This document shows positions 1 through 44,007 of a DNA stretch of 44,007 nucleotides, piece after piece. Within the stretch, counting starts at the first letter, position 1, and each line of letters begins with the position of its first letter. The DNA lies in the IMG/VR virus record IMGVR_UViG_3300042876_000049, positions 1 through 44,007 of that record. One strand, 5' to 3'. This stretch comes from a virus. A program made the translations under genes and the position numbers. The notes under the pieces were generated by a model. It had not been told where the DNA came from, searched no databases, and saw nothing but the letters and a program-made list of their open reading frames with translations.

Positions 1-2
1 TT

Positions 3-1331
3 GACATAGACCGTGAACTACTAGCTCACAAAGAACTAGTAATCTACAACGAAAAGAAGAAGCAAAAAGATGCGTTTGATGCATTAGTGGCTCGTTCCAC
101 TGCATGGCAACAGAAACATGACAAGGATGTGCAAGCCGCAGGTAAGGCTTACCTGGATAAGAATTTCTTCAACATTGAGCCTGAACTACTTGCATGGGCA
201 AGTTTGAAAGAATGGCTCAAGGACGAAACAGAACAAAAGCATATCGCCACTGTCATCGATACCCAAACCAAAAGTATCAGTAAAGAAAAAAAATTAATTT
301 CTAAGCTAGAAACGGAAATTGGGTCACTAGAAGATCACAAGTGTTATGCCTGTGGTCAAGAGTTCCATGACGAACAGCATGACAAAGTTCTTACAGCAAA
401 GCGTAATGACTTGGCTACTGCAAAAGAACATCTAGCAGAGTACGAAAAGAATCTAGCTATCAATCAAGCGTTGGTTAAAGACATTGGTACTAAGCCAAAG
501 ACTCACTATCCAACAGAAGCTGATGCGATTCGTCACAGTAGCGATCTTGCCAACTTGAAGAAAATCTGGGAAGATAAGCAAAATGAAAATAACCCCTTTG
601 ATGGACAACTTACTGAGACTCCTAGCATCGTTCTTGGCAAATGCCCAACTACTCATTACGATACCGAAGCCGAGGCAGTCGAGCATAGAACACAACTATC
701 ATCGCTACTATCACAAATTGAGACAAAAGCGCAGGAAGCTGATCCGTATCAAGAACAAGTTTCTGACATGGAGACTCAAGCACTTCAAGAGATAAATTTT
801 GATCGCATCAATGAGTTGACAAAAGCAATGGAACACCAAAAGTTCTTGCTTGACTTGTTGACTAGTAAAGATAGTTTCGTTCGCAAGAAGATCATTGACC
901 AAAACTTGAGTTACTTGAATCAACGTTTGACTCACTATTTGGACAAGATTGGTCTACCGCACAATGTCGTTTTCAAGAACGACTTGCAAGTTGAAATTAC
1001 TGAGTTGGGTCGTGAACTTGACTTTGATAACTTGAGTCGTGGTGAACGTAATCGTTTGATCTTGGGCTTGAGTTTCGCATTCCGTGATGTTTGGGAGAAC
1101 TTGTATGCACCGATCAACACATTGTTCATCGATGAATTGATTGACTCAGGTCTTGACACAATGGGTGTTGAGAACAGTCTAGCAATTCTAAAAGATATGA
1201 GTCGCCGTCGTCATAAGTCGATCTGGCTTGTTTCACACAGAGAAGAACTAGCAGGTAGAGTACCTAACGTTCTCAAAGTTGTGAAAGAAAACGGATTTAC
1301 TAGCTACAACACAGCTACTGACGTAGAATAA
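3..1331 (+). CDS. 46: gp46-like recombination endonuclease subunit (SMC/Rad50-type ATPase), 5' end outside window
   Basis: The reading frame is open from the left edge, so the gene is partial and its N-terminal Walker A half is missing; the first in-window start codon (GTG at 87) is only an internal codon. A long coiled coil surrounds a CYAC zinc hook (bases about 342-353), as in Rad50/SbcC/T4 gp46. The C-terminal part holds the ABC signature LSRGERNRLILG, a Walker B stretch NTLFIDELIDSGLD and the H-loop VSHREE. In T4, gp46 pairs with the nuclease gp47 to resect DNA ends for recombination-dependent replication; gp47 would be expected just upstream. Two similar segments, THYPTEADAIRH and THYDTEAEAVEH, form a short internal repeat in the coiled coil. 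Confidence 0.9.
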   Translation, partial: DIDRELLAHKELVIYNEKKKQKDAFDALVARSTAWQQKHDKDVQAAGKAYLDKNFFNIEPELLAWASLKEWLKDETEQKHIATVIDTQTKSISKEKKLISKLETEIGSLEDHKCYACGQEFHDEQHDKVLTAKRNDLATAKEHLAEYEKNLAINQALVKDIGTKPKTHYPTEADAIRHSSDLANLKKIWEDKQNENNPFDGQLTETPSIVLGKCPTTHYDTEAEAVEHRTQLSSLLSQIETKAQEADPYQEQVSDMETQALQEINFDRINELTKAMEHQKFLLDLLTSKDSFVRKKIIDQNLSYLNQRLTHYLDKIGLPHNVVFKNDLQVEITELGRELDFDNLSRGERNRLILGLSFAFRDVWENLYAPINTLFIDELIDSGLDTMGVENSLAILKDMSRRRHKSIWLVSHREELAGRVPNVLKVVKENGFTSYNTATDVE

Positions 1332-1364
1332 TTTACGCTAGATTCTACTGTGATAAGTAAGAGT

Positions 1365-1928
1365 ATGACAAGTCCACAGAAAGCAAAAGGCTCAGGTTTC
1401 GAGCGAGAAATCGCAAAATATCTTTCAGATAAGTACGGTGAATCATTCATTCGTGCTCCTGGATCCGGTGCTTATGTGGGTGGGAAGAATCAATCACGTA
1501 CAGAATTCTTGCACGAAGGTCAAATTCGTTCTTTCAAGGGCGACATTGTACCCGGTCAAAGTTTCAGTAAAATGAACATTGAATGCAAATTCTATGCTGA
1601 CTTCCCATTTCATCTATTACTTACAGGGGACTGTAAAGTAATCGATACTTGGATCGACCAACTCATGGACGTAGCAGATCCTGGCGATATTAATCTTCTG
1701 TTTATGAAGTTTAATCGCAAGGGTCGCTATGTTTGCGTACAAAGCAAATTTACATGGTTGGCTGACAACTTTGTGTATTACACATCAAAAAAGCACGGTG
1801 ACTGGACAATCTTCGAGTTCGACAGTTTCTTTGCATCAAACACTGAATTACTTAAAACATATTCAACATCAATAGACACCACGTCAAAACAATCATCTGA
1901 TAACCCCATTTTAACAATTAACATCTAA
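1365..1928 (+). CDS. PD-(D/E)XK nuclease, Holliday-junction-resolvase-like
   Basis: The 187-residue protein begins with a basic GSGFEREIAKYL helix, followed by RAPGSGAYVGG, then KGDIVP and MNIECKFY. The E...GD...ECK spacing is the PD-(D/E)XK nuclease core as seen in archaeal Hjc-type resolvases and related phage nucleases. I infer branched-DNA cleavage in recombination or packaging, supported by the gp46-like gene 33 bases upstream. I chose ATG at 1365 because it starts just before the conserved helix; GTG at 1350 is the alternative and adds five residues. The last 40 residues are polar and look disordered. VSR-like or restriction-type nucleases share the fold, so the substrate is uncertain. 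Confidence 0.65.
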   Translation: MTSPQKAKGSGFEREIAKYLSDKYGESFIRAPGSGAYVGGKNQSRTEFLHEGQIRSFKGDIVPGQSFSKMNIECKFYADFPFHLLLTGDCKVIDTWIDQLMDVADPGDINLLFMKFNRKGRYVCVQSKFTWLADNFVYYTSKKHGDWTIFEFDSFFASNTELLKTYSTSIDTTSKQSSDNPILTINI

Positions 1929-2345
1929 AGTTTGAAAAATTCGTTGGCTCCGTTGGGAGTCCTCCTTGAGACTGTACAGATCGTGCTGTGCCGTTAGATT
2001 CTGGAGTATATATGTTAGCAATAACATAGGAATACCGAGAGGGCAATCGGCAAAGCGAACCCTCAACAAGCTCACACTTATTTCATTTTTGCGGTGTGAG
2101 ATGTGCGTTGCGAAGGCGTCAATTGAAATAGCATTGATAGACCTAACTACAGCCTCATTATACTTTACAGAGCAACCGGTAGCGGATCATGTCACAAAGA
2201 CGGCAATGATTCGGAGGAAAAATGACTATGGATGACGGGCATGGCAAATGTACCCTTAACCAAAGGTAGTGCTGAACAGCACTACCATGGCTTCAAAGCG
2301 GCAATACGTATTCTTCTCCTTTAATAGTAAAAGAGAATAGTTAGA
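1929..2345. ncRNA. Candidate structured RNA in a gene-free stretch
   Basis: No convincing coding frame fills this stretch. It holds many perfect stems: 2011-2017 with 2022-2028 closing a GCAA tetraloop and extended by GTAT 2006-2009 with ATAC 2032-2035; GAGGG 2039-2043 with CCCTC 2060-2064; CTCACAC 2071-2077 with GTGTGAG 2094-2100; GGG/CAT 2237-2242 with ATG/CCC 2248-2255; and a 9-bp stem 2265-2273 with 2278-2286 closing GAAC. Density and tetraloops suggest a large ornate RNA such as those found in other phages, but I cannot assign a family. The strand is unknown because the genes on either side converge on this region. Confidence 0.4.
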
Positions 2346-2365
2346 ATAAATTAACCGTAAAAATA

Positions 2366-2407
2366 AAGAACGAACGAAGTGAGTTCTTAGATGAACGAAG
2401 TTCATCT
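2366..2407. other. Two adjacent perfect hairpins between convergent genes
   Basis: AAGAAC 2366-2371 pairs with GTTCTT 2383-2388, and immediately after it AGATGAAC 2389-2396 pairs with GTTCATCT 2400-2407 around a GAA loop. The second is followed by a short T-rich run. They may end transcription of the upstream plus-strand genes or of the structured RNA, but neither has a real U-tract. Confidence 0.4.
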
Positions 2408-2456
2408 TTAAAAGAGATACTAGAATAGATAACTCTAAACCTCTTATGACAAATGA

Positions 2457-2479
2457 ATAGGTACATCCAGTGTACCTAT
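2457..2479 (-). terminator. Hairpin behind the gp26 minus-strand unit
   Basis: ATAGGTAC 2457-2464 pairs with GTACCTAT 2472-2479 around a 7-nt loop. It starts five bases past the stop codon (2485-2487) of the minus-strand frameshift extension, the right place for a terminator. The following minus-strand sequence is only moderately T-rich, so termination is an inference. Confidence 0.35.
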
Positions 2480-2484
2480 ATCCA

Positions 2485-2715
2485 TTAGAAGAATGGCAAT
2501 TGAGATTTCTTAGTAATGTCTAGGTTCTCCTCAACAATACTTGCTATGGCTTCTCGCTCTTGGGGAGACATATTGAGTATGTCTTCATAGGAAGCTCCCC
2601 CTCGCATGTACCAAGAAAATTTCAGTGCGTTCTTTTTGATAGTATTGGCTTCTTCATCCATACTATCAATTAGCTTCTGTATCTGCTCAGGGGCTAGAGT
2701 GAGAAGCCTTAATCG
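2485..2715 (-). CDS. -1 frame extension of the gp26-like gene (predicted frameshift product tail, 76 residues)
   Basis: On the minus strand this frame is open from a TGA inside the gp26-like gene to a TAA at 2485-2487 and has no ATG, GTG or TTG before its conserved part. It encodes a plausible protein: LTLAPEQIQKLIDSMDEE, then FSWYMRGGASYEDILNMSPQ and IASIVEEN. The WYMRGG...SPQER pattern is like small tail-assembly proteins that follow phage tail chaperones. Lying in the -1 frame directly behind a T TTT TTC heptamer, it is best read as the C-terminal part of a fusion of about 349 residues with the gp26-like protein. The alternative is initiation from a rare start such as ATT. Confidence 0.6.
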   Translation of the reverse strand, partial: RLRLLTLAPEQIQKLIDSMDEEANTIKKNALKFSWYMRGGASYEDILNMSPQEREAIASIVEENLDITKKSQLPFF

Positions 2716-2721
2716 AAAAAA
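2673..2721 (-). promoter_or_regulatory. Programmed -1 ribosomal frameshift signal
   Basis: On the minus strand the heptamer T TTT TTC (2721 down to 2715) sits exactly in zero-frame phase over codons GAT TTT TTC of the gp26-like gene, one codon before its stop. After a 7-nt spacer, GCTTCT (2707-2702) can pair perfectly with AGAAGC (2678-2673), giving a downstream stem. Heptamer, phase, spacer and stem match known -1 frameshift sites such as those of lambda G/GT-type tail genes. Confidence 0.65.
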
Positions 2722-3533
2722 TCTGAAACGTTCAATGCAAGTGACTGCTCATAGTCATGACTACAATTAACACACTTGATTTTCATTGGTTTGATATTTG
2801 CACCTTCACGTAGTTTAATAACTTGGTCTCGAATCGCCGAGAATGTGTTTCTATCACAACCATGTAAAAATTCCGAAATGTACTCTTTGTTGTCTACGAT
2901 TGTATTTGGTAGTTTGATACTTTCGATGGTATTAACTACAATCTCGATGTTCATCTCTGTCAACTTTTTCATTGTAGCAGCCGACTGCTTTGCTCTAGCA
3001 TCATCATCTTCTATTAGCTGGATGTTATTGATTTCTCGTTTAATCTCAAATTGTGCTAGGTTACCATTGTTTACATCACGATATGAAAGTGGTCTGAACT
3101 TTATTTCTAAATCTCGGATTTTCATGACATTCTCGTAACCCTCTGCTTTGATATCACTCAACAGACTAACTAAGTTTACACCGTACTTACCAGATTCTTC
3201 ACATTTTGGGCAGAATGAATCGATTTCTAGATCATTGCCGTTTGTAGCTGCTCTGATGGCAATTAACAACGTGTCTACGTCAACTGACGGCAACACCCAA
3301 GGATCTTTGATTGATGGAACACAGCTTTTGATAATTTCAATTACTGCATTACCGTTAAACAACGCATCAGGGGTCTTCGCTGTAATTTCATCAATGGCCG
3401 TCATTGGGTATACTGGTAACTCACCGTTATCCGGCATTTCAAGAGTACCCTCAGGGTAATACTTGCCTTTGCTAGGAAGTGTGATATACAATGCTGGTCT
3501 ACGGAAATATTGTCTTAGTGGGTTATTGCTCAT
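2709..3533 (-). CDS. 26: gp26-like baseplate/tail assembly protein
   Basis: The 274-residue protein has the start typical of the T4 gp26 family in marine T4-type phages: RQYFRRPALYITLPSKGKYY, then ELPVYPMTAIDEITAKTPDALF and CVPSIKDPW. Two CxxC pairs (CPKC in the middle, CVNC near the end) probably bind zinc. In T4, gp26 is needed for baseplate hub assembly. The gene is transcribed divergently from the tape-measure gene. AAGGA lies ahead of the ATG and a late-promoter-like AATAAATA sits 50 bases upstream. Its last codons contain the frameshift signal, so two products are predicted, as for lambda-type tail chaperones. Confidence 0.8.
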   Translation of the reverse strand: MSNNPLRQYFRRPALYITLPSKGKYYPEGTLEMPDNGELPVYPMTAIDEITAKTPDALFNGNAVIEIIKSCVPSIKDPWVLPSVDVDTLLIAIRAATNGNDLEIDSFCPKCEESGKYGVNLVSLLSDIKAEGYENVMKIRDLEIKFRPLSYRDVNNGNLAQFEIKREINNIQLIEDDDARAKQSAATMKKLTEMNIEIVVNTIESIKLPNTIVDNKEYISEFLHGCDRNTFSAIRDQVIKLREGANIKPMKIKCVNCSHDYEQSLALNVSDFFD

Positions 3534-3566
3534 GAGTTTGTCCTTAATTCTTGCAATTTAGAAACG

Positions 3567-3573
3567 CTAAATA
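3567..3573 (+). promoter_or_regulatory. Late-promoter-like CTAAATA for the tape-measure gene
   Basis: CTAAATA resembles the T4 late -10 element TATAAATA and lies 26 bases before the ATG at 3600. It overlaps the zone of the divergent minus-strand promoter for the gp26-like gene. Confidence 0.5.
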
Positions 3574-3582
3574 CAAGTAAAC

Positions 3583-3590
3583 TATTTATT
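3583..3590 (-). promoter_or_regulatory. Late-promoter-like AATAAATA for the gp26-like gene
   Basis: The minus strand reads AATAAATA here, 49 bases ahead of the gp26-like ATG at 3533. Together with the plus-strand motif at 3567-3573 it forms a compact divergent promoter pair. Confidence 0.5.
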
Positions 3591-3599
3591 GGCAGAAAT

Positions 3600-6500
3600 A
3601 TGGACGAAAATAATAACCAGGAAATGCAGGAAACGCTAAGACAGCTTAAAGAGGGCTTCGACACGTTGACGAGCACCCTCACCGGCGTTACGGAAGGTCT
3701 CAAAAAGTCTGCTGAACAGACCGGGAAAGCTAACGAACGTCAAGAAAAAGCTGATGTTGAAAGATTTGGTTATACCAAAGATAGTACTGGAAAACTAAAG
3801 ACTCTTGCCGACCAACGTAATGAGATTGAAGCTCAATACGCAGCACAGGTTAAGAAGGCACTTGGTGAAGAAGCAGGTAACGCTAAGTTACGCCATGATC
3901 TGATTACCAAAGAACTGGGTGATTTAGCTAAATTAGTTGATGCTAACGGTAAGTTAAATGAATCTGCTATTAAACTACGTGCAGAACAAACAACTTCGAC
4001 TGAGTTATTAAAGAAACAAATCCAAACACAGCTTGATCTTCAAAAAGTTGAGGTTGAAAAACAAAACCTACAAAAGAAAGAAGTACAAGACCTCGTTAAA
4101 AAAGAAGCCGCTGAGAAGAAACAATCTGATCGTCAGAAAAAGTCGTTAGATGACTTTGAAAAGATGGTTAAATCTCCGGGTTCTACGTTTGACGATATTA
4201 GTCAAAAGAATCAATCACTAAGTGATATTTCTGGAAACTTAACTAATAGCCTGTTAAAGATGAATGAAGGTAGTATCGGTGTAACTATCGGACTACGCTT
4301 GTTGGGTGCTACTGCTGATCTTGCAGGCGCTGCTCTTAAAGGAGTAACTGCTGGGTTTACTACAATGGCTAAGTCAATCTATGACGGTGAGCGTGGTATG
4401 AAAGTTGGAGCTAAAGGGGTTACTGCTTTTACTGAAGAACTTAACAAAGGAGTTCAATCATTTGGTAGTTTCTTAGTTGGTATTGGTTCAGCTTCGGTTG
4501 CATTATCCATCCTTGCAGCTCCCTTCACAGGTGGACTCTCGTTGTTAGGTTTAGGGTTAGGGGCCGCAGCAATTGCATTGGGTACTACAGCTAAAGTTGC
4601 AGGAGATTTTGCTGTCACATTAGCAAAATTAAACGAGCTAGCAGCAGAACAGAACGATAAGTTATATGAGTCGTTCCAAGAGTTAGGTAAAGCGTCAATG
4701 ACCGGCGCCGGTGGCATGACAGAGTTATATAAAAACTTACAAAATGCCAACATGACTGTTAAAGAATTTGATAAGTTCAGAGGCATACTACAGTCAGCGG
4801 GCAAAGACATGAAAATGTTTGGTATTACTGCCGCGGAAGGTATCAAGACATTTGCTGAAACAACAGGAACATTAGTTAAGTCTAGTTTGGGTAGAACCTT
4901 TGAATTGATGGGTATTAGCCAAGCAGAACAAGCAGCACATGCTGAGAAGTATATGGCTCAGCAGACTAGATTTGGATTAATGCAAGGCAAAACCATCAAT
5001 GACTTGGCAAAAGGCGCAGGTAAGTACATTGAAGAACTAGACAAATTAGCAACATTGACTGGTGCTACTAGACAAGAACAAGAAGAAGCACGTAATGCTG
5101 TAATGGCAATTGAAGAACTACGTGCAGCAATGATTGACGCAGAACGTCAAGGTGATACTGCAAGACTAGAAGAATTAAAGCGAGCCGCAGATATGGCTGA
5201 ACAGCTACAGGCTGCAGGTTTAAGTCGTCAAGCTACTGGTACCGCACAATATTTTGCTGCAGGTAAAGCAGTCATAAGTCAAGAATCAGTTGAAGCACTT
5301 CAAACTTTATCCGGAACATTTGAAAAGATTGAAAAGAACATAGGTACTAATGCAACACGTACTGTCGATGCTGCCAAAGAAGTATACGAGCAGGCCGGCA
5401 AGTACGCTAGTGTTCGTAAGATTGGTGGAACCACTGAGGGACTATACGGTGACTCTTATGGTAAAACAGCCGATTTCTATAAGAGAGTAAGTCCGGAAGC
5501 AATTGCCCAAGCAGAAGCTGCCGCCAAAAAAGAAGGTAAGACATTTGATCTTGATGCTTTCCTATTAGAACAACGTAGGGCTACTGATAAGAGAACCACT
5601 GAGCAAGTTGATCTAACTCGTGACCAACAACAGTTAGCTCTTAAAATGGATCAAATTGCATTCAAGTATACTGATGCTGCAGGGGTAAACAAACTAGCGG
5701 CAGATAAATTTAAGGAAGCAGTTGACGAACTAGAGAATTTTCTTAATGGTAAAAAAGGCACCGCATCAGCTCCTCCGGCTAGAGCTCCATCTGTTGGTGC
5801 TCCAATGGCTAGTACTGGTGGCGGAGCAGCAACCGGTAACGTTAACATGTCTCGTCAAGGAAAACGAGGTGCTGCCCCGGCAGAATCTGCAGGTGGCGGT
5901 AGAGGTTCTGTAAATCCAAAATCTGTTGGAAGCACTGGAACACTATCATCAGCAGAACTAACATTTGATGATATTGTCAAGTTTACTGGAGGAACAGGAA
6001 GTAGAGATCATTTTGCAAAACTTGATCCTTCTGTTTCAGATGCATTTCAGCAAATGGCTAAAGAATACTATGATGCCACTGGTGAAAAACTACAAATTAA
6101 TAGTTCCTTTAGAAGTATAGAAGAACAAGCAAACGTGAACTCAGGTGGCAATCCAAAAGCTGCGCCCGGTAAGAGTAAACATAATGTAGGTAGAGCATTA
6201 GATTTGAATAGTTTTGACGTTCAAATGCTACAGAAGTTAGACTTGTTGTCCAAATACGGTTTTAACACTATCCCTAACGACCCACCTCACATTGAAATGG
6301 GTGCTAGAACAGGAGGATTGTTTGATGGTCCTTCATCGGGATATAAAGTAGAGTTGCATGGTAGAGAAGCAGTTGTGCCCCTACCAAATCCAAATTCAAT
6401 TATTAATGTAGAAGATACTGCTGTTAGTAAAAAATCTTTAGCTTCCGTGACTCCATCGGCTGCTCAACAGACAGGATCATCACCTGCGAACACTGATGAC

Positions 6501-6620
6501 TTATCAAATATTTTTGCAACCATGATGGCAATGATGGAAGACAAGTTCGATTCATTAATCAACAAGATGGGTGATAGTAACGATATACAGGACAGAATAT
6601 TAAAGAATTCAATGGCCTAA
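3600..6620 (+). CDS. Tape-measure-like tail protein with an M15-type peptidase domain
   Basis: The 1006-residue protein begins with a long Q/K/E-rich coiled coil (about residues 1-190). A hydrophobic glycine-rich segment (about 288-345) may cross or perturb a membrane, and more helix follows. An Ala/Pro/Gly linker near 720-790 leads to a C-terminal domain (about 790-900) with INSSFRSIEEQ, KSKHNVGRALDLN and NDPPHIEM. The H...D...H pattern matches VanY/M15 zinc D-Ala peptidases. After it comes GGLFDGPSSGYKVELHG then EAVVPLP, a motif common in phage tape-measure and tail proteins. I infer tail-length control plus peptidoglycan cleavage during injection. Length and position before the portal gene fit; a gp29-like hub protein is a possible alternative name. 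Confidence 0.75.
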   Translation: MDENNNQEMQETLRQLKEGFDTLTSTLTGVTEGLKKSAEQTGKANERQEKADVERFGYTKDSTGKLKTLADQRNEIEAQYAAQVKKALGEEAGNAKLRHDLITKELGDLAKLVDANGKLNESAIKLRAEQTTSTELLKKQIQTQLDLQKVEVEKQNLQKKEVQDLVKKEAAEKKQSDRQKKSLDDFEKMVKSPGSTFDDISQKNQSLSDISGNLTNSLLKMNEGSIGVTIGLRLLGATADLAGAALKGVTAGFTTMAKSIYDGERGMKVGAKGVTAFTEELNKGVQSFGSFLVGIGSASVALSILAAPFTGGLSLLGLGLGAAAIALGTTAKVAGDFAVTLAKLNELAAEQNDKLYESFQELGKASMTGAGGMTELYKNLQNANMTVKEFDKFRGILQSAGKDMKMFGITAAEGIKTFAETTGTLVKSSLGRTFELMGISQAEQAAHAEKYMAQQTRFGLMQGKTINDLAKGAGKYIEELDKLATLTGATRQEQEEARNAVMAIEELRAAMIDAERQGDTARLEELKRAADMAEQLQAAGLSRQATGTAQYFAAGKAVISQESVEALQTLSGTFEKIEKNIGTNATRTVDAAKEVYEQAGKYASVRKIGGTTEGLYGDSYGKTADFYKRVSPEAIAQAEAAAKKEGKTFDLDAFLLEQRRATDKRTTEQVDLTRDQQQLALKMDQIAFKYTDAAGVNKLAADKFKEAVDELENFLNGKKGTASAPPARAPSVGAPMASTGGGAATGNVNMSRQGKRGAAPAESAGGGRGSVNPKSVGSTGTLSSAELTFDDIVKFTGGTGSRDHFAKLDPSVSDAFQQMAKEYYDATGEKLQINSSFRSIEEQANVNSGGNPKAAPGKSKHNVGRALDLNSFDVQMLQKLDLLSKYGFNTIPNDPPHIEMGARTGGLFDGPSSGYKVELHGREAVVPLPNPNSIINVEDTAVSKKSLASVTPSAAQQTGSSPANTDDLSNIFATMMAMMEDKFDSLINKMGDSNDIQDRILKNSMA

Positions 6621-6622
6621 CA

Positions 6623-6629
6623 CTAAATA
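6623..6629 (+). promoter_or_regulatory. Late-promoter-like CTAAATA for the portal gene
   Basis: CTAAATA lies two bases after the tape-measure stop and 21 bases ahead of the portal ATG. Confidence 0.45.
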
Positions 6630-6650
6630 GTAAAAGAACACAATCCCCAT

Positions 6651-8432
6651 ATGACATATAAAAAACGTTTTGCAAATAAGAGTGGCGTAACAAGCCCAAT
6701 TTCTGGTGGCAACAGCAATGCTGGCGCCTGGAACGGTAGTCCTGGACAGAACGGGTCATCTACTGGAGGATGGAACAGTGATGACTTCGGATACAAGAAT
6801 TATGGTTCACGATTACCAGAAGTCTATACAGGACACCCTAACCGCATCGAACGTTACAATCAGTATGAAATGATGGACGTTGATGCTGAAATTAACGCAT
6901 GTTTAGACATTATCGCTGAGTTCAGTACTCAGAAGAACGAACACAATAAGACACCATTCAACTTAGAATTCAGCGAAGATCCAACACAGCACGAAGTAGA
7001 ATTACTAAAAGCACAATTACAACAGTGGTGTAAGCTGAATGAATTCGACACAAGAGCATTCAAAATCTTCCGTAATGCTATCAAATACGGAGATCAATTG
7101 TTCGTCAGAGACCCAGAGAACTTCAAGTTATACTGGATTGATATGACCAAAGTCATCAAAGTTATCGTTAACGAAAGTGAAGGCAAGAAGCCAGAGCAAT
7201 ACGTTATCAAAGATATTAACATCAATCTACAGAATTTAACAGTAGCAACAAAGACTAACACTGACTTTGCTGCTAATCCTGCAACAGGCCTAGGTGGTAC
7301 AGGTGGCGGTGGTCAAGGTGGAGGCTACACAGTTCCATCTATGCCATATAATACAACTGGTTCACGTTTTACTTTGGGTCAAAGTGAGTCAGCAGTTGAT
7401 GCTAAACACATTGTTCACTTGAGTTTAACAGAAGGTCTAGATAGATTTTGGCCATTTGGTCAGTCGATCTTAGAGAACATTTTCAAGATTTACAAACAAA
7501 AAGAACTATTAGAAGACGCTGTTCTTATCTATCGTGTTCAACGTGCTCCTGAACGTAGAGTGTTCAAGATTGACGTTGGTAACATGCCCAGTCACATGGC
7601 TATGGCATTCGTTGAACGTATCAAAAACGAAATTCACCAAAGACGTATTCCATCAGCACACGGTGGCGCATCTGTATTGGATGCAACATACAATCCATTG
7701 TCAATGAACGAAGATTACTTCTTTCCGGTCACCGCTGATGGCCGTGGGTCGAGCGTTGATCTATTACCCGGAGGTCAAAACTTAGGTGAGATCGATGACT
7801 TACGCTACTTCAACAATAGGTTAGCTCGTGGTTTGCGAGTGCCAAGTAGCTATTTACCAACAGGTCCAGATGATAACCCTACTCCATTGAGTGATGGTCG
7901 TGTTGGTACTGCAATGATTCAAGAGTTTCGCTTTAACCAATACTGTGAACGTCTACAAAAATATGTTAGTCAAAAACTAGATGAAGAATTCAAATTGTTC
8001 TTGCGTTGGAGAGGCTTCAATATTGATTCAAGCCTATTCACATTAGAATTCAATCCACCTCAAAACTTTGCATCGTATCGTCAAGCTGAATTAGATACAG
8101 CACGTATCAGTTCATTCAGTGCAATCGAACAGTATCCATATATTTCTAAGCGTTTTGCATTAGAAAGATTCTTGGGATTAACCGAAGAAGAAATTTCTAA
8201 GAACGAAACACTATGGCGTGAAGAAAACAACAAAGATCAAGACGTTGAACCAGAAGGTAGTGATCTACGTAACATTGGCGTATCTGCTGGTGATATGGAC
8301 TCCGATCAACAAGTGGCTGATGACTTAGAAAATGCTCCTGAAGAGGGAGATATGCCAGAAGTAGCAGGAGCAGTTGGTGATACAGCAGGCCCAATGCCAG
8401 GTAATCCAGCTCCAGGTGGCACTGGAATGTAA
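6651..8432 (+). CDS. 20: Portal vertex protein gp20
   Basis: The 593-residue protein is a T4-type portal subunit; twelve copies form the DNA channel at the head vertex. Typical gp20 stretches are seen: YNQYEMMDVDAEINACLDII near residue 65, RVQRAPERRVFKIDVGNMP in the middle, DYFFPVTADGRGSSVDLLPG and RVPSSYLPTG later, and a C-terminal acidic low-complexity tail (DMDSDQQVADDLENAPEEGD). A Gly-rich insertion (GTGGGGQGGG, about residues 213-224) precedes the central part. Length is a little above T4 gp20 (524). It starts the head module with genes in T4 order behind it. Confidence 0.95.
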   Translation: MTYKKRFANKSGVTSPISGGNSNAGAWNGSPGQNGSSTGGWNSDDFGYKNYGSRLPEVYTGHPNRIERYNQYEMMDVDAEINACLDIIAEFSTQKNEHNKTPFNLEFSEDPTQHEVELLKAQLQQWCKLNEFDTRAFKIFRNAIKYGDQLFVRDPENFKLYWIDMTKVIKVIVNESEGKKPEQYVIKDININLQNLTVATKTNTDFAANPATGLGGTGGGGQGGGYTVPSMPYNTTGSRFTLGQSESAVDAKHIVHLSLTEGLDRFWPFGQSILENIFKIYKQKELLEDAVLIYRVQRAPERRVFKIDVGNMPSHMAMAFVERIKNEIHQRRIPSAHGGASVLDATYNPLSMNEDYFFPVTADGRGSSVDLLPGGQNLGEIDDLRYFNNRLARGLRVPSSYLPTGPDDNPTPLSDGRVGTAMIQEFRFNQYCERLQKYVSQKLDEEFKLFLRWRGFNIDSSLFTLEFNPPQNFASYRQAELDTARISSFSAIEQYPYISKRFALERFLGLTEEEISKNETLWREENNKDQDVEPEGSDLRNIGVSAGDMDSDQQVADDLENAPEEGDMPEVAGAVGDTAGPMPGNPAPGGTGM

Positions 8433-8437
8433 CCAGA

Positions 8438-8445
8438 GATAAATA
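8438..8445 (+). promoter_or_regulatory. Late-promoter-like GATAAATA, five bases from the ATG
   Basis: GATAAATA is followed by five bases and then the ATG at 8451. With T4 late-promoter geometry transcription would begin at the A of the start codon. No Shine-Dalgarno sequence fits in between. Confidence 0.5.
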
Positions 8446-8450
8446 AGAAT

Positions 8451-8684
8451 ATGCAATTATTTGAAATGTTTGACGCAGCTATTCCAGGTTATCAAGATGT
8501 AGCATCTGATAACTCTAAGCCAAAGTGGAAAGAAAGCCGCAAAACTAAATTGACGTTAAGACAAATTCGTAAATTACGTAAGATGTTAGACGTTAGAAAT
8601 TACGAAAAACAAAAGTATTTAAAGAAGGTTCATGAACAGTATGGACCGCAAGCAAACCCCGAAGCAGCACCTGGTGGGTTGTAA
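8451..8684 (+). CDS. Small basic head-module protein (conserved, between gp20 and core protein)
   Basis: A 77-residue protein with a basic helix-rich centre (KLTLRQIRKLRKMLDVRNYE then KQKYLKKVHEQYG) and a Pro/Gly-rich end. Small proteins of this look sit between portal and prohead-core genes in T4-type phages of water bacteria; their role is not known to me. The predicted late promoter is so close that the message may lack a leader. A strong terminator follows the gene. Confidence 0.75.
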   Translation: MQLFEMFDAAIPGYQDVASDNSKPKWKESRKTKLTLRQIRKLRKMLDVRNYEKQKYLKKVHEQYGPQANPEAAPGGL

Positions 8685-8710
8685 TTTGCATATTCTAGGC
8701 AAAAACGCAA

Positions 8711-8738
8711 AAAATGAGCACTTATTGTGCTCTTTTTT
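8711..8738 (+). terminator. Rho-independent terminator
   Basis: GAGCAC 8716-8721 pairs with GTGCTC 8727-8732 around TTATT, followed by six T; four A upstream extend the stem against the T-tract. It ends the portal-side transcript before the core/capsid genes restart. Confidence 0.85.
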
Positions 8739-8748
8739 ATGATAGCCA

Positions 8749-8755
8749 CTAAATA
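8749..8755 (+). promoter_or_regulatory. Late-promoter-like CTAAATA for the core-to-capsid genes
   Basis: CTAAATA sits just after the terminator and 34 bases ahead of the ATG at 8790, which has a clear AGGAG ribosome-binding site at 8778-8782. Confidence 0.5.
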
Positions 8756-8789
8756 ATTCTACAAAGCCATTCTACTTAGGAGATAAACA

Positions 8790-9635
8790 ATGGATAACAA
8801 AAAATTTGAAGCGTTGATCGAGTTAATCATCAACGAAAATGAAGAACAAGCAAAAGCATTGTTCCATGATATCGTGGTTGAGAAATCCCGCGAAATTTAT
8901 GAATCAATGATGTATGACGAAGGAATGGATGAAGGCATGGGCGGTCAAGTAGGTGATCTACTAGACGAAATCAATGCTGAAGAATCTGGTGTTGTTGAAG
9001 GTGATGACGAAGAAGAATTCGACATTGCTGCTGACGATGACGGTGAAGAAGAAATCGTTGACATCGAAGCTGACGGCGATATGGATGGCGGCGAAGAAGA
9101 CCTAGAAGGTCGTGTCGTTGAAATCGAAGACAAACTAGACCAGTTGATGGCTGAATTCGAAGAAATCATGGGCGGTGACGCAGGTGATGACGTAGAAGAC
9201 ATGGGCGGTGACGAAGACTTTGGCGCTGAAGAAGGCGAAGAAGATTTTGGCGGCGAAGAAGAAGCTATGATGGAAGCTGTTCAACTAAAGAAAATCGGTG
9301 GCGAAACTTATAACAAGTTTGGTCAAATGGGTGACAATGGTGATCAAACTAAGAGCCCAGGACTACAAGGTTCAGGTCAAGCTGGTATGGACAGCAAGCC
9401 AGTTAAATTCGCTGGTTCATCTGAGTCAGTCCCGACAAGTGCAAAAGCTCCAAGCAATGCGTACACTAAAGGTGAGACACAAGTTAAAGGCGCCGGTTCA
9501 TTCAAGAATGCTCCTGCTCAAAACAACTTCTCTGAGAAGGGCGAAAAAGCTCCTGCTCCAGTCAAGTCTCAAGCAACAGGCGTAAACGCAAAGAGCCCAG
9601 TAGCAGAATCACGTACTGCTAAGAAGCGTATCTAA
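8790..9635 (+). CDS. Very acidic prohead-core-like protein (gp67-like by position)
   Basis: The 281-residue protein has a helical start (MDNKKFEALIELIINENEEQ), then a very acidic D/E/G-rich stretch (about residues 45-165) and a Gly/Ser/Lys/Ala-rich disordered tail. T4 has a small acidic core protein, gp67, at this place; this one is much longer. I infer a scaffold or core component inside the prohead, probably cut by the gp21 protease, whose gene starts 17 bases downstream. The assignment rests on gene order and acidity, not on a recognised domain. Confidence 0.65.
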   Translation: MDNKKFEALIELIINENEEQAKALFHDIVVEKSREIYESMMYDEGMDEGMGGQVGDLLDEINAEESGVVEGDDEEEFDIAADDDGEEEIVDIEADGDMDGGEEDLEGRVVEIEDKLDQLMAEFEEIMGGDAGDDVEDMGGDEDFGAEEGEEDFGGEEEAMMEAVQLKKIGGETYNKFGQMGDNGDQTKSPGLQGSGQAGMDSKPVKFAGSSESVPTSAKAPSNAYTKGETQVKGAGSFKNAPAQNNFSEKGEKAPAPVKSQATGVNAKSPVAESRTAKKRI

Positions 9636-9652
9636 TCGGAATCTGAGAGAAA

Positions 9653-10297
9653 ATGGCTTTGTATCTCAAAGAACATCTAACTTTCGACAGAGCCGGAATG
9701 GTGGTCGAAAGTGAAGGTGAAGGCAAAGGAAAATCCCTTTATATGAAGGGTATTTTCATTCAGGGTGGGGTAAAAAACGCTAATGAGCGTGTTTACCCTG
9801 TTTCTGAAATCGAATCTGCCGTTAATACTCTCAACGAACAAATTACAGGTGGCTACTCAGTCTTAGGCGAAGTAGATCACCCTGATGATCTTAAAATTAA
9901 CTTAGACCGTGTTTCACATATGATTACATCTATGTGGATGGATGGTGCTAATGGCTTCGGCAAATTAAAGATTTTACCAACTCCAATGGGTCAGTTAGTG
10001 ACTACAATGTTAGAGTCTGGTGTCAAACTTGGCGTATCTAGTCGTGGTAGCGGTAACGTGAACGATATGGACGGCCGTGTCAGTGACTTTGAAATAGTTA
10101 CTGTGGATATTGTTGCTCAACCGAGCGCTCCAAATGCTTATCCAAAAGCAATTTATGAAGGTATGATGAATATGCGTCATGGTCATAAGATGTTGGATAT
10201 TGCGAAAGAAGCTCAGAGTGACAGAAAAGTACAGAGATATCTTCAAGAGGAAGTAATGCGCCTCATCAAGGATCTCAAAATTAATAAAGGGGATTAA
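9653..10297 (+). CDS. 21: Prohead core protease gp21
   Basis: The 214-residue protein is a herpesvirus-assemblin-like phage protease. Visible motifs are NANERVYP (about 42-49), the histidine box LGEVDHPDD (His76), the serine box LGVSSRGSG (Ser129/130) and VDIVAQPSAP (Asp152). It matures the capsid by cleaving scaffold and capsid precursors. It lies between the acidic core gene and the scaffold gene, two bases before the latter, as in T4. Length is the same as T4 gp21 (about 212). Confidence 0.95.
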   Translation: MALYLKEHLTFDRAGMVVESEGEGKGKSLYMKGIFIQGGVKNANERVYPVSEIESAVNTLNEQITGGYSVLGEVDHPDDLKINLDRVSHMITSMWMDGANGFGKLKILPTPMGQLVTTMLESGVKLGVSSRGSGNVNDMDGRVSDFEIVTVDIVAQPSAPNAYPKAIYEGMMNMRHGHKMLDIAKEAQSDRKVQRYLQEEVMRLIKDLKINKGD

Positions 10298-10299
10298 GC

Positions 10300-11400
10300 A
10301 TGTTAGATGCTATCAAACCATTACTTGAAAGTGGATTAATCAACCAAGAAACTTCACAGGCTCTTAACGAGGCGTGGGAATCAAAGTTGCTAGAAGCCCG
10401 CGAACAAGTACGTGCCGAACTTCGTGAAGAATTCGCACAACGTTACGAACACGATAGAGTCGTGATGGTTGAAGCCCTAGATAAGATGGTTACAGAAAGC
10501 CTATCAAGCGAAATTGAAGAATTCCGCGCTGAGAAGCAAGCAATGAATGAAGACCGTATTCAAGCACAGGTTAAGTTACGTGAAAGCGCAACAAAGTTCA
10601 ACAACTTCATGGTTACTAAACTAGCCGAAGAAATCAAAGAACTTCGTTCTGATCGCCAAATCGCCAAAGAGAGCCAGCAAAAGCTAGAGCAATTCATTGT
10701 TCACGCTTTAGCCCGCGAAATCAAGGAATTTGCACAGGACAAACAAGCTGTAGTTGAAGCAAAGGTTAAGTTAGTTGCTGAAGGTCGTTCACAATTAGAA
10801 GCATTGAAGTCACGTTTCGTTACTGAATCTGCTGCTCGTATGAACGCTGTTGTCACTAAACATCTAAAGGGTGAAATGTCTCAATTGAAAGAAGACATTA
10901 AAGTTGCTCGTGAGAACAACTTTGGTCGTCGTATTTTTGAATCATTCGCAAGTGAATTCTCAGTTACTCATTTAAATGACAAAGCTGAAACTCGCAAGCT
11001 ATTGAATCAACTTCAATTGAAAGATCAACAACTAGAAGAATCTATTCAACAAGTCAACAACGCTAAGAAATTAGTGGAGTCAAAAGAACGTGAAGTTCGC
11101 ATTATCAAAGAGTCTAATCTTCGTGAGAAGACTATGGCTGATTTGTTAGGTACTCTTAACGAGGAAAAAGCAAGCACAATGCGTAACTTACTAGAAAGTG
11201 TGCAGACTACCCGTCTACAAGCCGCTTTCGATAAGTATCTACCAGCAGTACTAAACACTGGCGCAGCAAAGAAGACTGAAAAGTCTACTTTGAGCGAAAG
11301 CGTTCAGGTTATTACTGGGGATAAACAAACTGTCAAACAAGAAATTGATATGAGTCAACGTGATAACGTTATTGATATCAAACGTCTGGCAGGGCTATAA
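10300..11400 (+). CDS. 22: Scaffold (prohead core) protein gp22
   Basis: The 366-residue protein is almost wholly charged helix/coiled coil (for example EQVRAELREEFAQRYEHD), the character of T4 gp22, which forms the internal scaffold and is degraded by gp21. Its start (two bases after the protease stop) and its place directly before the capsid gene support the call. It is longer than T4 gp22 (about 269). Confidence 0.85.
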   Translation: MLDAIKPLLESGLINQETSQALNEAWESKLLEAREQVRAELREEFAQRYEHDRVVMVEALDKMVTESLSSEIEEFRAEKQAMNEDRIQAQVKLRESATKFNNFMVTKLAEEIKELRSDRQIAKESQQKLEQFIVHALAREIKEFAQDKQAVVEAKVKLVAEGRSQLEALKSRFVTESAARMNAVVTKHLKGEMSQLKEDIKVARENNFGRRIFESFASEFSVTHLNDKAETRKLLNQLQLKDQQLEESIQQVNNAKKLVESKEREVRIIKESNLREKTMADLLGTLNEEKASTMRNLLESVQTTRLQAAFDKYLPAVLNTGAAKKTEKSTLSESVQVITGDKQTVKQEIDMSQRDNVIDIKRLAGL

Positions 11401-11430
11401 AATTAACGACATCTATAGGAGAATATTAAA

Positions 11431-12627
11431 ATGTCAAAAGTTCTATTAGAAAGCCGTTGGGGCGAAACCAAAGAGGCCCTGTTAGAAGGCTTAAAGGGCA
11501 CTCGCCGCTCAACAATGGGTGTGATCTTAGAAAACACCAAAAAACAGTTACTTGCTGAATCTACAGCCGGTACTACAACTGCAGGTAACATCGCTACATT
11601 AAACCGTGTGATTCTTCCTGTTATCCGTCGTGTAATGCCAACAGTTATCGCTAACGAGTTGGTAGGCGTTCAGCCAATGACTGGTCCAGTTGGTCAAATC
11701 CACACTCTACGTGTACGTTACGCTCAATCATTGACTGATAACAGTGCTGCACAAACTAGCGTAACAGCTGGTGAAGAAGCATTGAGCCCATTCAAGATCG
11801 CTCAAGCGTATTCACGTTCACCAAAGGATGCTACATCTTCTGATTACTATACTGCTAACAACACTGCTGCCCTAGAAGGCAACGGTGGTAAGCAGATCAG
11901 CGTTCAGATTCTACGTCAGGCTGTTGAAGCTAAGTCACGTAAGTTGCAAGCACGTTGGACATTCGAAGCTGCTCAAGACGCACAAAGCCAACATGGTATT
12001 GACGTTGAAGCAGAAATCATGGCCGCTTTAGCACAAGAAATTACTGCTGAAATCGACCAAGAAATCTTGTTGTCTCTACGTACATTGGCTACGACTGAGT
12101 ATACATACAACCAAGCTACTGTATCTGGTACAGCTACTTACGTTGGTGACGAACACGCTGCTCTAGCTGTTCTAATCAACCGTGTTGCTAACTTGATCGC
12201 TCAACGCACTCGTCGTGGCGCTGGTAACTGGGCTGTTGTTTCTTCTGCTGCATTGACAGTATTGCAATCTGCAACTACTTCTGCATTCGCACGTACAACA
12301 GAAGGTACTTTCGAAGCTCCTACAAACACTAAGTTTGTTGGTACATTGAACGGCGCAATGCGCGTGTTCGTTGACTCATACGCTCCTGACACTACACCAG
12401 TATTGGTTGGTTATAAGGGTTCTAGCGAAACTGATGCAGCGGCATTCTATTGCCCATACATCCCATTGATGTCTTCAGGCGTTGTCTTGGATCCGTCAAC
12501 ATTCGAACCAGTCGTGTCATTCATGACTCGTTATGGTTACATCGAATTGACTAACACAGCATCTAGCTTCGGTAACGCTGCTGATTACGTTGGTGAAATC
12601 GCTGTTCAAAACTTGACATTCCAATAA
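11431..12627 (+). CDS. 23: Major capsid protein gp23
   Basis: The 398-residue protein carries T4-type capsid landmarks: NRVILPVIRRVMPTVIANEL, GVQPMTGPVGQIHTLRVRY, WTFEAAQDAQSQHGIDVEAE, INRVANLIAQRTRRGAGNW and PYIPLMSSGVVLDPSTFEP. The HK97-fold shell protein is shorter than T4 gp23 (521), lacking much of the insertion domain. Its message has a good AGGAG site and ends in two hairpins, the second a strong terminator. Confidence 0.95.
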   Translation: MSKVLLESRWGETKEALLEGLKGTRRSTMGVILENTKKQLLAESTAGTTTAGNIATLNRVILPVIRRVMPTVIANELVGVQPMTGPVGQIHTLRVRYAQSLTDNSAAQTSVTAGEEALSPFKIAQAYSRSPKDATSSDYYTANNTAALEGNGGKQISVQILRQAVEAKSRKLQARWTFEAAQDAQSQHGIDVEAEIMAALAQEITAEIDQEILLSLRTLATTEYTYNQATVSGTATYVGDEHAALAVLINRVANLIAQRTRRGAGNWAVVSSAALTVLQSATTSAFARTTEGTFEAPTNTKFVGTLNGAMRVFVDSYAPDTTPVLVGYKGSSETDAAAFYCPYIPLMSSGVVLDPSTFEPVVSFMTRYGYIELTNTASSFGNAADYVGEIAVQNLTFQ

Positions 12628-12651
12628 AATCGGAATCTTCTTGTTCGGGAG

Positions 12652-12669
12652 CACAGACTACGGTCTGTG
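12652..12669 (+). other. TACG-loop hairpin in the gp23 3' untranslated region
   Basis: CACAGAC pairs with GTCTGTG around TACG, a UNCG-class tetraloop. It sits between the capsid stop and the terminator and may protect the abundant capsid mRNA from 3' exonucleases. Confidence 0.6.
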
Positions 12670-12684
12670 TTACGGGAAGGAACT

Positions 12685-12709
12685 AAAGAGCACTTCGGTG
12701 CTCTTTTTT
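12685..12709 (+). terminator. Rho-independent terminator after gp23
   Basis: AAAGAGCAC 12685-12693 pairs with GTGCTCTTT 12698-12706 around TTCG, with further T residues: a very stable UUCG-capped terminator closing the capsid operon. Confidence 0.9.
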
Positions 12710-12725
12710 ACGGCTATCGAAAGGT

Positions 12726-12733
12726 GATAAATA
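12726..12733 (+). promoter_or_regulatory. Late-promoter-like GATAAATA, five bases from the ATG
   Basis: GATAAATA then five bases then ATG at 12739; by T4 late-promoter spacing transcription would start on the ATG itself. Confidence 0.55.
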
Positions 12734-12738
12734 TAAGC

Positions 12739-13785
12739 ATGGCAAATAGATATTGGGTTGGCGGTACAGGCACATGGGATACTACTAGTACCACAAATTG
12801 GTCAGCTTCTACCGGAGGTGCAAGTGGTGCATCAGTACCTACGGCATCTGACTCTGTATTCTTTGACCAAGCAGCCACGTACACTGTGACAATGACAGGT
12901 GCTCTAGCTTGTTTAGATATAACTGTTTCTGCGGGTACAGTGACTTTTGCAACAGGAACAAGTCCAACGATTGCAATTAGTGGATCAATGTCGTTAGTTG
13001 CCGGAACAGTATGGAGTTCTACTGGGTTAGTTACATTTAATTCGACAGCAACTGGAAAAACAATTACAACAAACGGAGTATCAATCAGTGCTGGTATTAC
13101 GTTTAATGGTGTAGGTGGTGCATGGACTCTTGGCAGCGCATTAACTACAGCAGGTGCAATAACTGTTACTAATGGCAGTTTCAACGCTTCTACTTACGCA
13201 GTTACCGCAGCAAGTCTATCGTCTTCTAATACTAACATACGTACAATTGCAGTGGGTTCTGGTAAATGGACTCTTACTACCGGCGGGTGGCAGACAACAA
13301 CATCTACGAACCTTACTATTACGGGCACAGGAACAATCAGCTTGACTAGTGCATCTTCGAAGTCTTTTGCAGGGGGAAGTAAATCCTATTCAGGCATTAC
13401 CTTGGACCAAGGTGGTGCAGGTGCATTGACTATTAGTGGTAGTAATACATTCAAAGATATTACTAACACATACAGTACAGTTGGGGCAACAATTGTTGCT
13501 TTCAGTGGTGGTACAACTACTACTTTTACCTCGTTTAACTTGACGGGTACTGCTGGAAAAGTTTGTACGTTTGGATCATCTACAACGACCCCTGCAATTT
13601 TACAGAAACCCTCAGCATGGCTAATGGGTGCAAACTCTGTTGACCAAGGAGACAACATTGGATTGTCGTTTACGGCAGGGGGCGGTATTGATTATGTAGC
13701 AGTCAGTTTTATTACTGGGGTAGTTATTACATCGGGTATTAGCCTAAGTGGCATGTCAATAAGTGGTGGAGTAACATTTGCATGA
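12739..13785 (+). CDS. Beta-rich virion surface protein (RYWVGG family)
   Basis: The 348-residue protein begins MANRYWVGGTGTWDTTSTTN and then SVFFDQAATYT, a start shared by phage structural proteins. The rest is Thr/Ser/Gly-rich with alternating short strands, as in beta-helix or decoration proteins. Placed directly after gp23 it may be a head fibre or decoration protein; a tail fibre role is equally possible. The upstream frame continues to a GTG at 12667, but that start would lie inside the gp23 terminator, so ATG 12739 is chosen. It overlaps the next gene by four bases (ATGA). Confidence 0.7.
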   Translation: MANRYWVGGTGTWDTTSTTNWSASTGGASGASVPTASDSVFFDQAATYTVTMTGALACLDITVSAGTVTFATGTSPTIAISGSMSLVAGTVWSSTGLVTFNSTATGKTITTNGVSISAGITFNGVGGAWTLGSALTTAGAITVTNGSFNASTYAVTAASLSSSNTNIRTIAVGSGKWTLTTGGWQTTTSTNLTITGTGTISLTSASSKSFAGGSKSYSGITLDQGGAGALTISGSNTFKDITNTYSTVGATIVAFSGGTTTTFTSFNLTGTAGKVCTFGSSTTTPAILQKPSAWLMGANSVDQGDNIGLSFTAGGGIDYVAVSFITGVVITSGISLSGMSISGGVTFA

Positions 13786-14153
13786 TAGTGTTAGCACCGA
13801 TCTCTGTAGGTGAACTGATTGACAAGATCACTATTCTAGAACTTAAATTGTTGTTCATTGCGGATCCTCTCAAACGAGCAAACGTAATGATTGAACATGG
13901 ACATCTATGTTCTACTCTTGAGTTATTGAATCTACCTGACGTAACTGACTTGCGCTCACAGTTGTATGAAGTAAACAAAGAGTTATGGCACATCGAGAAT
14001 TACAAACGTGATTCTGAAAAGAATCAGGAGTTTGGTGATGGTTTCATCAATGCAGCAAGACAAGTCTATATGAAAAACGACATTCGAGCTAGTATTAAGA
14101 AACAGATCAACGAATTAGTTGGCTCTACTATCGTTGAAGAAAAAAGTTATTGA
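13782..14153 (+). CDS. DUF6165-family protein
   Basis: The 123-residue protein shows the family pattern: PISVGELIDKITILELKLLF at the start, RSQLYEVNKELWHIEN in the middle, INAARQVYMKNDIRASIKKQ and the end GSTIVEEKSY. The family is found near lipopolysaccharide and glycan genes in bacteria and its activity is unknown to me. It is translationally coupled to the preceding surface protein by an ATGA overlap, which hints at a link to the virion surface or its modification. Its 3' end overlaps the convergent minus-strand gene by seven bases. Confidence 0.7.
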   Translation: MIVLAPISVGELIDKITILELKLLFIADPLKRANVMIEHGHLCSTLELLNLPDVTDLRSQLYEVNKELWHIENYKRDSEKNQEFGDGFINAARQVYMKNDIRASIKKQINELVGSTIVEEKSY

Positions 14154-15067
14154 CTAATTCTCAGTGATTCAAAATCAGTGATATTCTCTCTATTAAGAAG
14201 ATCCAAATTAGCGTGATGCCAATCTAGTAGTCGACGGTAAAACTCCTCTTTCTTATCTACGATCATAAACTCTCTAGCCATGTATTCAGGGTCTTGAAAA
14301 ATTTGTTGATAAAATAGAGGATTAGCACGATGTGTGTTTATAGTTCTATTAACCCCCGGATGGTAATGTTTGATAGGAAACGTCACATTCTTATATCGTT
14401 GATATATCTCACTTATCGGCTGTTCAAATACCCATTCAATAGAGGGTACCGACATTGAGTGTTGTTTTAACAATACTTCTAGTCTAATAATATGAGTATC
14501 GGTTATGCTATTCTCACTCATATATTCCTCAACCAGTCTTATGATTTTTTGTTCTCTAGTGGGTATAGATTTACTGTTCAGTATAAATAAAAACTGTTTT
14601 AACTTCCCTTTATTTTTAACACATAATAGTGCTCGGGTGTACTGTCTCCATTGAATGGGTGCAAAAAGTACCCAAGTTTTTTTCTCTGTGTAACTTCTTT
14701 GAGTTAACAATTCTAATTGTAGATGGTGTGCTCGAAACAACGGGATACTACACGTATCAAAATATTGTTCAGCTTCACTAATAGATTCTTCAGTAATCTT
14801 ACCTTGTTCAATCAAAAAGTCAATGATTTCTGATCTAGATACTATACTTGCAGGGATAGTATTAAATATACTGCTATACAAGTTAGGATAATTAACAATT
14901 GTTCGATTCAAAACCGAGTCATACTGAGTATTGGTAGGATTGTTGTATACAGAAGAATATTGTGTTATTAGACTAGACATGAACTCACCTCCCTCTCCAC
15001 CTTGATATAGTAAGAACGCCTGAGGTCTATCTAGCAGTGTATTAAATCGATCAATTAAATTGGTCAT
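14147..15067 (-). CDS. Protein of unknown function
   Basis: A 306-residue protein that I do not recognise. Near its start is FLLYQGGEGGEFMSSLI, a hydrophobic strand followed by a Gly/Glu loop and helix that could be a nucleotide- or donor-binding turn, loosely like sulfotransferase or kinase loops but without a true P-loop. Later parts are mixed helix/strand with many aromatic residues (IKHYHPGVNRTINTHRANP). I chose ATG 15067 because the TATAAATA at 15080-15073 would start transcription there; the longer open frame to 15175 would run into the neighbouring gene. ATG 15073 is another candidate. It is convergent with the DUF6165 gene. Confidence 0.6.
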   Translation of the reverse strand: MTNLIDRFNTLLDRPQAFLLYQGGEGGEFMSSLITQYSSVYNNPTNTQYDSVLNRTIVNYPNLYSSIFNTIPASIVSRSEIIDFLIEQGKITEESISEAEQYFDTCSIPLFRAHHLQLELLTQRSYTEKKTWVLFAPIQWRQYTRALLCVKNKGKLKQFLFILNSKSIPTREQKIIRLVEEYMSENSITDTHIIRLEVLLKQHSMSVPSIEWVFEQPISEIYQRYKNVTFPIKHYHPGVNRTINTHRANPLFYQQIFQDPEYMAREFMIVDKKEEFYRRLLDWHHANLDLLNRENITDFESLRISQ

Positions 15068-15072
15068 TAACA

Positions 15073-15080
15073 TATTTATA
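15073..15080 (-). promoter_or_regulatory. Exact T4-type late promoter TATAAATA (minus strand)
   Basis: The minus strand reads TATAAATA then five bases then ATG at 15067. This is the exact T4 late -10 consensus and predicts a leaderless message. Confidence 0.6.
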
Positions 15081-15083
15081 AGG

Positions 15084-15449
15084 TTAAATTGTAACATCAG
15101 CATCAACTGTGATGTTGAGTATTGACTTCTTCTTCTCTCGTAGTTTCTTTTGATGCAATCTACTACAGTTGGCACAGACCGTAGTTAAGTTGCTTTTTTC
15201 TTTGTTCTTCTTGTCTCCATCTTTGTACACTATGTCAAGTTGACATTTATCTTGTGGTACAAAGCTACATACCTCACATGTATTCTTCTTGTTAAGCAAG
15301 TATCCATGCTTAGGGTTGTATGCTGCCTTGCTGCATTCAACACAGTATTTGTGCCACTTCTTAAACCCATGCTTGCTCATACCGTTGGGCTTTGCTAAGT
15401 TGATGTTACAGTTACTACAGAAAGGTCTATGTGGTTGTTGTGTGAGCAT
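15084..15449 (-). CDS. Degenerate HNH-like zinc protein
   Basis: The 121-residue protein has four CxxC pairs: FCSNC, YCVEC, CEVC and CANC. The last two frame the HNH fold found in phage endonucleases, where the usual sequence is like LDVDHIDGD...CANCHRL. Here it reads CQLDIVYKDGDKKNKEKSN and VCANCSRLHQ, so the catalytic histidine is Tyr and the later histidine is Ser. The zinc scaffold is kept but cleavage is unlikely. It may be a decayed homing endonuclease or a repurposed DNA-binding protein. TATAAATA lies four bases upstream of the ATG. Confidence 0.7.
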   Translation of the reverse strand: MLTQQPHRPFCSNCNINLAKPNGMSKHGFKKWHKYCVECSKAAYNPKHGYLLNKKNTCEVCSFVPQDKCQLDIVYKDGDKKNKEKSNLTTVCANCSRLHQKKLREKKKSILNITVDADVTI

Positions 15450-15453
15450 GTAG

Positions 15454-15461
15454 TATTTATA
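15454..15461 (-). promoter_or_regulatory. Exact T4-type late promoter TATAAATA (minus strand)
   Basis: The minus strand reads TATAAATA, four bases, then ATG at 15449. Confidence 0.6.
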
Positions 15462-15507
15462 AAGATCTCCTGGGTACTTTTTTCGTCATTTTTATTTTGG
15501 CTTTATT

Positions 15508-15515
15508 GATAAATA
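15508..15515 (+). promoter_or_regulatory. Late-promoter-like GATAAATA for the first fibre gene
   Basis: GATAAATA lies 28 bases before the ATG at 15544, in an AT-rich stretch. Confidence 0.5.
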
Positions 15516-15543
15516 TATTATAACAAATAAACCAGGATACTCT

Positions 15544-17361
15544 ATGGCAGCAGACAAATTCAATTCTCTCACTGGCTATTCCGTCGGAATACCTGCCGTC
15601 TCAGTAATTGATGCTAATGGAAACGTTGTTTCCAACTTTTTAAATCTATCAGGTAACGTTTCAGCTAACAAAGTCTATGCTAATAGTTTTTTCTATAGTA
15701 ACGGACAGCCCTTTAACGCGAATCCAGGTGGCACTAACACACAGCTTCAGTTCAATGATAACAACACGTTAGGTGGTATTCCCAATGTCACTTGGAATGG
15801 CAGTACATTAACGTTAGGTACCGTCTCTGCTGTTTCTATCGGGGGCGGTGTTAACGGATACGTTCTTCAAACTGACGGTACTGGTAACCTGTCTTGGACA
15901 GCCCAGACAGGTGGAGGCGGTGGCAATGGATCACCCGGTGGTTCAAATACTCAAGTTCAGTTTAATGATGCAGGCACATTTAATGGGGATGCGGGATTTA
16001 CGTATAACAAGTTAACTAACACCTTAAACGTAGAAAACATTGCTGCTGGTAACTCTCCTGATGATACTGTTAACATTGCAGGAAATTTAAGTGTTACTGG
16101 TGATCTTATTGTAAATGATGTTGCATCTGTTGGAAATCTTTCTACAACCGGAAATGTAGTAGGTGAGTATTTAGTTGGTAACGGCTATTATATTACGGGT
16201 CTAACAACTGACATTGCTAACTACGTTGCACAACCTATTCAATCAAACATTACGTCTGTCGGTACTCTGACTGGCTTATCATTATCTGGTAACGTAACCA
16301 GTACTGCCAACATTGCTATTTCAGGTGACTATTCTGGGTCTAATTTAAGTTTAGGGGCAAACCTCTCAGCTTCAAATGGTGCTTTTAGAAATTTAGTAAC
16401 TATTGGCAGTAACTTAACAATCAACAACTCTGCGGTTCTACGTATTGCAGGTAATCTAAACGCTGCAGGGAGTCCAGACATTAGTTTAGGAACACTGGGA
16501 AATATTCATATCACTGGTGGTTCTGGTGGACAAGTTATCACTACTGATGGCACAGGTAACCTATACTGGGGTACTGGCGGCGGTGGCGGCGGTGGCACAC
16601 CTGGTGGTAATAATCAATCTGTGCAGTTTAATAACGGCGGAGACTTTGGTGGGGTAAACACATTCACTTTTGATAGTAGTAGTGGTTTGCTAACCGTTCC
16701 TAAAATCAAAAGTAACAGCACAGCTAACTTTCAAGGCGCATCAAGTGTTAATTTAGGTAATGTAGGTAACCTACATATCAGCGGAGGCTTAAACGGATAC
16801 GTTCTTCAAACTGACGGGTCTGGAAACCTTAGTTGGTCTGCAGGTGGTGGCGGTGGAAATGGAACCCCTGGTGGTTCAAATACGCAAGTACAGTTTAATG
16901 ATAATGAAAACTTTGGTGGCAGCGCCTACTTTACATTCAACAACTATACTAACACATTGCAAGTTGGTGGTAATCTTATTGCAAATAGCTTCCAAATGGG
17001 AGCAGGAGCATATAAATGGTCAACTAGCTTAGTCTACTTTGCAACTACAGTAAGTAACTCACCGCAACAAGCTCTTTATTCAATTCCAGTAAGTGAAATC
17101 TCAGGAGTTGAGTTTGAAATTATTGCAACTGAACCAGCTGGCCCAAGTAGACAATCATGTAAAATTAGTTCTCTCTACTATGATGGTACAGTTCAATTTA
17201 CTGAATACGGTAGCTTGTTTGTCAACGGTGGCGTTGGAAACTTCGAAGTAGATTATGACGCTGGTAACATTGTAACACCTCCGTCATTAGTATTAATGGT
17301 AACTCCAAATACTAGTAATCCAGTAACATATAAAATGTTGATTACACAGTTCGCACCTTAA
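15544..17361 (+). CDS. Repetitive tail-fibre-like protein 1
   Basis: The 605-residue protein begins KFNSLTGYSVGIPAVSVIDA, a start shared with the two downstream genes. The body is built of short Gly/Asn/Thr-rich strand repeats; NGYVLQTDGTGNLSW-type and GGSNTQVQFND-type motifs recur several times. The last 110 residues (from about YFATTVSNSPQQALYS) form a non-repetitive strand-rich C-terminal domain that probably binds a receptor or trimerises. The whole resembles beta-structured fibre shafts of aquatic T4-type phages. It has its own late promoter. Confidence 0.75.
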   Translation: MAADKFNSLTGYSVGIPAVSVIDANGNVVSNFLNLSGNVSANKVYANSFFYSNGQPFNANPGGTNTQLQFNDNNTLGGIPNVTWNGSTLTLGTVSAVSIGGGVNGYVLQTDGTGNLSWTAQTGGGGGNGSPGGSNTQVQFNDAGTFNGDAGFTYNKLTNTLNVENIAAGNSPDDTVNIAGNLSVTGDLIVNDVASVGNLSTTGNVVGEYLVGNGYYITGLTTDIANYVAQPIQSNITSVGTLTGLSLSGNVTSTANIAISGDYSGSNLSLGANLSASNGAFRNLVTIGSNLTINNSAVLRIAGNLNAAGSPDISLGTLGNIHITGGSGGQVITTDGTGNLYWGTGGGGGGGTPGGNNQSVQFNNGGDFGGVNTFTFDSSSGLLTVPKIKSNSTANFQGASSVNLGNVGNLHISGGLNGYVLQTDGSGNLSWSAGGGGGNGTPGGSNTQVQFNDNENFGGSAYFTFNNYTNTLQVGGNLIANSFQMGAGAYKWSTSLVYFATTVSNSPQQALYSIPVSEISGVEFEIIATEPAGPSRQSCKISSLYYDGTVQFTEYGSLFVNGGVGNFEVDYDAGNIVTPPSLVLMVTPNTSNPVTYKMLITQFAP

Positions 17362-17369
17362 GGTGTTTA

Positions 17370-17377
17370 GATAAATA
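17370..17377 (+). promoter_or_regulatory. Late-promoter-like GATAAATA for the second fibre gene
   Basis: GATAAATA lies 19 bases before the ATG at 17397, between two fibre genes. Confidence 0.5.
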
Positions 17378-17396
17378 TAAGAAATAGGATAAAATC

Positions 17397-20354
17397 ATGG
17401 CATTAAAACCCCTAAACTCGGTAGCAGGTTTCTCAGTAGGTGAAACACCGTCGAACGTTATTTTAGCTAACGGCGACATAACGACTACTAACATAACCAC
17501 TACAGGTGTTGCAAACTTAAACGCTATTGGCAACGTTAGGATTACTGGCGGTACAACTGGACAAGTCATTCAGACTGATGGCTCAGGTGTACTCTCGTTT
17601 GTCACTATCAGTACATCAGGACTTACGAACGGTACAAGTAACATTCAAGTTCTGAATAACGGTAACATTACATTCAGTAGTGCAGGTAATGCAAACATCG
17701 CAGTTATTACCGGAACCGGAGTTAATGTATCCGGAACATTGAATACATCTGGTAATGCTAACGTAGGTAACTTAGGCACAGGTGGGTTGATTACTGCTAC
17801 TGGTAATATTACTGGTGCCAACATCATCACTGGTGGTATTGTATCTGCTACAGGTAATGGTACATTTGGTAATATTTCTACAAGTGGTGTACTGTCTGTA
17901 ACTGGTAATGCTAACGTAGGTAACTTAGGTACTGCTGGAGTATTTGCAACAACATTGAGTGCAACTGGTAATGCTAATATTGGTAACATCGGAACTGCTG
18001 GTCTAATAACCGCATCAGGTAATATTCAAGGTGCTAACTTAGTTACCGGCGGTGTAATTAGTGCAACTGGTAATGCTAACGTAGGTAACTTAGGTACTAC
18101 TGGAGTCTTTGCAACAACATTGAGTGCAACAGCAAATGCTAACGTAGGTAACATTGGCTCTGCTGGTATTATTACTGCAGGTGGAACAATTACCGGCGGT
18201 AACTTAGTCACTGGTGGCACATTAAGCGTAACAGGTAACGCAAACATTGGTAACATTGGTGTATCAATTCTTACTGCTACTGGTAACGGTACTTTTGGTA
18301 ACATCAGTACTGCAGGATTAATCACAGCTACTGGTAATTTGAATGCAGGTAACATCATCACTGGTGGTATTGTATCTGCTACTGGTAATGGTACATTTGG
18401 AAACATCTCTACTGCGGGTACTATTACTGCTACGGGTAATGCAAACGTTGGTAACTTAATCTCTGTTGGTACGGGTAGTTTTGGTGCTAACGTCAACATG
18501 AACAGCAAGAATATCAACAACCTTGCTGAGCCAAGTCTTGCGCAAGATGCTGCTACCAAGCAATATGTTGATAACATGTCTTCTGCTGGTATCGCTTACC
18601 ACACTGCGGTAGTAGCTGCAACTACTACTACGCTAGCTACTACTACAGGTGGCACGATCACTTATAACAACGGTTCAAGTGGTGTCGGAGCTAACTTAGT
18701 TACAACTGGTTCTTTCAACTTAATCGATACTGCAAACGTACAAACTATCGGTACTCGTATCTTAGTTAAGAACGAAGCTAATGCTGCATGGAACGGTGTC
18801 TATACATGGGCTAACTCAACCACGATTGTTCGTGCTCTTGACGCTGACACATATGGACCTGATAGCACTACTGACTTGAGCTTGAACGATTACTTCTTCG
18901 TATCTGGTGGCGATGTTAATAAAGGATCTGCTTGGGTGGTTAGTGCACCTACTGGTGTAATCACTTTTGGTACTTCTAATATTACATTTAGCCAGTTCAG
19001 TAGCTCACAAACATATAGTGCAGGAACTGGTTTAACGTTAACAAGTACTACATTCAGTGTAAACAATACACAATCACAAATTACTAGCGTCGGTACACTA
19101 ACATCATTGAGTGTTTCTGGTAACGCAAATATTGGTAATATAGGTACTGCTGGAATTATCACTGCTACTGGCAACATTCAAGGTGGTAACTTGACTACTG
19201 CAGGATCTGTAGTAGCTAGTACACTAACATCAAACGTAGCAACTGGAACTGCCCCAATCGTAGTTACATCAACTACGTTAGTTCCTAACTTGTATGTAGC
19301 ACGTGCTAACGTAGCAGAATTTGCTAATATTACTACTCAGTCATCTGGTAATGCATATTTAATGTTTGCAAATGCTCTGACTGGTAACGTTGCTGAAAGT
19401 GCAAACGCTGTCTTTGTTGCTAACACAACAAACGGTACGTTGTATGCAACTACATTCAATGGTAACTTAGTTGGTACTACTTCAAGCGTTTCTGGTAATG
19501 CTAACGTTGGTAACTTAGGAGCAACAGGTGTATTTGCAACTACTGTTAGTGCTAGCGGAAACATTACTGCAGGTAACTTGATTGGTATCTTTGCAAATGG
19601 AAACTCTAGTATCTCGATTCCGGCAGCTAACGGAAACATCAACATCTCTGCTGCTGGATCTACTAACGAATTAGTAATCACTTCAACTGGGGTCAACGTA
19701 GCCGGTACATTAAATGCAACTGGTAATGCTAACGTAGGTAACTTGGGCACTACGGGTGTCTTTGCAACTACAATAAGTTCAACTGGTAATGCTAACGTAG
19801 GTAACTTGGGCACTACGGGTGTCTTTGCAACTACAATAAGTTCAACCGGTAATGCTAACGTAGGTAACTTAGGTACAGCAGGCTTAATCACTGCAACTGG
19901 CAACATCTCCGGTGGCAACTTGACTACTGCAGGCTTAATTACTGCGACTGGTAACGTTACAGGTGGCAACTTGACTACTGCAGGTGTCGTTCAAGGTGCA
20001 ACTGCAAACTTCACTACATCAGTTACACAAGGAACCACTGTAACAACAGTTGGAACAGTAACAACGACATCTATTACAGCTAACCAAACTATTGCTAGCT
20101 TCTCTACAACTGGTATTACTGGGGTAGAATATCTAGTTAAAGGTGTTGATGCTACCGGTGCTAAGTATAGCGTTGCAACGGTACATGCTGTAACTGACGG
20201 AACTAACGTTGATTGGTCAGTATTTGGTGGTGTAATTTTAGGTGCCGCAACTGGTTCATTATCAGTTAATATTAACGGTGGCTTCATTAGATTGGCAGTA
20301 ACTCCTGCAAGTAGCAACAGTACTGTTTGGACAACACAATATAGATTAATCTGA
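17397..20354 (+). CDS. Repetitive tail-fibre-like protein 2
   Basis: The 985-residue protein begins PLNSVAGFSVGETPSNVILA, paralogous to its neighbours. The shaft is a long run of about 20-residue units such as TGNANVGNLGTTGVFATTIS. A distinct block (about residues 360-545: NINNLAEP, AATKQYVDNM, RILVKNEANAAWNGVYTWAN, DADTYGP) is almost repeated in the third fibre gene. The C-terminal domain (last 100 residues, TGITGVEYLVKGVDATGAKY) resembles in layout that of fibre 1. A 63-bp unit is exactly duplicated near its end. Confidence 0.75.
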   Translation: MALKPLNSVAGFSVGETPSNVILANGDITTTNITTTGVANLNAIGNVRITGGTTGQVIQTDGSGVLSFVTISTSGLTNGTSNIQVLNNGNITFSSAGNANIAVITGTGVNVSGTLNTSGNANVGNLGTGGLITATGNITGANIITGGIVSATGNGTFGNISTSGVLSVTGNANVGNLGTAGVFATTLSATGNANIGNIGTAGLITASGNIQGANLVTGGVISATGNANVGNLGTTGVFATTLSATANANVGNIGSAGIITAGGTITGGNLVTGGTLSVTGNANIGNIGVSILTATGNGTFGNISTAGLITATGNLNAGNIITGGIVSATGNGTFGNISTAGTITATGNANVGNLISVGTGSFGANVNMNSKNINNLAEPSLAQDAATKQYVDNMSSAGIAYHTAVVAATTTTLATTTGGTITYNNGSSGVGANLVTTGSFNLIDTANVQTIGTRILVKNEANAAWNGVYTWANSTTIVRALDADTYGPDSTTDLSLNDYFFVSGGDVNKGSAWVVSAPTGVITFGTSNITFSQFSSSQTYSAGTGLTLTSTTFSVNNTQSQITSVGTLTSLSVSGNANIGNIGTAGIITATGNIQGGNLTTAGSVVASTLTSNVATGTAPIVVTSTTLVPNLYVARANVAEFANITTQSSGNAYLMFANALTGNVAESANAVFVANTTNGTLYATTFNGNLVGTTSSVSGNANVGNLGATGVFATTVSASGNITAGNLIGIFANGNSSISIPAANGNINISAAGSTNELVITSTGVNVAGTLNATGNANVGNLGTTGVFATTISSTGNANVGNLGTTGVFATTISSTGNANVGNLGTAGLITATGNISGGNLTTAGLITATGNVTGGNLTTAGVVQGATANFTTSVTQGTTVTTVGTVTTTSITANQTIASFSTTGITGVEYLVKGVDATGAKYSVATVHAVTDGTNVDWSVFGGVILGAATGSLSVNINGGFIRLAVTPASSNSTVWTTQYRLI
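19721..19846 (+). repeat. Perfect 63-bp tandem duplication in fibre gene 2
   Basis: Two consecutive 63-bp copies (19721-19783, 19784-19846) are identical, encoding 21 residues of the TGNANVGNLGTTGVFATTIS type; a third partial copy follows. The identity at silent positions, against diverged neighbouring units, points to a recent duplication. Confidence 0.9.
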
Positions 20355-20367
20355 TGTTTTCTTTCAG

Positions 20368-20375
20368 AATAAATA
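20368..20375 (+). promoter_or_regulatory. Late-promoter-like AATAAATA for the third fibre gene
   Basis: AATAAATA lies 15 bases before the ATG at 20391. Confidence 0.5.
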
Positions 20376-20390
20376 AGCTGAGAGAAAAAT

Positions 20391-23300
20391 ATGGCAAGTA
20401 AACAATTTAACGCAGAACAAGGATACACAATTGGTTCAAACACGATAGTTACTATCGTGGATGCCAACGGTAATGTGTATGCTAACACCCTTTCAGCTAC
20501 CGGTAACGCGACTGTAGGTAATTTAACCTCAACTGGCATTGTATATGCTAACAACAATATTGTTGTTGGGTCAAATACGACTGAGGGTGGTCAGATAGTG
20601 ATGGGTTGGGTTGGAATTAACGGGATGACCGGTCAAGCCAACGGCACATGGAACATGGATGTTGATTCGTCTAATAATTTCCGATTGTTCACCCAAAACG
20701 CAACTGGCGTAGTAAGCGGAATTACAATGACTGCTTACTCTAGTAACAACACTACGTCATTTGCCGCAAACTTATCAGCTCCTTATTTCATTGGTAACGG
20801 TAGTCAGTTAACTGGTATAACTGTATCAGCCGGTTCATCCATCACTAACGGTACAAGTAATGTAAGTATCCCATCGTCAGGTGGCAACATTAACATGAGC
20901 GTTGGGGGCACTGCCAACGTAGTAGTAGTTTCTAGTAATACTGTTACTGCCACTACTTTTGCTGCTACTAATAACGGAAACGCACTAAACTTTAAAGTAG
21001 GCGATGATGCATGGTTAGGTGATATCAACAATGCAGACACTGTTGGTTTGATAGGCCAACAAAACGCAGCTAACGGATATATTGTATTTGGTAATGCAGA
21101 TAACTCAACTAAGTTAGGTCGTTCAGGATCTGGACCATTAACTTATGCAGGTGCATTTTCTGCATCAGGCAACGTTACTGGTTCTAACTTAGTAACAGGT
21201 GGTTTGATTACAGCTACCGGTAACTTGAATGCAGGTAACATTATTACCGCAGGCGTTATGAGTTCAACTGGTAATGCAACACACGGTAACATAATTACAG
21301 GTGGTTTGATTACAGCTACCGGTAACATCACCGGCGCTAAAGTAATAGCGAACGGTACTATTGGTGATGGTATTGTAGGTGGCGCATTGACATCAGGCGC
21401 AACTAAAGGTACTGGTGTTACTGGTCAAGCATATGTATCAGCAACTGGAGATACCGGCGCAGCAGTTGGTGTTCGTGGCTACGCACTCGATACTCACTCA
21501 GGTGGTTACAACATTGGTGTATTAGGTAACGCTGCTGGTTCTGGTCTTGGTAACTACGCTTTCTATGTTCAAGCAGGTAACATTGGTTCTATTGAAACAG
21601 TGACTGCATGGGACTTATTTGATAACAGTGCAACTTCATTAACATTCCAGTCAACTGGAAAAGCAAACATTCTAGGTCTTGATACAAGAGACGGTGCTGA
21701 AGGTGTTTACACATCTGGTTACTTGAACGTAACAGGCAACGTCACTGCATCAAGATTGATTTCAAATATCGCAACAGGTACTGCACCACTAACAGTTACA
21801 AGTACAACACGTGTTGCTAACTTAAACGTTTCATATGCAAACGTAAGTGACTTCAGTTCTGTAGCTACAGCAACAACAGGTAACTATTACCTCAATATGG
21901 TCAATGCGTTGACTGGTAACGTACAAGAGTATGCTAATGCTACTATCTTTGCAAACGTCAGTAATGGTTCGTTGTATGCAACTACTTTTGTTGGTTCACT
22001 GAGTGGTACTGCTACATCTGCGACCACTGCAGGTACTGTAACAACAAATGCACAACCAAATATTACAAGTACAGGTACACTTGCATCTTTATCTGTATCA
22101 GGTAACGCAAACATTGGTAACATTGGCACTGCTGGATTGATTACAGCTACTGGTAATATCACAGGTGGAAACTTGGTTACAGGTGGCGCTATCAGTGCTA
22201 CTGGTAACTTAACAGCAGGCAATGCAACAATTGGTTCTGGTTCCGGTGGTAGTATCACTGGTGCAAACTTAGTTTCTGCAAACTTCTTTACCGGTACATT
22301 AACAACAGGTGCTCAACCAAACATTACTAGTGTTGGTACACTTGCATCTTTATCTGTAACTGGTAATGCAAACATCGGCAATATTGGTACTGCTGGCTTA
22401 ATTACTGCAACTGGTAATATTCAAGGTGGTAACTTAGTAACTGGTGGACAGATTTCTGCAACTGGAAACTTAACAGCAGGTAACGCAATCATTGGTACTG
22501 ACTTGTATGTTGGTACTGGTGCATCAAGTTCTGGATTAACTAACCCAGTTGTTGTAGCAAGAGACACAGCCGCAACATATATTCAAGTTGCCGCAGTTAA
22601 CACAAGCAACGCAGGTTCTGCTGACTTTGCAGCGTATGCCGATAACGGCAATGACGTACAGGGTTGGGTTGACATGGGCTTCACTGGATCAAACTTCAGT
22701 GACGTTAACTATACAATCACAGGTAAGAACGACGGTTATGTCTTTGCTAACGGTGTTACCGGCAACAGTAGTTTTGGTGGTAACTTAGTATTTGCAACAG
22801 GTAACGGTGGTGCTAACAACGATATCGTTTGGGCTACCGGTGGCTTCTTAGCAGTCAACGAAAAAATGCGTTTCCAACATAGCTTGGGAACAATGAACAT
22901 TAAACCAGCAACAGTGTCAACAACTACCGGTACTGGTGCATTAATTCTTTCTGGAACAAATGCAGGTTTAGGTGTAGCAGGAAACATCAACGCCGGCGGT
23001 GCAGCAAGTATTACCGGTAACGTATCTGCTGGAAACATCAATACGTCTGGTACTGAAACAGCATCTCGCTTCATATCAAACGTAGCAACAGGTACAGCAC
23101 CACTAACTGTCACAAGTACAACACGTGTAGCTAACTTATCTGTAGCTTATGCAAACGTCAGTGATTATAGTGTAGTAAGTACAGCAACTTCAGGTAACTA
23201 CTACATAAACTTTGTCAGTGCATTAACCGGTAATCTACAAGAATTTGCTAATAGTGTGTTTGTTGCCAACGTGTCAAACGGAGCAATTACTGCAACTACA

Positions 23301-26300
23301 TTCGTTGGCGCACTGTCAGGTGCTGCAACTACTGCAGGTACTGTAACAACAAATGCTCAGCCAAATATTACAAGTACAGGTACACTTGCATCCTTATCTG
23401 TCACCGGTAACGCAAACGCAGGTAACTTTAATACTGCCGGGCAATTCGTATCGACTGTTGCAACAGGAACTGCACCTATCGTTATTTCTTCAACTACAAA
23501 AGTTGCCAACTTAAACGTTGAGCAAGTTGATGGATATGATGCTAATATTTCTTCTGTAGCTAGTAACATTGTTGTGCGTGATGCTAACGCAAACGTCAAT
23601 GCTAATAATTTTAGTGCTTCTGGATTAGTAACTGCTACTGGTAATATCACAGGTGCAAACTTAATAACCGGTGGCTTGATTACTGCTACTGGTAACTTGA
23701 ATGCAGGTAATATTATCACTGCTGGTATTATGAGTTCTACTGGTAACGGTACTCATGGCAACATTATCACTAGTGGATTGATAACAGCAACCGGTAACTT
23801 GAATGCAGGTAATATTATCACTGGTGGTATTCTAAGTGCTACAGGTAACGGTACATTTGGTAACGTCACTGCTACATTACACGTAGGTAATTTATCTGGT
23901 TCAGGTAATAGTAACGTAGGTAACTTGGGTACAACTAACTTAGTTGCAACTGGATCTGGATCATTTGGCGCAAACGTCAATATGAACAGTTTCAGCATTA
24001 ACAACTTAGCAACTCCCGTCGCTAACGCTGATGCTGCAACAAAACAATATGTTGACCAACTTGCGTCTACTGGATTGGCATATCATACTTCTGTTAATGC
24101 TGCAACTACAACTACACTAGCTACCACTACAGGTGGTACTATCACTTATAACAACGGTTCAAGTGGTGTAAACGCTAACTTAGTTACAACTGGATCATAC
24201 ACAACAGTTGACGGTGTTAACATTGCATCCGTTGGTGCTCGTATTCTAGTTAAGAACGAAGCAAACGCAGCATGGAATGGTGTTTATACATACGCTAACA
24301 GCACTACAATTGTTCGTGCAACTGACGCCGACACGTATGGTCCTGCAAGTACAACTGACTTGAGTGAAAACGATTACTTCTACGTTCCTGCAGGTACAGT
24401 GAACATCGGTACTGCTTGGGTAGTTACTACGACAGGTGTAATTACATTTGGCACTACAAACATTACATTTGCACAGTTTAGTAGTTCGCAAGTTTATTCT
24501 GCTGGTACTGGATTAACATTAACAAACACTACTTTCAGTGTCAATGCAAGTCAAACACAAATTACAAGTGTTGGTACACTAACATCATTGAGTGTAAGTG
24601 GTAATGCAAACGTGGGTAACATTGGTGCAACTACGTTTGTTGGTACACTAAGCGGAGCAGCAACTACAGCCGGTACTGTAACAACTGCGGCACAACCTAA
24701 CATTACAAGTGTTGGTACACTCACTTCATTGAGCGTATCAGGTACAGCAACTGTTGGTACAGTTAACGGAGCACACAACGGTACAGTTGGTGCTACTACT
24801 GCAAATACAGGTGCATTCACAACAATCAGTGCTACTGGTGCAATCACAAGTACACTAGCAACCGGTACTGCTCCTTTCGTAGTAACAAGCACCACGCAAG
24901 TTGCTAACTTGAGTGTAGCAACCGCAGGTCTTGCTACATTTGCAACAACTGCAAACTCAGTAGCAGGAGCTAACGTATCCGGTACCGTAAGCTCTGCAAC
25001 TACCGCAGGTACAGTAACGACAGCAGCACAACCCAATATTACAAGTGTTGGTACACTAACAAGTTTGGGCGTTTCAGGTGCAGTAACCGCAAGTACATTA
25101 GTTTCGAACGTTGCTACAGGAACTGCTCCGTTAACAGTTACATCTACCACACGTGTTAATAACTTGAACGTGGCATATGCTAACGTTGCTGATTTTATTA
25201 ACGTTACTACTACTTCTACTGGTAACTCATATCTACTTTTAGCAAATGCTATTACAGGGAATGTCTCTGAGGTTGCTAACGCGGTGTTTATTGCTAACTC
25301 AAGCAATGGTGCGATTCATGCAACAACATTCGTTGGTGCATTAAGCGGTGCAGCAACAAGTGCAACGACTGCAGGTACAGTAACAACCGCAGCACAACCA
25401 AATATTACAAGTGTTGGTACATTAACTAGTTTGTCATCTAGTGGTAACATCACTGGTGCTAACATTACTGGCACACACTACGGCGCGGCAACAGGATTGA
25501 CAAGTATTCCTGGTGGTAACGTTACTGGTACAGTAGCCAATGCAACGTTTGCTACTAGTGCTGGATCTGCAACTTCTGCAACTACTGCTGGTACTGTAAC
25601 AACTGCGGCTCAACCTAACATTACTAGTGTTGGTACATTAACATCGTTAGGTGTCAATGGAACAGTAACAGCAACAGCGTTTACAGCTAACACTGGGGTG
25701 TTTACTGGTAATGGTAGTGGATTGAGTGCTATTGCAGGTGCAAACGTAACTGGTACTGTAGCTAACGCAACATATGCAGTAAGTGCTGGATCCGCTACTA
25801 CTGCTACATCAGCTACTACTGCTACATCAGCTACTACCGCAGGTACCGTAACAACTGCTGCCCAAGGTAATATTACAAGTGTTGGTACACTAACTAGTTT
25901 ATCTGTATCTGGAAACGTAAATGCCGGTAACGTTATTAGCTCAGGTGGAGTTCAGGCAGCAGCCGGTACAGGCTTCCAATCAACAGCCTACATCGTTAGT
26001 GCAAGAAACCCAATCTGGAACTTCTTTAACGCTAGTGGATATGGTATCAGTTATTTCCAAGGTACTGCTGGTATTGGTGGAGCGGATACAATCACTATTC
26101 ACCCTAACGGAAACGTCCTTTCAAACGGAGCACCGTTTGCAGTTACAAGTTCTGCGGTTGTTTTCACAAACATGACAACTGGTTCAAACGTAACAGCTGG
26201 TACTATTACTGGTAACTGGACATTAACTGCTGGATCTAAGTTGAATGCTACATACGCTGACTTGGCAGAAAAGTACGTAGCGGATGCAGAATATGAGCCG

Positions 26301-26627
26301 GGTACAGTTCTAGTATTTGGCGGTGAACAAGAAGTTACATTGTCAACAGAAACTGACTCATTCAGAGTTGCTGGTGTTGTTACAACTAACCCTGCATACA
26401 CTATGAACGATGCATGTGAAGGTGAACACGTTGCTACTATTGCGTTGCAAGGACGTGTACCAGTTAAAGTTCTAGGTCCTGTATACAAAGGTGACTTATT
26501 AGTATCTACTGGTAATGGATATGCCACTGCTAATAATATAGCACGTGCCGGTACTATCATTGGTAAGTCTCTACAAAACTTCTCATCTGCATCTGGAATT
26601 GTTGAAGTAGCTGTTGGTCGATTCTAA
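20391..26627 (+). CDS. Giant repetitive tail-fibre-like protein 3 (2078 residues)
   Basis: It begins QFNAEQGYTIGSNTIVTIVD, like fibres 1 and 2. The shaft carries the same TGN(A/L)N(V/I)GN units plus a larger module of about 130 residues (ATGTAPLTVTSTTRVANL, then YANVSDF, NALTGN, TTFVG, AQPNITSVGTL) present at least three times, and once in fibre 2. The NEANAAWNGVYT block is shared with fibre 2. The C-terminal domain (from about YADLAEKYVADAEYEPGTVL) ends GIVEVAVGRF; this YADLAE domain is common at the end of phage fibre proteins. I infer a long adsorption fibre. Antisense open frames here arise from composition only. Confidence 0.8.
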   Translation: MASKQFNAEQGYTIGSNTIVTIVDANGNVYANTLSATGNATVGNLTSTGIVYANNNIVVGSNTTEGGQIVMGWVGINGMTGQANGTWNMDVDSSNNFRLFTQNATGVVSGITMTAYSSNNTTSFAANLSAPYFIGNGSQLTGITVSAGSSITNGTSNVSIPSSGGNINMSVGGTANVVVVSSNTVTATTFAATNNGNALNFKVGDDAWLGDINNADTVGLIGQQNAANGYIVFGNADNSTKLGRSGSGPLTYAGAFSASGNVTGSNLVTGGLITATGNLNAGNIITAGVMSSTGNATHGNIITGGLITATGNITGAKVIANGTIGDGIVGGALTSGATKGTGVTGQAYVSATGDTGAAVGVRGYALDTHSGGYNIGVLGNAAGSGLGNYAFYVQAGNIGSIETVTAWDLFDNSATSLTFQSTGKANILGLDTRDGAEGVYTSGYLNVTGNVTASRLISNIATGTAPLTVTSTTRVANLNVSYANVSDFSSVATATTGNYYLNMVNALTGNVQEYANATIFANVSNGSLYATTFVGSLSGTATSATTAGTVTTNAQPNITSTGTLASLSVSGNANIGNIGTAGLITATGNITGGNLVTGGAISATGNLTAGNATIGSGSGGSITGANLVSANFFTGTLTTGAQPNITSVGTLASLSVTGNANIGNIGTAGLITATGNIQGGNLVTGGQISATGNLTAGNAIIGTDLYVGTGASSSGLTNPVVVARDTAATYIQVAAVNTSNAGSADFAAYADNGNDVQGWVDMGFTGSNFSDVNYTITGKNDGYVFANGVTGNSSFGGNLVFATGNGGANNDIVWATGGFLAVNEKMRFQHSLGTMNIKPATVSTTTGTGALILSGTNAGLGVAGNINAGGAASITGNVSAGNINTSGTETASRFISNVATGTAPLTVTSTTRVANLSVAYANVSDYSVVSTATSGNYYINFVSALTGNLQEFANSVFVANVSNGAITATTFVGALSGAATTAGTVTTNAQPNITSTGTLASLSVTGNANAGNFNTAGQFVSTVATGTAPIVISSTTKVANLNVEQVDGYDANISSVASNIVVRDANANVNANNFSASGLVTATGNITGANLITGGLITATGNLNAGNIITAGIMSSTGNGTHGNIITSGLITATGNLNAGNIITGGILSATGNGTFGNVTATLHVGNLSGSGNSNVGNLGTTNLVATGSGSFGANVNMNSFSINNLATPVANADAATKQYVDQLASTGLAYHTSVNAATTTTLATTTGGTITYNNGSSGVNANLVTTGSYTTVDGVNIASVGARILVKNEANAAWNGVYTYANSTTIVRATDADTYGPASTTDLSENDYFYVPAGTVNIGTAWVVTTTGVITFGTTNITFAQFSSSQVYSAGTGLTLTNTTFSVNASQTQITSVGTLTSLSVSGNANVGNIGATTFVGTLSGAATTAGTVTTAAQPNITSVGTLTSLSVSGTATVGTVNGAHNGTVGATTANTGAFTTISATGAITSTLATGTAPFVVTSTTQVANLSVATAGLATFATTANSVAGANVSGTVSSATTAGTVTTAAQPNITSVGTLTSLGVSGAVTASTLVSNVATGTAPLTVTSTTRVNNLNVAYANVADFINVTTTSTGNSYLLLANAITGNVSEVANAVFIANSSNGAIHATTFVGALSGAATSATTAGTVTTAAQPNITSVGTLTSLSSSGNITGANITGTHYGAATGLTSIPGGNVTGTVANATFATSAGSATSATTAGTVTTAAQPNITSVGTLTSLGVNGTVTATAFTANTGVFTGNGSGLSAIAGANVTGTVANATYAVSAGSATTATSATTATSATTAGTVTTAAQGNITSVGTLTSLSVSGNVNAGNVISSGGVQAAAGTGFQSTAYIVSARNPIWNFFNASGYGISYFQGTAGIGGADTITIHPNGNVLSNGAPFAVTSSAVVFTNMTTGSNVTAGTITGNWTLTAGSKLNATYADLAEKYVADAEYEPGTVLVFGGEQEVTLSTETDSFRVAGVVTTNPAYTMNDACEGEHVATIALQGRVPVKVLGPVYKGDLLVSTGNGYATANNIARAGTIIGKSLQNFSSASGIVEVAVGRF

Positions 26628-26636
26628 CACAATTTC

Positions 26637-26669
26637 ACGATGTACTTCTCAACAGATAAGTACATTCGT
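26637..26669 (+). other. Hairpin directly before the 26671 start codon
   Basis: ACGATGTACTT 26637-26647 pairs with AAGTACATTCGT 26658-26669 (one bulged T) around a 10-nt loop. It begins 10 bases after the fibre stop and ends one base before the next ATG, with no T-tract. It could end or protect the fibre mRNA or control initiation of the next gene. Confidence 0.5.
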
Positions 26670-26670
26670 G

Positions 26671-27105
26671 ATGAATGTATTCCAACTCAATTATGAAGCC
26701 AGACTACAGAACTGGTACGATCTACGACAATCTCTCCAAAATGCAGACACTGCTACCAAATGTGTAGAAATAGACAAATGGTGGCAGTCTGCACCTCTAG
26801 TTAACCATTATCTACATCCGCAGGAAGTCTCTGCGTGGCCAGGCCCGTGGGATTTGTTGAACGACAACGAATACTGCTATCTAGCACGTGGTTTGGGAAT
26901 GATATATACTTTGTTGCTATCGGGCATAGATGATATTGACTTCTGTATCGCAATAGACGATAATAGTGAAGAAGTTGCTATAGTCACGGTTGACAGCGCA
27001 AAATATATACTTAATTACTGGCCCGATTCGGTTCTAAATAACAATCTAGCAGAATTTAAAGTAGTCCATAAAATAGACATAGATAAGATAAAAACAAAAT
27101 TATAA
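26671..27105 (+). CDS. Conserved-looking phage protein of unknown function
   Basis: A 144-residue acidic protein beginning MNVFQLNYEARLQNWYDLRQ; aromatic-rich with WWQSAPLVNHYLHPQ and AWPGPWDLLNDNEYCYLARG. I do not know a function. The start at 26671 fits a helical beginning and follows the hairpin; the longer frame to 26614 would overlap the fibre gene. It sits nine bases before nrdA and may be co-transcribed with it. Confidence 0.7.
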   Translation: MNVFQLNYEARLQNWYDLRQSLQNADTATKCVEIDKWWQSAPLVNHYLHPQEVSAWPGPWDLLNDNEYCYLARGLGMIYTLLLSGIDDIDFCIAIDDNSEEVAIVTVDSAKYILNYWPDSVLNNNLAEFKVVHKIDIDKIKTKL

Positions 27106-27113
27106 GGTGAAGA

Positions 27114-29435
27114 ATGATTATTAACGTTACCAAAAGAAGCGGTAAAAAAGAGCCACTCAATTTAGAAAAGTGGCAAGCGCAAGTTGCAAAGATTTGCGCA
27201 GGGATTGCAGACGTAAGTCCTTCAATGATTGAGATTCGCAGTAACCCTCATTTCTTTGATGGCATCACTACCTCTGAAATTGACAACATCACCCTACGAG
27301 CTATCGTAGACTTGATTGACGTAGAATCAAACCCAGATGTTGGTCACACTAACTATCAATATGTAGCTGGTAAGCAACGGTTGAGTATGTTACGTAAAGA
27401 CGTTTACGGCGAATACGAGCCTCCCCGCTTGTATGACATCGTAAAGACAAACGTAGAGACTGGTTTGTATACCAGTGAGTTACTTGAATGGTACAGTGAA
27501 GAAGACTGGGACAAGATGGATTCATTCTTGGATCACTCTAAAGATGAACAGTATTCTTATGCCGCCATTGAGCAACTGATTGAAAAATATCTTGTCAAGA
27601 ACCGTTCAACAAAACAAACGTATGAAACACCTCAAGTTCGTTACATGGTTGCGTCAGCAACTATCTTCCACAAAGAAGAACCTAACTCAGCACGTATGCG
27701 CTACATTAAAGAATACTATAATGCGGCCAGCGACGGACTCTTTACTCTGGCAACACCCGTACTTGCCGGTCTGGGTACTCCTACTAAGCAATTTAGCTCT
27801 TGCGTATTGATTCGTAGTGATGACGATTTAGATTCAATCTTTGCATCAGGTGAAATGATGGCAAAGTATGCTAGTAAACGTGCTGGCATTGGCTTAGAGA
27901 TTGGTCGTCTACGTTCATTGGGTTCACCTATTCGTGGTGGAGAGATTCAACACACCGGTATGATTCCATTCTTAAAGAAGTGGTTCGGTGACCTACGTTC
28001 ATGTTCACAAGGGGGCATTCGCAATGCATCTGCTACGGTTTTCTATCCCATATGGCATCTTCAATTCGATGACCTTATTGTTCTCAAAAACAACCAAGGT
28101 ACCGATGAGACAAGAGTACGATTCATGGATTACGGTGTGGTGCTTTCTGCATTCTTTTGGAGACGATTCAAGAATAAAGAAAATATTACCTTCTTTGACC
28201 CTAATGAAGTCCCAGACCTCTATGAAGCCTTCTACTCTAATACAGCGTTGTTCGAAGAACTATATGTTAAGTATGAAAAACGCAAGGACCTCCGCAAGAA
28301 AATAATGAATGCAGAAGATGTGTTCAAAGGTGGCATCTTAAAAGAACGTACAGATACTGGTCGTATCTATCTGGTATTCATAGACAACGTAATGAATCAA
28401 GGTCCGTTTGACCCCGAATACCATACAATCTATCAAAGTAACCTTTGCTGTGAAATTCTTCTCCCTACTAAGTCTTTTAAACGTTTGGATGATCCTGATG
28501 GTCGCATTGCTCTATGTACGTTGGGTAGTATTAACTGGGGAGCTTTCCGCAATCCAGAAGATATGCGTAGGGCTTGCCGTATTCTTCACCGCAGTCTTAA
28601 CAACATTCTTGATTATCAAGACTTTTTGAGCATTCAGAGTAAGCTATCTAACGATGAAATCAGACCAATCGGTATTGGCATCACTAACTTAGCATACTGG
28701 CATGCAAAGCGTAACTTCAAGTATGGTGACAAAGATGCACTGCAAGAAGTTAAGAGTTGGATGGAACATCAAGCATATTACTTGACCGAATCAAGTGTTG
28801 AACTAGCACAAGAGCGTGGACGTTGTGCAAACAGTGACCAAACATACTACGGTAAGGGCATCTTCCCGTGGGAGCGTAGAGCAAATGGCGTTAACGAACT
28901 AGCAGACTTCACTCCAGAACTAAACTGGGAAGGCCTACGTGCATTGATGCGCAGCTATGGCGTCCGTAATGCTACACAAATGGCAGTCGCTCCTGTAGAA
29001 TCTAGTTCTGTAGTAATTAATTCTACTAACGGCATCGAAATGCCAATGAGTTTGATTACAGTCAAAGAATCTAAAGCAGGTTCATTCACTCAAGTGGTAC
29101 CAGAGTATCACAGATTGAAGAACAAGTATCAGTTGATGTGGGAACAAACTGATTGTGAAGCGTACTTGAAGACCAGCGCCGTCATTCAAGCATACGTTGA
29201 CCAATCAATCAGTACTAATACATTCTATAATCCTGCTCACTTTGCAGACAGAAAAGTCCCTACTACATTGATTGCTAAAAACTTGATGCAATCACATATG
29301 TGGGGCATTAAGACATTCTACTATTCGCTAATCAACAAAGCAGGTAGCAAACAACAAGCAGAAGAGGCACCGACTGGACCAATGGAAGTCATTGATTTTG
29401 ATGAACAAGAAGATTGCGAAAGTTGCAAATTATGA
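27114..29435 (+). CDS. nrdA: Ribonucleoside-diphosphate reductase class Ia, alpha subunit
   Basis: The 773-residue protein has an N-terminal ATP-cone (VTKRSGKKEPLNLEKW). The active-site residues are present: Cys230 in KQFSSCVLI, the NLCCE motif with Asn443, Cys445 and Glu447, and Cys468 in ALCTLGSINWG. A C-terminal CESC pair (768, 771) accepts electrons from glutaredoxin or thioredoxin. It makes dNDPs for phage DNA synthesis. RBS GGTGAAG precedes the ATG. The stop overlaps the nrdB start (ATGA). Presence of the ATP-cone suggests dATP feedback is at least structurally possible. Confidence 0.97.
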   Translation: MIINVTKRSGKKEPLNLEKWQAQVAKICAGIADVSPSMIEIRSNPHFFDGITTSEIDNITLRAIVDLIDVESNPDVGHTNYQYVAGKQRLSMLRKDVYGEYEPPRLYDIVKTNVETGLYTSELLEWYSEEDWDKMDSFLDHSKDEQYSYAAIEQLIEKYLVKNRSTKQTYETPQVRYMVASATIFHKEEPNSARMRYIKEYYNAASDGLFTLATPVLAGLGTPTKQFSSCVLIRSDDDLDSIFASGEMMAKYASKRAGIGLEIGRLRSLGSPIRGGEIQHTGMIPFLKKWFGDLRSCSQGGIRNASATVFYPIWHLQFDDLIVLKNNQGTDETRVRFMDYGVVLSAFFWRRFKNKENITFFDPNEVPDLYEAFYSNTALFEELYVKYEKRKDLRKKIMNAEDVFKGGILKERTDTGRIYLVFIDNVMNQGPFDPEYHTIYQSNLCCEILLPTKSFKRLDDPDGRIALCTLGSINWGAFRNPEDMRRACRILHRSLNNILDYQDFLSIQSKLSNDEIRPIGIGITNLAYWHAKRNFKYGDKDALQEVKSWMEHQAYYLTESSVELAQERGRCANSDQTYYGKGIFPWERRANGVNELADFTPELNWEGLRALMRSYGVRNATQMAVAPVESSSVVINSTNGIEMPMSLITVKESKAGSFTQVVPEYHRLKNKYQLMWEQTDCEAYLKTSAVIQAYVDQSISTNTFYNPAHFADRKVPTTLIAKNLMQSHMWGIKTFYYSLINKAGSKQQAEEAPTGPMEVIDFDEQEDCESCKL

Positions 29436-30532
29436 GCAAAGAACAATACAATTTAACCACTAAGACAGACTATTTGAATCGCAAGATGTTTCTGGACCCA
29501 GCAGGTCCGGTAACGATTCAACGATTCGAAGAAGTCAAATATCAAAAGATCGCCAACTTTGAAACCACAGCACGTGGTTTCTTCTGGGTCCCAGAAGAAG
29601 TCTCATTGACCAAAGATGCTAACGACTTCAAAGAGTCAAGCGAAGCAGTTAAGCACATCTTCACTAGCAACCTATTGCGTCAGACTGCATTAGACAGTTT
29701 GCAAGGTCGAGGCCCTGCTCAAGTGTTTACACCAGTAGTTAGTCTTCCTGAACTAGAAGCATTGATGTATAACTGGTCGTTCTTTGAAACAAACATTCAT
29801 AGTCGTTCATACAGTCACATCATTCGTAACGTCTATAACGTTCCTAAAGATGTGTTTAACACAATTCATGATACGCAACCAATTATTAGCATGGCGTCTA
29901 GTGTTGGTATGTACTATGAAACGTTGCATAGAATCAACTGTCGTAAAGAGATCGGTGAAGTTATCACTGAGCATGAACACATCAAAGCAATCTGGATGGC
30001 CTTACATGCATCTTATGCATTGGAAGCGTTTAGATTCATGGTATCATTCGCTACAAGTCTAGCAATGGTAGAGAACAAAATCTTTATCGGTAACGGTAAC
30101 ATCATTAGTTTGATTCTACAAGACGAACTATTGCACAAGGGATGGACTGCATTCTTAATCAATCAAGTCATCAAAGATGATCCCCGTTTCTTAGCTGTCA
30201 AGGCTGAGTGTGAACAAGAAGTCTATCAATTGTACATGGATGTTATCCGTGAAGAAAAAGAATGGGCAGACTATTTGTTTAACAAAGGTCCAGTCATTGG
30301 CTTGAATGCTACTGTACTCAAAGACTTTGTTGACTACACCGCTAAAGATGCGTTGCATCAAATTGGTATCAAGTATCTAGCAAGTGCTCCTAAGAGTACA
30401 CCTATCCCGTGGTTCAACAAGCACTCTGACACTAGCAAGAAGCAAACTGCACTACAAGAAAACGAATCAACAAACTATGTCATCGGGGTCATGTCTGATG
30501 TACTAGATTATAATTCTTTACCAAACATTTAA
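29432..30532 (+). CDS. nrdB: Ribonucleoside-diphosphate reductase class Ia, beta subunit
   Basis: The 366-residue protein provides the diiron-tyrosyl radical. Iron ligands and radical tyrosine are visible: Asp62 in SLTKDANDF, Glu119 and His123 with Tyr127 in FFETNIHSRSYSHI, Glu in YALEAFRFM, and Glu/His in LQDELLHKGW. ATG 29432 is used because it gives the standard 4-bp overlap with nrdA and the usual N-terminus; the open frame extends 18 bases upstream without support. Glutaredoxin follows 11 bases later. Confidence 0.97.
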   Translation: MSKEQYNLTTKTDYLNRKMFLDPAGPVTIQRFEEVKYQKIANFETTARGFFWVPEEVSLTKDANDFKESSEAVKHIFTSNLLRQTALDSLQGRGPAQVFTPVVSLPELEALMYNWSFFETNIHSRSYSHIIRNVYNVPKDVFNTIHDTQPIISMASSVGMYYETLHRINCRKEIGEVITEHEHIKAIWMALHASYALEAFRFMVSFATSLAMVENKIFIGNGNIISLILQDELLHKGWTAFLINQVIKDDPRFLAVKAECEQEVYQLYMDVIREEKEWADYLFNKGPVIGLNATVLKDFVDYTAKDALHQIGIKYLASAPKSTPIPWFNKHSDTSKKQTALQENESTNYVIGVMSDVLDYNSLPNI

Positions 30533-30543
30533 AAGGAAATAAA

Positions 30544-30774
30544 ATGAAAGCAATCGTATGGAGTAAGTATCATTGTCCCTATTGTGACCAAGCTAAAGCA
30601 CTTTTAACTCAAAAAGGAATCGCTTTTGAAGAACGTAAAATTGGTGACGGGTACACTAAAGAAGAATTGTTAGAAGCGATCCCAAACGCACGAACAGTTC
30701 CACAGATCATCTTAGATGGTCAACTAATCGGTGGATTCACTGAACTTAAACAAAAACTAACAGAAAGCAACTAA
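30544..30774 (+). CDS. Glutaredoxin
   Basis: The 76-residue protein has the thioredoxin fold of glutaredoxin: CPYC near the start (SKYHCPYCDQAKALL), the cis-Pro turn ARTVPQIILDG, and GGFTEL. It most likely reduces the neighbouring ribonucleotide reductase. AAGGAA lies ahead of the ATG. Its stop shares one base with the next ATG (TAATG), so downstream translation is probably coupled. Confidence 0.93.
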   Translation: MKAIVWSKYHCPYCDQAKALLTQKGIAFEERKIGDGYTKEELLEAIPNARTVPQIILDGQLIGGFTELKQKLTESN

Positions 30775-31079
30775 TGCAAATCGCACTAAATTCAAACGAA
30801 GTATACACATTCAAATTAAACTCAGGTGAAGAACTAATCGCTAAAGTAACTCAATCAGGTGGTGATTGGATTCAGATCGAAGAACCAGTTTCTATTGCAC
30901 CTACACAGCAAGGTCCTACACTAATCCCTAGTGTCTTTACCGCAGATCCGAAGGAAGAATTCAAGCTAAATACTAATAGTATTGCAATTGTTGCAATTAC
31001 AGACGATAGTTTGAAGATGAAATATCTTGAAGCTACTACTGGTATCAAAGTACCAGATAAGAAACTAATCTTAGGATAA
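30774..31079 (+). CDS. LSm/Hfq-like small barrel protein (tentative)
   Basis: A 101-residue protein: FKLNSGEELIAKVTQSGGD then WIQIEEPVSIAPTQQG, LIPSVFTADPKEEF and KLNTNSIAIVAITDDSLK. The strand pattern with a loop after 'LNSGEELIAKV' looks like an Sm-type five-strand barrel, and similar proteins occur in T4-type marine phages. RNA binding is an inference. It is translationally coupled to glutaredoxin and lies one base ahead of the PAAR gene. Confidence 0.55.
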   Translation: MQIALNSNEVYTFKLNSGEELIAKVTQSGGDWIQIEEPVSIAPTQQGPTLIPSVFTADPKEEFKLNTNSIAIVAITDDSLKMKYLEATTGIKVPDKKLILG

Positions 31080-31080
31080 T

Positions 31081-31374
31081 ATGGCAGGTATAAGCAGACA
31101 GGGTGATGCAAATCAAGAAGGTGGCAAAATTATTCGGGGCGCAGGCACCGTGTTTGCTAACGGTAAACCTGTCGGCTTACATACTAGTCAAATAACTGCA
31201 CATGCGCCGTGGCCACGTAGAAAATACAACCCCCATCCACCGCATGCTGCTGCAACAACAACTAGCGCAAGTGATAGTGTTTTCGCTGAAGGTAGTCAAG
31301 TTCTTAAAATAGGATCAGGAAACAGTTGCGGTCATAGTATCGTTGAAGGTAGTTCTGACGTTAACGTTCCATGA
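31081..31374 (+). CDS. PAAR-repeat tail-spike tip protein
   Basis: The 97-residue protein has the PAAR layout: N-terminal SRQGDANQEGGKIIRGAGTV, FANGKPVGLHTSQITAH, and C-terminal VFAEGSQVLKIGSGNSCGH. His and Cys residues could bind the metal at the tip. PAAR proteins cap the central spike of contractile tails (T4 gp5.4). It overlaps the following virion gene by four bases. Confidence 0.85.
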   Translation: MAGISRQGDANQEGGKIIRGAGTVFANGKPVGLHTSQITAHAPWPRRKYNPHPPHAAATTTSASDSVFAEGSQVLKIGSGNSCGHSIVEGSSDVNVP

Positions 31375-33746
31375 GTACAGGTAAACAAACTCCAATGGGC
31401 ATTGATGCCCTTACTGCGCTGTTACAGAATACTGGGTTGACAATCAATCCGGGTGTTACTACATATGTAGGTACCAGTCATATAACTAGCTCATATACTC
31501 CGGGTACAATAGTTACCTCGACTGCATTGAACTATCTTGTACAAGCTATTCAAAATGCATACCCAAGACTAGCTACTTTAGAAATCACATCAACTACGTA
31601 TAACAATCTTATTTCTATTGGGTCTACTACTATTCCAGCATTAGGAGATAGTAAACCATCTACATACACCTTCACTGGTTACGTAAATGATGGAGATCCT
31701 GACCGAGACGAACCTACTCCCGGTGTTTCGTGGTTGCCATATGATTCTACTAATCCAGTAACACAAGCTGGGTTCATTCGTTTGTTTGCACTACAGGCGT
31801 GGAACGAATTTAATTGGAATGGTCCTAGTGCTGCATCATCGGTAGTGTATAAAGATTTCTTGTCTTCTTTTAGTAATTGCGAAAGTGTAGCTAGTTACTA
31901 TAACAAGTCTATCAACATAATGAACAATGCCTCTACGTTCTTGGAAGGAACGTATAGCAATATGGATGATTTGATTACTGCTGACATTGCGGGAGTAAAT
32001 CTTGCAATGCGAACATTTGGACAAGATTTGATTGCATTAGGTAAAGTAATTGATTTAGGTAACCTAGAATCATTTGGATTGCCGTCAGTGTTGCTGCGAA
32101 CTATTAAAAAATATAACGCTATAACTCAATCATTGAGTTTGGCATTATTGGCTAGTGAACTACAAGTAAGTGAGATCGAAAAGATCATAGCAGGTTCAGT
32201 TCCTTCTAAGTTACAAGAGCAAAAAATCTACAGCGCATTCTTGTTAATAGTGGGTGTTGATTTGGTTGATGTGCTTATTCCTTTGAATTGTAAAACTGAG
32301 GGTTTGAATAGTCTTGCTGACTTATTAAACCCAATGAAACTGTTCCCTAGTAGTTATATGTCATTGACTGTACCAGTATACAATCTATCACCCGGTCCGA
32401 CTAATAGCAAAACTTACTATCCAATATACAACGGTAGTGGTGTTAATACTACTCTTAACTCTGATGCTATCGGACAATACTTTGGATTGTATCTTGAAGG
32501 TATTCTTCCTACTGATGTTGCGATTGCGTGTGGTGCATTTGGCGTTGCAATGCGTCAGATTAAAAAGATTAAAGGCGCCCCGATCGAAAAGTTTGCACAA
32601 GTTGTTGCTAATTTAGAAACTACTAAAAACTTGAATCTAGTGGGTGGTACAGATATCCCAGTTGATGCTACAGCCGCATCGGCAGCCGCAGCCTCTCTTG
32701 GCCAAGGTAGTGGACCTAACGGCACATATACAATGAGTGATTTCTTTGGATGCATGTCTGGTCTTCCGTATGCTTGGAAAGATATCCAAAATTTGATATT
32801 ACAATTACAAACATCAGGGTTAGTAACAACATACACTAACTTGTATAATACTATTGCTGCAGGCCCCGCATCATCTGATCCGGGTGATATCACTGCGTAC
32901 AATAGCGCAATTCAAACATTAATCAATACAGCTAACTCGCAAATAACTGCGATCAATAATGCTAATCCGATTGCAGCCAATGCATTGAATACTTTGTACA
33001 ATAATATTGGTACTCAGTTGACGATTGAGCAGACTGCACGAAACAATGCATTAACTCCTGTTCCCTATCCAGGAAGAGATCCTAATCTAAGTCAATACCC
33101 AGGTACAATTTATAGCTTTATTGATACTGTGCCCATCTACGCAGAAGATACCTTACCGCATATGACGGCTCAAACTATTGAGGCAATCGCAGATTGGAGT
33201 ACCCTTGGTGGTCAGAGTCTTGTGGGCATGATGAGAGAATCACGAAACAAAACAAGACTTGCTTCTATTGGCATTCCGTTAGACGACACTGTATCAGAAG
33301 AACCTTCAGAAGCAACTACCAATGCATTGATTGCAAATGGTACCGCACCTACTAATAGAAGCGGTATTACTACTAGTGCAGGAATAACATATACTATTCC
33401 TAGCATACCAAATATTGATTCACCACCTGAACCTTCTGGCTTCTATGATGGTGTATACAAAGTTAGCTCAGTACGAGCTAACACAACTAGCTTAGGTCAA
33501 TTGTTAGATAACGTTGTCCCAGCTATTCCGCAAGTCGGTCCCGTCGTAGTTTTGGGTTCCGGCACTACTTTAGACACAGGACAAGCCGTAGAGCCTGGCA
33601 GTTTTGCTGGGTCACCTTATCGCGACCTAGTACCGCCTAATTTAGATACAGTGTATACGTCTAAAGTATTATCCCCCGCAGTGTTATCTGTTCCGGAAGC
33701 AATTGACCAAGTGATTACTTGCAATTGTGACTGCTGGGTGAACTGA
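31371..33746 (+). CDS. Large virion/baseplate-type structural protein, function unknown
   Basis: A 791-residue Ser/Thr/Ala/Asn-rich protein with alternating strand-rich and helical parts. The N-terminal half holds FTGYVNDGDPDRDEPTPGVS; the middle has long helices (AFLLIVGVDLVDVLIPL); the end carries an unusual cysteine cluster (ITCNCDCWVN). Coupling to the PAAR gene by an ATGA overlap points to a tail or baseplate component. I do not recognise a domain. Confidence 0.65.
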   Translation: MSTGKQTPMGIDALTALLQNTGLTINPGVTTYVGTSHITSSYTPGTIVTSTALNYLVQAIQNAYPRLATLEITSTTYNNLISIGSTTIPALGDSKPSTYTFTGYVNDGDPDRDEPTPGVSWLPYDSTNPVTQAGFIRLFALQAWNEFNWNGPSAASSVVYKDFLSSFSNCESVASYYNKSINIMNNASTFLEGTYSNMDDLITADIAGVNLAMRTFGQDLIALGKVIDLGNLESFGLPSVLLRTIKKYNAITQSLSLALLASELQVSEIEKIIAGSVPSKLQEQKIYSAFLLIVGVDLVDVLIPLNCKTEGLNSLADLLNPMKLFPSSYMSLTVPVYNLSPGPTNSKTYYPIYNGSGVNTTLNSDAIGQYFGLYLEGILPTDVAIACGAFGVAMRQIKKIKGAPIEKFAQVVANLETTKNLNLVGGTDIPVDATAASAAAASLGQGSGPNGTYTMSDFFGCMSGLPYAWKDIQNLILQLQTSGLVTTYTNLYNTIAAGPASSDPGDITAYNSAIQTLINTANSQITAINNANPIAANALNTLYNNIGTQLTIEQTARNNALTPVPYPGRDPNLSQYPGTIYSFIDTVPIYAEDTLPHMTAQTIEAIADWSTLGGQSLVGMMRESRNKTRLASIGIPLDDTVSEEPSEATTNALIANGTAPTNRSGITTSAGITYTIPSIPNIDSPPEPSGFYDGVYKVSSVRANTTSLGQLLDNVVPAIPQVGPVVVLGSGTTLDTGQAVEPGSFAGSPYRDLVPPNLDTVYTSKVLSPAVLSVPEAIDQVITCNCDCWVN

Positions 33747-33764
33747 TACCAAAACATTTGGTAT
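33746..33764 (+). other. Hairpin at the end of the 791-residue virion gene
   Basis: ATACCAAA 33746-33753 pairs with TTTGGTAT 33757-33764 around ACA. It begins at the last base of the stop codon. No clear T-tract follows, so it may be an mRNA-end structure or a weak terminator. Confidence 0.5.
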
Positions 33765-33805
33765 TAAAACCATTCTGTGATACACTCACAGTGAAAGGAA
33801 AACTT

Positions 33806-34333
33806 ATGAGTTTAGTTAACCTACCTAAGATATTCTTAGGCATGTTGATTCTAATGTTTGGGCTTACTATCGCCCCGTCATCTAACATGGAATCTATTAA
33901 TTTTATCAAGCCAGTGCAAGTCAACGTTGACATGAAGCAACTAAAATGCATGGCAAACAATATTTACTTTGAGGCAGGCCACGAAGGTTTGCTTGGTATG
34001 GCTGCGGTTGCACGAGTGGTCATGAATCGAGTATCACATGGCTTTAGTAGCACGCCATGCGGAGTAATCAACCAATCAACGATATCTAACGACAAGAAGA
34101 TGTGTCAATTTAGTTGGGTATGTGAGGGTAAGTCAACTCCTACGGTACGAAACCACAGATATCGTCAAGCTGAACAAGTTGCATATGACGTTTTGGTCAA
34201 CAACAGATACACTGATGTTTTACCCAAGACTGCATTGTTCTTCCACAATACGACTATAGATCCACTATGGCCATATAAGAAAGTTGCACAGATTGGCAAT
34301 CATATCTTCTACTCTAAATCTAAGCGGATTTAA
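33806..34333 (+). CDS. Cell-wall hydrolase, SleB (Hydrolase_2) family
   Basis: The 175-residue protein has an N-terminal hydrophobic segment (LPKIFLGMLILMFGLTIAP), so it is probably exported or membrane-anchored. The catalytic domain then shows NNIYFEAGHEGLLGMAAVAR and VVMNRVSHG, followed by CQFSWVCEGK and ALFFHNTTIDPLW: the SleB/CwlJ lytic-enzyme pattern with the catalytic Glu in YFEAG. ATG 33806 has a GAAAGG site; upstream TTG 33758 lies in a hairpin and is rejected. The role is probably lysis or entry; a signal-arrest-release endolysin is one possibility. Confidence 0.85.
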   Translation: MSLVNLPKIFLGMLILMFGLTIAPSSNMESINFIKPVQVNVDMKQLKCMANNIYFEAGHEGLLGMAAVARVVMNRVSHGFSSTPCGVINQSTISNDKKMCQFSWVCEGKSTPTVRNHRYRQAEQVAYDVLVNNRYTDVLPKTALFFHNTTIDPLWPYKKVAQIGNHIFYSKSKRI

Positions 34334-34352
34334 TTCTCTTAGTGTTAGTGAC

Positions 34353-34360
34353 GTTAAATA
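34353..34360 (+). promoter_or_regulatory. Weak late-promoter-like GTTAAATA ahead of metK
   Basis: GTTAAATA lies 19 bases before the metK ATG, which also has an AGAGGAAAA site. It matches the late motif less well than others. Confidence 0.3.
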
Positions 34361-34379
34361 TCAGTCATAGAGGAAAACA

Positions 34380-35480
34380 ATGAGTTATTTATTTACAAGT
34401 GAGTCAGTGTCCGAAGGACATCCAGACAAAGTAGCTGATGCAATCAGTGACGCCATTCTCGATTTAGTAATGGCAAAAGAAGACAAGTCACTACGCTGTG
34501 CATGTGAAACGTTGGTAACAACTAATATGGTAACAGTTGCAGGAGAATACAAAGGTATCTTGCACAAAGAGGAAGTAGAATCTACTATCCGTAAGACTAT
34601 TAAAAATATAGGTTACGAGCAACAAGGGTTCGACTGGCGCACAGTAAAGATTTACAATGAGTTACATGGTCAGAGTGCAGACATTGCATTAGGTACCGAC
34701 GACTTTGGTGCAGGAGATCAGGGCTTGATGTTTGGTTACGCATGTAATGAAACTCAAAACTATATGCCATCAGCGATCTATTGGTCACATCGTATCGTTG
34801 AAGAACTAACACGCCTACGTAAGAATGGTACAATGACTTGCTTGGGCCCTGATGCTAAGAGCCAAGTAACATTTGAATATAATGACGATGGTACACCTAA
34901 GCGTATTGCTAAAGTTGTTTGTTCGACTCAGCACACTGATGACATTGATATCAACTCATTGCGTTTGGCAGTCAAAGAAGTGATTCGTGCTATCTTACCC
35001 AGAGAGTACTTAGATCATGACACTGAATATTTTATTAACCCTACTGGACGGTTTGTTATTGGTGGTCCTGATGGTGATACTGGTCTTACTGGTCGTAAAA
35101 TCATCGTTGATACTTATGGTGGCTATAGTCCTCACGGCGGGGGAGCCTTCAGTGGCAAAGACCCTACTAAGGTTGATAGAAGTGCTGCCTATATGATGCG
35201 CTACATTGCTAAGAACATCGTAGCAAGTGGTAAGGCAGATTGGGCAACATGTCAAGTTAGCTATGCAATTGGATTGAAAGACCCTATGAGTTTCTACATT
35301 GAAACTGCTGATGCCAAACAAGGTCGTGATTTGACTAAGTGGGTACAAGACAATGTTGACTTGACACCTAAAGGAATCATCGAGCGTTTTGACTTGTTCA
35401 GACCAATCTATAGTAAAACAACCAACTATGGACACTTCGGCAAAGCTGGTTTGCCCTGGGAAAAAATTGACTTGTTCTAA
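34380..35480 (+). CDS. metK: S-adenosylmethionine synthetase
   Basis: The 366-residue protein has the signature blocks: SEGHPDKVADAISDAILD (His14 in the ATP site), GAGDQGLMFGYACNET, FVIGGPDGDTGLTGRKI and GGGAFSGKDPTKVDRSAAY. It makes SAM from methionine and ATP. Length is near the bacterial norm (about 384). Phages more often carry SAM-destroying lyases, so a complete synthetase is notable. It shares one base with the next gene (TAATG). A methyltransferase-like gene lies 2.5 kb downstream. Confidence 0.96.
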   Translation: MSYLFTSESVSEGHPDKVADAISDAILDLVMAKEDKSLRCACETLVTTNMVTVAGEYKGILHKEEVESTIRKTIKNIGYEQQGFDWRTVKIYNELHGQSADIALGTDDFGAGDQGLMFGYACNETQNYMPSAIYWSHRIVEELTRLRKNGTMTCLGPDAKSQVTFEYNDDGTPKRIAKVVCSTQHTDDIDINSLRLAVKEVIRAILPREYLDHDTEYFINPTGRFVIGGPDGDTGLTGRKIIVDTYGGYSPHGGGAFSGKDPTKVDRSAAYMMRYIAKNIVASGKADWATCQVSYAIGLKDPMSFYIETADAKQGRDLTKWVQDNVDLTPKGIIERFDLFRPIYSKTTNYGHFGKAGLPWEKIDLF

Positions 35481-35959
35481 TGTCTGACGACAAACTAAAT
35501 TCAGCGAACGGTAGAAGTAGCTACGACTCAACTTCTAGTGGTTCGCTGATCCACTTCTTCAATCGCAATGTAACACCATATGCGACCGAAAGTTCTGGGC
35601 CCAAGTTTGACCTAGTGCCCGTTGAAAAGCATAAGGATATTATGCTTAACGTTGCGAGGTTGCACGCCAAGCAAGAGTATGATAGAATCATGGAACTAGT
35701 TAACGTTTTGCAGAAGCAAGCTGAACAGATTAAGCACAGACTCGATTTGACTGATATGGTTCATGCTGCCAAGTACGACTTTCAGTTATCAAACGGTAAC
35801 ATATACTGGTTATTGTATGACCATAGAAAACAGTTTACTAGACTCAGTATCAGTGGCCCCAATGATTGGTCGAGCAGTGCGCCCGAAGAATACGAATATC
35901 TAGCAAGAGTTAAATGGTTAGGCGATCACACTTGGATAGAGGTAGAAGATGATAAGTAA
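35480..35959 (+). CDS. DUF2452-like protein
   Basis: The 159-residue protein has the look of DUF2452: N-terminal DDKLNSANGRSSYDSTSSGS, a helix LHAKQEYDRIMELVNVLQKQ, then MVHAAKYDFQLSNGNIYWL, FTRLSISGPNDW and KWLGDHTWIEV. No activity is known to me. It overlaps both neighbours, so it belongs to the metK transcription unit. Confidence 0.65.
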   Translation: MSDDKLNSANGRSSYDSTSSGSLIHFFNRNVTPYATESSGPKFDLVPVEKHKDIMLNVARLHAKQEYDRIMELVNVLQKQAEQIKHRLDLTDMVHAAKYDFQLSNGNIYWLLYDHRKQFTRLSISGPNDWSSSAPEEYEYLARVKWLGDHTWIEVEDDK

Positions 35960-36509
35960 AAGTCCAGATAGAGGAATGTTTCAAATACAAGGACAATTGA
36001 AACAGGTCGAAGAAGGTAACAAGACACCTGAGCAAGCTCAAGAAATGATTGACTTTTACCGCACTTGGCAACAGACCCGAGAAGAACTGGAAGCAACTGT
36101 TGAATGGCAAACAGATAACATGGAGTACGATTTGCGAAGTACTCAATGGATCATCGACAAAGTAAAAAGTGACGATGTGTATGCCCAGCACCTATATGCT
36201 GCCATGTGTAATAATGAATTTACTAAGAATGATGTTATGCCCATCCTTACTGAAAAACGTTGGAGTTGTAGTTGGCGCAGTGCAGGCGGCATCATCGCTA
36301 ACATGCAAGAGAAAGGTGACTACATTGATTGGTATTGCAGTGGCATCAGATACGTTGAAGATGAGGTAGAAGAATTTGACCTTACCGTCGAGCAGAAAGA
36401 ACATCGATTAAAGGTAAACTCCTACGTCAGTGAAAGCGTAGTTACTGACGAGATTCGTAGTGATTTATTAAAATTAGGCTGGTTAGTAGCCCACGAAATA
36501 AATAGCTAA
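35949..36509 (+). CDS. Conserved-looking phage protein of unknown function
   Basis: A 186-residue protein: a charged helical first half (NKTPEQAQEMIDFYRTWQQT) and a cysteine/tryptophan-rich second half (LYAAMCNNEFTKND, KRWSCSWRSAGGIIANMQEK and YIDWYCSG). The second block is reminiscent of hypothetical proteins of other T4-type phages. It starts inside the end of the DUF2452-like gene. Confidence 0.65.
   Translation: MISKSPDRGMFQIQGQLKQVEEGNKTPEQAQEMIDFYRTWQQTREELEATVEWQTDNMEYDLRSTQWIIDKVKSDDVYAQHLYAAMCNNEFTKNDVMPILTEKRWSCSWRSAGGIIANMQEKGDYIDWYCSGIRYVEDEVEEFDLTVEQKEHRLKVNSYVSESVVTDEIRSDLLKLGWLVAHEINS
36497..36504 (+). promoter_or_regulatory. Late-promoter-like AATAAATA
   Basis: AATAAATA overlaps the end of the preceding gene and lies 19 bases before the ATG at 36524, with AAAGGAG in between. 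Confidence 0.5.
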
Positions 36510-36523
36510 AGGAGATACTGTCA

Positions 36524-36688
36524 ATGGCAAATTTAAGAAATATAGGTACAGGACGCAAAATGATTGAAAAAGTGATGGCACAGCAAAAATCAGGACCTGT
36601 CAAGTCTACAAAGCAACCAGACTTAAAACCCACACCTGCACACACTGGATCAAAAACACCCCGTTCAAAATTTACTGCTAGAACCTAA
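36524..36688 (+). CDS. Small basic protein (54 residues)
   Basis: MANLRNIGTGRKMIEKVMAQ followed by a Lys/Pro/Thr-rich tail ending KFTART. A good AAAGGAG site lies 10 bases ahead of the ATG and a late promoter motif before that. Highly basic and probably disordered; function unknown. The stop is ten bases from the next gene, so the two are co-transcribed. Confidence 0.65.
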   Translation: MANLRNIGTGRKMIEKVMAQQKSGPVKSTKQPDLKPTPAHTGSKTPRSKFTART

Positions 36689-36698
36689 AGGAAATAAA

Positions 36699-37007
36699 AT
36701 GGCAAATGAACTCGCAAAGTATATCAATTCTCGCCGTCGATTCAAAGATGAGACTGCAATTGCAAAACAAATTAAGATTGCAAAAGCACATGGTCTAGGA
36801 TTTCATGATAAAGCGATTAAAGAACCACATCGTATGGCTAAACATCATGCTATGGATTGTGGTCAACCCGGTTGTATGATGTGCGGTAATCCTCGCAAAA
36901 CTCACAAAGACAAATTGACAGCGCAAGAGAAACGCCTGTTTCAAGAGGTAGAGAAATCTACAGACAAACACAGTAATGGATTGCTGCCTAATTCAACTGA
37001 CGAGTAA
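36699..37007 (+). CDS. Small zinc-knuckle-like phage protein
   Basis: A 102-residue basic protein. KEPHRMAKHHAMDCGQPGCM then MCGNPRKTHKDK contains three Cys and several His that could bind one zinc. Similar small proteins with an HAMDCG...CxxCGNPRK core occur in T4-type phages; no role is known to me. AAAGGAAA precedes the ATG. Confidence 0.7.
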   Translation: MANELAKYINSRRRFKDETAIAKQIKIAKAHGLGFHDKAIKEPHRMAKHHAMDCGQPGCMMCGNPRKTHKDKLTAQEKRLFQEVEKSTDKHSNGLLPNSTDE

Positions 37008-37025
37008 TCAAGTTAAGATTTTTAA

Positions 37026-37967
37026 TTAAACGAGCCTGGACCAAGTTCCAGGTTCACCGCCGATAACGTCGGCTGTTTTTTGTCCCCATGATATACTAAG
37101 TCTGTTATCTCCAAACAGTTTCAATAGGTATTCTCTATAATAAAGTCTATCAAATATTTTAGGATTGATAGTCTCCCAACCAAAACTTTTATTTCTTGGT
37201 TCTAGGATGTGTGAACCTAAGTTTTCGTACAAGTGCTTCTTTAAGTATATTATTCTATGATCGCTACCATACTGCTGATTAACATCGTTTGATATCATTT
37301 TAACATGCTGTCTCATGCACATTAGATTAGTTTCAAGGCTAGAATTCGTAAAACTTCCTAATCCATCTATGTTATTATCATCCATGAATCTCTTGTAACA
37401 ACTGTATGCGTGACGAGCCGGACTTACTGCAATGTGTCCGGTACCATGCCATGGCCAATTATAGTCGCCTCCCATAACGGGATACCCACTGCATTGTTCA
37501 ATCAACCATAAATGAGTTGACGCATGTGGGATAATAAGTCGATACGGTTCTAAGTATTTTAGAAAATCTCCGTTTTCAAAGAAATCTTTAATGTTCAAAT
37601 CAACTATTTTTTGAACTACTCCGCGTTCTCTGCAAAATTTATCACTGTAGTACAAATCTTGTACATTCATTATAATACCATCAACATGTATTTTCATTGT
37701 GATTGCTTGAACTGGAATTTTATTTCGCAAACACACATCTACTGCAACCTCACTGTCTAAACCACCGCTATACAACACCTCAACTGTTTTTGTTTTTTTC
37801 ATGCGAATAGCATCAGCGAGTGCGTCATAGAAAGGTCTAGGAGGAGGTATCTCAACGTCACGAATCTCTGTGTGGAAGTGATTCATCTTTTTTTCGGGGT
37901 CTGGGGTATAGGTATACTTGTAATAATCATTAACTCCCTCATACCAAACTTGAGTGCCGTCTGTCAT
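37026..37967 (-). CDS. PP-loop (N-type) ATP pyrophosphatase, asparagine-synthase-like
   Basis: The 313-residue protein has a clear PP-loop VEVLYSGGLDSEVAVDVCLR near residue 63, the adenylation motif of asparagine synthases, QueC and tRNA thiolases. The C-terminal region (HLWLIEQCSGYPVMGGDYN, RHAYSCYKRFMDD) is unlike any member I know and has no glutaminase domain. I infer ATP-dependent activation of an amide or carboxylate on an unknown substrate. It starts inside the stop codon of the methyltransferase-like gene (ATGA overlap), so the two very probably act together. Confidence 0.75.
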   Translation of the reverse strand: MTDGTQVWYEGVNDYYKYTYTPDPEKKMNHFHTEIRDVEIPPPRPFYDALADAIRMKKTKTVEVLYSGGLDSEVAVDVCLRNKIPVQAITMKIHVDGIIMNVQDLYYSDKFCRERGVVQKIVDLNIKDFFENGDFLKYLEPYRLIIPHASTHLWLIEQCSGYPVMGGDYNWPWHGTGHIAVSPARHAYSCYKRFMDDNNIDGLGSFTNSSLETNLMCMRQHVKMISNDVNQQYGSDHRIIYLKKHLYENLGSHILEPRNKSFGWETINPKIFDRLYYREYLLKLFGDNRLSISWGQKTADVIGGEPGTWSRLV

Positions 37968-38521
37968 GTCAATCCTATAATCATGTATCTGTCGTAACCC
38001 CAGTCACCGTACTGTATTCGCTTAGTTCCACTGAATAATGTATGCGTTACTGGATATAGTTTCACGAAGCTATCAAAGTCAGGTGTGGGTTGAGTTATGA
38101 ACCATGGACTATCAGGATCAGTTACATTAGTAGATTGAATACAAACTAGTGTATTTTTTGGTAGTTTAGTGAGCCAATCATTGGAGGTAAAGTGTTCTGA
38201 GCTACAATTGACGATCACGGTGTGCTCATTAGTGTCACATTTGTATGTGTTTGCGTCCTCACAAAGGTTCTTAATTCCTCGCTCACTCCATAACCAACTG
38301 TTGGTAAACTTATCTGCTATCTGTATTGCATCATTGTCTAAGTCTACCCCGGTGATAGAATTGATAGATGAACGATCCCTGACCATCAGCATAAAACCCA
38401 ACACATTGTACCAGCATCCTAGGATGTGTATATCAGCATTCGGTGGCAAGTGCTTTTCAAGCTCCTCGCACAGCCAAATCTTACTGTGTATCTGTCCATG
38501 GCTCAGGCTGTCATAGTTCAT
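37964..38521 (-). CDS. SAM-dependent methyltransferase-like protein
   Basis: The 185-residue protein has a Rossmann layout: ADIHILGCWYNVLGFMLM as motif I, SINSITGVDLDNDAIQIADK with the acidic residue that usually binds the SAM ribose, then HTVIVNCSSEHFTSNDWL in the motif IV region. Motif I is GCWYN rather than GxGxG, so the call is moderate. ATG 38521 is used because GATAAATA at 38537-38530 lies just upstream; the open frame to 38593 would overlap that promoter. Its partner is the PP-loop gene, coupled by ATGA. Confidence 0.6.
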   Translation of the reverse strand: MNYDSLSHGQIHSKIWLCEELEKHLPPNADIHILGCWYNVLGFMLMVRDRSSINSITGVDLDNDAIQIADKFTNSWLWSERGIKNLCEDANTYKCDTNEHTVIVNCSSEHFTSNDWLTKLPKNTLVCIQSTNVTDPDSPWFITQPTPDFDSFVKLYPVTHTLFSGTKRIQYGDWGYDRYMIIGLT

Positions 38522-38529
38522 ATCAACGA

Positions 38530-38537
38530 TATTTATC
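38530..38537 (-). promoter_or_regulatory. Late-promoter-like GATAAATA (minus) for the methyltransferase-like gene
   Basis: The minus strand reads GATAAATA, eight bases, then ATG at 38521; no Shine-Dalgarno sequence is visible. Confidence 0.5.
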
Positions 38538-38555
38538 AAATATTTTTTTACAAAA

Positions 38556-38563
38556 GATAAATA
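38556..38563 (+). promoter_or_regulatory. Late-promoter-like GATAAATA (plus)
   Basis: GATAAATA lies 23 bases before the ATG at 38587, with GGAG ahead of the start. It is back to back with the minus-strand motif at 38530-38537. Confidence 0.5.
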
Positions 38564-38586
38564 AAGTATCAATTGGAGAATTTTAA

Positions 38587-38943
38587 ATGGCATATCATAT
38601 CAAAGCTGTAGTACGTAACGGACCAAAATGGGATCCGGCAGTGCATCCAACAATTTTTGAGTTTCTTACTACCTTCCCCGAACATGATGTAGCTCGCCTT
38701 AACGAAATTAACGATTTCTTAACTACTCTAGTGGGAATTTTTGCAGTCAACAGACCAGCTGATCCTGCGTTAGGAGATGACGATACGGTATCTTGGGTCC
38801 ATGAATTTGAGGTGCAAGAGCATTATTCAGTGCCCATAGAAGAAACGGTCGCATTGTTGCTAGCTCACTTAGAGTCAAGAAAAGATGGTCCGATCGTCAA
38901 GGCTCACGGATACACTATAGACATAACTTCGACTCAAATTTAA
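38587..38943 (+). CDS. Small protein of unknown function
   Basis: A 118-residue acidic protein beginning MAYHIKAVVRNGPKWDPAVH; later PADPALGDDDTVSWVHEFEV and ETVALLLAHLESRKDG. Alternating strands and two helices suggest a small alpha/beta fold. I do not recognise it. It is the last late-promoter gene before the sigma70-type promoter zone. Confidence 0.65.
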   Translation: MAYHIKAVVRNGPKWDPAVHPTIFEFLTTFPEHDVARLNEINDFLTTLVGIFAVNRPADPALGDDDTVSWVHEFEVQEHYSVPIEETVALLLAHLESRKDGPIVKAHGYTIDITSTQI

Positions 38944-38962
38944 CTTTTGGGCAACTACGAGG

Positions 38963-38991
38963 TTGACGATAAAAGCATAACTTGCTATACT
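38963..38991 (+). promoter_or_regulatory. Sigma70-type promoter 1
   Basis: TTGACG 38963-38968, 17-bp spacer, TATACT 38986-38991: near-consensus. It probably makes an early transcript by host RNA polymerase. Confidence 0.75.
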
Positions 38992-39062
38992 ACACACATG
39001 TTCTGAAAAATTCAGGACGAAAAACAAGTTGTGAAGTTTGGGCAAGTTAGTGAAAAAAGTTG

Positions 39063-39091
39063 TTGACAACAAATCACTAAGGTGCTACAAT
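39063..39091 (+). promoter_or_regulatory. Sigma70-type promoter 2
   Basis: TTGACA 39063-39068, 17-bp spacer, TACAAT 39086-39091. It starts transcription about 39098, just before a small ORF. Confidence 0.75.
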
Positions 39092-39114
39092 TCATACATG
39101 AATTAACAAAAGGC

Positions 39115-39336
39115 ATGAAAAACAGCCTTAAAAAGACGAAATTTTTAACCAGGACTAAATATCTTACTATGAAAAACATTGCATGTCAAACTGCTAAACA
39201 TTCCGGACTATGGTCAATTGCACCGCAGCAACCAGTGTTGGCTACGTTTGAGGGAACAATGTTACCTAGTATTCGCGGCTCATATAATGATGCGAGAATG
39301 CCAGGGAGTTTCATAGAAGGAGCAGGTTACGCTTAA
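39115..39336 (+). CDS. Small early protein of unknown function (73 residues)
   Basis: MKNSLKKTKFLTRTKYLTMK begins a basic N-terminus; the rest (QTAKHSGLWSIAPQQPVLAT, FEGTMLPSIRGSYNDARMPG) is unrecognised. ATG 39115 has AAAGG ahead and lies about 17 bases past the predicted start of promoter 2. An internal ATG at 39169, seven bases after a CTAAATA motif (39155-39161), would give a 55-residue form and may be a late start. A strong terminator follows. Confidence 0.5.
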   Translation: MKNSLKKTKFLTRTKYLTMKNIACQTAKHSGLWSIAPQQPVLATFEGTMLPSIRGSYNDARMPGSFIEGAGYA

Positions 39337-39360
39337 AGTAACTACTCTAACAAGATTATG

Positions 39361-39400
39361 AAACCCCTGGGAAACTAAAAAGTCTCAGGGGTTTTTCTTT
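39361..39400 (+). terminator. Rho-independent terminator
   Basis: AAACCCCTG 39361-39369 pairs with CAGGGGTTT 39386-39394, followed by more T. It separates the small early gene from the tRNA-array transcript. Confidence 0.85.
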
Positions 39401-39428
39401 GTGTCGTAATAAAACAACAGAAAGAAAA

Positions 39429-39457
39429 TTGACAGTAAATGGAAGATGTGATAGAAT
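39429..39457 (+). promoter_or_regulatory. Sigma70-type promoter 3, likely the tRNA-array promoter
   Basis: TTGACA 39429-39434, 17-bp spacer, TAGAAT 39452-39457. It lies just after a terminator and upstream of the structured RNA and tRNA genes. Its core overlaps the start of the small ORF at 39439. Confidence 0.7.
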
Positions 39458-39603
39458 ACAAAACTTCTTCTGATGACAAGAGTGATTGGTTAGCTAATCA
39501 CACATTGTCAAAAGAACAAGTTGCACAATTGATCCGTAACAAGATTGAACGTGCAAGACTCTATCAGCGCAAGGAGGACGAAAAATTCTTCTTTGATGAC
39601 TGA
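39439..39603 (+). CDS. Small acidic ORF (54 residues)
   Basis: MEDVIEYKTSSDDKSDWLAN then TLSKEQVAQLIRNKIERARL and an acidic end. It reads like a real helical phage protein, but its start codon lies inside promoter 3, so it would need transcripts from further upstream that pass the terminator. No clear ribosome-binding site. Function unknown. Confidence 0.4.
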   Translation: MEDVIEYKTSSDDKSDWLANHTLSKEQVAQLIRNKIERARLYQRKEDEKFFFDD

Positions 39604-39905
39604 TAGAAAAGTGTTGAATAAGTGCGTAAAGCCCAGGGAACGAGGCCCTGAAAGAACACTATAATAATCTTTAAACGGGCGGACAGTAGGATGAAGTCTG
39701 TGGCGTTAACGCAGATTGTAAAATCACTGGGTAGGGTATTGACCCTATCATGTCGTGTAGAAATACACGGCATTCTAAAACATACTAAACTCATATGCAG
39801 CCTAGTGCATTGTGTCCGTGGCGTAGCAGGTTATAAGTGTGTTTTAGAATGCTTACTACAGAGGAACATTACATAAGCACTGTGAATGCTTATGCTGTAG
39901 TGACA
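39604..39905 (+). ncRNA. Candidate structured RNA at the head of the tRNA array
   Basis: A gene-free stretch with perfect stems: CAGGG 39634-39638 with CCCTG 39646-39650; TAGGGT 39732-39737 with ACCCTA 39742-39747; CGTGTA 39754-39759 with TACACG 39764-39769 closing a GAAA tetraloop; a 13-bp long-range stem 39770-39782 with 39840-39852; and ACTACAG 39855-39861 with CTGTAGT 39895-39901 enclosing an 8-bp stem 39872-39879/39887-39894 whose 7-nt loop CTGTGAA resembles a His (GUG) anticodon loop. A T-run follows. The family is unknown to me. Confidence 0.5.
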
Positions 39906-39913
39906 GTTTTTAT

Positions 39914-39991
39914 TCCGTGAGAGCAAGCAAGGTGTGGGCGTCTGACTGTTAATCAGAAATGAGCCTGGTTCGATCCCAGGTCACGGAGCCA
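39914..39991 (+). tRNA. tRNA-Asn(GTT)
   Basis: Acceptor TCCGTGA/TCACGGA, anticodon loop CTGTTAA on a TCTGA/TCAGA stem, T-arm with GTTCGATCC, CCA encoded. The D-arm pairs poorly. Confidence 0.85.
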
Positions 39992-39999
39992 AGTTAAAT

Positions 40000-40074
40000 G
40001 GTCTTGTCATATAGTGGTTATTATACCGGCCTGTCTAGTCGGATATCGGGGTTCGATTCCCCGCAGGATCGCCA
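40000..40074 (+). tRNA. tRNA-Asp(GTC)
   Basis: Acceptor GGTCTTG/CAGGATC, anticodon loop CTGTCTA, T-arm GGGGTTCGATTCCCC, CCA encoded. Confidence 0.9.
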
Positions 40075-40084
40075 AGTATTTTGT

Positions 40085-40162
40085 TGGGGTATAGCTTAGT
40101 CTGGCCTAAAGCACTGGTCTTTGAAATCAGTATCATTGGTTCGAATCCAATTACCTCTGCCA
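40085..40162 (+). tRNA. tRNA-Gln(TTG)
   Basis: TGGGGTA acceptor typical of Gln, anticodon loop CTTTGAA on CTGGT/ATCAG, T-arm TTGGTTCGAATCCAA, CCA encoded. Confidence 0.8.
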
Positions 40163-40169
40163 ATTTTAT

Positions 40170-40243
40170 CTCCGAGAGATGTTACGGTAGCATCCCTGGC
40201 CTGGAACCAGGAAGCGGCAGTTCGACTCTGCCCTCGGTGACCA
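40170..40243 (+). tRNA. tRNA-Pro(TGG)
   Basis: Anticodon loop CCTGGAA on CCTGG/CCAGG; acceptor CTCCGAG/CTCGGTG with one T-T mismatch; CCA encoded. Confidence 0.85.
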
Positions 40244-40248
40244 ATTAT

Positions 40249-40323
40249 ACTCAGTTCGTCTATCGGTAAGGACGACAGCCTTTCAAGTTGTAAAGACGGG
40301 TTCGATTCCCGTACTGAGTACCA
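40249..40323 (+). tRNA. tRNA-Glu(TTC)
   Basis: Perfect acceptor ACTCAGT/ACTGAGT, anticodon loop CTTTCAA, T-arm CGGGTTCGATTCCCG, CCA encoded. Confidence 0.9.
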
Positions 40324-40326
40324 AGT

Positions 40327-40412
40327 TTTGTAGTGACGCCACAGTCGTAAGAGCCAGCTGGAACGAGAAGACAAAAAGCCTAAGTGTGCAGATGGGCTCG
40401 CACAGCTACAAA
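40327..40412 (+). ncRNA. tRNA-sized structured element between tRNA genes (element F)
   Basis: TTTGTAG 40327-40333 pairs with CTACAAA 40406-40412, a 7-bp closing stem around 72 nt. Inside, GAGCC 40351-40355 with GGCTC 40395-40399 and TGTGC 40385-40389 with GCACA 40400-40404 would form a pseudoknot. There is no T-loop or CCA. Confidence 0.4.
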
Positions 40413-40421
40413 TTAATTAAT

Positions 40422-40508
40422 GCGTTGTGTTCCCTGTCGCCGGCTGTAACCCGGTGGTCATATTAAGCAGGGTGGCGGCAAGAGGTTCGATTCCTTCACA
40501 ACGCACCA
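40422..40508 (+). tRNA. tRNA-Tyr(GTA), aberrant D-arm
   Basis: Perfect acceptor GCGTTGT/ACAACGC, CCA, T-loop TTCGATT, and a GCCGG/CCGGT stem with loop CTGTAAC (anticodon GTA). Only 10 nt separate acceptor and anticodon stem, so a normal D-arm is missing; CCCTG (40431-40435) can pair with CAGGG beyond the anticodon arm. It may be rearranged or non-functional. Confidence 0.6.
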
Positions 40509-40513
40509 ATCAT

Positions 40514-40588
40514 GGGGGCAGCAGAGGGCTGCGGAGATGCCTTGCAAGTATCTTGTCTAGAGGGGTTCGATACCCCCGGCCTCCACCA
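40514..40588 (+). tRNA. tRNA-Ala(TGC)
   Basis: Anticodon loop CTTGCAA; G3-U70 wobble in the acceptor, the alanine identity pair; very short D-loop (GCAG/CTGC around AGGG); CCA encoded. Confidence 0.8.
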
Positions 40589-40594
40589 AACAAT

Positions 40595-40669
40595 GGGCTG
40601 TTAGTGATAATGGGAGCACGGGGGCTTTGCACGTCCTAGGTAAGAGTTCGATTCTCTTACGGTCCACCA
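40595..40669 (+). tRNA. tRNA-Ala(TGC), second copy
   Basis: Loop TTTGCAC on GGGGC/GTCCT as in bacterial tRNA-Ala, G3-U70 in GGGCTGT/ACGGTCC, CCA encoded. Sequence differs from the first Ala gene. Confidence 0.85.
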
Positions 40670-40674
40670 GTTTT

Positions 40675-40736
40675 AGGATAGTAACAGCAACATTTATACT
40701 CTGAACTTTTAATTCAACCAGTAAAAATTCTATCCT
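40675..40736 (+). ncRNA. tRNA-like mini-element A
   Basis: AGGATAG pairs with CTATCCT (7 bp); CAGCAAC at 40685-40691; stem TGAA/TTCA at 40702-40716 around loop CTTTTAA, which looks like a Lys (UUU) anticodon loop; AAAAA at 40723-40727. There are no D- or T-arms and no CCA. It shares layout with elements B and C. Confidence 0.5.
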
Positions 40737-40745
40737 GTTTTATAT

Positions 40746-40820
40746 ACCCTCTTCGCCAAGTGGTAAGGCCCCGGATTTTGATTCCGGTATTCGGTGGTTC
40801 GAATCCATCAGGGGGTGCCA
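40746..40820 (+). tRNA. tRNA-Gln(TTG), second copy
   Basis: Acceptor ACCCTCT/AGGGGGT, anticodon loop TTTTGAT on CCGGA/TCCGG, T-arm GGTGGTTCGAATCCATC, CCA encoded. Confidence 0.85.
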
Positions 40821-40823
40821 AGT

Positions 40824-40883
40824 TGTGTTGCAACTGATTTGAGGAACTTGCGTTTAAACCTCAACGAGAATAACAAAAACACG
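40824..40883 (+). ncRNA. Possible mini-element E
   Basis: TGTGTT pairs with AACACG (6 bp); GCAAC at 40830-40834; inner stem TTGAGG/CCTCAA 40839-40864; AAAAA just before the 3' strand. It resembles elements A-C but is less regular. Confidence 0.3.
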
Positions 40884-40898
40884 CAGCCAAATTTATGC

Positions 40899-40926
40899 CG
40901 CCGTAACTCAGTAAATTATAGTCCCA
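40899..40926 (+). pseudogene. Partial copy of a tRNA-Arg 5' end
   Basis: CCGTAACTCAGT at 40901-40912 is identical to 41386-41397 of tRNA-Arg(ACG), and the following dozen bases are similar. The copy stops there, directly upstream of the HNH gene. Confidence 0.6.
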
Positions 40927-40929
40927 GAG

Positions 40930-40936
40930 CTAAATA
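40930..40936 (+). promoter_or_regulatory. Late-promoter-like CTAAATA ahead of the HNH gene
   Basis: CTAAATA lies 23 bases before the ATG at 40960; AAGAGG is in between. Confidence 0.4.
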
Positions 40937-40959
40937 TATTATGCTAAGAGGTCTATGAC

Positions 40960-41391
40960 ATGAAAAAACTAACATACAACTGTGTTAACTGCGGTAAAGA
41001 AAATAAATGGGGTGACAGTAAAGTAAACAAGTATTGTGATAATGCTTGTCATGCCCAACATCGTAGAAAGATAATCCTTGAAGATTGGTTATCAGGAACT
41101 TACTTCAATAAAAAAGGTGTTCCACCTGAGGTAGCTAAAGAGTGGATTAGTGAACAACAGAATCACTCTTGTCTATTGTGCGGTATTACTGAATGGAATG
41201 GAAGTTCTATTGTCTTTCAGTTTGACCATATTGACGGTGATCCTGACCACAACACTAAAGAAAACATTAGAATGTTGTGTCCAAACTGTCATTCTCAAAC
41301 AGAGACATACGGTGTAAAGAATAAAAAAGCGTCAGAAAGTAGACGGAATGTTTACAGACGAGAAAATTATAAAGATAAAAAGTCTCCGTAA
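40960..41391 (+). CDS. HNH homing-type endonuclease
   Basis: The 143-residue protein has an N-terminal zinc pair (CVNCGKENKW and YCDNACHAQH), a linker, then an intact HNH domain: SCLLCGITEW, FQFDHIDGDPDHNTKENI and LCPNCHSQTETYG. The two Cys pairs bind zinc and the His of DHIDGD is catalytic. The gene lies within the tRNA array, and its last two codons and stop overlap the 5' end of tRNA-Arg(ACG). A partial copy of that tRNA stands upstream, so it looks like a mobile gene that inserted at a tRNA gene. Confidence 0.9.
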   Translation: MKKLTYNCVNCGKENKWGDSKVNKYCDNACHAQHRRKIILEDWLSGTYFNKKGVPPEVAKEWISEQQNHSCLLCGITEWNGSSIVFQFDHIDGDPDHNTKENIRMLCPNCHSQTETYGVKNKKASESRRNVYRRENYKDKKSP

Positions 41392-41458
41392 CTCAGTGGA
41401 TTAGAGTACTTGCCTACGAAGTAAGGAGTCGGGAGTTCGAATCTCTCCGGAGACGCCA
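41382..41458 (+). tRNA. tRNA-Arg(ACG)
   Basis: Perfect acceptor GTCTCCG/CGGAGAC, anticodon loop CTACGAA, T-arm GGGAGTTCGAATCTCTC, CCA encoded. Its first ten bases overlap the HNH stop. Confidence 0.9.
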
Positions 41459-41465
41459 AGATTAT

Positions 41466-41542
41466 CCTTGAGTTAAGCGGGGCCGCGTTACGGCCTTGCA
41501 AATAGTTAGTAATGTGTACTGCAACTTACACCTCAAGGTCCA
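41466..41542 (+). ncRNA. tRNA-like gene with non-canonical T-loop (element G)
   Basis: Acceptor CCTTGAG/CTCAAGG (7 bp) with T discriminator and CCA. A GTGTA/TACAC arm directly before the 3' acceptor strand sits where a T-arm should be but has the loop CTGCAACT, not TTCGAAT. GCCG/CGGC hairpin near the D-arm position. No convincing anticodon arm. Confidence 0.4.
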
Positions 41543-41550
41543 GTTTTAAT

Positions 41551-41627
41551 GCGTGGTTAGCTCAGTTTGGTAGAGCAGTAGGTTGCCAACTTACAGGTCG
41601 CAGGTTCGAACCCTGTACCCCGCACCA
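41551..41627 (+). tRNA. tRNA-Gly(GCC)
   Basis: Loop TTGCCAA on GTAGG/CTTAC, good D-arm GCTCAGTTTGGTAGAGC, T-arm CAGGTTCGAACCCTG, CCA encoded. Confidence 0.9.
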
Positions 41628-41632
41628 GTTTT

Positions 41633-41690
41633 AGGATCGGTTCAGCAACTCAAAAGCTAACTTTGGATGTCTAGCGACAAAAACGATCCT
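41633..41690 (+). ncRNA. tRNA-like mini-element B
   Basis: AGGATCG pairs with CGATCCT (7 bp); CAGCAAC at 41643-41649; stem GCTAAC 41656-41661 with GT-TAGC 41669-41675 (one bulged C) around TTTGGAT, which resembles a Pro (UGG) anticodon loop; AAAAA at 41679-41683. Same architecture as element A, with compensating changes in the closing stem. Confidence 0.5.
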
Positions 41691-41718
41691 GTTTTATTTT
41701 CTCTAAGTTTACTTAGGT

Positions 41719-41789
41719 GTGGCCATGTTGTAATGGTAGCAACCTAGACTGTGACTCTGGTAGTTCGGGTTCGAGCCCCGATGGTCACC
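41719..41789 (+). tRNA. tRNA-His(GTG), no CCA, inside a long flanking helix
   Basis: Acceptor GTGGCCA/TGGTCAC, anticodon loop CTGTGAC on CTAGA/TCTGG, C73 as in His tRNAs. The sequence continues CCT, not CCA. TTTACTTAGG 41708-41717 pairs perfectly with CCTAAGTAAA 41790-41799, extending the acceptor by 10 bp. Confidence 0.85.
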
Positions 41790-41802
41790 CCTAAGTAAAT
41801 TT

Positions 41803-41876
41803 GCTCTTATAGTTCAATGGTAGAACACATTCTTGGTACGAATGAAATCTAAGTTCGATTCTTAGTTTGAGCACCA
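41803..41876 (+). tRNA. tRNA-Thr(GGT)
   Basis: Loop TTGGTAC on CATTC/GAATG, T-arm CTAAGTTCGATTCTTAG, CCA encoded; two T-T mismatches in the acceptor. Confidence 0.85.
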
Positions 41877-41884
41877 AATTTTAT

Positions 41885-41961
41885 GCATGGATGACAGAGT
41901 GGCCTAATGTGACTGATTGCAAACCAGTTTTTCGTGAGTTCGAATCTCACTCCATGTTCCA
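41885..41961 (+). tRNA. tRNA-Cys(GCA)
   Basis: Loop TTGCAAA, U73 discriminator as in Cys tRNAs, acceptor GCATGGA/TCCATGT, CCA encoded. Confidence 0.88.
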
Positions 41962-41969
41962 ATTTTAAT

Positions 41970-42043
41970 GCGTGGTTAGTTTAATGGTAAAATAGGACGT
42001 TGCCAACGTCTTGTCAAGAGTTCGATTCTCTTACCCCGCACCA
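41970..42043 (+). tRNA. tRNA-Gly(GCC), second copy
   Basis: Loop TTGCCAA on GGACG/CGTCT; acceptor GCGTGGT/ACCCCGC as in the first Gly gene; AT-rich D-arm; CCA encoded. Confidence 0.85.
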
Positions 42044-42049
42044 ATCAAT

Positions 42050-42169
42050 GCCGCTGTCGTCTAATTGGCTAGGACGCTTAAAAAGGTGACTCTGACAAGA
42101 GTACATACAGCAACATAAAAATTCCATTCTAAGGAAGTTATGGAGGTTCGAATCCTTCCGGCGGCACCA
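42050..42169 (+). tRNA. tRNA-Arg(TCT) interrupted by a 44-nt insertion
   Basis: Acceptor GCCGCTG/CGGCGGC, canonical D-arm (GTCT/GGAC), anticodon arm TTCC/GGAA with loop ATTCTAA, four-base variable region, T-arm GGAGGTTCGAATCCTTC and CCA are all present. Between D-arm and anticodon stem lie 44 extra bases (42077-42120) with an ACTCT/AGAGT hairpin and the CAGCAAC heptamer at 42108-42114. Confidence 0.75.
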
Positions 42170-42174
42170 GTTTT

Positions 42175-42294
42175 AGGATACATTCAGCAACTAATACTTA
42201 CGTCAACTAGCGTGTTGAGAGTTCGAACCTCTCCTTCGTTCTTATGGACGATGTAGCTCAATTGGTAGAGCAGCCAGCAAGTAAAAAGTATCCT
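42175..42294 (+). ncRNA. Element C: mini-element containing a permuted tRNA cloverleaf
   Basis: AGGATAC pairs with GTATCCT; CAGCAAC 42185-42191; AAAAA 42283-42287, as in elements A and B. Between them come, in this order, a T-arm GAGAG/CTCTC with loop TTCGAAC (42217-42233), a 3' acceptor strand, TTAT, a matching 5' acceptor strand (8-bp hairpin with one mismatch, 42234-42253), a canonical D-arm GCTC/GAGC (42256-42271) and GCCAG, which pairs 4 of 5 with CTAGC 42207-42211. This is a tRNA in circularly permuted order. Confidence 0.55.
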
Positions 42295-42304
42295 GTCTTA
42301 TTAT

Positions 42305-42379
42305 GCTCCATTAGTTCACGTGGTAGAATAACGGTTTTGTAGTCCGTAGAAGGCAGTTCAAGTCTGTCATGGAGCACCA
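42305..42379 (+). tRNA. tRNA-Thr(TGT)
   Basis: Perfect acceptor GCTCCAT/ATGGAGC, loop TTTGTAG, T-arm GGCAGTTCAAGTCTGTC, CCA encoded. Its 3' end is antisense to the end of the SGNH-like gene. Confidence 0.85.
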
Positions 42380-43062
42380 ATTATGTTCAGTAAGTTGTCG
42401 GCAAATTGTTTATTGTTGCCCACACCAGAATGCATTAAATCTCTTGCCGCATCCTTTATTGGATCGTTGTCAACTTCCTTTGCAATAATAAATTTTGATT
42501 TTATCTTATTGCACAATAATTCTATAGCACCGAGATTTTTCTCCTCATTGAGAATATGATTATATTCACATGAGAACCATTCTTTGTAGTTTGCAACTGA
42601 CATAGATGAATGAGGATTATGTGCTATAGGTCTAGTACTATAGTTAAACATTTCAAATCTAGCCGGATCAGGTGGCCGTATGACTACGATCTTTGGTTTT
42701 AGCCGATCGATGTAGTAGCTAGCTAAACGATACGCAGTATCACTAGAGCAGCCTCCCTGACCTAAGTTAACGCACTTCAGTTTTAATGCTTTTGCTGTTT
42801 GGTATGCCCAAGTAGCTTCAAGCGGCAGACCCACACCTAATGTATGACTACAACCTAAAAACATAATAGAGTCATCATCGGTAAATTCGTCACATCTAAA
42901 CCCGTGACTATTAAATTTATATGTGAAGGATGCATCTATCCAACCGTTAGATTGTAATCCTTCATAGTTGTTTTTTAGATTATCTAAGTATTGTGTTTTA
43001 CTGTCAGTGCCCAGCCATTGGGACTCTTTAAAACTGTAAAACGAAAATGATCTGAAATTCAT
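42367..43062 (-). CDS. SGNH/GDSL hydrolase-like protein
   Basis: The 231-residue protein shows the SGNH blocks: block I IMFLGCSHTLGVGLPLEATW (Ser nucleophile in GCSHT), block II NLGQGGCSSDTAYRLASYY, a strand KPKIVVIRPPDPARF, and a possible C-terminal catalytic pair in DAARDLMHSG. Such enzymes deacylate or esterify glycans and lipids; the substrate is unknown. ATG 43062 is chosen because AATAAATA stands four bases upstream; the longer frame to 43089 would lie inside tRNA-Met. It sits antisense within the tRNA array. Confidence 0.7.
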   Translation of the reverse strand: MNFRSFSFYSFKESQWLGTDSKTQYLDNLKNNYEGLQSNGWIDASFTYKFNSHGFRCDEFTDDDSIMFLGCSHTLGVGLPLEATWAYQTAKALKLKCVNLGQGGCSSDTAYRLASYYIDRLKPKIVVIRPPDPARFEMFNYSTRPIAHNPHSSMSVANYKEWFSCEYNHILNEEKNLGAIELLCNKIKSKFIIAKEVDNDPIKDAARDLMHSGVGNNKQFADNLLNIIGAP

Positions 43063-43066
43063 TGTG

Positions 43067-43074
43067 TATTTATT
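43067..43074 (-). promoter_or_regulatory. Late-promoter-like AATAAATA (minus) for the SGNH-like gene
   Basis: The minus strand reads AATAAATA, four bases, then ATG at 43062: a predicted leaderless late gene. Confidence 0.55.
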
Positions 43075-43076
43075 AT

Positions 43077-43151
43077 GGAAGTATAGCACAGCGGTAGTGC
43101 ATCTCCTTCATACGGAGCAGGTCAGTAGTTCGAATCTACTTACTTCCACCA
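43077..43151 (+). tRNA. tRNA-Met(CAT)
   Basis: Perfect acceptor GGAAGTA/TACTTCC, loop TTCATAC, T-arm AGTAGTTCGAATCTACT, CCA encoded. Elongator Met or an Ile with modified C34 cannot be told apart. Confidence 0.85.
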
Positions 43152-43309
43152 ATCAGTTGAGACAACGTATCAGGCACAAATGGTGTCTTTTGTTTGTTAT
43201 CAAACAATGGAACAAAAGTTTTTACAGTAGTGTAACTCTTTGAGTTTACATACTTGTATTGGCGGGCAACTTCGAATAGTTCGTTTATGCCATGATTAAC
43301 TTTTTCCAT
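43136..43309 (-). CDS. Small antisense ORF (57 residues) in the tRNA array
   Basis: MEKVNHGINELFEVARQYKY then SYTTVKTFVPLFDNKQKTP and a stop inside tRNA-Met (antisense). CATAAATA lies four bases ahead of the ATG, the same arrangement as other late genes. Composition is protein-like; function unknown. Confidence 0.5.
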   Translation of the reverse strand: MEKVNHGINELFEVARQYKYVNSKSYTTVKTFVPLFDNKQKTPFVPDTLSQLIGGSK

Positions 43310-43313
43310 ACAA

Positions 43314-43321
43314 TATTTATG
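43314..43321 (-). promoter_or_regulatory. Late-promoter-like CATAAATA (minus)
   Basis: The minus strand reads CATAAATA, four bases, then ATG at 43309. Confidence 0.45.
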
Positions 43322-43394
43322 CCCGGGTAGTTAAATGGAATAACACACCCCTGATAAGGGTGAGTAGCAAGTTCAATTCTTGCTCTGGGTACCA
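43321..43394 (+). tRNA. tRNA-Ile(GAT)
   Basis: Loop CTGATAA on CACCC/GGGTG, T-arm GCAAGTTCAATTCTTGC, acceptor GCCCGGG/TCTGGGT with wobbles, CCA encoded. Confidence 0.88.
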
Positions 43395-43401
43395 AGATTT
43401 C

Positions 43402-43478
43402 GCCTCAATAGCTCAGTTGGTTAGAGCAATGTGTTGATAACGCATAGGTCCCTGGTTCGAGTCCAGGTTGCGGCACCA
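43402..43478 (+). tRNA. tRNA-Ile(GAT), second copy
   Basis: Loop TTGATAA on ATGTG/CGCAT, standard D-arm GCTCAGTTGGTTAGAGC, T-arm CCTGGTTCGAGTCCAGG, CCA encoded. Confidence 0.9.
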
Positions 43479-43718
43479 AGTTTTGTCATAGTGTAATGAG
43501 AATGCACGGGATCGCCACATAAATCTTTTTAAGTAAAGCGGTGGAACAAGGTTCAGGTACGGTAAAAACCCGTAGCGACAATCAAATTTCGTGATAGACG
43601 GTGGGCTTGAGTCCCAAGTAGCAGGCGTTTAAGTACGCATTGGTTTGACTGTGAAGTATGGTTTGTTAAAACTCGCTCATTCGAGACAACACCGAAAGGT
43701 GTCACGAAAATCTATAAT
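43479..43718 (+). ncRNA. Candidate structured RNA between tRNA-Ile and tRNA-Phe
   Basis: No ORF is seen. TACGG 43558-43562 pairs with CCGTA 43570-43574, and ACACC 43689-43693 with GGTGT 43698-43702 closes a GAAA tetraloop. A GGGCTTGAGTCCC segment near 43600 looks like a T-arm with one altered base, so a degenerate tRNA piece may be included. Confidence 0.35.
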
Positions 43719-43794
43719 GCACCTTTAGCTGATATGGTTATAGCGGCGGTCTGAAAAATCGTAGAAGTTGGTTCGATTCCAACAGGGTGCACCA
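43719..43794 (+). tRNA. tRNA-Phe(GAA)
   Basis: Perfect acceptor GCACCTT/AGGGTGC (one G-T), loop CTGAAAA, T-arm GTTGGTTCGATTCCAAC, CCA encoded. Confidence 0.88.
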
Positions 43795-43801
43795 AACAAA
43801 T

Positions 43802-43893
43802 GGAAAGTAATGCAGCGGGGATGGTCCTGCGACTGGCCTTGAAAACCAGGTTCTCTTAACGGGGATGGGGTTCGACTCCTCTGCTTTCCGCCA
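43802..43893 (+). tRNA. tRNA-Ser(TGA)
   Basis: 92-nt class II tRNA: acceptor GGAAAGT/GCTTTCC, G73, loop CTTGAAA, long variable arm, CCA encoded. Confidence 0.88.
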
Positions 43894-43899
43894 AACAAT

Positions 43900-43992
43900 G
43901 GGGTGTCTGGAGACGATCAGGTTCGATTCCTGTTTAAGGTGGTCCAAGCCAGCGCGCGGCACGTTAGGGTTCGATTCCCTCTCACTCCACCA
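43900..43992 (+). tRNA. Aberrant tRNA-like gene with two T-arms, anticodon unassigned
   Basis: Acceptor GGGGTGT/TCACTCC, T-arm AGGG-TTCGATT-CCCT and CCA fit a tRNA. A second perfect T-arm CAGG-TTCGATT-CCTG lies at 43918-43932 in the middle of the molecule, and no standard D-arm or anticodon loop can be placed. A rearranged or composite tRNA. Confidence 0.45.
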
Positions 43993-44007
43993 AGTTACGG
44001 GACAAAA

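Follow-up and report, generated by a model that had tools for sequence, protein, structure and literature searches.

The gp26-like gene of this T4-related virus very probably directs synthesis of two proteins, a short form of 274 residues and a long form of 349 residues, the latter through -1 programmed ribosomal frameshifting near the 3' end of the gene (Table 1). The heptamer, the reading frame and the -1 domain are established by sequence comparison, from which we infer the slip, its frequency and its function. The window analyzed here, a virus record of 44,007 bases, carries T4-like head genes (portal, protease and major head protein), and its virus is a T4-related virus of bacteria. The gp26-like protein matched Pfam family PF12322 (T4_baseplate) with an E-value of 3.2e-19 and a score of 69.9 bits (cut-off 24.5), and phrog_150 (baseplate hub) with an E-value of 1.5e-18. 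When the family profile was compared with T4 gp26 by hhalign, the match was 97% (E 2.9e-11). By these profile comparisons the gene belongs to the T4 gp26/PF12322 family, with homology over most of the protein. One gp26-like gene was found in each of the seven frameshift-type records searched whole.

Table 1. Features of the frameshift locus and its neighbors in the window
Feature	Position	Strand	Remarks
Slippery heptamer T TTT TTC	2715-2721	-	exact zero-frame phase
Zero-frame stop TAA	2709-2711	-	one codon (GAT) after the heptamer
gp26-like gene, short form, TAC-N like	3533-2709	-	274 aa; PF12322, phrog_150, hhalign to T4 gp26
-1 frame extension, TAC-C like	2485-2721	-	76 residues after shared FF; stop codon 2485-2487
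Predicted stimulatory hairpin	2672..2708	-	outer stem 2708-2702 with 2678-2672, 7 bp including one G-U, 6-7 nt after the heptamer
Probable tape measure gene	3600..6620	+	1006 aa; divergent from the gp26-like gene
Phage PDDEXK endonuclease / RusA-like resolvase gene	1350-1928		PF24608, E 4e-26

The gp26-like gene ends with GTT TCA GAT TTT TTC GAT TAA. The initial annotation had placed T TTT TTC in exact phase one codon before the gp26 stop, and we found it there, at 2721-2715, followed by GAT and TAA. This heptamer conforms to the X XXY YYZ pattern, lies in zero-frame phase upstream of the stop, and sits inside the overlap with an open -1 frame. That frame had been described as 76 residues long and lacking a usable start codon. 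Indeed, it is open as far as 2487-2485, and its first ATG, GTG or TTG comes mid-domain, 50 nt past the gp26 stop. No Rfam family was found at the shift site.

To place the site in context, relatives were gathered from IMG/VR and from annotated phage records, reaching down to about 25% identity and taking in jumbo phages, cyanophages, and Aeromonas and Rhizobium phages. T TTT TTC occurs in exact zero-frame phase in 121 of the 122 loci with a -1 domain. The remaining locus, from Stenotrophomonas phage RAS14 (L031:3271-3277), has T TTT TTT, the only variant heptamer seen. Among the relatives, the distance from heptamer to stop is 10, 13, 16, 19, 25, 40 or 70 nt; because this distance varies so widely, the heptamer rather than the stop is the conserved element. 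We reduced the set to 29 representatives sharing less than 70% identity (13 remain below 50% identity). The codon preceding TTT TTY ends in T in all 29, and the residue it encodes varies (D, S, N, H, T, R, Y or G). Elsewhere in the genes, TTT and TTC are used in a ratio of 176:117. Given the amino acids and pooled codon use, the probability of NNT-TTT-TTC across the 29 representatives is ∼10^-23.7 with lineages treated as independent, and since lineages share ancestry the true probability is less extreme. Judged by codon use, the heptamer arrangement is far beyond chance.

The -1 frame is open in all loci, and the -1 domain is homologous throughout. It can be aligned among the window phage, Agrobacterium Atu_ph07, E. 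coli PBECO4, Klebsiella RaK2, Vibrio 2.275.O, Salicola SCTP-2 and the cyanophages. Differences at the three codon positions of the -1 frame number 692/544/1269 in the window clade and 10794/4945/26034 in the cyanophage group, with the third position highest in both. By this pattern of substitution, the -1 domain evolves as protein. The initial annotation had proposed aligning the overlap in related phages as a check; in our alignment the heptamer, the frame and the -1 domain persist, and the hairpin is seen in most lineages. An AlphaFold2 model of the -1 domain is all-helical, with four helices and a mean pLDDT of 81.5. The -1 part alone matched no Pfam family, and its match to the end of phrog_150 was weak (E 0.13). 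A BFVD search with the model of the -1 domain returned nothing. Searches of the PDB by sequence and by fold yielded no significant relative for the gp26-like part or for the -1 part, and when similarity to tail assembly chaperones was sought, a single marginal BFVD match carried that name (E 0.012). A PDB alignment given a second look was rejected as not meaningful, its better rows covering mainly helical residues 148-203.

Downstream of the heptamer, a 7-nt spacer and a perfect 6-bp stem (2707-2702 with 2678-2673) had been noted previously. Both are present, and a G-U pair (2708/2672) extends the stem to 7 bp. Compared with 40-nt windows across its locus, this hairpin ranks in the top 2.3% by strength, and its z-score versus dinucleotide shuffles is only -0.53. 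Across 29 loci, 40-nt windows just after the heptamer are much more stable than other windows of the same loci (Fisher p 2e-12). The stability maximum is sharp, with a mean z of -1.87 at +4 and values near zero beyond ∼12 nt on either side. Most lineages have a predicted hairpin of different sequence that starts ∼7 nt after the heptamer, within the 5-9 nt spacing usual for stimulatory structures, and the cyanophage group has a different stem in the same place. Pair counts exceeded those of slid controls (85.9% versus 25-49%, and 85.7% versus 36-52%), with a few compensatory changes. Several lineages (L009, L011, L014, L025, L032 and L038) have only a weak hairpin or none. The predicted stimulatory hairpin is likely to be real; because several lineages have little structure, and because coding constraint of the -1 domain may contribute to the hairpin signal, we do not take it as essential in every lineage.

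These comparisons suggest the following mechanism. Most ribosomes would terminate at TAA, releasing the 274-residue protein. A minority would pause over U UUU UUC, probably aided by the hairpin ∼7 nt downstream. Both tRNA-Phe would then slip one base back to UUU UUU, and translation would run on for 76 residues, yielding the 349-residue fusion (...DFF-RLRLL...).

Is the -1 domain instead a separate gene, initiated at a start codon of its own or at a coupled one, as annotations of cyanophage gp51 and of several jumbo phages have it? Annotators do list separate ORFs. Moreover, an ATG overlaps or just follows the gp26 stop in L008, L018, L019, L020, L023 and the cyanophages, so that separate expression could occur in those phages. 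Yet the first possible start codon of the window's -1 frame, 50 nt past the stop, falls in the middle of a predicted long helix, and the -1 part of PA5oct (L022) has no ATG, GTG or TTG at all. A separate gene also leaves the near-invariant, in-phase heptamer unexplained, and we regard this reading as improbable. Relatives lacking the heptamer and encoding the domain from its own start had been named as evidence that would tell against a frameshift; among the relatives fetched, none that lacks a slippery site has the domain immediately behind gp26 with a start codon of its own.

Slippage of RNA polymerase on the homopolymer run of six T, which would produce mixed mRNA without any slip by the ribosome, is less probable still. 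Six T is short for polymerase slippage, the exact T6C and its phase are kept in 121 of 122 loci in place of longer runs, and the hairpin sits at the usual ribosomal spacing. As for a chance open frame, a decayed gene or a sequencing error, the comparison of relatives refutes it and leaves it a negligible probability: the same arrangement, with substitutions of the protein type, recurs in over 120 loci sequenced in many separate projects.

Under the frameshift reading, the locus shows at the sequence level the TAC-N/TAC-NC pattern, in which a small C-terminal domain distinguishes the frameshifted long form from the short one. Most likely the two proteins are tail assembly chaperones paired as in lambda G/GT, a reading drawn from the relation to the T4 gp26 family, from adjacency to a probable tape measure gene, and from the fact that T4-like tail assembly chaperones have already been identified in print. 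The initial annotation had inferred such a pair, and homology strengthens the inference, T4 gp26 being listed as a hub assembly chaperone (PMC3004832), as do the published T4-like chaperones. The two forms would most likely coat and guide the neighboring tape measure during assembly of the hub and tail tube, and would leave before the virion is completed, as lambda gpG and gpGT do. The gene at 3600-6620 adjoins the gp26-like gene and is transcribed divergently from it; an equivalent occupies the same divergent position in L002-L007, L009 and L010. The equivalent is annotated as tape measure in Erwinia pEa_SNUABM_47, and has also been compared with one in RaK2. We infer that the product is a probable tape measure protein. 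It contains a VanY/M15 peptidase-like region near residues 745-900.

The statement in the initial annotation that no frameshift had been described for gp26 is out of date, as Vladimirov et al. 2022 is cited for one in PMC10885494 and PMC12846349. According to these citing papers, Vladimirov, Gautam and Davidson (2022, Virology 566:9-15) identified the tail assembly chaperones of T4-like phages. The PRFect paper (PMC10885494) refers to them for T4-like phages in which, instead of frameshifting, a short TAC gene is accompanied by a separate, longer fusion gene; the paper on Pseudomonas phage Adele (PMC12846349) does so for poly-T frameshift signals in T4-like TAC-N genes. Frameshifting of this kind in T4-like phages is already published; what may be new is that jumbo phages share it, that the heptamer is nearly invariant and that a hairpin is conserved. 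The 2022 study by Vladimirov and colleagues is said to name T4 genes 26 and 51 as the two forms, and to report that frameshifting is kept in several T4-like groups. Our slip-site and gp26/gp51 comparisons agree with this account. No earlier description of a frameshift in RaK2-like phages was found in the open-access literature, which does not show that none exists.

Several known systems resemble the window. In the contractile-tailed phage P2, a tail chaperone gene has a T-rich heptamer at which -1 frameshifting gives rise to E and E+E', an arrangement comparable to that of the window. In the lambda gpG/gpGT system, too, a chaperone gene associated with a tape measure gene undergoes -1 frameshifting close to its end (PMC5009743). 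The comparison is again one of arrangement; the lambda slip site is different, and the window's tape measure candidate is transcribed divergently. The TAC locus of Pakpunavirus and Vandenendeviridae (PMC12846349) has a -1 frameshift with a poly-T motif (GTTTTT), and in its annotation, as in that of the window's relatives, the -1 domain figures as a stretch that is separate or intergenic; these are different phage families, compared here by arrangement. The T4-like chaperones gp26/gp51 belong to the same protein family and comprise a short form and a long form with a C-terminal domain. The T4-like TAC-N genes, according to PMC12846349, share the poly-T slip site.

Unlike the window, T4 and Acinetobacter Stupor have no slip site in gp26 and use two genes instead. 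When the T4/Stupor gp26 pair was compared with the gp51 pair by hhalign, both as two-sequence alignments, the match was 93.8% (E 1.7e-7), and the two proteins look like paralogues at this level. A profile of the cyanophage-type -1 domain matched the C-terminus of gp51 (E 2.3e-5, hhalign with a two-sequence gp51 alignment); direct matches of the whole -1 profile and the whole gp26 profile to T4 gp51 were too weak. Sullivan et al. 2010 described cyanophage gp51 as only ∼20% as long and as resembling the C-terminus of T4 gp51 (PMC3037559). The cyanophage record Sf-FS3 lists the -1 part as a protein in its own right, 'baseplate hub assembly catalyst', i.e. gp51. By profile comparison, then, cyanophage gp51 and the C-terminus of T4 gp51 are homologues of the -1 extension. 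T4 has long been regarded as the exception among long-tailed phages (PMC5009743). We lean somewhat toward the view that the U UUU UUC site with a hairpin ∼7 nt downstream is the ancestral means by which all T4-like phages, jumbo phages and cyanophages among them, make their tail chaperone pair, that duplication later replaced it in T4 by two genes, 26 and 51, and that the jumbo branch and the hairpin were previously undescribed.

In public records (L018-L033 and L036), the -1 domain appears as a separate hypothetical protein or as gp51, often cut to the first ATG, and it is missing from the annotation of PA5oct and RaK2. No joined frameshift product is present among the CDS rows shown for these records. 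A frameshift in the gp26-like gene would correct the annotation of many T4-like genomes, where the -1 part is now a separate gp51, a hypothetical gene or omitted. It would also bring jumbo phages into the published tail-chaperone scheme, and it bears on the origin of the two-gene arrangement in T4. Both the near-invariant heptamer and the hairpin lend themselves to reporter tests.

Other parts of the window were also inspected. No convincing gene occupies the ∼550 bases (1929-2484) that separate the PDDEXK/RusA-like gene from the point where the shifted gene ends; Rfam gave no match there at gathering scores, and the segment 1960-2240 shows no exceptional folding (z -0.86). Eighteen tRNA genes are predicted within about 4 kb (39914-43794), including a tRNA-Phe(GAA) at 43719-43794, which is of the type expected to decode both slip codons. 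A 2078-residue protein is predicted at 20391-26627, and its last ∼110 residues match the tail fibre family phrog_19602 (E 1e-4).
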